This document shows positions 1 to 32,840 of a stretch of 32,840 nt of DNA, piece after piece (position 1 is the first letter of the stretch; each line of letters opens with the position of its first letter). Both the position numbers and the translations under genes were made by a program. The stretch comes from Myxococcota bacterium (lineage in GTDB: Bacteria; Myxococcota_A; Polyangia; Polyangiales; Polyangiaceae), in contig JAKLDZ010000012.1 of the NCBI GenBank assembly GCA_022703255.1, forward strand, positions 1 to 32,840, read 5' to 3'. The notes below the pieces were generated by a model. It was not told where the DNA came from, ran no database searches, and worked only from the letters and a program-made list of their open reading frames with translations.

Positions 1-1
1 C

Positions 2-133
2 GGCAGCGCAGGCACCGGCGGCAGCGCAGGCACCGGCGGCAGCGCAGGCACCGGCGGCAGCGCAGGTTCCACCGGCGGCAGCGCAGGTTCCACCGGCGGC
101 AGCGCAGGTTCCACCGGCGGCAGCGCAGGCGGG
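2..133 (+). repeat. In-frame minisatellite encoding GSAGTG / GSAGSTG units
   Basis: Three 18-bp units (2-19, 20-37, 38-55) encode GSAGTG. Three 21-bp units (56-76, 77-97, 98-118) encode GSAGSTG, and a partial unit follows at 119. Copies within each block are identical at the DNA level, which points to recent slippage or unequal recombination. Both unit lengths are multiples of three, so copy-number change alters linker length without a frameshift. The array continues beyond the left edge. Confidence 0.9.
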
Positions 134-1810
134 GGGAGCCAGCCCTGCGTCCCTGGAGCCGCTGCGTGCATCTCGGCATCCAAGATCGGAGTCTGCAACG
201 ACGCAGGCACCGCCATCGCATCCCACCACGATTGCCCGGCAGGGACGGTCTGCGATCAGGGTGGCTGCGTCGGGTCGCTCCCGTGGCATCTCGCACGCTC
301 GGTCGATCTGCAATACGTGCAGGACTATCCGGCGGCTCAGCTTCTGGCGTGCGGCGCCAGTGCCGCCGAGGACATTGCGGCGGGCCGGATTGGCTGCGAT
401 GCCCGTCGCTCGACCGCGCAGCTCTTGGCGCGATTCGGGCTCTTCCTCGGCAATACCTGGATCGCATTCCCGGGAGGTCCGGGTCAGTGCGCCTCGTCTC
501 CCGACGCTGCCGCGTGGCGAAGCTGCGTCGTCGACAATCTCGAGCTCACAATCGCGCGCTTCCACGCGCAGGCGCCGACCATGCTCGCAGCGACGCACCT
601 CGCGGAGTACGTTCACAAGAACAACGCACCGCAATCGTGGCCCGGCCTGTGCGTGTCGGGATCAGTCGGACACTGGGGAGCGGACACGTGCATTCCCGAC
701 GTGGCGGGGTCGGCGGCGGCGCGCCAGTATCTGACGGACTGGGGCAAGGCGCATATCGATGCAGGGGTTCGTGCGTTCGTCTTCGGCCAGGCGCGTCTCA
801 TGGGAGGCTCCGCGCCCGGTACCAACGACGTCAGCGCCAGCGGGGCCGCGGGATTCAAGCAGATCATCGACGCCCTGCGCGCCCACGCCCAGCTCCGAGG
901 GATTCCCCATCTGTACGTCGGCGCCCAGGCCGCCAGCTCCATCACGGTCGGCGGCGTGGAGCAGATCGACTTCGTGATGGGGGCGCAGCATCTCGAGCTT
1001 TCGAAAGGCATGCTCGTGCATCCGCTTTCGACCAAGGGCCCATTCCTCGGGACCACCCCCTACGGTCCCGACGACTGGCACGACGCCAACATCACCAACA
1101 ACCACCGTCGTCTCCCGGTCCTGCTCGACTACGACAACTGGTCCTCGGATCCGGCGATTCCGGACGACATCCGCCGCCTCGCTCAGGTCTCCAACGACGC
1201 GGACCGCGGACGAGTCCTGCGGGATCACGTCCGTCACCTGCACCTGTACGACCCGCTGGTCTGGCTGTCGATTCCGGTGTCCAAGACGCTGGGGAACGCC
1301 CAGGGGACGACGTGCACGGGGATCAATCCGTGGCACTTCTCGGCGAGCGCGTGCGGTCTGGTGGGCCCCGCGAAGCAAGCGCTCGACGAGGTGGAAGCGA
1401 CACCGACCGCGGGTCCGTCCGCGGGCAATCCGCCGATTCGGACCAGCTATTGGGGACAGCAGCTTCGCGGACGGGACGCGACCGTCTCGTGGCTGTACCG
1501 TGTCTTGCTGAACCGGACCCCGGACCCGGCCGGCTACGCATTCCACGTGGCCGCGCTTCCGGCGCTCATCGACGTGCCTTGTGGTGCTCGCGCCACCCTG
1601 GCGAAGACCCTCGTCACCAGCTCCGAGTTCGAAGCGAAGAGCGTCGGCGACGATGCCTTCGTCGACATGCTCTATCGGGCGTTCGTGCTGCGCGAGGCGG
1701 ACGCTGGCGGCAAGGCCTGGTGGGTTTCGCAGCTCGGGTCCATGAGCCGCAGCCAGGTGATCGATGCGTTCTGCAGCTCGAGCGAAGGGGACGCTTTGTA
1801 CGCGCCGTAG
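2..1810 (+). CDS. Secreted/surface protein with Gly-Ser-Ala repeat linker and DUF4214-like C-terminus (5' end missing)
   Basis: The frame is open from the left edge (first full codon at 2) to TAG at 1808-1810, so the true start lies outside the window. In order it shows a low-complexity Gly/Ser/Ala/Thr linker (codons 2-133), a short Cys-rich stretch with six cysteines (about 145-275), a central domain of roughly 370 residues that I do not recognise, and a C-terminal segment of about 100 residues (about 1480-1800). The last segment contains 'WLYRVLLNRTPDPAGYAFHV' and 'MLYRAFVLREADAGGKAWWV', two copies of the pattern typical of DUF4214 repeats, found in secreted surface and matrix proteins. The central part has alternating helix and hydrophobic-strand patterns that could be a TIM barrel, but no catalytic signature is clear. 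A linker of this kind usually follows a lipoprotein signal in Myxococcota, so an outer-surface location is likely. No enzymatic function is assigned. Confidence 0.8.
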   Translation, partial: GSAGTGGSAGTGGSAGTGGSAGSTGGSAGSTGGSAGSTGGSAGGGSQPCVPGAAACISASKIGVCNDAGTAIASHHDCPAGTVCDQGGCVGSLPWHLARSVDLQYVQDYPAAQLLACGASAAEDIAAGRIGCDARRSTAQLLARFGLFLGNTWIAFPGGPGQCASSPDAAAWRSCVVDNLELTIARFHAQAPTMLAATHLAEYVHKNNAPQSWPGLCVSGSVGHWGADTCIPDVAGSAAARQYLTDWGKAHIDAGVRAFVFGQARLMGGSAPGTNDVSASGAAGFKQIIDALRAHAQLRGIPHLYVGAQAASSITVGGVEQIDFVMGAQHLELSKGMLVHPLSTKGPFLGTTPYGPDDWHDANITNNHRRLPVLLDYDNWSSDPAIPDDIRRLAQVSNDADRGRVLRDHVRHLHLYDPLVWLSIPVSKTLGNAQGTTCTGINPWHFSASACGLVGPAKQALDEVEATPTAGPSAGNPPIRTSYWGQQLRGRDATVSWLYRVLLNRTPDPAGYAFHVAALPALIDVPCGARATLAKTLVTSSEFEAKSVGDDAFVDMLYRAFVLREADAGGKAWWVSQLGSMSRSQVIDAFCSSSEGDALYAP

Positions 1811-1910
1811 TGCCTGTGGGGGGCGAGGGGACGGTCAGTTGCAGGCCGTAGGGGGTCGAGGGCTCGCGCTGCTTGCGCGGCAATCGCGCGGGCCGGCGAT
1901 GCGACGGCGT

Positions 1911-3221
1911 TCAGTTGGAGAAGCGCAGCGTGTAGGGCAGGCACCCCATGCTGGTTCCGGTGGCGAACACGCCGACGTGGATTGTGACGGGTGACGACGC
2001 TTTGACCGAAGGGTCGATCGCCTTCTTTGCGCCGCAGGTGTCGGAGTAGGTGAACTCCCAGGTGGTGGCGCTGGTCGAGGTTCCCCCCTCGGAGCAGGCG
2101 ATGTGGGAGCCGCACTTGGTCTGCACGACGATGCGCACGAGGTTGGACTTGGTCTCGTCGACGAGGGTGACCTTGGGGTGAAAGGAGCAGGTATCCTCGC
2201 CGGCAAAGGAGACGACGAACCAGTCGCGCTCTCCGGCGGGCACGAGGTTGCCCGAGACCTCGGCGGTCTTGCCGAGGGCGAGGGGGCCGGTTGCCACGGC
2301 CTTGGCGGTGGCGCACGTGTCGGGATGGGTATCGGCCTCGCAGCCGCACATGCCCGGGACACCGCCGCCGCCGCAGGTCTGCCCCAGCGTGCAGGTGCCG
2401 CAGTCGAGGATCTTTCCGCACCCGGCGTCGACGGTGCCGCACGACATCCCGAGCTGCACACACGACTTGGGCGTGCAGCCGCATTGGTTCGCTGTGCCGC
2501 CGCCGCCGCACGTCGCGGGAGCGGTGCACGTTCCGCAGTCGAGGACGTTGCTGCATCCGTCGGACACGATGCCGCACGAGGTCCCCAGCTGCGCGCAACT
2601 CTTGGGAGCACACGTCCCCGCGCCGCACTGGTTGGCCACGCCTCCGCCACCGCACGACTGCCCCGCAGGACACGCGCCGCACTCGATCATCGCGCCGCAA
2701 CCGTCGGGAATGTTGCCGCACGACACCCCCAGCTTCGCACAGCTCATGGCGACACACCCGCACTGGTTCGCCGTACCGCCGCCACCGCAGGTCGACGGCG
2801 GCGCGCACTCACCGCAGTCGATCGCTTCGGAGCAGCCGTCGGAGATCCACCCGCACGAGGCCCCGAGCTGCGTGCACACCTTGGGCGTGCACGAGTCGGT
2901 TCCGCACTTGTTGAGCCCGCCTCCTCCACACGTCTGCCCTGCCGGACAAACCCCGCACGTGACCTTCCCGCCGCAACCGTCGGGCGCCGATCCGCACACG
3001 GCCTCGAGCTGCGCGCAGGTCTTGGGAGCGCAGGCCGCTGCATCCGCCTTCGCACCGTCCAGCCCGCCCGCGTCGCCGTCCTGATATCCGCCGCGTCCCG
3101 CCGCGACCTCCTCGGTGGATGCGCATGCCCCGGTCGCTGCATACAGCAGGATCGCCGCGACCGCTGCGACGGACCGACCCCGGTCGGTCGCGTGCGAAGG
3201 GTGGTGCACGCGAGTGCGCAT
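1911..3221 (-). CDS. Cys-rich repeat lipoprotein with PPC-like C-terminal domain
   Basis: 436 residues. An N-terminal Arg-containing segment and a hydrophobic stretch (about residues 18-30) end in 'ATGAC', a weak lipobox with Cys33. After a short acidic, Gly-rich linker come five tandem Cys-rich repeats of 45-48 residues (about 64-294), each with eight cysteines in the order CxPKxC, SC, GC, DC, GxC, TC and QC and a GGGG turn. The last 142 residues hold four further cysteines and resemble bacterial pre-peptidase C-terminal (PPC) beta-sandwich domains ('GERDWFVVSF', 'VTIHVGVFA'). Such Cys-rich repeats are common in exported myxobacterial proteins; ligand and role are unknown. An alternative start at 3269 overlaps the upstream gene's stop as ATGA and would add 16 residues. 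I prefer 3221 because it gives a shorter, normal signal-peptide n-region, but coupling through 3269 is possible. Confidence 0.8.
   Translation of the reverse strand: MRTRVHHPSHATDRGRSVAAVAAILLYAATGACASTEEVAAGRGGYQDGDAGGLDGAKADAAACAPKTCAQLEAVCGSAPDGCGGKVTCGVCPAGQTCGGGGLNKCGTDSCTPKVCTQLGASCGWISDGCSEAIDCGECAPPSTCGGGGTANQCGCVAMSCAKLGVSCGNIPDGCGAMIECGACPAGQSCGGGGVANQCGAGTCAPKSCAQLGTSCGIVSDGCSNVLDCGTCTAPATCGGGGTANQCGCTPKSCVQLGMSCGTVDAGCGKILDCGTCTLGQTCGGGGVPGMCGCEADTHPDTCATAKAVATGPLALGKTAEVSGNLVPAGERDWFVVSFAGEDTCSFHPKVTLVDETKSNLVRIVVQTKCGSHIACSEGGTSTSATTWEFTYSDTCGAKKAIDPSVKASSPVTIHVGVFATGTSMGCLPYTLRFSN
2340..3032 (-). repeat. Five tandem Cys-rich coding repeats, 135-144 bp each
   Basis: The five units encode residues about 64-110, 111-155, 156-203, 204-248 and 249-294 of the lipoprotein at 1911-3221. 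Each keeps eight cysteines and the GGGG loop, while the residues between them differ. The copies are therefore older than the near-identical repeats at 2-133. Confidence 0.8.
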
Positions 3222-3265
3222 CCATGGACCATACGGGAAGCGCGGGTCCCGCTCAACTCGCGCGG

Positions 3266-4501
3266 TCATCCGGGCGACAAGAGCATCGGGATCTTCGCCT
3301 CGGTGGCCTTGTCGCGCGGTGGAAAAGTCATTCGGTGGAACACCGTCTCGACACAGCGCAGCACCGACGGCGCCGGCAGATCGCTGCTCGCCGTGCGCAC
3401 TCTCATGGTCTGCCCGCCGGGGAGGATCAGGAGCTCGAGGGCCAGACGTCCGGTGAGCTGCGGCACCTCGCACAGGGAGGCCGCGTAGCAGCCGAGGACC
3501 GCGTCGGTCTGCTTGTCGAGCAGGGCGCGCAGCTCGGCATCGGTGAAGCCGCCAGTGGCGGTGATGAGTCCGAGGCGAGTCGCCGGCTTGAGCTTCGAGG
3601 TGTCGCAGGCGGGCTTCGGCGGCGCGACGCTCCCGGGCTTGCAGGCCACGAGCTGCTCGCCACTGTCTTGTCCGAACAGGTTCCCCTTGGCCGATCTCAT
3701 CGGGGACGCGATGCGGACGCCTTTCGCCGACGCGGCCGTGACCGCAGGAGGGGACTTGCGCAGGGAAGGCGCGGAGAGCACGTGGGCGATCCACTCGGCG
3801 GTGTCGCCCCACTTGTCGTTCGCCGAAGGGAACACGATCAGCTCCGACAGGCAGGGGGACTTCGCGTTGGAGCAGACGGCTTCGACGGTCTTGTTGACGT
3901 CGGCCTTCTGCCGGTGAGTCCCGGCTTCGCCGGGCAGCTCGCAACCCCCCTCGAATCGCAGAGAGGCTTCACCGGAGGCGCTGGTCTGTAGCCACAGGGA
4001 GCGTTCGTCGGGGAGAGCGCTTGCGGTGGGGAGCTCGAGGCGAACGGTTCCGGTGGTGACGAGCTGGGCGAATCCGGCGGCAGCGATGGTGTGAACGACG
4101 GACACCGCGGCCACAGCGCTCGAGCCCGGGTCGATCTGCACGGCTGCGAGCCCCGGAAACGCGACGTTGGGATAGAGCATCTTGTAGTGCTCGCGGTCCT
4201 CCTTGAGCCAGGTGAAGAGCGCCTGGATCTTGTCCGGTGCGCCGGAGGGGAGCACGGCATCCGAGATCACGGTGCCGTTGATCTTGATGTCGGCGGGCGA
4301 CACGACGATCACGGGCTTCGCGAGGTCTGCGCCGACCTTCTCTCCGGCGGCGATCCGTTTGGACTCCTCGAAGAGCTGGTCCTTGCTGATCTGGCGCTCG
4401 GTCGAGGCCAGCCGATCGGGGCGCGCGTTCCCCTTGCTCTTGCTGCATCCGGACAGGGCGAGGGAGAGGGCGATGAGGGCGGCGAGGATGGAATGGCGCA
4501 T
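3266..4501 (-). CDS. Lipoprotein with ExbD-like and AgmX/PglI-type domains
   Basis: 411 residues. The signal peptide ends in a good lipobox, LSGC (Cys19). Residues about 64-160 look like the periplasmic domain of ExbD/TolR proteins: strand 'IVVSPADIKINGT', a helix, then 'VQIDPGSSAVAAVSVVHTIA'. After a middle segment with three cysteines, residues about 315-405 resemble the AgmX/PglI C-terminal domain: 'VLGCYAA', 'LTGRLALELLILPGG' and 'VLRCVETVFHRMTFPP', with paired cysteines. AgmX and PglI were named in Myxococcus gliding-motility work. A GGAG sits 8 nt before the ATG. A TACACT -10-like hexamer (4531-4536 on the minus strand) lies 29 nt upstream, with only a weak -35. The TGA stop overlaps a possible ATG of the downstream Cys-rich lipoprotein, so the two are probably co-transcribed. 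The exact function is unknown. Confidence 0.8.
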   Translation of the reverse strand: MRHSILAALIALSLALSGCSKSKGNARPDRLASTERQISKDQLFEESKRIAAGEKVGADLAKPVIVVSPADIKINGTVISDAVLPSGAPDKIQALFTWLKEDREHYKMLYPNVAFPGLAAVQIDPGSSAVAAVSVVHTIAAAGFAQLVTTGTVRLELPTASALPDERSLWLQTSASGEASLRFEGGCELPGEAGTHRQKADVNKTVEAVCSNAKSPCLSELIVFPSANDKWGDTAEWIAHVLSAPSLRKSPPAVTAASAKGVRIASPMRSAKGNLFGQDSGEQLVACKPGSVAPPKPACDTSKLKPATRLGLITATGGFTDAELRALLDKQTDAVLGCYAASLCEVPQLTGRLALELLILPGGQTMRVRTASSDLPAPSVLRCVETVFHRMTFPPRDKATEAKIPMLLSPG

Positions 4502-4670
4502 GACGGGACTCCGCTGGGTCGGGAGGAGGGAGTGTAGCCCGGGAGCGAATCGGAGACAGGGAATCGACAGGTGGATTCCACGGCGGATTCCTCCCTTCGG
4601 AACCGAGCACTGCCTCCGACATCACGTGTTGCTTGTGCATCTCTGCGCTTCCCGTGATCATCGAACCACC

Positions 4671-5726
4671 ATGACCGACACCATCCGGTTCGAACGCCAT
4701 CGGCAGCTCTCGCAGCTCCACAACCCCATGATGGGCGGACAGCTCGACACGCAGCAGATCGAGCTCCGGCGCGATCCGTTGACCGGCCGCCCGAGCGCCT
4801 TCAACCCGCGATTGCAGGACAAGGTCGCCATGTTCCACGGCGCGAGCGACGAGGCGCTGATCGAGCGCCTGGCCGAAGCCGGACGCGAACGCTGCTTTCT
4901 GTGCGAGGACCGCTGGATGCGGATGACTCCCACCTATCCCGACGTCGTCATTCCCTCCGGACGCGTGCAGGTCGGCTCCTGCGTGCTGTTCCCCAACCTG
5001 TTCCCGGTCGCGCAGGTCCACGCGGTCGTGCGCGTGGGCGACGCCCACCACCTTCGCCTGGATGCCTTCGACCCCTCGCTGCTCCACGATGCCTTCTCCG
5101 CAGCGCTGCAGTTCGTCCGCGCCCTCGCGCGGGCAGAGCCGTCGGCGCGCCACCTCACCCTCAGCGCCAACTACCTGCATCCGGCCGGCGCGAGCATCGC
5201 CCACCCGCACTTCCAGGTCGTCGGCGGAGACCTGCCCCTCGGCACGGTCGCGGAAATGGCCGCTGCCTGCCGGCAACACCGCGATGCGCACGGCTCGGAC
5301 TTCTGGCCCGATCTGGTGGACGCAGAGCGCGAGGCCGCCGAACGGGTGATCGACGACGTCGGCCCGGTCACCTGGATCGCCGCCTTCTCTCCACGCGGGG
5401 CCAACGAGGTGCTGGGGGTGCTGCCTGCGCGACGACATCTCCTGCAGCTCGACGACACCGACGTGACCGCGCTCTGCAAGGGCGTGTCGTGCGTGCTGAA
5501 GGGGTATCGGGCGATGGGCGTCTCGACCTTCAACTTCACGCTCTTCTCGGGGCCCATGGGCGCGGGCGACGACCCCATGCGCTGCGTGATGCGGATCATC
5601 TCGCGGCAGAACGTGTACGAGAACTACCGGACCGACGACTACTTCCTGCAGAAGCAGCTGGGCACGGAGCTGATCCTGACTCCGCCGGAGCAGCTCGCCG
5701 CGATGCTGCGACGCTCCTTCGAGTGA
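4671..5726 (+). CDS. GalT-like nucleotidyltransferase (HIT superfamily)
   Basis: 351 residues. The active-site signature HPHFQ (His178, His180, Gln182) and an upstream zinc-type CxxC (Cys75, Cys78) match galactose-1-phosphate uridylyltransferases, which transfer UMP through a uridylyl-histidine intermediate. 'ANYLHPAGASIAHPHFQVVG' is characteristic of the family. The length is close to the usual 330-350. No galactose kinase or epimerase gene is nearby and overall resemblance to textbook GalT is modest, so the substrate may be another sugar phosphate or a dinucleotide such as ADP-glucose or Ap4A. The ATG at 4671 is the first Met before the conserved part. No Shine-Dalgarno is obvious. The gene is divergent from the lipoprotein pair (169 nt apart) and convergent with the methyltransferase gene, whose stop lies 21 nt beyond its own. 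Confidence 0.8.
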   Translation: MTDTIRFERHRQLSQLHNPMMGGQLDTQQIELRRDPLTGRPSAFNPRLQDKVAMFHGASDEALIERLAEAGRERCFLCEDRWMRMTPTYPDVVIPSGRVQVGSCVLFPNLFPVAQVHAVVRVGDAHHLRLDAFDPSLLHDAFSAALQFVRALARAEPSARHLTLSANYLHPAGASIAHPHFQVVGGDLPLGTVAEMAAACRQHRDAHGSDFWPDLVDAEREAAERVIDDVGPVTWIAAFSPRGANEVLGVLPARRHLLQLDDTDVTALCKGVSCVLKGYRAMGVSTFNFTLFSGPMGAGDDPMRCVMRIISRQNVYENYRTDDYFLQKQLGTELILTPPEQLAAMLRRSFE

Positions 5727-5747
5727 TGGGAGTCGGACCGCGGGCGG

Positions 5748-6515
5748 CTATGCGTGGGTGTCGTCGCGCTGCATGACGAAGAAGACGTAGCCGTAGGAGC
5801 CGCGGTGCTTGAGATACAGCTCGAGCTCCCGCTGGCTGCGCGCCGCCACCGCGAGCGCCTCGGGCTCGTCGGCGTGAAGCGCACGGAAGCGCTCGAGGCT
5901 CGCCGCGAGAGGCACGTAGTAGTTGTCCCACCAGGCGTTGTCGGGCAGCACGAAGTCAGCCAGGAGGCGATAGCCGCTGGGCGCGACGACCTCGCGCCGC
6001 GCTTGCACGTTGGCGGCCGCCGGACACCCTTCGATGAACATCTCCTGCAGCTCGGGATCCGGGTCGTCGCGGAACCAGCAGAACTCCGTGACCGCCATGT
6101 ACCCGCCGGGAACGAGCAGACGCCGCCACGCACGAAGCCCCTCCTCGAAGCCGATGACGAAGATCGACCCCTCGGCCCAGATGACGTCGAACGCGCCATC
6201 GGGGAAGGGCAGCGCGAACATGTCGCCGACCTGCGCGGAGATGCGTGTCGCATGTCCCGAGGTGGCCGCTCGCTCCGCGAGCTGCGCCACGAACGGGGCG
6301 TGGCTGTCGATCGCCACAATCTGCGCCTCGGTTCCCATGGCGAGATCGAGCGTCTGGGTTCCCGACCCGCAGCCGATGTCCAGGATGCGTTGAGCAGGAG
6401 TCAGGGGGGGTATCCGGCGCAACGCCCGCGCCGTGCTGTCGGGGTCACCCGGCCCCTGACGGGGGATGGATTCGTAGATCTCGTGAAACCAGTTCCAGAA
6501 CCTGTCGTCAGGCAT
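5748..6515 (-). CDS. Class I SAM-dependent methyltransferase
   Basis: 255 residues. Motif I is 'ILDIGCGSGTQTLDLA' (about residues 44-59), followed by the acidic end of strand 2 ('IVAIDSHAPFV') and a motif-IV region 'FDVIWAEGSIFVIGF'. This is the Rossmann-like fold of small-molecule methyltransferases (Methyltransf_11/25 type). The C-terminal third, rich in Trp, Tyr and Phe, probably forms the substrate lid, and the substrate cannot be told. The ATG at 6515 has an AAGGA Shine-Dalgarno about 8 nt upstream. A sigma-70-like promoter on the minus strand at 6614-6642 would give a leader of roughly 90 nt containing a perfect inverted repeat (6534-6549). The gene stands alone between convergent and tandem neighbours. 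Confidence 0.88.
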   Translation of the reverse strand: MPDDRFWNWFHEIYESIPRQGPGDPDSTARALRRIPPLTPAQRILDIGCGSGTQTLDLAMGTEAQIVAIDSHAPFVAQLAERAATSGHATRISAQVGDMFALPFPDGAFDVIWAEGSIFVIGFEEGLRAWRRLLVPGGYMAVTEFCWFRDDPDPELQEMFIEGCPAAANVQARREVVAPSGYRLLADFVLPDNAWWDNYYVPLAASLERFRALHADEPEALAVAARSQRELELYLKHRGSYGYVFFVMQRDDTHA

Positions 6516-6533
6516 GGTGTCAATTCCTTCCGC

Positions 6534-6549
6534 GGGCACAACGGTGCCC
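6534..6549 (-). other. Hairpin in methyltransferase leader
   Basis: GGGCAC-AACG-GTGCCC is a perfect 6-bp inverted repeat with a 4-nt loop. It lies 18 nt upstream of the methyltransferase start, inside the predicted 5' leader and just before the Shine-Dalgarno. It could affect translation initiation or be a protein-binding dyad. No T-tract follows, so it is not a standard terminator. Confidence 0.35.
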
Positions 6550-6613
6550 TCAGGAGTTCGAGCTCGATACCGGGAATCGACGGGTTCTACTGGGCAAGGA
6601 CCATCCAACGCCG

Positions 6614-6642
6614 ACCGTACGACTCCGCGGCGCATTCGTCAA
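6614..6642 (-). promoter_or_regulatory. Sigma-70-like promoter of the methyltransferase gene
   Basis: Read on the minus strand: TTGACG (6637-6642), a 17-nt spacer, then TACGGT (6614-6619). The -35 matches consensus at five of six positions and the -10 keeps the T-A-n-n-n-T core. Transcription would start near 6607, about 92 nt before the ATG at 6515. Confidence 0.5.
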
Positions 6643-6675
6643 CGGAAGCGGAAGGGCACGGCACTTACGCTGCAC

Positions 6676-6692
6676 GCGACACGGTGTGTCGC
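6676..6692 (-). terminator. Hairpin downstream of ompA-TSP3 gene
   Basis: GCGACAC-GGT-GTGTCGC is a perfect 7-bp inverted repeat with a 3-nt loop, starting 36 nt after the stop at 6729. No U-tract follows. It may act as a factor-assisted terminator or 3'-end stabiliser, or be an operator dyad. Confidence 0.35.
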
Positions 6693-6728
6693 TTGGAACG
6701 AGTCGCGAAGCGCGTCAGCGAACGCGGC

Positions 6729-8687
6729 TCAGTGGCGCGGAGGCGCGGGGCGTTCGGGAATGCGAGGGACCGGGAGCGTGGGCACCACGCTGCTCGCCGC
6801 TGCACCCGGAGGCACTTGCGGGGTGGGCCCCGGCGCGGGACGCGTCGAGTCCGACGAGCCTCCCACCGGCGGGACGGGAGGGCTGGGGGAGGGAGTCGGC
6901 GTTTCCATCGGGGCACTCTCGTTGAGACTCTTGTCCACGGGCAGTCTCTCGGATTCGCCGCGCGAAGGCGAGGCGGGCGTCACGATGTGGAACTCCACAC
7001 GACGGTTGTTCGCCATGCCCTCGGGGGTGTCGTTGGTGTCGATGGGACGGGTCTTGCCGAAGCCCGCGGACTCCATGCGTTTGGCATCGACGCCCTTCTT
7101 GGTGAGCCAGGCGACGACGGCAGCCGCGCGCTGCTTGCTCAGGGGCGTGTTGATCCAGTCGGGGCCGTGGTTGTCGGTGTGACCCTCGACGCGGATCTTG
7201 GTGATCTCGGGGTGCTTCTGCAGGATGTCGAGGACCGCGAGGAGCACGCCGTCGCCCGTCGGGTCGAGGACCGCGCTGCCGAACTTGAACTTCACCTGCT
7301 GCGTGATGCGAATCTGACCTGCCTCCACGCGCGCGATCGGACACCCGTTCTTCTTGGGATCCGGATCCGCCGGCCCCGCATGGTCGGGACACGCATCCTG
7401 CACATCCAGGATCGTGTCGCCGTCCGTGTCGGGCGGCGGCGGCGGACACCCGTTCGTCTTCGGATCCTGCGTCGCTACACCCGGTACCTCGATGCACGCA
7501 TCCTCGGGATCGATCACCCCGTCGCCATCCCGATCGGGCGGCGGCGGCGGACACCCGTTCGTCTTCGGATCCTGCGTCGCCACACCCGGCACGTCGATGC
7601 ACGCATCCTCCGGATCCGCAATACCGTCGGAGTCGCGGTCGGGCGGCGGCGGCGGACACCCGTTGGCGCGCGGATCGTCGGTCCAGATGCCCGGCAGCTC
7701 GGGGCAAGCATCCACACTGTCGGCGATGGCGTCCTGGTCACGGTCGGGAACCGGCTTCGCGGGCGGCTCGTAGCGGGGGTTCCACTCGATGGCGATCACC
7801 CCCCGCATCAGCGGCGTGCCGTAGCCACGGGTGATGCCAGGGCCGAACCCCAGGTCGATGTGCATGTCGGGCGAGAGCCTGTAGTGGGCGCCGATCAACA
7901 GCTCCATCGGAGTCGTCGCCTTCGCGAACACCGCGTCGCCATCGCTCACGCCCGTGGCACCGTACAGCTCCGGCCCCACAAGCAGCGTCCGATCCGGCGT
8001 GCGCAGTCCGGCAGCCAGACCGAAACGCACCTCGCTGCCCATCGGGCTGCCTGCGAAGGTCGCGTCGTGGGAGCGATAGTCGAACGACAGCCTGCCCGAC
8101 CACGCGAGGGGACCGCGGTCCCCCGCGATCATCACGCGCGGCGAGGCGCGGAACTTGTCGTCGCCGGTGTACGAGGCGCGGTCCCCGGTCGGGAACCACA
8201 GCGCAAGCCCCGCCGCGACCGTGACCGGATCGCCGTACTGGCCGTAGAGGCGCACGTCGCCGCTGACACGCAGGTCGCCCACGGTCGAGTTGTCGGAAGC
8301 CTCGTAGCGAGTGGAGCCGATGTGGCCGACCTCGCCCTTCTGCCAGAAGAGCACGGGGAGGTTGAAGCCGAAGCGGACGCGGTCCCACATCACGACGCTC
8401 GAGCCGAGGTGGGTGAAGCTCTGGAGCTTGACGACGGCCGCGCGCTCGGAGCCGTCGCCGTTGTAGATGACGAGGGGCTTGTAGGCGAACTCGGTGACGT
8501 CGCCGGCGGCGTGACGGTTGTGGCCTCGGAAGTCGAGGGAATCGAGGACGAACCAGTTGCTGCCGCGTTCCGCGGGATCGAACCGATCGAGGGCGAAGCC
8601 GGTGGCTTCGTCGGCGGAAGCGTCGGCGGCCAGGGACACGATCAGCGAGGCGGCGACCAGACCCAGGAGGCGAAAGGGGTGTCTCAT
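6729..8687 (-). CDS. OmpA-family outer-membrane protein with thrombospondin type 3 repeats
   Basis: 652 residues. A signal peptide (about 1-25) is followed by a region of roughly 280 residues with alternating beta-strand pattern, likely an outer-membrane barrel. Four Ca-binding thrombospondin type 3 repeats follow (about 314-450, 35-residue period, 'DRDGDGVIDPEDAC' type, separated by GCPPPPP). An OmpA/MotB-type peptidoglycan-binding domain covers about 460-570, with 'EGHTDNHG' and 'LSKQRAAAVVAWL', and a disordered Pro/Ser/Thr tail ends the protein. The OmpA domain should tether the protein to the cell wall, with the TSP3 segment as a stiff Ca-dependent spacer. This barrel-TSP3-OmpA layout is common in Myxococcota. 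The ATG at 8687 directly precedes the signal peptide; no strong Shine-Dalgarno is seen. The 180 nt upstream hold interleaved direct repeats (8764-8846). Confidence 0.88.
   Translation of the reverse strand: MRHPFRLLGLVAASLIVSLAADASADEATGFALDRFDPAERGSNWFVLDSLDFRGHNRHAAGDVTEFAYKPLVIYNGDGSERAAVVKLQSFTHLGSSVVMWDRVRFGFNLPVLFWQKGEVGHIGSTRYEASDNSTVGDLRVSGDVRLYGQYGDPVTVAAGLALWFPTGDRASYTGDDKFRASPRVMIAGDRGPLAWSGRLSFDYRSHDATFAGSPMGSEVRFGLAAGLRTPDRTLLVGPELYGATGVSDGDAVFAKATTPMELLIGAHYRLSPDMHIDLGFGPGITRGYGTPLMRGVIAIEWNPRYEPPAKPVPDRDQDAIADSVDACPELPGIWTDDPRANGCPPPPPDRDSDGIADPEDACIDVPGVATQDPKTNGCPPPPPDRDGDGVIDPEDACIEVPGVATQDPKTNGCPPPPPDTDGDTILDVQDACPDHAGPADPDPKKNGCPIARVEAGQIRITQQVKFKFGSAVLDPTGDGVLLAVLDILQKHPEITKIRVEGHTDNHGPDWINTPLSKQRAAAVVAWLTKKGVDAKRMESAGFGKTRPIDTNDTPEGMANNRRVEFHIVTPASPSRGESERLPVDKSLNESAPMETPTPSPSPPVPPVGGSSDSTRPAPGPTPQVPPGAAASSVVPTLPVPRIPERPAPPRH
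7431..7745 (-). repeat. 105-bp coding repeats (TSP3 units)
   Basis: The unit beginning GGGCGGCGGCGGCGG on the plus strand recurs at 7431, 7536 and 7641, a strict 105-bp (35-codon) period. The segments after 7431 and 7536 are almost identical for about 70 bp, showing a recent duplication inside the gene at 6729-8687. Confidence 0.8.
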
Positions 8688-8763
8688 GGTTTTCCCGAGC
8701 GGCAGCGAGTGGGCGTCAAGCAGCGTTGCGGGAAGGGTGCAGCAAGTCCCCCCGGTTGTCTCC

Positions 8764-8846
8764 CCCGATCGTCGCATCCGGGCCACGCGACAGCCCGATC
8801 GTCCGCTCAGGGGCGCCGCGCCGTTGCACGCGACCGGGCCACGCGA
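8764..8846. repeat. Two interleaved direct-repeat pairs upstream of ompA-TSP3 gene
   Basis: Motif A, CCCGATCGTC, occurs at 8764-8773 and 8794-8803. Motif B, CCGGGCCACGCGA, occurs at 8778-8790 and 8834-8846. The order is A-B-A-B in the 180-nt gap upstream of the start at 8687. They may be binding sites of a regulator controlling the outer-membrane gene, or remnants of a local duplication. Confidence 0.4.
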
Positions 8847-8867
8847 GGGCGCGGCCACCGAGCCCCG

Positions 8868-9179
8868 TCAAGGGGTCCCCCACCCCTGGGGAACGAGGAA
8901 GAAGTACAGCAGGATGAGCAGCACGAGCATCACCGCCGCCGTGACGAAGTACGTGTAGCGAGGAGCCGAGCTGGTGCTCCAGCCATCGGCGTAGAACTTC
9001 CCGCGCGACCGCTGACGGATCTTCTTCTGCACACCGCGCAGGACGTCGGGGGGCGGCGCCGCGCGCGCCTCGGTCCCCATCGCGTTCCGGAGCAGCGCGC
9101 GCACGTCGGCATCGTCGAGGCCCGGATCCGCGGTGTCGAGGTCGGGCCCGTCCTTCGAGTCCTTGTCGAGGTCGCTCAT
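8868..9179 (-). CDS. Small single-pass membrane protein, possible sigma-factor partner
   Basis: 103 residues. The N-terminal half is acidic (many Asp in the first 27 residues), the middle is basic ('VQKKIRQRSRGK'), and one transmembrane helix lies near the C-terminus ('YFVTAAVMLVLLILLYFFLV'). Its ATG overlaps the stop of the ECF sigma gene (ATGA, 9176-9179), so translation is probably coupled. That position and the cytoplasmic N-terminus plus one membrane segment fit a membrane-bound anti-sigma factor. However, the HxxxCxxC zinc motif of the common anti-sigma domain is absent and the periplasmic part is almost nil. The function is an inference from context only. Confidence 0.7.
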   Translation of the reverse strand: MSDLDKDSKDGPDLDTADPGLDDADVRALLRNAMGTEARAAPPPDVLRGVQKKIRQRSRGKFYADGWSTSSAPRYTYFVTAAVMLVLLILLYFFLVPQGWGTP

Positions 9180-9781
9180 GAGATCTTCTCCCCGAGAGCC
9201 TTCTCGACCGCGGCCTTGAGCTGCGCCCGGGCGCGGTGAATCCTGCTCTTGACGGTACCGTCGGGCACGCCGGTGATCTGGGCTATCTCCTCGTAGCTGA
9301 GATCCTCGACGTCCCGAAGGATGAGCGCCTCCTTGAACTCGGGGTCGAGGGAGTCGATGGCGCGCTGCACGACGTTCTCGAGCTGGCGTCCGACGAGCAT
9401 CTCGTCGGGGCGGGCGATGTCTCCGACGGTGGTGCCCTTGGCGGCGCTCATGGGGGCGCGATCGGCGATGGGTTCGAACTCGTCCTGCTCGTTGGCGTGG
9501 CGCCGCTGCATGTACTTCGTGTGGTTTTTGCAGAGGTTGACGCCGATTCTGTAGATCCAGGTGGAGAGCTTGGAGTCGCCGCGGAACTGGTCGATGGCCT
9601 TGAAGACCTGGACGAAGACTTCCTGCGCGAGGTCCTCGGCCTCTTCGCGGCGTCCGAGCATGCGGAGCATCAAGCCGAAGACCCGGCGCTCGTAGGCGCG
9701 TACGAGGTCGTTGAACGCAGCCTCGTCGCGCGCCCGCAGGCGCTCGATCAACGCGGCTTCGTCACGCTCGTCCCACGCCAC
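9176..9781 (-). CDS. ECF (RpoE-type) RNA polymerase sigma factor
   Basis: 201 residues, normal for the family. Region 2 is clear ('FNDLVRAYERRVFGLMLRML' through 'AEDLAQEVFVQVFKAI' and 'STWIYRIGVNLCKNH'). Region 4 follows ('LRDVEDLSYEEIAQITGV', then 'GTVKSRIHRARAQLK'), with its helix-turn-helix for the -35 element. It would direct core polymerase to an extracytoplasmic-stress type regulon. The start is GTG at 9781, six nt beyond the pssA stop, so it is co-transcribed with pssA. Its stop overlaps the start of the small membrane protein. Linkage to phospholipid synthesis suggests a membrane-related signal (inference). Confidence 0.92.
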   Translation of the reverse strand: MAWDERDEAALIERLRARDEAAFNDLVRAYERRVFGLMLRMLGRREEAEDLAQEVFVQVFKAIDQFRGDSKLSTWIYRIGVNLCKNHTKYMQRRHANEQDEFEPIADRAPMSAAKGTTVGDIARPDEMLVGRQLENVVQRAIDSLDPEFKEALILRDVEDLSYEEIAQITGVPDGTVKSRIHRARAQLKAAVEKALGEKIS

Positions 9782-9786
9782 CTAGG

Positions 9787-10599
9787 TCAACCCGTCGGGG
9801 GCAAGGGCTGCTGCTTGGCCCTGTCCCGCAGGCGCTTGGAGATTCCCACCAGCGCCTCGAGCACACCGATCATGATGTAGACCCCAAGCAGCCAGACCAG
9901 CACGAAGGCCGGCTTGAACCGCGACCAGACGATCGCGCTCGAGATCACCACGAACAGCATCAGCAACGCCGTCCAGCCGTTGAGCTTGATGTCCTTGAAC
10001 GACCGGAACGGGATCGTCGAGACCATGAAGAAGGCGAGCAGCAGCGTGAGCGCGAGCACCGGCCAGGCCCACACCTCTTCACCGAGGTTGGCCCCGGCCG
10101 CGTGGTTGGCGACCACGATGGAGATGAGGATGCCCGCAGCGCCCGGGATGGGCAGCCCCACGATGTACTTGCCCGGCTTCTGCGGCTTGCCCGACGTGTC
10201 CATCGACAGGACGTTGAAGCGGGCCAGGCGAATGGCTCCCGCCGCGACGAACGCAAAAGCCGCAAACAGACCGGCCGTCGGGTGATACTTGAGGGACCAC
10301 TTGAAGAGCACCAGCGCCGGCGCCACTCCGAAGGAGATCACGTCGGCCAGGGAGTCGATCTGCAACCCGAACGCACTCTGCGTCCGCGTCATCCGAGCCA
10401 CGCGACCGTCGAGCATGTCGAACAGCATCGCGAAGATGATCAGCAACGCGGCGCGGTACAAGTCGTCGGGAGCGTCGGTGCTCGCCGCGATCTTGATCGC
10501 GTAGAAGCCGCAGAACACGCTGGACAGCGTCACCGCGGTGGGCAGTACGAAGAGCGCCTTGCGCAGGTTGAACGTTCGTTTTCGGGTCGGTTCGCCCAC
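9787..10599 (-). CDS. pssA: CDP-diacylglycerol--serine O-phosphatidyltransferase
   Basis: 270 residues, integral membrane, about seven or eight hydrophobic segments. The CDP-alcohol phosphotransferase signature DGxxARxxxxxxxxGxxxDxxxD is intact, starting at 'DGRVAR' and ending at 'DSLAD'. The following 'VISFGVAPALV' and 'RLARFNV' are typical of bacterial type II PssA. It makes phosphatidylserine from CDP-diacylglycerol and serine, the first step to phosphatidylethanolamine, in the inner membrane. The GTG start at 10599 has a perfect AGGAGG 8 nt upstream. No phosphatidylserine decarboxylase gene is next to it. It heads a unit with the ECF sigma gene. A dyad at 10694-10708 lies about 95 nt upstream. 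Confidence 0.92.
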   Translation of the reverse strand: MGEPTRKRTFNLRKALFVLPTAVTLSSVFCGFYAIKIAASTDAPDDLYRAALLIIFAMLFDMLDGRVARMTRTQSAFGLQIDSLADVISFGVAPALVLFKWSLKYHPTAGLFAAFAFVAAGAIRLARFNVLSMDTSGKPQKPGKYIVGLPIPGAAGILISIVVANHAAGANLGEEVWAWPVLALTLLLAFFMVSTIPFRSFKDIKLNGWTALLMLFVVISSAIVWSRFKPAFVLVWLLGVYIMIGVLEALVGISKRLRDRAKQQPLPPTG

Positions 10600-10693
10600 G
10601 TGCCGGGCCTCCTACTGCTTTCTCCAGCCATAGCGGGTCGGTCCGCGGCCGTCCAGCTTTCGCCGCCCCTTCGCTCCTCGCGACGCGATGAAG

Positions 10694-10708
10694 CATCGTG
10701 CCACGATG
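10694..10708. promoter_or_regulatory. Palindrome between the rotary ATPase gene and pssA
   Basis: CATCGTG-C-CACGATG is a perfect 7-bp inverted repeat around one base, with further AA/TT pairing outside after one mismatch. It lies 7 nt past the stop of the FliI/SctN-type gene and about 95 nt before the pssA start. A one-base centre is better suited to a dimeric regulator than to a terminator hairpin, although a 6-bp stem with a 3-nt loop could form. Confidence 0.35.
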
Positions 10709-10714
10709 ATTCGC

Positions 10715-12016
10715 CTAGCGCAGCGCCCCCAGCATCGCCACCGTCTGCGCCATCCCCGCGCGCTCCTCCGCTCCCTGCCCCAAAAACGCCTCGATCCGCG
10801 GCATCATCGCGATCGCCGCGTCCAGCTCCCGATCCGACCCCTTCGCATACGCACCCAGCGCAATCAAATCCCGCTTGGCCTCGTACGCCCCAAGGATCGC
10901 CCTCACCCGACGCGCCGCCTGCCGATGCTCTGGTGCGATAATGCCGTCCATCACCCGCGACAACGACTGCAACACGTCCACCGCGGGATACCGCCCCCGC
11001 GACGCAATCGCACGATCCAAGACGATGTGACCGTCGAGGATGCCACGCACCTCGTCCGCGATCGGCTCGTCCATGTCCCCGCCCTCGACCAGCACCGTGT
11101 AGATCGCCGTGATCGACCCTCGCGCCCCCTGCCCGCTTCGCTCCAGGAGCCGCGGCAGCATGGCGAATACGCTCGGGGGGTAGCCGCGACGCGCCGGAGG
11201 CTCGCCCGCGGCCAACCCCACCTCCCGCTGCGCCCTCGCGAATCGTGTCACCGAGTCCACCAACAACATCACCCGCGCACCTTCGTCGCGAAAGTGCTCC
11301 GCAATCGACGTCGCCACCTGCGCCGCCGCCAGCCGCTCGAGCGCAGGCGAATCGCTCGTCGCCACCACCACCGCGCTCTTGCGCAACCCTTCCTCGCCAA
11401 GGCTGTGATCGAGGAACTCCCGCACCTCGCGCCCTCGCTCGCCCACCAGCGCCACCACTACCACCTCGGCCTCCGTCCCCCGCGCGATCGCACCGAGCAA
11501 CGTCGACTTGCCTACCCCGGAACCGGCGAACAACCCGACCCGCTGCCCTTCCCCCAGCGTGGTCAATCCGTCGATCACGCGCACACCGGTAGCCAGCACC
11601 CGATCCACCGCGCGACGCGTCAGCGCCGGTGGCGGCGGGGCCTCCACCGGCCGCAACCCTCCCGTCAGCTCCTTGCCTCCGTCGATGGGACGCCCCAGCC
11701 CGTCGAGCACCCTCCCCAATACCTCGCCGGAAACCGCCACGCCGAGCGGTGTGCCGCGCGTCCCCACCCTGTCCCCCGCGCCGACCCCCGTCAGATCTCC
11801 CAGAGGCATGGCGATCGCCTCTCCACCGTCCAACCCGACCACCTGCCCCAACAACGGCTCGCCGCGCCGGTGGATCTCGATCACATCTCCGATGCGCGCT
11901 GCCGGGAGGCTCACGCGAACGGCGAGTCCCACCACCGACTCGACCCGCCCCGCAGGCAGCAGCGTGCTGGTCTGTTCGAGACGCGCGCGAAGGTCGGACA
12001 GGTCCATGCCTCTCAC
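10715..12016 (-). CDS. FliI/SctN-type rotary export ATPase
   Basis: 433 residues, the usual size for FliI/YscN. The P-loop is 'GLFAGSGVGKST' (about 161-172). The family signature 'GYPPSVFAMLPRLLER' and 'VEGGDMDEPIADEVRGILDG' separates these export ATPases from F1-beta and Rho. 'LLVDSVTRFARAQREVGLA' is the Walker B/substrate region. Such ATPases form a hexamer that energises flagellar or type III export at the inner-membrane base. None of FliH/SctL, FliJ/SctO or any other export gene lies in the window. The GTG at 12016 has GGAG at good spacing; an ATG three codons on is the alternative. Being active without nearby partners would require export genes elsewhere. Confidence 0.9.
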   Translation of the reverse strand: MRGMDLSDLRARLEQTSTLLPAGRVESVVGLAVRVSLPAARIGDVIEIHRRGEPLLGQVVGLDGGEAIAMPLGDLTGVGAGDRVGTRGTPLGVAVSGEVLGRVLDGLGRPIDGGKELTGGLRPVEAPPPPALTRRAVDRVLATGVRVIDGLTTLGEGQRVGLFAGSGVGKSTLLGAIARGTEAEVVVVALVGERGREVREFLDHSLGEEGLRKSAVVVATSDSPALERLAAAQVATSIAEHFRDEGARVMLLVDSVTRFARAQREVGLAAGEPPARRGYPPSVFAMLPRLLERSGQGARGSITAIYTVLVEGGDMDEPIADEVRGILDGHIVLDRAIASRGRYPAVDVLQSLSRVMDGIIAPEHRQAARRVRAILGAYEAKRDLIALGAYAKGSDRELDAAIAMMPRIEAFLGQGAEERAGMAQTVAMLGALR

Positions 12017-12179
12017 TCTACTCTCCGCCCGCCCTCACGGTCAGGGTCGCGGCCTCGGATCGTCCCCGTCCACGAAGAGGACCACGCGATTCCGGTCACT
12101 TGCCTCGCGGGACGAGCGGTTTCCCGAAGGCTCGGCCAGGGATTGGCCACCGACGCCGTGTGTGTGCGATCCTTGCGGC

Positions 12180-12836
12180 GTGCGGAACCTGATCGCATTC
12201 GCAACGGTCGCAGTGCTGCTCGTGCCGGCCTGCAAGGCATCGGTGAACGTCAACGCCAACGCTCAGGCCACGGCGAAAGCCGAGCCGACGCAGGAGGAGC
12301 CGGAGTGGGGCGCGGCGCCCACGGCGGAGACCACCGCAGACGATCAACCGCAGCAGACCGACTACTTCGGGATCGCGCGAGGCCTGACCCTCGCCCCGGG
12401 CCGCCAGGCTGCGTGCTCGTGCATCGCCGCCGCGGTCGGCATGCCCTCGGACCCGGCGTTCAAGTGGCGCGGGGAGCCCCCGAAGGTCGCAAGCGACGGC
12501 ATGGTGATGGCCATCAGCACCGAGGGCATCGCCTGCGACACCCAGGGACCCGGCCCCTCGATCCGCGGTGTGGACCGCTCCGGCGAGGATGTCGTCGTCG
12601 TGATCGAGGACTACCACGCGGGGCGTCCCCAGGCGCTCGGGGCGATCATCCCGAACCCGGGCGGCAACGGCGCCGTGTACGTGAGAGCCGCGGGGAAGAC
12701 CGCCTACGGCAAGCCGCTCGCTGCCACCAACGGCGCGCACCCGACCTGGTGCCTGGTGAGCAAGGGCTCGGGTGCAGCCAACACCGTCGTAGCACCCCGC
12801 GATCCCGCCGACTCCTCTGGCACGAACCCCAAGTAG
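12180..12836 (+). CDS. Predicted lipoprotein of unknown function
   Basis: 218 residues from a GTG at 12180. The signal peptide 'VRNLIAFATVAVLLVPAC' ends in a lipobox-like VPAC. A 40-residue Ala/Glu/Thr/Gln linker leads to a compact globular part (about 60-210) with four cysteines ('ACSCIAAAVG', 'IACDTQG', 'TWCLVSK') that could pair outside the cytoplasm. I do not recognise the family. It is divergent from the rotary ATPase gene (163 nt apart) and convergent with the radical-SAM gene (18 nt between stops). No Shine-Dalgarno is seen before the GTG; the start was chosen because it places the signal peptide at the N-terminus. Confidence 0.7.
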   Translation: MRNLIAFATVAVLLVPACKASVNVNANAQATAKAEPTQEEPEWGAAPTAETTADDQPQQTDYFGIARGLTLAPGRQAACSCIAAAVGMPSDPAFKWRGEPPKVASDGMVMAISTEGIACDTQGPGPSIRGVDRSGEDVVVVIEDYHAGRPQALGAIIPNPGGNGAVYVRAAGKTAYGKPLAATNGAHPTWCLVSKGSGAANTVVAPRDPADSSGTNPK

Positions 12837-12854
12837 TCCCGTCCCCGCGCCGGT

Positions 12855-15347
12855 TCACCGCACACGCGGACGCAGCGGTCCAAAGCCGTGCGCGCGCACC
12901 CAGTTGACCGTCATCCCACGGCACGCGGTGTCGTCGGCACAAGTGCGGCACCGCAGGCTCTTGGCCATGAACCCCTCGCGCGCCCACCACGACGCGAACG
13001 CATAGGGGTCGATCCGGCCGTCGTCACCCACGAGATCGAGGTCGAGCGCGAAGGGCTCGGGGACGGGCTGCTGGCCGCCGAGACAAGGAGCGATGCCGCG
13101 TGTGCGCGCACCGCGCTCCGCCACCTCGTGCAGCGCCGACGGCTCCACGTCGAGCGTGCGCGCCTCGGTGAGCCGCGCATGGGCGGGCTGGCGCACCACG
13201 AGGCGCGGACATGCCGCTGCCAGGATCGCCGGCCAGTCCTCGCGCACGGCATCCACCTCCACGGTGATCGGGGCAGGCAATCGCAGCGCACGCTCGAGCT
13301 CCGCGATCCCGACACCGCACACCGCGCGGACCGGCGTGCCCGCCAGCGCGCCGTCGGAGTCGATCGCCGCCTCGATCCACGACGTCGATCGCGTGCGAAC
13401 CCGCAGCGCACGTGCCCCGAAACGACGAGCCGCGTCGGCGCAGAAGGTCGCTTCATCCCATGCGACTTCGAGCTCTTCGCACGTGATCGCCGGAGCCGTG
13501 GAGGCGGCGCGCGAGGACACGATCAGCCGGGGCACACGCCCGGCTCGCATCGCGTCGATCGCACCTTCGAACGCGTCGCACAACCCGCGCAGGTAGCAGC
13601 GCCGGCAGCGCTCCGGCTGCCTGCAGGCGAGGGGTTGTCCCCGCTCGATCCAGGCGCGCAGCTCGCCGTCTCGCCCGCGCACTTCGTCAATCAGCTTGTG
13701 CGGGTCCTGGATCAGCGACTCGAACCCCTCGGCATGCTCGGGCGGAAAACGATTGAGCCACACGCGTGCCCCGTGACGCCTGGCGGCCTCGAGCGCCGCA
13801 CGGATCGCGTCCGCCTTGTCCTCGGGGTCGTAGAAGAGCCCTCGGTCGCGCAGGCGCCACGCGTTGCCGAAGGGGATGACGTGGAGCAGATCGAACTCGT
13901 TGACGCCCCAGCCCGCAAACGTCTCGATCATCTCCGGCAGGTGATCCACGTTGCGCCCGTTGATCACGACGTCGACGTTGACGACGATGCGTCGCGAGGC
14001 GAGGGCTGCACGCACGGCGGCGCTCGACTGCTCGAACGCTCCGGGGACACCCACGAGCTCGTCGTGCAACGCAGACGTGTGGCCGTGAAGGCTCACCGTC
14101 AGCTCACTCAGCCCGGAATCGATCGCCCGCTCGAGGAAGCCCGGCGTGCAGAACATCCTGCCGTTGGACACCGTCTGGATCCATCGGTAGCCGGCGCGCC
14201 GTCCCATGCGCACCAGGTCGAGGAAGCGCGGGTGCATCGTGGGCTCTCCGCCGGAGAGCACCAGCCGCGTGGCGCCGCGACGACGACCGTCGACGATCTC
14301 GGCGAGGATCTCCCCGGGAGCCCGGAGCCCGTTGCGTCCGTGCTCCTTGTCCAGGCAAAAGAGGCAGGCGTTGTTGCAGCCCCAGGCGAGGCGGACCCAG
14401 CAGCGCTGTTCGTGCGAGGCCTGCTCCCGCGTCTCGATCTCGTCGGCCGGATCGGCAATGACACGGGACGCCGCCCTGCGCGGGCGCAGCTCGCTCCATC
14501 CCCTGCGCGCCGCGAGCTCGCGGTAGACGCCCGGACAGCCGTCTCTGAGGGAACAGCCGTCGCACGGTTCCGGCCAGACGCGCAGCGCATCGTCGATCGG
14601 CTCGAACCCGCGATCGTGCAGCTCCGACATTCCGATGAAGCCGTGCGTGCGCAGGTCGTCGCGCAACGCCTCGAGGCCCGGGAGCAGACACAGCGGGAAG
14701 CCCTCGTGGCCGAGGCGTTGACGGCCGCGGCGGCGTGCGTGTTCGAAGGCGGAGATCACGGTCTGGCACGCTTCGGTCAGCCCGGGCACGACGGCGTCGA
14801 AGCTCGCAAGCACGGCCCCCTTGGGTTGGGGAAACGTGAGCTTCATCACGCTCTCGGGCAGCTCTCCCACCACGTCGATCATGTCGGGCACCACCGCGAG
14901 ATTGGCACGCGTGACCACGGTGTTGACCCACAGGTGGGCCACACGCCCGTGCAGCGCCCGCAGCCCGCCGAGCGTCTCGTCGAAGGCGCCGCTCACGCCG
15001 ACCAGACGATCGTGGATCTCCGCGGTGGGCGCGTGCAGCGACACGTAGGCGTAGTCGAGGCCCGCATCGAGCAGGGGGCCGATCACGTCCGGACGGCACA
15101 GCATGCGGCCGTTGGTCACCAGGCCGAGCTTCATGCCGCGGGCCTGGATGTGACGGGCGATCGCCACGAGGTCGGAGTGGAGGGTCGGCTCGCCCCCGGA
15201 CAGCACGACGGTGTCCACGCCGAGGTCACGGGCGCGATCAACCTTTTCCAGGATGCGCGCGAGGGGGTCGTCGCCGCACCGGTTCGCCGCGTGACAGAAG
15301 ACGCAGGCGTTGTTGCACCGGTGGCCGATTTTCAGAAGCGCGCGCAC
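12855..15347 (-). CDS. Tandem double radical-SAM protein with three Cys-rich modules
   Basis: 830 residues. Two complete radical-SAM domains lie in one chain: CNNACVFC (Cys11, 15, 18) with 'VVLSGGEPTLHS', and CNNACLFC (Cys324, 328, 331) with 'LVLSGGEPTMHP'. The two halves align well ('VSLHAPTAEIHDRLVGVSGAF' beside 'VSLHGHTSALHDELVGVPGAF'), indicating internal duplication. Each is followed by a CxxCx5-C cluster (Cys262/265/271; Cys581/584/590). A third such cluster (Cys800/803/809) ends a C-terminal region of about 210 residues that lacks CxxxCxxC. The Cys clusters resemble auxiliary Fe-S ligands of SPASM/twitch-type enzymes that modify peptides. The GTG at 15347 is chosen because the second domain starts at the same distance before its motif and because TAGGCT lies 7 nt upstream. 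An SMI1/KNR4 gene precedes it by 67 nt. The substrate is unknown. Confidence 0.88.
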   Translation of the reverse strand: MRALLKIGHRCNNACVFCHAANRCGDDPLARILEKVDRARDLGVDTVVLSGGEPTLHSDLVAIARHIQARGMKLGLVTNGRMLCRPDVIGPLLDAGLDYAYVSLHAPTAEIHDRLVGVSGAFDETLGGLRALHGRVAHLWVNTVVTRANLAVVPDMIDVVGELPESVMKLTFPQPKGAVLASFDAVVPGLTEACQTVISAFEHARRRGRQRLGHEGFPLCLLPGLEALRDDLRTHGFIGMSELHDRGFEPIDDALRVWPEPCDGCSLRDGCPGVYRELAARRGWSELRPRRAASRVIADPADEIETREQASHEQRCWVRLAWGCNNACLFCLDKEHGRNGLRAPGEILAEIVDGRRRGATRLVLSGGEPTMHPRFLDLVRMGRRAGYRWIQTVSNGRMFCTPGFLERAIDSGLSELTVSLHGHTSALHDELVGVPGAFEQSSAAVRAALASRRIVVNVDVVINGRNVDHLPEMIETFAGWGVNEFDLLHVIPFGNAWRLRDRGLFYDPEDKADAIRAALEAARRHGARVWLNRFPPEHAEGFESLIQDPHKLIDEVRGRDGELRAWIERGQPLACRQPERCRRCYLRGLCDAFEGAIDAMRAGRVPRLIVSSRAASTAPAITCEELEVAWDEATFCADAARRFGARALRVRTRSTSWIEAAIDSDGALAGTPVRAVCGVGIAELERALRLPAPITVEVDAVREDWPAILAAACPRLVVRQPAHARLTEARTLDVEPSALHEVAERGARTRGIAPCLGGQQPVPEPFALDLDLVGDDGRIDPYAFASWWAREGFMAKSLRCRTCADDTACRGMTVNWVRAHGFGPLRPRVR

Positions 15348-15414
15348 GAGGATGAGCCTAGAGCACCGGCGGCGCAGGGGCCACCGGAGGCGAGGGGGAG
15401 GGCGGGCTGGACGC

Positions 15415-16023
15415 TCAGGTCCAGTGGCCGGCGCGCAGGGCCGCGAGATCGATGGGACGGATCTTGGGCGCCAACGCCTCGCGGAACACGTCCTCGTCGT
15501 CAACGCCGATCTCGGCCTGACCGAACCCCTCCGCGACCTCCATGGCCGCGGCGAGGATCTGCAGGAACTGCACGAAGCTCGAGGCCGCCAGGTTGGGCTC
15601 CCACCGGTCGGTCCCGCTCATCGCGGTGTACACCGGGCAGTCACCCTCCGCGTCGAGCTTCGCCACGTCGAGGAAGTAGGGATCGCCGAGCAAGGCACTC
15701 TGACCAATGACGACCCACGTCCTCCGCCAACCACCATCCTTGTTCGCTTCGATGAGCGTCAAGTCGTCGTGGAGCGCAAAGCCGACCTGCTCACGCAACA
15801 GCTCCTCTGCGGGCAGCAGACGGATGCGTTCCACCGGCGTGGCGGTCTCGACGCGGATGGGGTTGGACTCGAGCAGGAAGGCCCGGTAGCGCGCAGGGAG
15901 CTTGAACAGCTTGCGCGGCTGGTCGAGGACTTCTGCCGGAGCCTTTCCGAACTCGCAGCGGATCGAACGTCGCTCAAAGGTGGTCTTGAGAGCGGCGACA
16001 GCATCGTGCAGATCGCTATCCAC
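15415..16023 (-). CDS. SMI1/KNR4 (SUKH)-type protein
   Basis: 202 residues from GTG at 16023, with GGAGG 8 nt upstream; the frame stays open 159 nt further but the Shine-Dalgarno decides the start. SUKH features are 'LFKLPARYRAFLLESNPIRV' near the N-terminus, 'TWVVIGQSALLGDPYFLDV', 'CPVYTAMSGTDRWEPNLAAS' and 'SFVQFLQIL'. SUKH proteins bind partner proteins and many are immunity proteins to secreted toxins, while others act as general regulators. No toxin gene is seen here. The gene lies 67 nt upstream of the radical-SAM gene on the same strand and could be its partner. A TAGGCT hexamer (minus strand, 16080-16085) with a weak -35 is a possible promoter. Confidence 0.78.
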   Translation of the reverse strand: MDSDLHDAVAALKTTFERRSIRCEFGKAPAEVLDQPRKLFKLPARYRAFLLESNPIRVETATPVERIRLLPAEELLREQVGFALHDDLTLIEANKDGGWRRTWVVIGQSALLGDPYFLDVAKLDAEGDCPVYTAMSGTDRWEPNLAASSFVQFLQILAAAMEVAEGFGQAEIGVDDEDVFREALAPKIRPIDLAALRAGHWT

Positions 16024-16229
16024 CTTGGAACCCTCCCAGACTTGGGGAATCAGGCGTCTTCTGACATTGGGAGCCGACGAGCCTACACCATGTCGGGGGG
16101 GGATCGAAAGGGGGGCTTCTGTGGAGCTGCGAAACGGCATGGGGATCCGGCCCCAGCGGCCGGGCGGAGCCTGGATCGGCAAGGGGCCGCCCCCGCCCCC
16201 CAGGGAGTTCTGGTACCCTGCGTCCCGCC

Positions 16230-17048
16230 ATGTCCAGCGAGACCGCCTACGAATCGAGCTCGTTCAAGGTTGCCGAGATCCAACACCGCTACGGCGCAAA
16301 CGTCCACCTGGTCGACGATCCCGTGGCCTGGTCGCTGCTCGCGCGAGCCTGCGCGCGTGAGACGCTCCAGCCGGAGGTCGGAAGGCTCGTGCGGATGCTG
16401 TACGAGGATCTCGCGCGACGGGTCATCGCCGCGGAGTTCCCCCGCGAGCTGATGCGCGTCCCCACACGCATGGTCGGCTCCCACCCCCAGGCCGTCGCTC
16501 GGTTCGCCGGCATCGCCCACCGCACCCCCGTCGTCACCGTCGGCATCGCTCGCGCCGGTACCGTCCCCTCCCAGGTCATCTACGAGCTGCTCAACGAAAT
16601 CGTCGAGCCGGCCCTCGTGCGACAGGACCACCTGTTCATGAGCCGCGAGGTCAACGAGGCGGGCGAGGTGACCGGAGCGCGCTGGCACGACGCCAAGATC
16701 GGCCGCGAGGTCGGCGGCCGGATCATCTTGTTCCCCGACCCGATGGGCGCGACCGGCTCGTCGATGTCGAGCGCGGTCACCCACTACAAAACCCGCCTCG
16801 AGGGCCAGCCTTCGCGGATCGTCGCCCTGCACCTCATCGTCACGCCCGAGTACCTCCGGCGCCTGCAGAAGGATCACCCGGACGTGATCGTGTACGCCCT
16901 GCGCCTGGACCGGGGGCTGTCGGCTCCCGAGATCCTCGCGACCGTGCCGGGGGAGCGTTGGGACGACGAGGTCGGGCTCAACGATCACCAGTACATCGTT
17001 CCAGGCGCCGGTGGTGTCGGCGAGATCCTGAACAACTCCTGGGTGTGA
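16230..17048 (+). CDS. upp: Uracil phosphoribosyltransferase family protein
   Basis: 272 residues. The PRPP loop is 'FPDPMGATGSSM' (about 168-179; the usual form is DPMLATGGS). The C-terminal uracil-binding segment is 'LNDHQYIVPGAGGVGE'. The core 'VVTVGIARAGTVPSQ' corresponds to the usual LR-AG-motif region. The enzyme would make UMP from uracil and PRPP in pyrimidine salvage. It is about 60 residues longer than the classical bacterial enzyme, mostly as an N-terminal extension, and the PRPP loop differs at two positions, so it may belong to a divergent subgroup. The ATG at 16230 has no Shine-Dalgarno; TACCCT ends 10 nt upstream, suggesting a leaderless transcript. It is divergent from the SMI1/KNR4 gene. 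Confidence 0.82.
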   Translation: MSSETAYESSSFKVAEIQHRYGANVHLVDDPVAWSLLARACARETLQPEVGRLVRMLYEDLARRVIAAEFPRELMRVPTRMVGSHPQAVARFAGIAHRTPVVTVGIARAGTVPSQVIYELLNEIVEPALVRQDHLFMSREVNEAGEVTGARWHDAKIGREVGGRIILFPDPMGATGSSMSSAVTHYKTRLEGQPSRIVALHLIVTPEYLRRLQKDHPDVIVYALRLDRGLSAPEILATVPGERWDDEVGLNDHQYIVPGAGGVGEILNNSWV

Positions 17049-17102
17049 AACACCCCGCCGCGCGGGTCGTCACACGTACCGCGGGCTTGCGATCGGAGCG
17101 GT

Positions 17103-19784
17103 CTACGAAGCCCACTCCCGCTGCGCATCGCGGATCGCCGCGACCAGCTCGTGGGATGCGGATCGGTGCGCCAGGTCGGCGGCTTCCTGCAGGTAGCTCA
17201 TCGCATCGCCAGCCCGCTGCCTCGCCCGCGCCACGCGCGCCAACGCGAAGAGGACCTTCGCCCGGTCTTCGCCCGACGGCGGCGCGAGGTCGAGCGCCTC
17301 GCGCAACACTCCGTCGGCATCGGTGAGGTCGCCATCGCGCGTGAGCGCCTCTCCCAGCTTGCGGCTGAAGATGAGCACGGCCCGCATCGGATCGTCGATC
17401 TCACCTCTGGAGATCTCTCTTCGCGCCAGCTCCAGCCCCCTGCGCAGGTGCAACACCGCGCCGGCTACGTCGGCACGCGAGCTCGCCAGGTCGCCCGCCT
17501 GCTCGAGCAGCAGCAAGGCCTCGAAAGAGTCCTGCGCGGAGAACGCGTGCAGCGCCCGCGCTTCGAGCGGGAGGTTCAGCTCGGCACCGAGACTCATCGC
17601 GGCCACGTGCAGGTCGCGCCGCGCGCCGGCAGGGATGGTCACCTCGGCGATCTCGCGAATGAGCGGGTGCGCAATGCTGACCATGCCGTTGTGGGACGCC
17701 ACCATCCCAGCCTGGGTGAGCATCGCGAGGCTCGCGGACACGTCGATGGATACGTCCACTACGCCCTGGATCAGCCTCGGTTGGATGCGGTCGCCAAGCA
17801 CCGACAGGGTCTGCAAGACCCTGCGCTCGCCGGCGTTGAGGCGCGCAATGCGCAACGCAACGATATCGGCGAGGCGCGGCGGGGGCTGCGTGCCCCCTTC
17901 CTGGTTGAAGCGCACGAGCTGCTCGACATACATCGGCGGCACGCCGCGCGCCGCCATCGCCTCGAAGGCATCCGGAGGCACCGCGCCGTTGAGCATGTGC
18001 GACGCGATGTCCGGCGCCAACCCGTTGAGCACCGTCGACGGGAGACGACCCGGCCAGTGCGCGTCGAACCCGGTCGAATGCGTCGCCACGACCAGCCCCT
18101 CGACCGTGCACTTGTCCGAGATCACGTCCACCACCGCGTTGCGCGAGGCGCCGTCTACTCGGTGCAAATCCTCGACCACCAGCAGGATCGGCTTGCCCGT
18201 GCGCTCCCGCGCCGTACGCAACGCCCACCGCAGCGTGTCGGCTACCCAACGACGTCGCAGCTCCGGATCGATGGGAACCGGTGAGGTGCGCTCGCCGCGG
18301 TTGAACATCCCGTGCAGCACGCGCCGAACCTCGGCAGGAGCGGGAGGCCACTGGGCGTCGGACGCATCGACCTCCACACCGGCGAGCTCTGCCACCGCAT
18401 TGCGCAGGGCGTAGTAGCCGACCTCGGACCAGAACGGATCCGGTCCGGTCACCACCGTGCCGTCGGGCTCTCCGGCCACTTCCAGGAACTCGCGCAGCAG
18501 ACGGGTCTTGCCCATGCCAGGCTCGCCGATGACGCGCGCCGCGACCAGCCCGGCGCTGCCATCGCGCTGCCGCTCCAGCAGCCAGGTCAGCTCGCTGTCG
18601 CGCGCCGTCAACGGCATCGCCCCCAGCACCGTCGCACCGCTCCGACTCTTGGAGGAAGGGGCCGCTTGCGCGGGCGACGCAGACACCACACCGCCTGCTC
18701 CGGTGGTGGCAAGCCTCGCTCCGCAGTCTCCACAGAAACGCTGCGTCCGCGGCTGCGCCGAACCGCACTCCGGACAGTGAATCGAGGCCGGGTCTGGCGG
18801 CGCTACACTCGCCCGCTGCGTCGGTGCCTCCAACTGCGCTTGCACCGCGCTCAGCGCGTCGGAGAACGCCTCGGCAGTCTGGTACCGATCGCCCGCGTTC
18901 TTCGCGAGAGCGCTGAGCGTGACCATCGCCAGCGCCGCAGGGATGTCCCTGTCCGGCGCAATCGCACGCGGATCGGGCGCCGGCACCGTCATGTGCATCA
19001 GCACCACCTGCGTCGGCGATTCCGCTTCGTACGGCAGCTGCCCCGTCAAAAGCTGGAACAGGATCACGCCCATCGCGTACAGATCCGCACGCGCGTCGAT
19101 CGTGTCTCCCCGCCCCTGCTCCGGTGCCATGTAGTCGGGCGTGCCGCACACGATCCCAACACTCGTGATCGCCGGCCCCTTGGCGCCGGTCAGCATCTTC
19201 GCCAGCCCGAAGTCCACGACCTTCACGAAGTCGCCCCCGGTCCGCATCGGCTCGATCACCACGTTCTCGGGTTTCAGATCCCGATGGATGATCCCGATGT
19301 GGTGGGCTTCCGACAGCGCCGCGAGCACCTGCTTGAGAATCTCGATGATGCGACGGAACGGCAGCGGCCCGTCCTCGTACAGAACCCGCGCCAGATCCCT
19401 CCCACGCAGGAACTCCATCACCAGATACAGCTGACCACCGTCCGTCTTGCCGAAGTCGATGACCGACACCGAGTTCGGGTGGTTCAGACGGCTCGCCGTC
19501 CGCGCCTCCGTGATGAACCGCGCCGCCGCACTCTCGTCCCCCGCCAGGTGCGGATGGATGATCTTCACCGCCACCGTGCGTCCGAGTGCCGTCTGCTCCG
19601 CACGGTACACACGCCCCATCCCCCCGACGCCGATCGGCTCGAGGATCACGAACCCGCCCGGCAACGTCGTGCCGAGGAGCGGGTCCTCTTCGCTGCGCGC
19701 AACCTCGCCGATAGGGAACCCGCATGCGGGACAAAAGCGGTGCGTCGAGTCGCACTCATGGCTGCACTGCGGGCAATCGGACAT
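17103..19784 (-). CDS. Zinc-ribbon Ser/Thr kinase with AAA-type ATPase and helical-repeat C-terminus
   Basis: 893 residues. A zinc ribbon with two CxxC knuckles comes first (about 4-21). A complete Hanks-type kinase follows: glycine loop 'IGVGGMGRVY' (51-60), Lys74, 'IIHRDLKPEN' (165-174), DFG (191-193) and 'APEQG'. A second zinc ribbon (about 337-354) precedes an AAA/STAND-like ATPase with P-loop 'GEPGMGKT' (420-427) and a Walker-B-like 'ILLVVEDLH', and an all-helical TPR-like C-terminus with Ala-rich pairs ends the protein. Kinase-ATPase fusions of this type are signalling proteins expanded in Myxococcota. No transmembrane segment is seen, so it is cytoplasmic. The start at 19784 begins right at the first ribbon; TAGGGT lies 10 nt upstream and no Shine-Dalgarno is present. 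It is divergent from the MshEN gene (145 nt). Confidence 0.9.
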   Translation of the reverse strand: MSDCPQCSHECDSTHRFCPACGFPIGEVARSEEDPLLGTTLPGGFVILEPIGVGGMGRVYRAEQTALGRTVAVKIIHPHLAGDESAAARFITEARTASRLNHPNSVSVIDFGKTDGGQLYLVMEFLRGRDLARVLYEDGPLPFRRIIEILKQVLAALSEAHHIGIIHRDLKPENVVIEPMRTGGDFVKVVDFGLAKMLTGAKGPAITSVGIVCGTPDYMAPEQGRGDTIDARADLYAMGVILFQLLTGQLPYEAESPTQVVLMHMTVPAPDPRAIAPDRDIPAALAMVTLSALAKNAGDRYQTAEAFSDALSAVQAQLEAPTQRASVAPPDPASIHCPECGSAQPRTQRFCGDCGARLATTGAGGVVSASPAQAAPSSKSRSGATVLGAMPLTARDSELTWLLERQRDGSAGLVAARVIGEPGMGKTRLLREFLEVAGEPDGTVVTGPDPFWSEVGYYALRNAVAELAGVEVDASDAQWPPAPAEVRRVLHGMFNRGERTSPVPIDPELRRRWVADTLRWALRTARERTGKPILLVVEDLHRVDGASRNAVVDVISDKCTVEGLVVATHSTGFDAHWPGRLPSTVLNGLAPDIASHMLNGAVPPDAFEAMAARGVPPMYVEQLVRFNQEGGTQPPPRLADIVALRIARLNAGERRVLQTLSVLGDRIQPRLIQGVVDVSIDVSASLAMLTQAGMVASHNGMVSIAHPLIREIAEVTIPAGARRDLHVAAMSLGAELNLPLEARALHAFSAQDSFEALLLLEQAGDLASSRADVAGAVLHLRRGLELARREISRGEIDDPMRAVLIFSRKLGEALTRDGDLTDADGVLREALDLAPPSGEDRAKVLFALARVARARQRAGDAMSYLQEAADLAHRSASHELVAAIRDAQREWAS

Positions 19785-19929
19785 CGGACCATGGACCCTA
19801 CCACAGGTCCCCGGACGGGCGGGATGGACAACTTGACGGAGATTCTGGAAGAGCACCCCTCCGTGAATAGGGACCGGGGTTCGCCGAAAAGACGACCTCT
19901 CGCCCCGCTTGCGCTAATCTTGCCGGTAG

Positions 19930-21474
19930 ATGGAACAGCGCCTCCGCCTCGGCCAGCTCCTCGTAGATGCGTCGATCATCTCGGAGGAACAGCTCCAGGA
20001 TGTCCTCGCCCTGCAGAAGGAGGATGGCCGCAAGCTGGGAACCCTGCTCGTGGAGCGCGGGCTCATCAACGAAACCCAGCTCACCCAGATCCTCTCCCAG
20101 CAACTCTCCGTGCCTTGGGTCTCGCTGTACCACGTGGACTTCTCCCGCAAGCTCCTGAGCCTCGTCCCCCGCGACGTCGCCGAAAAGTACTGCCTCGTCC
20201 CCATCTACGTCCGCCACGTCCGCGGCCAGGGCGACACCCTCTATGTCGCCATGGATGACCCCACCAACGAGGAAGCGCTCAAGCACTGCTCGATCTGGTC
20301 CGGTCTCCCCACGCGCGCGATGATCGCTTCTCCGAGCGACGTCCGAAACGCGATCCGGGTCTACTACCCGGACACGCGCCGCCCCTCGATCCCTCCCCCC
20401 ACCGAGGAAGTCACCGCTCCGGCCGCTCCCTTGCCGTCCCTGCAACAGCACCCGGAACCCCCGGCTCCCGCCTCTCCACCCGAACCACCCGCCGGCGAGA
20501 CTGCGGCTGCCCCCACCCCCGCGAACCCCGAGGAACTCCCCCCTGCCCCGGAGTCTCCCCCGGAACCACCAGCCACCGAAACTCCGGCCGATCAACCGCA
20601 GCCGATCGCCGCGCCCGCACCGCGCGAGGAACCCACCGATTCCCTGCCGCCTCCCGAAGAGGTCGCCTCCGCCTGGCGCCCCCCACCGGCTGCCGCTGCA
20701 CCGGAGTTCGAAGAAGAGGAGCCTCCCGCTCCCGACCAGGAAACCGCACAGCCTCCTGTAGAGGGTCAGCCCGACTCCGCTTCCCCCGACGTCTTCTCCC
20801 CCGTCTTCGAGGGACCACCCCGCGTCGAGTCGACCCCCGCCGCTGCGCCCGAAACCGCCCCCGCGATCGAGCCCCCCGCTGCTGCGCTCGAAACGGCTCC
20901 CACGGCCGAATCCTCCCCGACGGCGGAGGCGCAAGAGCAACCTCCGGCGGCACCGGAAAGCTCGGGACCGCCCTCGGACGAAGTGACCCTCGAGCTTGGA
21001 AGAGAGATCCCGCTCGAGGAGCTGCTGCCCGAAGTGCGACGCATGCGGCGGGCGCCCAAGTCGGGAGCAGAGCGCTTGATGGCGATGACGCTGCTCGACG
21101 GCACGACGTTGGCGCTTCCGTTGCGACGCATGGGCGGGGCTGCGCGCAAGAAGACACCCTCGGGCGAGCAAGAGGCCGTGCAGCCTGCCGAGCCGAAGCC
21201 GACGTCGTCTCCTCCTGCCGAGGCCCCCACCCAGCAGGCCCCGTCGGCTCCGCCTCCTGCCACCACCCCGAGCAGGGAGACCGATCTGTCCGCGTCGCTC
21301 ACCGCAGCCGAGGTCGTCGCTGCCCTGCGCGCCGCAGCCAGTGGCGAGGACGTCTCGGAAATCCTCGGAGACAAGTGCAACTGGCAAACCCTGTTCGCCT
21401 CGCTGCTGACCTTGCTCATCCGCAAGAAGATCATCTCCGGCGAGGACTTCGTCGAAGAGCTCAAGCGTCGCTGA
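19930..21474 (+). CDS. Free-standing MshEN (GspE N-terminal) domain protein with Pro/Ala-rich linker
   Basis: 514 residues. Residues 1-145 form an MshEN/T2SSE_N domain with two tandem copies of the nucleotide-binding pattern: 'RLGQLLVDASIISEEQLQDV' and 'KLGTLLVERGLINETQLTQI'. In pilus and secretion ATPases this domain binds cyclic di-GMP. Here no ATPase follows. Instead about 200 residues of Pro/Ala/Glu-rich disorder lead to a small domain (about 350-400, 'IPLEELLPEVRRM'), a second linker, and a C-terminal helical segment (about 455-514, 'LTAAEVVAALRAAASGED', then 'FASLLTLLIRKKIISGEDFV'). The second copy keeps the Gly at the usual position while the first has Ala. TAATCT lies 9 nt before the ATG and no Shine-Dalgarno is seen. 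It is divergent from the kinase gene, and its 3' end overlaps the next gene tail to tail by 14 nt. Confidence 0.85.
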   Translation: MEQRLRLGQLLVDASIISEEQLQDVLALQKEDGRKLGTLLVERGLINETQLTQILSQQLSVPWVSLYHVDFSRKLLSLVPRDVAEKYCLVPIYVRHVRGQGDTLYVAMDDPTNEEALKHCSIWSGLPTRAMIASPSDVRNAIRVYYPDTRRPSIPPPTEEVTAPAAPLPSLQQHPEPPAPASPPEPPAGETAAAPTPANPEELPPAPESPPEPPATETPADQPQPIAAPAPREEPTDSLPPPEEVASAWRPPPAAAAPEFEEEEPPAPDQETAQPPVEGQPDSASPDVFSPVFEGPPRVESTPAAAPETAPAIEPPAAALETAPTAESSPTAEAQEQPPAAPESSGPPSDEVTLELGREIPLEELLPEVRRMRRAPKSGAERLMAMTLLDGTTLALPLRRMGGAARKKTPSGEQEAVQPAEPKPTSSPPAEAPTQQAPSAPPPATTPSRETDLSASLTAAEVVAALRAAASGEDVSEILGDKCNWQTLFASLLTLLIRKKIISGEDFVEELKRR

Positions 21475-22498
21475 TGCGACCGGACCGCGGCGCTGCTGCC
21501 TGATCCAGCACCCGTCGCAGGGGCAGCATGAACAACCTGTCGATGGCGACACGCGCATGGCTCGGCGGCGCCGGACCGAGCCTGCCGCTCGCCAGACGCG
21601 CGTCTCGAACCAGCGAGGGATCGTCCCGCGCCACGGGTTCGGCCAGCGCGTCGTGCAGCGAGGTGCGCTCGTCGCCTCGCACGAGCGACACGAACGCGAT
21701 CTCGTCGTGGGCCTGTCGCAACCACGTGGCCTCGAAACAGGTGTCCACGGGCCCCGCGTGCTCGCGGAATCGCGAGACACGCCACTCGAAAGGCTCGGAG
21801 AGGTCGAAGGTTCGCGGCCCCGCGCGCACCGTGCTCCCCTCCACCACGATCTGCTCGCCGCGCGCATCCGTCAGGTAGCAGCGCTGCAGGGCGCCGGGAT
21901 GCGCACGACGGATCACGTCGATCAGCTTCCACAACGCTCGTGCCTCGAGCTCGAGGGACTCTCCGTCGGGAAGGATGCACGCGAGAAGCAGGTCCTCGGT
22001 GGGCAGGGAGACGGCATGATGCAACAGGGGCGCGTGCGCTCGTGACACCGAGCCGCTCTCCGCGCCGACACACACGGTCCGGTGCGGAGAGGTGAAGGCG
22101 ACGACCACGCGGTCCCGTCGCGCCGAGGTGAGCAGCGTGACGCCAAACGCCGACGAGAAGGAAACGAGCTGCCGCGCGTCGCGATCCCGCACCATCGACA
22201 GACCGCTCGCGTCGACCACGAGCCCGGAGCCGGAACGGGAGCGACCGCGCCCGCGACGTCGCATCAGCACGGCGGCCACGGTGGTTGCGGCGATGACGAA
22301 GACGAGACTGAGAGCACCGATCAGGGCGAGAGGCTCTCGGATGACGAAGGGAAGGGCGACGCCGACGGTGAGGGAGAAGCTGGCGACGAGGACCACGGAG
22401 GGGAGGCGCAAGGCGGGTCCCTGAAGGGATGCGGCGGGACGGGGCAGCAGGGAGAACCTGGCTGCCTGGGCTGCGCTGGCACGCGGAGGGGTCGACAC
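21461..22498 (-). CDS. Two-pass membrane protein of unknown function
   Basis: 345 residues from GTG at 22498, which has GAGGAGG 8 nt upstream and TACACT 20 nt upstream (minus strand, 22519-22524). Two transmembrane helices (about 34-52 and 56-79) are followed by a very basic stretch ('RRRGRGRSR'), which places the large C-terminal part in the cytoplasm. That part (about 95-345) is beta-rich, with a PH-like series of strands ('GLVVDASGLSMVRD', 'RVVVAFTSPHRTVCVG', 'IVVEGSTVRAGPRTFDL'). I do not recognise a family. The stop overlaps the 3' end of the MshEN gene by 14 nt. It is divergent from xseA. Confidence 0.75.
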   Translation of the reverse strand: MSTPPRASAAQAARFSLLPRPAASLQGPALRLPSVVLVASFSLTVGVALPFVIREPLALIGALSLVFVIAATTVAAVLMRRRGRGRSRSGSGLVVDASGLSMVRDRDARQLVSFSSAFGVTLLTSARRDRVVVAFTSPHRTVCVGAESGSVSRAHAPLLHHAVSLPTEDLLLACILPDGESLELEARALWKLIDVIRRAHPGALQRCYLTDARGEQIVVEGSTVRAGPRTFDLSEPFEWRVSRFREHAGPVDTCFEATWLRQAHDEIAFVSLVRGDERTSLHDALAEPVARDDPSLVRDARLASGRLGPAPPSHARVAIDRLFMLPLRRVLDQAAAPRSGRISDA

Positions 22499-22618
22499 TG
22501 CCCTTGCCTCCTCACCCCAGTGTAGCGCGCGACGCCCCCAACGTCCGCGTCGTCGCGCGTGGGCCGGTTCCCTACCCCCCCCTGCCCTCTGGCGAGCGCG
22601 ACTGCGCGAGTGTAGAGC

Positions 22619-24013
22619 ATGCCCATGGAAAGCACCGCCTCGGAATCCGAGCGCGAGCCCCTGTCCGTGGCCGAGCTCGACCGCATCCTGCGCAACGCCG
22701 TCGAAGGCGCAACCGTCGGGACCTGGGTGCAGGGTGAGATCAGCAGCTTCAAACGCGCCACGAGCGGACATGCGTACTTCACGTTGAAAGACGAACGCGA
22801 GGAGGCGGTGATCGAAGCCGTGGCCTACCGCGACAGCGCAATGCGCGCCCGAACCCTGCTGGTCGAGGGGGCTCGCGTGCTGGTGCGCGGGCGCGCCACG
22901 GTGTGGGCCCCGCGGGGACGTCTGCAGCTCGTGGTCGAGTCCGTGCGCCCAGCCGGTCGCGGCGCCCTGCTCGAAGCCCTCGAAAAGCTCAAGCAACGGC
23001 TCGCGGCCGAAGGCCTCTTCGACCCCGCCCGCAAAAAACGCGTCCCCTGCTCGGCACGCTTCATCGGGGTCGTCACCAGCGCGAGCGGCGCCGTCATCCA
23101 CGACATCATCCGCGTGGCCGCGCGCCGCGGTCGCGTGCGTATCCTGCTCGCACCCGCCCAGGTCCAGGGCGACCTCGCCCCGGACTCCCTCGTCGCCGCG
23201 CTCGATCGGCTCGAAGCGGTGCGCGGCCTCGACGTCATCGTCATCGGACGGGGCGGGGGATCGTTCGAGGATCTGCTGGCCTTCCAGGATGAGCGGGTGG
23301 TTCGCAGGGTCGCAGCCTGCCGCGTGCCGATCGTGAGCGCGGTGGGGCACGAAATCGACGTGACCTTGACGGACCTGGCGGCGGATGCGCGGGCATCGAC
23401 GCCGTCGCAGGCCGCGGAGATGGTGGTCGCCGACGAGCAGGCCCAGCAGCAGCAGCTCGACCAGTACCGGGGACGGCTTGCGCGTGTGATGCGCGCCCGG
23501 ATTGCGGAGGATCGGGGCGCGCTGGATCGGTTGGTGCTCGGTTTGGGGGACGGTCGGAGGTTGGTGGCGGATCGCCAGCAGCGGCTCGACGAGCTCGAAG
23601 GGCGCCTGCGGGAGGCGGCGCGGGAGTTGTTGCGACGGCACCGGAGCGGATTGGACCGGTGGGAGAGACGCCTGGTGGCGCGTCATCCCCGGGCGGTGCT
23701 CGAGCATGCGCGGGGGGATCTGGGTTCGCTGCGGGTGGGGCTGCAGGCGGCGATGCGGGCGGACCTGGAGCGACGCAAGGCGTTGGTTGGGGATCGGCTG
23801 GGAAAGTTGGGCGTGCTGTCGCCGTTGGCAGTGCTGGGGCGGGGCTACGCGATTGTGACCGGGGCGGACGGGCGAGCGCTTCGTGACGCGGCCGATGCCC
23901 GGGAGGGGGACCGGGTCGGGGTGCGGCTGAGTCGGGGGAGGCTGCTGGCGGAGGTGGTGGAGCGTCAGGAGGGGTGCGGAAACGCGACGCTTCAGGGGGA
24001 TGGGGGGAGTTGA
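22619..24013 (+). CDS. xseA: Exodeoxyribonuclease VII large subunit
   Basis: 464 residues. An N-terminal OB-fold ('TWVQGEISSFKRATSGHAYF') is followed by the catalytic domain with 'GVVTSASGAVIHDI', 'IGRGGGSFEDLLAFQDE', 'VSAVGHEIDVTLTDLAADAR' and 'ASTPSQAAE', all diagnostic of XseA. A long Arg/Leu/Glu-rich helical region completes it. With XseB it degrades single-stranded DNA to oligonucleotides in repair. No xseB-like small gene is adjacent. ATGs at 22619 and 22625 are both possible starts. The codons of the 3' third change from C-ending to G-ending third positions, a change in style without loss of the family pattern. A hairpin 64 nt downstream may end the transcript. Confidence 0.93.
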   Translation: MPMESTASESEREPLSVAELDRILRNAVEGATVGTWVQGEISSFKRATSGHAYFTLKDEREEAVIEAVAYRDSAMRARTLLVEGARVLVRGRATVWAPRGRLQLVVESVRPAGRGALLEALEKLKQRLAAEGLFDPARKKRVPCSARFIGVVTSASGAVIHDIIRVAARRGRVRILLAPAQVQGDLAPDSLVAALDRLEAVRGLDVIVIGRGGGSFEDLLAFQDERVVRRVAACRVPIVSAVGHEIDVTLTDLAADARASTPSQAAEMVVADEQAQQQQLDQYRGRLARVMRARIAEDRGALDRLVLGLGDGRRLVADRQQRLDELEGRLREAARELLRRHRSGLDRWERRLVARHPRAVLEHARGDLGSLRVGLQAAMRADLERRKALVGDRLGKLGVLSPLAVLGRGYAIVTGADGRALRDAADAREGDRVGVRLSRGRLLAEVVERQEGCGNATLQGDGGS

Positions 24014-24076
24014 CGACAAAAGGCGAGGGAACGCCCCCTGCCGGCGGGGAGACGTGCTAAGGGCGAAGGCCCGACT

Positions 24077-24091
24077 CCGACGCAGTGTCGG
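24077..24091 (+). terminator. Hairpin downstream of xseA
   Basis: CCGAC-GCAGT-GTCGG forms a perfect 5-bp stem with a 5-nt loop, 64 nt after the xseA stop. A second CCGAC copy (24071-24075) gives an alternative pairing. Only two T residues follow, so intrinsic termination would be weak. Confidence 0.3.
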
Positions 24092-24192
24092 GTTGGGAGG
24101 TCCAGGGCACATCCGGCATCCAACGAGGGCTGCCGCGTTGCATGCACTCACTTGATCGGGAAGGGCGATACTGCGGATGTGGAGCAGGGGCG

Positions 24193-26163
24193 ATGAGTGA
24201 TTTCGTTTGGCCCGCCGTGCGGGTCGACGGTGACCTCGAGCGTGCTCGCCTCGAATGGGTTCACGCCAACGGCGCCGGCGCCTACGCATCATCGACCGTC
24301 GCCCGCTTGCACACTCGTCGGTATCACGGCCTGCTGGTTGCCGCGCTCGATCCTCCTCGCAAGCGTCATGTCGTGGTGTCGCATGTGGACGCGACGGTGC
24401 GGTCCGACGGTGTGGTGTCCACGCTCGCGACGCACCAGTTCCCGGGGGTGCCGCCCACCAGTGGTTTCCGCCTGCTGACGCACTTCGCGATGGATCCGTT
24501 GCCGCGCTGGACCTTCCGCGTCGCCGGCGGCGAGATCGAAAACACGATCGCCCTGGCCCGTGGGGCCAATGCCGTCGTCACCCGCTACACCTGGAACGGC
24601 CCCAAACCGATCTCCCTCGAGCTGCGACCGCTGCTTGCAATGCGCTCCTTCCACGAGCTGGTGCACGAGCACGGCGCCATGGTCCAGCGCGTCGAAATGC
24701 GGCAGAACGAAGTCTCCGTGAAACCGGTGCCGGCTCTGCCTCGCGTGGTCTTTCGTCACCGCGGCATCTTCGTCGGCTCACCCGACTGGTGGCGCCTGTT
24801 CGAATACCTCGCCGAGCAGACGCGCGGCCTCGACTTCCAGGAGGACTTGTGGACGCCGGGCGTGTTCCGTCACGACATGCAGCCCGGCCAGTCGGTCCAC
24901 CTCGTGTGCGCCGTGGATCAGCCGCCGGAACGCAGCCCCGAGGAGGTCATGCAGGAGAGCGCCGACTGGCTTCGCTCCTGCGATCCCGGCCCCGACCGGC
25001 CTTGGTGTGTGCGTTCCCTGATGGTTGCGGCCGACGCGTTCCGCGCCGACCTCGCTCCGGTGCCGGGCATCGTCGCGGGCTACCCCTGGTTCGGCGTCTG
25101 GGGACGTCACGCCCTGGTCGCGCTCCCGGGGCTGTACCTGACGACGGGGAAGGTCGAGCAGGCCAGGCAGGTAGTCGCGGGGCTGATCCGTCACATCCGC
25201 GACGGTCTCGTGCCGAACCGACTCCCCGATGACGGGTCGCCGGCGGAGTACCACGCGGTGGACGCCACGCTGCTGCTGTTCGACACGGCGCGACGGCTGG
25301 CGGAGGCGAACGGGAGTGCGGAGCCTTTCTTGACCTCCACGCTGCTTCCTGCGCTCGCGGGGGTGTTCTCGGCGCTCATGGCGGGCACGCGAGACGGCAT
25401 CCGTGTGACCGAGGAGGGCCTGCTCGCTGCGGGCGAGTTGGGGACGTCGTTGACGTGGATGGACGCGCGGGTCGGAGGGACGGCGGTCACCTCGCGCAGC
25501 GGATTGCCGATCGAGGTGCAGGGTCTGTGGACCCGGGCCTGCTCTTGCCTCGCGTGGCTCGCTGAGCTGGGCGGTGACCTGCAGCTCGCATCCCAGGCAC
25601 GCGAAGCGTGCGATCGCGCGCGCGCGTCGTTTCGGACTCGCTTCTGGTGCGATCGGACCGGCTACCCGTACGACGTCGTCTCCGTGGAGTCGTCCGGAGA
25701 GGCGGCGTGGGCCGACGCGACGGTGCGCCCGAACGCGCTGCTGGCGCTCGCCGCGGATCCGGAGCTGTTCACGCTCGAGCAGGCGCGGACGGTGCTCGAG
25801 CGGGTGGAGCGGGAGCTGCTGACGACCGCGGGGATCCGCACGGTGTCGCCGCATGATCCGGCGTATCGGGGGCGGTACGCGGGCAACCTGGTGGATCGCG
25901 ATGCTGCCTATCACCAGGGCACGGCGTGGCCGTACCTGGTGGGTGCCTATGCGCAGGCGGTGCGTCGCGCGTGGCCCGACGACGCCAACCGCCTCAGCGC
26001 GGTCCGTGCGCTGGTGGAAGGCGCGCTCGGGAACATCCTGGCTCTCGGCCAGGTCCCCGAGGTCGCCGACGGCGACGCGCCGCACCGTCCCAACGGATGC
26101 GTGGCGCACGCTGCGAGCGTGGGCGAGCTGCTGCGCGCCCTGGTCGAGGACCTGCGTCTCTGA
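24193..26163 (+). CDS. Glycogen-debranching-type amylo-alpha-1,6-glucosidase
   Basis: 656 residues. The N-terminal half matches the bacterial/archaeal debranching N-domain ('EWVHANGAGAYASSTVARLH', then 'RRYHGLLVAAL'). The C-terminal half is an (alpha/alpha)6 glucosidase with 'GYPWFGVWGRHALVALPGL' (about 296-314), 'LVPNRLPDDG', 'SLTWMDARVGG' (Asp424), 'YHQGTAWPYLVGAY' and 'VPEVADGDAPHRPNGCVAHA'. It would remove alpha-1,6 branches of glycogen. The common 'WFGDWGRD' reads WFGVWGRH here, replacing two acidic residues. TWMD and the PE-DGD segment are kept. The ATG at 24193 follows a GA/G-rich stretch serving as Shine-Dalgarno. No other glycogen gene is in the window. Confidence 0.85.
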   Translation: MSDFVWPAVRVDGDLERARLEWVHANGAGAYASSTVARLHTRRYHGLLVAALDPPRKRHVVVSHVDATVRSDGVVSTLATHQFPGVPPTSGFRLLTHFAMDPLPRWTFRVAGGEIENTIALARGANAVVTRYTWNGPKPISLELRPLLAMRSFHELVHEHGAMVQRVEMRQNEVSVKPVPALPRVVFRHRGIFVGSPDWWRLFEYLAEQTRGLDFQEDLWTPGVFRHDMQPGQSVHLVCAVDQPPERSPEEVMQESADWLRSCDPGPDRPWCVRSLMVAADAFRADLAPVPGIVAGYPWFGVWGRHALVALPGLYLTTGKVEQARQVVAGLIRHIRDGLVPNRLPDDGSPAEYHAVDATLLLFDTARRLAEANGSAEPFLTSTLLPALAGVFSALMAGTRDGIRVTEEGLLAAGELGTSLTWMDARVGGTAVTSRSGLPIEVQGLWTRACSCLAWLAELGGDLQLASQAREACDRARASFRTRFWCDRTGYPYDVVSVESSGEAAWADATVRPNALLALAADPELFTLEQARTVLERVERELLTTAGIRTVSPHDPAYRGRYAGNLVDRDAAYHQGTAWPYLVGAYAQAVRRAWPDDANRLSAVRALVEGALGNILALGQVPEVADGDAPHRPNGCVAHAASVGELLRALVEDLRL

Positions 26164-26197
26164 GCTGCGAGCGAACCGCGCCCCCTCCGCGCGTGGG

Positions 26198-26665
26198 TCA
26201 GGTGCGCACGCGCCAGTTGCCCACGAAGGTTCGGCCCGTGTCGTCGCACGTGGGATCGGTTACGACGAGCTCGGGACGTCCGTTTCTGCAGTACACGATG
26301 GTGTTCTGGCGGAACACGCGGCCGAAGGAAATGGCCTCGTCGCGATCCATGCTGTGCACGAGCCAGGCGGGCTCGCGCCACACGCCTTCCGGCTCGTCTT
26401 CATAGCCGACCGCATGCTCCACGCGATACACGCCGAGGATGAGCAGATCCCGCAGCACCTGGTGCCGGGCGTCGTTGACCCGTTTGGGCAGCAGCATCGA
26501 TCGCGGGTTGTAGGCCGTGAGAATGGCGAACGGACGCTGCAACAGTTCGGGCAGCATGCTCGGATCGGTCGCGATGTCGCCGTCGAGCGACACGCGCAAA
26601 AGCCCCGCGTTGGTGGGCAGCTCGTAGATGGTCGACAGATAGGATCGGAGCAGGTTCTGGTCCAT
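26198..26665 (-). CDS. DUF3293-family protein
   Basis: 155 residues. The family pattern is seen in 'PFAILTAYNPRSMLLPKRVN', 'DLLILGVYRVEHAVGYEDEP', 'WREPAWLVHSMDRDEAISF' and 'FGRVFRQNTIVYC'. DUF3293 proteins are small soluble proteins of unknown role. The gene is convergent with the debranching gene (34 nt between stops) and divergent from the methylase gene (123 nt between starts). No Shine-Dalgarno is seen at the ATG. Nothing in the sequence ties it firmly to the methylase/nuclease pair. Confidence 0.75.
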   Translation of the reverse strand: MDQNLLRSYLSTIYELPTNAGLLRVSLDGDIATDPSMLPELLQRPFAILTAYNPRSMLLPKRVNDARHQVLRDLLILGVYRVEHAVGYEDEPEGVWREPAWLVHSMDRDEAISFGRVFRQNTIVYCRNGRPELVVTDPTCDDTGRTFVGNWRVRT

Positions 26666-26788
26666 GGAGGGCGCACAGCATCCCCCGAGGCGAGGCCGGG
26701 ATCAACCCGCCCCTTGACGCGCTCGTTGGGCGGTGGCCAGTTGTGCGTTCCCGTGGTGTCCAGATCCAAGGTCAGCCCAGAGGTCGCT

Positions 26789-27589
26789 GTGGAGCCGCGC
26801 CCCTTTCTCAAGTGGGTCGGCGGCAAACGTCAGCTCGTCGAAACCCTGCTCGACCACGTGCCCGGGCTCGGCAAGCACACCTACCACGAGCCCTTCGTCG
26901 GCGGCGGCGCGCTGTTCTTCGCCCTGCGCCCCGCCAAGGCCGTCTTGTCCGACGACAACGCGCGTCTGGTGCGGACCTACGTGGGCGTGCGCGACCATGT
27001 CGACGCCGTGGTGAAGCTGCTGCGCAGCTACCCTCACGATCCGGCGTTCTTCCAGAAGATGCGCGAGCGCGACATCGACTCGGCGGACGACGCGCACGTG
27101 GCGGCGTGGATGATCTATCTGAACAAGACGGGCTATAACGGCCTGTACCGGGTCAACAGCCGCAACGTGTTCAACGTGCCGTTCGGACGCTACGCGAACC
27201 CGACGATCTGCGACGAGCCGAACCTGCGGGCGTGCTCGGCGGCGCTGCAGGGGGTGGAGATCCTGCGCGACGACTTCACGAGCGTGCTCGAGCGCGCGCA
27301 CAAGGGGGACTTCGTGTACTTCGATCCGCCCTACGTGCCGCTGTCCGCGACCTCGTACTTCACGGGCTACACGGCCGACGGCTTCGGTCCCGAGCGTCAG
27401 GTGCACCTGCGCGACGTCGCCCTGAAGCTCAAGGGCAAGGGCGTCCACGTGCTGCTGTCGAACTCCTCGGCGGGCTTCGTGCGCGAGATCTACTCCCAGG
27501 GCTTCGAGCTCGAAGAGGTGCACGCGGCCCGCAACGTCAACTGCCGGGGCGACGGGCGCGGAAGAATCCTCGAGCTCGTGATGTGGTGA
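26789..27589 (+). CDS. Dam-type DNA adenine-N6 methyltransferase
   Basis: 266 residues from GTG at 26789 (AGAGG 5 nt upstream); GTG at 26753 or 26756 would add 11-12 residues. It has the D12 class (alpha group) layout: SAM motif 'FLKWVGGKRQLV' plus 'EPFVGGGALFF', the middle 'LNKTGYNGLYRVNSRNVFNV', and catalytic 'VYFDPPYVPLS' (DPPY 179-182). Enzymes with this layout usually methylate A in GATC, though the target must be tested. Length is close to E. coli Dam (278). Four nt after its stop begins a small PD-(D/E)XK nuclease gene, so it is more likely the modification half of a restriction system than a housekeeping Dam. A TTGACG box (26714-26719) lies upstream, without a good -10. Confidence 0.88.
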   Translation: MEPRPFLKWVGGKRQLVETLLDHVPGLGKHTYHEPFVGGGALFFALRPAKAVLSDDNARLVRTYVGVRDHVDAVVKLLRSYPHDPAFFQKMRERDIDSADDAHVAAWMIYLNKTGYNGLYRVNSRNVFNVPFGRYANPTICDEPNLRACSAALQGVEILRDDFTSVLERAHKGDFVYFDPPYVPLSATSYFTGYTADGFGPERQVHLRDVALKLKGKGVHVLLSNSSAGFVREIYSQGFELEEVHAARNVNCRGDGRGRILELVMW

Positions 27590-27593
27590 GGCG

Positions 27594-27998
27594 ATGGCGG
27601 GCAGGGCTGCTGCGGTCGCGTCCGGAGACGCGCTGGTCAAGGATGTCGCGGCCCTCGGCCGCTCCCTCGGGCTGCTCGCCCGCGAGCAGTTCCGCGCAGG
27701 CCGCAGAATCTGGGGTGCAGAACGTCGCATCGACGTCATCCTCACCGACCCGGTCTCGCGCAAGCGCCTCGGCGTCGAGTGCAAGTACCAGGGAACCGCC
27801 GGCAGCGCCGAGGAGAAGATCCCCACCACGCTGCAGGACATCGCGGCGTGGCCGATCCCGGGCATCGTGGTGTTCGCCGGCGACGGCTTCAGCCCGAACA
27901 TGAGGTCGTTCCTCATCGGCTCGGGCAAGGCGGTGCAGCTCGAGGACCTCGAGCCCTGGCTGCGCCTGTTCTTCGGAATGGATCTCGACGGAGCTTGA
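27594..27998 (+). CDS. Compact PD-(D/E)XK nuclease-fold protein paired with the methylase
   Basis: 134 residues. A nuclease core is visible: helix 'LLAREQFRAG' with Glu31, then 'RRIDVILTDP' (Asp47), then 'LGVECKYQG' giving the E-x-K pair Glu62/Lys64. A strand-helix region follows ('PIPGIVVFAGDGF'). The order Glu...Asp...ExK fits the Mg-dependent PD-(D/E)XK fold of restriction enzymes. It starts 4 nt after the methylase stop, preceded by GAGG, so the two are co-translated. It is far smaller than DpnII/MboI-type enzymes and has no separate DNA-recognition domain, so it may act as a dimer, borrow specificity from a partner, or be a repair/Vsr-like nuclease. No conserved residue appears lost. Confidence 0.75.
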   Translation: MAGRAAAVASGDALVKDVAALGRSLGLLAREQFRAGRRIWGAERRIDVILTDPVSRKRLGVECKYQGTAGSAEEKIPTTLQDIAAWPIPGIVVFAGDGFSPNMRSFLIGSGKAVQLEDLEPWLRLFFGMDLDGA

Positions 27999-28023
27999 GC
28001 ACGCGCCGGTGTATGCTCGCGCC

Positions 28024-28275
28024 ATGACCGTTCGGCTGCGACCTCTCGCCAGCGTGATCGCGCTCCTCGCAATCGGATGCGGGGGCGCGTCCGATCAGGC
28101 CGCTCGCGCCCGACACGCGCGGGAGTTCGATTGTTCGTCCCACGATGTGTCCGTCACCCCCCAGGGCGATCTGTGGAGCGCCAAGGGCTGCGGACACGAA
28201 GCCACCTACGAGTGCACCCGGGATGCGATGGAGACGCGCTGCGTGATGGTGACCAAGGACGGCAAGGAGCGCTGA
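28024..28275 (+). CDS. Small Cys-rich lipoprotein
   Basis: 83 residues. The signal peptide 'VRLRPLASVIALLAIGC' carries the lipobox AIGC. The mature part has 'FDCSSHDVSVTPQG', 'AKGCGHEATYEC' and 'TRCVMV', a pattern of paired cysteines that recurs in small lipoproteins of Myxococcota (from memory). The role is unknown. The ATG at 28024 was chosen because it gives a normal signal peptide. TATGCT ends 6 nt before it and there is no Shine-Dalgarno, which suggests a leaderless transcript. It follows the nuclease gene by 25 nt. Confidence 0.7.
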   Translation: MTVRLRPLASVIALLAIGCGGASDQAARARHAREFDCSSHDVSVTPQGDLWSAKGCGHEATYECTRDAMETRCVMVTKDGKER

Positions 28276-28301
28276 CCGCGCGGCGTCGGCTCGAAGCGCA
28301 C

Positions 28302-28337
28302 CAAAGAGAAACGGCGGCATGCCATCGCACACCGCCG
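28302..28337 (-). terminator. Intrinsic terminator of the RRM gene
   Basis: On the minus strand CGGCGG pairs with CCGCCG around a 14-nt loop that can itself pair (TGC/GCA). It is followed directly by TTTCTCTTT, and the stem begins 42 nt after the stop at 28380. This is the clearest rho-independent terminator in the window. Confidence 0.65.
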
Positions 28338-28379
28338 CTCCTGTCGGGGCGCGACTCACGCGCCCGTGTCGCCGATCGA

Positions 28380-28808
<429 letters not shown>

Positions 28809-29137
28809 GGCTCTCTCACCGGACGTTCGGCGCGCGTCGAACCCTTACCCACGAGGCATGACGGCGCGCCGGGGCGCCCCCTCGAAGACCGTCCCACCGA
28901 TGGGATCAGTCATCCACCGATCGCGAACGTCGAGCGAGTCCCTGCCGGCAACTGCAACGAGCGGCTCTTGGGCCGAATCGAGCTTGACTAGGGATCGGAT
29001 CAAACGAGGCTCCTGCGGATAGCGTCAGCAACATGACCTGATCCGTGAGGAAACGCAAGCAAGACGATGCGCTCGCCCGACCCATGCCCGGGCCTGCACC
29101 CGACCCTGTTCATCGGAGCAGTCCCGGCGGAGGCCAG
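28809..29137. other. Intergenic stretch between SUMF1-protein and RRM genes
   Basis: Both flanking genes are on the minus strand, so this is the region after the SUMF1 gene and before the RRM gene. It contains an imperfect dyad, GTTCG-N8-CGAAC (28825-28842), just upstream of the RRM Shine-Dalgarno. A plus-strand TTGACT (28984-28989) has no -10. I see no convincing gene or RNA here. Confidence 0.5.
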
Positions 29138-30292
29138 CTATCGACGGGTCTTGCGTCCCCGACGCCCTTTCGAGTGCCGGGTCGTGGAACGCTTCTCCGG
29201 CGCATCGGGCGCTTGCGTCGCGCTCCCCGGCGGCGCCGCGGGCCCTGACGACATCGCCGGTGACGGCGTGGTCCCGCGATCCTCGGTGGGACCGTCGGGC
29301 CAATCCTTCGCACACCGGAACCCGCTCATGATCAACCGGAACCGCCCGGGATGGTGCACCCGGTTCGAGCTGCGCAACCCGAACGCGTCGTAGTTGAACG
29401 CCCCCCCACGCAGCCCGTGCTCGCACTCGTCCGGAATCGGGTTCGACCCCGTGAACCCCTCCTGGTTCGCGTGCTTCAGCTCCTTGAGCGTCGCCATGAT
29501 CTCGTCACACGTCCCCACCTGCCCCTGCGCCGCCCCGGGCCGGCGATACGCATACGGATCGTACATGTCCGCCAGCCACTCCCACACGTTCCCCGCCAGG
29601 TCCTGATGCCCGTAGGGCCCGGCCCCTTTCGGGTGCGTGCCCACCTCTTCCGTGATCGACGACGCGAACACCGCGTGCTCGCGTGTCGGCTGCTCGTTGC
29701 CCCACGGGTACCTGCGCCCGTCGGACCCTCGCGCTGCCCGTTCCCACTCGGCCTCCGTGGGCAACCGCTTGCTCACCCACTTGCAGTACGCCGCCGAATC
29801 GGCCTGCGAAATGCTGCTGATCGGACGCTTCGGCGTACGAAACTTCTCGTCCTTGCCGAACTTGTTCGCCTCCGACGACCCCGGAAAGTGCTTGCGACAC
29901 ACCCCCGCGTCCACGCACTTGAAGTACGCCTCGTTCGTCACCTCGGTCTTGTCGAGCAGAAACGGCTTCAGCGTCACCGCGTGCACCGGCCATTCGTCTT
30001 TCTGCGACCCGCGCCCCTCGTACCCCATCTGGAACGTGCCCCCGGGAACCCCGAGCATGTCCTGTGGAATCACGGTCGCGCTCGGCCCCGCCTCCACCGC
30101 TGCATCCGGTTCCGGGACGCCGGCGTCGGGAGTCGCGGAAGCGCTCGACGGTGGCAGCGCAGGCGCAGCGCTCGCCGAAGCGGACGTCGTGGGCGAAGGG
30201 GCCGAAGCCTCGGGTGCGCGGGGAGTCGAGTTCGAGCAAGCCCCGGCGGCTGCGACCAGGGTGAGGATCAGCAAGGGGCGGCCAGCGACCAT
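29138..30292 (-). CDS. SUMF1/formylglycine-enzyme-fold lipoprotein
   Basis: 384 residues. The signal peptide ends at 'AAAGAC' (Cys19), a weak lipobox. A disordered Ala/Ser/Pro linker spans about 20-75. A C-type-lectin-like SUMF1 domain covers about 78-345: 'VPGGTFQMGYEG', 'TEVTNEAYFKC', 'RLPTEAEWERAARG', 'YPWGNEQPT', 'DLAGNVWEWLAD', 'GLRGGAFNYD' and 'SGFRCAKDW'. The C-terminus is basic. True formylglycine-generating enzymes have a catalytic cysteine pair near the end of the domain, which I do not see, so a structural, regulatory or other role is more likely. Such SUMF1 lipoproteins are numerous in myxobacteria, often near protein kinases; one kinase gene begins about 500 nt away. It is divergent from trxA. 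Confidence 0.85.
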   Translation of the reverse strand: MVAGRPLLILTLVAAAGACSNSTPRAPEASAPSPTTSASASAAPALPPSSASATPDAGVPEPDAAVEAGPSATVIPQDMLGVPGGTFQMGYEGRGSQKDEWPVHAVTLKPFLLDKTEVTNEAYFKCVDAGVCRKHFPGSSEANKFGKDEKFRTPKRPISSISQADSAAYCKWVSKRLPTEAEWERAARGSDGRRYPWGNEQPTREHAVFASSITEEVGTHPKGAGPYGHQDLAGNVWEWLADMYDPYAYRRPGAAQGQVGTCDEIMATLKELKHANQEGFTGSNPIPDECEHGLRGGAFNYDAFGLRSSNRVHHPGRFRLIMSGFRCAKDWPDGPTEDRGTTPSPAMSSGPAAPPGSATQAPDAPEKRSTTRHSKGRRGRKTRR

Positions 30293-30359
30293 GGCGGCAA
30301 GGTGTACGCCGCGGCCACGGCCTGGTCCAGTTTGCGGGCAGGCTCTCAGGGGTGCCGCC

Positions 30360-30388
30360 TTGACCCTGGCCCCTGCGCTTCCTAGTGT
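30360..30388 (+). promoter_or_regulatory. Sigma-70-like promoter of trxA
   Basis: TTGACC (30360-30365), 17-nt spacer, TAGTGT (30383-30388). The -35 matches consensus at five of six positions. The predicted start near 30395 leaves a leader of about 50 nt, containing GGGAG 9 nt before the trxA ATG. Confidence 0.6.
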
Positions 30389-30444
30389 ACTGCCCTTCGT
30401 CATTTCCAACGCGGCCTTGCCTCTGCCGCCGGGAGTTACGTGTC

Positions 30445-30768
30445 ATGGCATCGAACAACGTGCTGTCCTTCAGCGACCAGAACTTCGACGCGGAAGTGCT
30501 CAAGTCCGACACGCCGGTCCTCGTGGACTTCACCGCCACCTGGTGCGGCCCCTGCAAAATGCTCTCTCCCATCGTCGAGAAGCTCGCCGACGAGCTCGCC
30601 GGCAAGGTCAAGGTCGGCAAGCTCGACATCGACAATGCCCCCGAAATCACCGCCAAGTATGGCGTCCGCGGCGTCCCCACCGTCATGGTCTTCAAAGGCG
30701 GCCAGAAGGTCGCTCAGCATGTCGGCCTCACCACCCGTGAGGCACTCCTCAAGCTCGTCCAAGGCTGA
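30445..30768 (+). CDS. trxA: Thioredoxin
   Basis: 107 residues, the exact family size. The active site is WCGPC (Cys34, Cys37) in 'VDFTATWCGPCKML', with the conserved buried Asp in 'LVDF' and the cis-Pro in 'RGVPTVMVFKGG'. There is no signal peptide, so it is the cytoplasmic general disulfide reductase recycled by thioredoxin reductase. The ATG at 30445 has GGGAG 9 nt upstream and a clear promoter at 30360-30388. The Ser/Thr kinase gene follows after 35 nt and could be partly read through, though it has its own -10-like box. Confidence 0.96.
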   Translation: MASNNVLSFSDQNFDAEVLKSDTPVLVDFTATWCGPCKMLSPIVEKLADELAGKVKVGKLDIDNAPEITAKYGVRGVPTVMVFKGGQKVAQHVGLTTREALLKLVQG

Positions 30769-30803
30769 AGCCCTCTCGCGGACGTGATAGCCTGGGTCCT
30801 GCG

Positions 30804-32840
30804 ATGGTGGTGGCCCAGGACTCGACCCTGCTCGCGCTGCGAGATCAGCTGATCGGGACCACGCTGGTGGGAACCAGCGGTGTGCCCTTTCATCTGCGCG
30901 AGCTGCTCGGCGAGGGCGGCCAGGGGTGGGTCTACAAAGCCAACTACGACGAGCCCGACGGCATGTGGGTCGTCGTGAAAATGCTGCGCCCCGACAGCGT
31001 CAACGACGAGACCATGATCCGGTTCCGTCGCGAGGCCGAGGTCCTGCGCATGCTCGGCGCGCAGGCCACGCCCACTCCCAATGTCGTGCGCTTCTACGAC
31101 CACGGCTCCACCACCGTGGACACCGGCCCAGGCCGCGAGCCGGTCCAAATGCCTTTCACCGTCCTCGAGTACGTCGATGGTGTCACCCTCGCGAGTGTGC
31201 TCGACGGCCCCCCTCGCTGCAGCCTGCCGGCCGAGCGGGTGCGCCGCATCCTGCGACAGGTGGTCCGCGCCCTCGAGACGGTCCACGCTCACAGGGTCGT
31301 TCACAGGGATCTCAAGCCCTCCAACATCCTGCTCACCATGCAGGGGCTGACCGAGCTCGCCAAGGTCACCGACTTCGGCCTCGTCAAGCTCGTCGACTTC
31401 AAGCTCACCCAGACCGCAACCGTCGCCGGCGCCAGCCTCGGCTACGCCCCTCCCGAACAGTACGAGCAGGGCAACGAGCGCGTCTCCGCGCGCACCGACG
31501 TCTTCAGCCTCGCCACGATCCTGTTCGAGGCCCTCGCCGCCCGCCCCGCCTTCCCTTATGCCGATGGCGAGAACCCTCTGCGCGTCATCTCCCGTCAGCT
31601 CACCGGGCCGCGCCCATCCCTCGCACGCGACGCCGTCCAGCTCTCGCCCGAGCTGCTCGGACAGAACGCCTTCCTCCAGGATCTCGATCGCGAGCTCGAG
31701 CGCGCGTTGCAGGCCGACCCGGAACGACGCCACCCCACGGTGCGCGAGTTCTGGAACCGCATCGAGCCGATCCTCAAGGCCGCGGTCGCCAAGGCTGGTC
31801 CCGCCGCCAGAACTCCGCCCTCCACCGGCGTCGGTCCGTCAGGCCTCGCCCCCAACGCGCGCACCGACGTCAACCGCTGGTCCGTGATCGGGTTCTCCAC
31901 CCGTCCCCCCATCGAGCTGTCGCGCCCCGTCGCACGCGTGCTCGCGCCTGCCGGCACCCGCACCCTGCGCAGCGCGCTCGTGGGCGGCGACGGCACCATG
32001 ATGGCGGTCGGTCCCGCGGGCTTCGGCCGTTGGGACGGCGCGAGCTGGAGCGATCTCCCCGCCCCGCCCGGCGTGGAACCGCGCGCGGTCCGAGGCATCA
32101 CCCGCACCCACGACAGCCAGATCGTCGTGTTCGGCGACCGCGGGTTGGCGTCGATCCTCACGCCCCAAGGAATGGCCGAGCCCTTGGGCTCGCCGATGCC
32201 CGACCTGTGCTTCCACGGCGCGCTGTGTGACCCCTCCGGCGTCGTCACCCTCGTCGGCGAACGCCTCTCACGCGAAGCGGGTGTCGTCGTCCAGCTCGCT
32301 CGCGGCGAGCCCCCGCGCATCCGCTTCGTGGAATGGACCCCGCGCCTGCGCGCCATCGCGTTGCTCGCTTCCGGTGTCGTGATCGCCTGTGGAGACGCCG
32401 GCGCGCTGGTGCGCGTCGCCCTGCCGGAGCTCACGCCCATCCCCTGGGAGTGCACCGGCCACCTGCACGCAATCGCCCCGCGCCCCGACGGCGGTGCGTC
32501 GATCGTCGGCTCCGGTGGCCACGCGCTCTCGCTCTCGCAGCAACTGTCCGTGCAGCTCGAGGCCGTGCAGACCACGCGCGATCTGTTCGCGGTCGATCTC
32601 GGTGTCGACGGAGCGATGTGGTGCGCGGGAGCCGCGGGTCGCGTGATGCGCAGGGTGCGCGGGGTCTGGGAGCGGATTCCGGTGGACGCGTCGGTGACCA
32701 GCCGGTTCACGGAAATCGGACCGACCAACGACGGCGTGCTGGTGGTGGGCGATTCGTCGGTGTGGGGTACGCTGCTGCGCAACGATGAGACGCTGCCGGG
32801 GCAGTTGGACGCGTTGGGGTTGGTCTGCGGTGGGCGGCAG
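30804..32840 (+). CDS. Ser/Thr protein kinase with repetitive sensor-like C-terminal region (3' end outside window)
   Basis: The frame is open from ATG at 30804 to the right edge (679 codons). The kinase domain covers about residues 30-300: glycine loop 'LLGEGGQGWVYKA' (34-46), Lys59 in 'VVVKML', 'VVHRDLKPSN' (165-174), 'VTDFGLVK' (188-195) and 'GYAPPEQYEQG', so it should be active. After a Pro-rich junction, residues from about 345 on show repeated short strands ending in Gly ('LVGGDGTMMAVGPAGFGRWD', 'VVFGDRGLASILTPQG', 'VVIACGDAGALVRVALPEL', 'MWCAGAAGRVMRRVRGVW'), suggesting a beta-propeller. No transmembrane segment is seen in this part. TAGCCT lies 10 nt before the ATG and there is no Shine-Dalgarno. 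The kinase is unlike that at 17103-19784 outside the catalytic core. Confidence 0.9.
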   Translation, partial: MVVAQDSTLLALRDQLIGTTLVGTSGVPFHLRELLGEGGQGWVYKANYDEPDGMWVVVKMLRPDSVNDETMIRFRREAEVLRMLGAQATPTPNVVRFYDHGSTTVDTGPGREPVQMPFTVLEYVDGVTLASVLDGPPRCSLPAERVRRILRQVVRALETVHAHRVVHRDLKPSNILLTMQGLTELAKVTDFGLVKLVDFKLTQTATVAGASLGYAPPEQYEQGNERVSARTDVFSLATILFEALAARPAFPYADGENPLRVISRQLTGPRPSLARDAVQLSPELLGQNAFLQDLDRELERALQADPERRHPTVREFWNRIEPILKAAVAKAGPAARTPPSTGVGPSGLAPNARTDVNRWSVIGFSTRPPIELSRPVARVLAPAGTRTLRSALVGGDGTMMAVGPAGFGRWDGASWSDLPAPPGVEPRAVRGITRTHDSQIVVFGDRGLASILTPQGMAEPLGSPMPDLCFHGALCDPSGVVTLVGERLSREAGVVVQLARGEPPRIRFVEWTPRLRAIALLASGVVIACGDAGALVRVALPELTPIPWECTGHLHAIAPRPDGGASIVGSGGHALSLSQQLSVQLEAVQTTRDLFAVDLGVDGAMWCAGAAGRVMRRVRGVWERIPVDASVTSRFTEIGPTNDGVLVVGDSSVWGTLLRNDETLPGQLDALGLVCGGRQ

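Follow-up and report, generated by a model that had tools for sequence, protein, structure and literature searches.

A fused radical-SAM protein of Myxococcota with two intact units and a probably decayed third one as a likely maturase of the HxsA4-type His-Xaa-Ser system

The fused gene and its surroundings

The window, by which we mean the whole stretch of 32,840 nucleotides analysed here (contig JAKLDZ010000012.1 of the Myxococcota bacterium assembly GCA_022703255.1), carries on its minus strand a gene at 12855..15347 that is a single open reading frame with a GTG start and without internal stops, encoding 830 aa. Open reading frame, domain and homologue evidence mark the product as a fused radical-SAM protein, all parts of which are given here with positions on the same minus strand. 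Unit 1 (residues 1-291; 14475..15347) is by Pfam, alignment and tree an A-type radical-SAM unit with an auxiliary four-cysteine site; its SAM cluster motif, C11-x3-C15-x2-C18 (CNNACVFC; 15294..15317), and the auxiliary site of C220, C262, C265 and C271 (14535..14690) are invariant in 30 sequences of the unit 1 type. Unit 2 (residues 313-606; 13530..14411) is by Pfam, alignment, tree and HMM a B-type radical-SAM unit, with the SAM cluster motif C324-x3-C328-x2-C331 (CNNACLFC; 14355..14378) and a second auxiliary site of C575, C581, C584 and C590 (13578..13625). Unit 3 (residues 604-830; 12858..13538) is, according to profiles, an AlphaFold model and structure searches, probably a degenerate radical-SAM unit without the SAM cluster, and contains the third auxiliary site, C755, C800, C803 and C809 (12921..13085). 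The motif and site of unit 2 and the site of unit 3 are invariant in 44 B-type sequences.

A sequence-only reading of this DNA had proposed two intact radical-SAM units in one chain, and this was borne out: Pfam Radical_SAM matched the protein in two stretches (142.7 bits), and in units 1 and 2 the CX3CX2C motif that defines the superfamily lies within the PF04055 domain and GGEPT is also present, while unit 3 is without the motif. The domains carrying CNNACVFC and CNNACLFC can be aligned with each other, as had been stated (31% identity over 299 columns, E 3e-31). The three CxxCx5C clusters that had been pointed out (262/265/271, 581/584/590 and 800/803/809) were also confirmed, and to each of them we add an invariant upstream cysteine (220, 575 and 755, respectively) that completes it. 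A C-terminal cysteine set of the Twitch/SPASM type is found three times by alignment, as putative auxiliary-cluster sites; Pfam gave no match to the SPASM family in the fused protein. Judging from its sequence, this is a radical-SAM enzyme with sites for auxiliary clusters, and there would be room in the chain for two SAM clusters and three auxiliary ones. The full-length structure model is weak at residues 227-299.

Upstream of the fusion by 67 bp and on the same strand is a gene for a 202-aa SMI1/KNR4 (SUKH-1) protein (15415..16023), which is kept beside the fusion in 4/4 assemblies. In each of the four genomes with the fusion, its surroundings include conserved SUKH, kinase and MshEN-domain genes, and in three of the four also a UPRTase-like gene. 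No His-Xaa-Ser (Hxs) genes are present within the 32.8-kb window. Its other minus-strand genes include an export ATPase of the FliI/YscN family (10715-12016; 557 bits to SctN, which is below the cut-off of that model, the family cut-off being exceeded), a Ser/Thr kinase with AAA and zinc-ribbon parts (17103-19784) and an FGE-sulfatase domain protein (29138-30097).

Origin from two protein families

In most related Myxococcota the counterpart of unit 1 belongs to a separate gene, the product of which (family A) combines unit 1 with a second Cys domain and with a methyltransferase of class I. Proteins of family B, consisting of units 2 and 3, were found in 60 of 144 relatives, and A and B are often adjacent, with a 4 bp overlap in several genomes. 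The form in the window joins the radical-SAM domain of A to the N-terminus of B. It is present in four of the 144 relatives (the window's genome, one congener and two further genera), and the occurrence of the fused reading frame in three independent assemblies, with 47-56% identity over the chain, rules out an assembly artefact. Among the 80 best relatives in a scan of GTDB r220, the fused genes were again these three, so the fusion is rare. The listed relatives belong to Myxococcota or are MAGs with no label more precise than Deltaproteobacteria. Genes in relatives were called with a simple codon-bias caller. The possibility that the homologues are simply two proteins fused in one strain, raised beforehand as an objection, was half right: most genomes do encode two separate proteins, but four assemblies from three genera have retained the fusion. 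The same SUKH and kinase neighbours in all four fusion genomes suggest a single fusion event.

In the tree, the fused unit 1 groups with A (99/98) and the fused unit 2 with B (100/99), which rules out that units 1 and 2 arose by tandem duplication inside this chain. The idea of three ancestral units has to be divided: it holds by sequence for the C-terminal part of unit 3 (see below), but the units did not originate as siblings in a single chain. On this phylogenetic evidence the ancestral two-unit protein is B, a radical-SAM unit with the degenerate unit, and the fusion brought unit 1 to it.

Each of the four fusion genomes additionally encodes an A-like protein without CX3CX2C in which the methyltransferase domain is kept (A'); an intact A was not found in any of the four. 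In the sequence set examined, unfused A proteins with a radical-SAM domain have always kept the SAM motif; several genomes have an A from which the entire radical-SAM domain is missing. With long branches, A' falls outside the group of A and the fused unit 1 (98/90), and it may be either the decayed donor or an older paralogue. One further A' was seen alongside an intact A in a genome of another family (G112); this A-like protein (G112:C500:1947-3608, minus strand) has 54% identity to the motif-less A' of the window's genome, which may reflect horizontal transfer or contamination.

Nature of the third unit

The sequence-only reading had regarded the third unit as one that lost its SAM motif and kept an auxiliary-cluster or substrate-binding part, based on the matching endings GWSELRPR of unit 1 and GFGPLRPR of unit 3, and this resemblance proved real. 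Compared as single sequences, units 1 and 3 have 9/29 identities in BLAST (E 0.04), and when unit 3 (39 sequences) is compared with unit 1 (30 sequences) in hhalign, P is 8.9e-5 and the probability 60%, IAPCL-GG of unit 3 being paired with FPLCLLPG of unit 1 together with the CxxCx5C tails. The profile score of 37.9 was reached by 0/100 column-shuffled unit-3 profiles (mean 14.6, sd 2.4, max 26.0), and in this control run the last 43 columns of unit 3 were aligned with unit 1. We conclude from these sequence comparisons that the C-terminal part of unit 3 is homologous to a radical-SAM unit. For the part before IAPCL, no profile signal was obtained against unit 1 (42/100 shuffles equal or better) and a weak one against unit 2 (1/100 shuffles). 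The third ancestral unit is therefore supported by sequence for its C-terminal part only, as the N-terminal half is without demonstrable homology to unit 1.

An HMM of the radical-SAM unit (299 positions), built with unit 3 excluded and then run against unit 3, matched two relatives with its own positions 137-298 (E 1.2e-8 and 2.7e-6) and other relatives with roughly its last third; in the window protein's own unit 3 it aligned over 32 positions, which is non-significant (E 0.34). The AlphaFold model of unit 3 (pLDDT 94.9, pTM 0.90) is a small beta/alpha barrel, in which strands alternate with helices and a Cys-rich tail follows. Such a fold would also agree with a beta/alpha barrel of unrelated origin to which a twitch-like cysteine tail was added, as Foldseek with the model gave nothing at E <= 0.001, the best matches in VIA were generic TIM barrels (best Z 9.0), and the stretch before IAPCL is without profile signal to unit 1. 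We find this unlikely, as the radical-SAM profile reaches well into the barrel in the two relatives and the barrel part weakly matches unit 2. No radical-SAM chain is among the structure matches listed for unit 3 by Foldseek and VIA, and a PDB sequence search with it gave weak matches to designed TIM barrels only. Taken together, the match to the end of unit 1, the profile reaching to mid-unit in relatives and the modelled barrel make a decayed radical-SAM unit the best reading, and unit 3 as a whole is probably of this kind.

Association with the His-Xaa-Ser system and proposed function

The occurrence of B coincides with that of the HxsA4 precursor, which consists of a leader, then (SHG)n and a terminal W. 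Among the 144 relatives, 55 have both B and HxsA4, five B only, none HxsA4 only and 84 neither, and in four of the five with B only there is an HxsA4 match below the cut-off. The corresponding counts (both, B only, Hxs gene only, neither) are 57/3/0/84 for HxsD_rel and 56/4/4/80 for HxsB; the counts were tallied by hand from the profile-search tables, and Fisher P is <= 5e-30 with kinship among the genomes uncorrected. An Hxs gene was found in 28 of 80 loci (mean 16.7 kb) chosen solely by a B match, and 13 of these have an HxsA4-like ORF. In several relatives the unfused A and B adjoin hxs genes: one gene run (G123, locus L042) holds an HxsA4 peptide, HxsC4, B, an HExxH hydroxylase-cluster gene and A, and another (G018, L076) HxsD, HxsD_rel, HxsB and B. 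The proteins encoded near A and B in relatives include HxsB (539.7 bits, cut-off 370), HxsD_rel (64.1, cut-off 41), HxsC4 (567, cut-off 500), HxsA4 peptides (111.8 and 85.2, cut-off 55), an HxsD-like protein under its cut-off (37.9 bits against 50) and an aKG-HExxH-type peptide beta-hydroxylase (85.3 bits, cut-off 40). The position of this hydroxylase between B and A supports a peptide substrate. It was seen there at L041:10118-11251 (+) and L042:7840-9096 (+), the latter by clustering.

That the enzyme might modify peptides had been suspected from its cysteine clusters, and the co-occurrence and linkage with HxsA4, HxsB and HxsD agree with this. The earlier remark that there is no precursor peptide nearby is correct for the window, but the genome does encode an HxsA4 precursor on another contig (C301; 89.1 bits, cut-off 55). 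As it also has HxsB (543.1 bits, cut-off 370) on contig C157, in one operon with two radical-SAM proteins, HxsD and HxsD_rel, the window's own genome encodes both precursor and HxsB of an HxsA4-type system; no HxsC4 was found in this genome, which is 73.5% complete. Canonical HxsA (TIGR03979) was rejected as the precursor, with over-cut-off matches in 0/144 relatives; weaker HxsA-like matches adjoin HxsB in genomes without B, among others. Beside the radical-SAM genes of Hxs loci we observed a family of ~150-190 aa proteins, several with Tat-like signals (L073:14765-15289 (-), L050:7112-7600 (+), L084:13979-14524 (-) and L099:5971-6450 (-)), which in the window's genome adjoins the HxsA4 peptide and of which the one member searched had no Pfam or NCBIfam match. 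A ClpB-like AAA+ ATPase, under the ClpB cut-off, is another recurrent neighbour in hxs operons (L073:15442-18075 (-) and L071:4221-6848 (+)).

We consider it probable that the fused protein is an HxsA4-type Hxs peptide maturase, in which the radical-SAM domain of A has been fused N-terminally to B. Against this, the fused gene and hxsB are on different contigs in three of the four fusion genomes; in the fourth (G016), hxsB is ~9.7 kb from the fused gene. Other radical-SAM proteins of the fusion genomes could be the ones acting on HxsA4. An alternative would be a double radical-SAM enzyme that acts on a small molecule or on another peptide, is found in Hxs genomes incidentally and has its real pathway in the SUKH, UPRTase-like and kinase genes. 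This would account for the neighbours conserved around the fusion and for the non-adjacent Hxs genes, and BlsE, a cytosylglucuronate decarboxylase, is the best sequence and fold neighbour. FbiC (FO synthase), in which two radical-SAM domains in one chain make two 5'-deoxyadenosyl radicals for one product, gives a precedent for such an enzyme on a small molecule (PMC11917521). Still, we regard this explanation as distinctly improbable, because B is present in every genome with an over-threshold HxsA4, and because the unfused A and B of several genera are in operons with HxsA4, HxsB, HxsC4, HxsD or the aKG-HExxH hydroxylase. The SUKH/UPRTase/kinase block was likewise rejected as a pathway common to the unfused homologues, since in the loci examined it was not seen around them. 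Being a CofG-CofH fusion with separate genes in other organisms, FbiC resembles the fused protein in its layout but differs in having a small molecule as product. FbiC is not known to have a degenerate third unit or a set of three auxiliary sites. The CofG/CofH family is not among the best 25 of the 66 NCBIfam families matching the fused protein.

Of known families, HxsC and HxsC4 are the most similar, being the best profile matches by score and sharing the HxsA/HxsB/HxsD context and a radical-SAM unit with a C-terminal Cys site. The fused protein is neither of them, as its scores, summed over two units, are under both cut-offs: 152.7 bits against the equivalog cut-off of 267.9 for HxsC (TIGR03977) and 193.2 against 500 for HxsC4 (NF038332), the latter profile giving 87 bits for unfused A and 120.5 for B. 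The true HxsC4 is in contrast a separate ~343-aa protein of the same systems (567 bits), and in the tree A and B form clades separate from it and from canonical HxsC. The HxsA4 system (NF038313; HxsB TIGR03978, HxsD_rel NF038315) co-occurs and is often linked with A and B, but A, B and the fusion match no curated part of it and would be additional maturases; among the matches listed, no NCBIfam model is above its cut-off for A or B. Besides BlsE, the fold neighbours of the model are SkfB and SuiB, Twitch/SPASM maturases which likewise have a radical-SAM barrel followed by a Cys-rich auxiliary-cluster part but contain a single radical-SAM unit each. Both of these have an N-terminal RRE domain (PMC8326336), and for the fused protein there was no Pfam match to an RRE domain.

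Our best reading is an additional, fused maturase of an already known peptide system, and for such an enzyme the following mechanism may be proposed. In radical-SAM enzymes the CX3CX2C cluster cleaves SAM to yield a 5'-deoxyadenosyl radical, and auxiliary clusters may accept an electron. This electron acceptance has been observed for AuxI of SuiB (PMC9012708). Units 1 and 2 would each bind a SAM [4Fe-4S] cluster and cleave SAM, and each may modify the repeat peptide by initiating a radical at one of its residues, the electron probably being taken up by the unit's own four-cysteine auxiliary cluster. From the co-occurrence and gene linkage we infer that the substrate is HxsA4, on which both units would act, and with two active sites in one chain the long (Ser-His-Gly)n substrate would meet both activities without leaving. 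Unit 3 would make no radical and, with its auxiliary cluster kept, would most likely serve in electron relay or peptide docking. It is also conceivable that one SAM unit is catalytic on the peptide and the other structural or reductive, the fusion securing a 1:1 ratio of partners rather than a two-step catalyst. The A-type radical-SAM domain is indeed dispensable elsewhere, as seen in the A proteins without it and the motif-less A', but neither the two SAM motifs nor the two GGE motifs vary among the fused proteins and within their families, and this option seems rather unlikely to us. In the fullest version of our proposal, two catalytic units and a decayed one, together holding up to five Fe-S clusters, would act along a single (Ser-His-Gly)n peptide, with the decayed radical-SAM unit as electron relay or peptide clamp, and the donor enzyme would have lost its SAM cluster after the fusion while keeping its methyltransferase. 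This version is tentative and somewhat less probable than not.

In the open-access literature we found no paper describing the chemistry of any Hxs peptide, and no work was found in the literature on Hxs proteins with several radical-SAM units. The HxsA4 system would gain two uncurated maturase families, A and B, together with a probable case of a decayed radical-SAM unit that has retained its auxiliary-cluster site, and the natural fusion suggests which two enzymes work together. As named strains of Polyangium, Nannocystis, Plesiocystis and Enhygromyxa are among the relatives, knockouts and isolation of the product may be feasible.

Chains with several radical-SAM domains are recurrent in these genomes. 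Proteins of ~755-775 aa with two radical-SAM regions, the N-terminal one resembling B12-binding radical-SAM proteins and the C-terminal one HxsC, are encoded at L043:9016-11283 (+), L048:6937-9216 (-) and L049:3414-5738 (-), the last of these being from the window's genome and missing the second SAM motif; matches to them were found near B in 43/80 loci. Further two-radical-SAM chains near B, some with one SAM motif absent, are at L139:7486-9345 (-), L040:1-3315 (-), L226:9080-12328 (+), L216:525-2417 (+) and L207:1317-3242 (+). An 802-aa protein (L220:9871-12279 (+)) combines a B-type radical-SAM unit, a unit-3-like stretch and a further radical-SAM domain with CRNACTFC; it seems to have arisen as a separate three-unit fusion with the units arranged differently.
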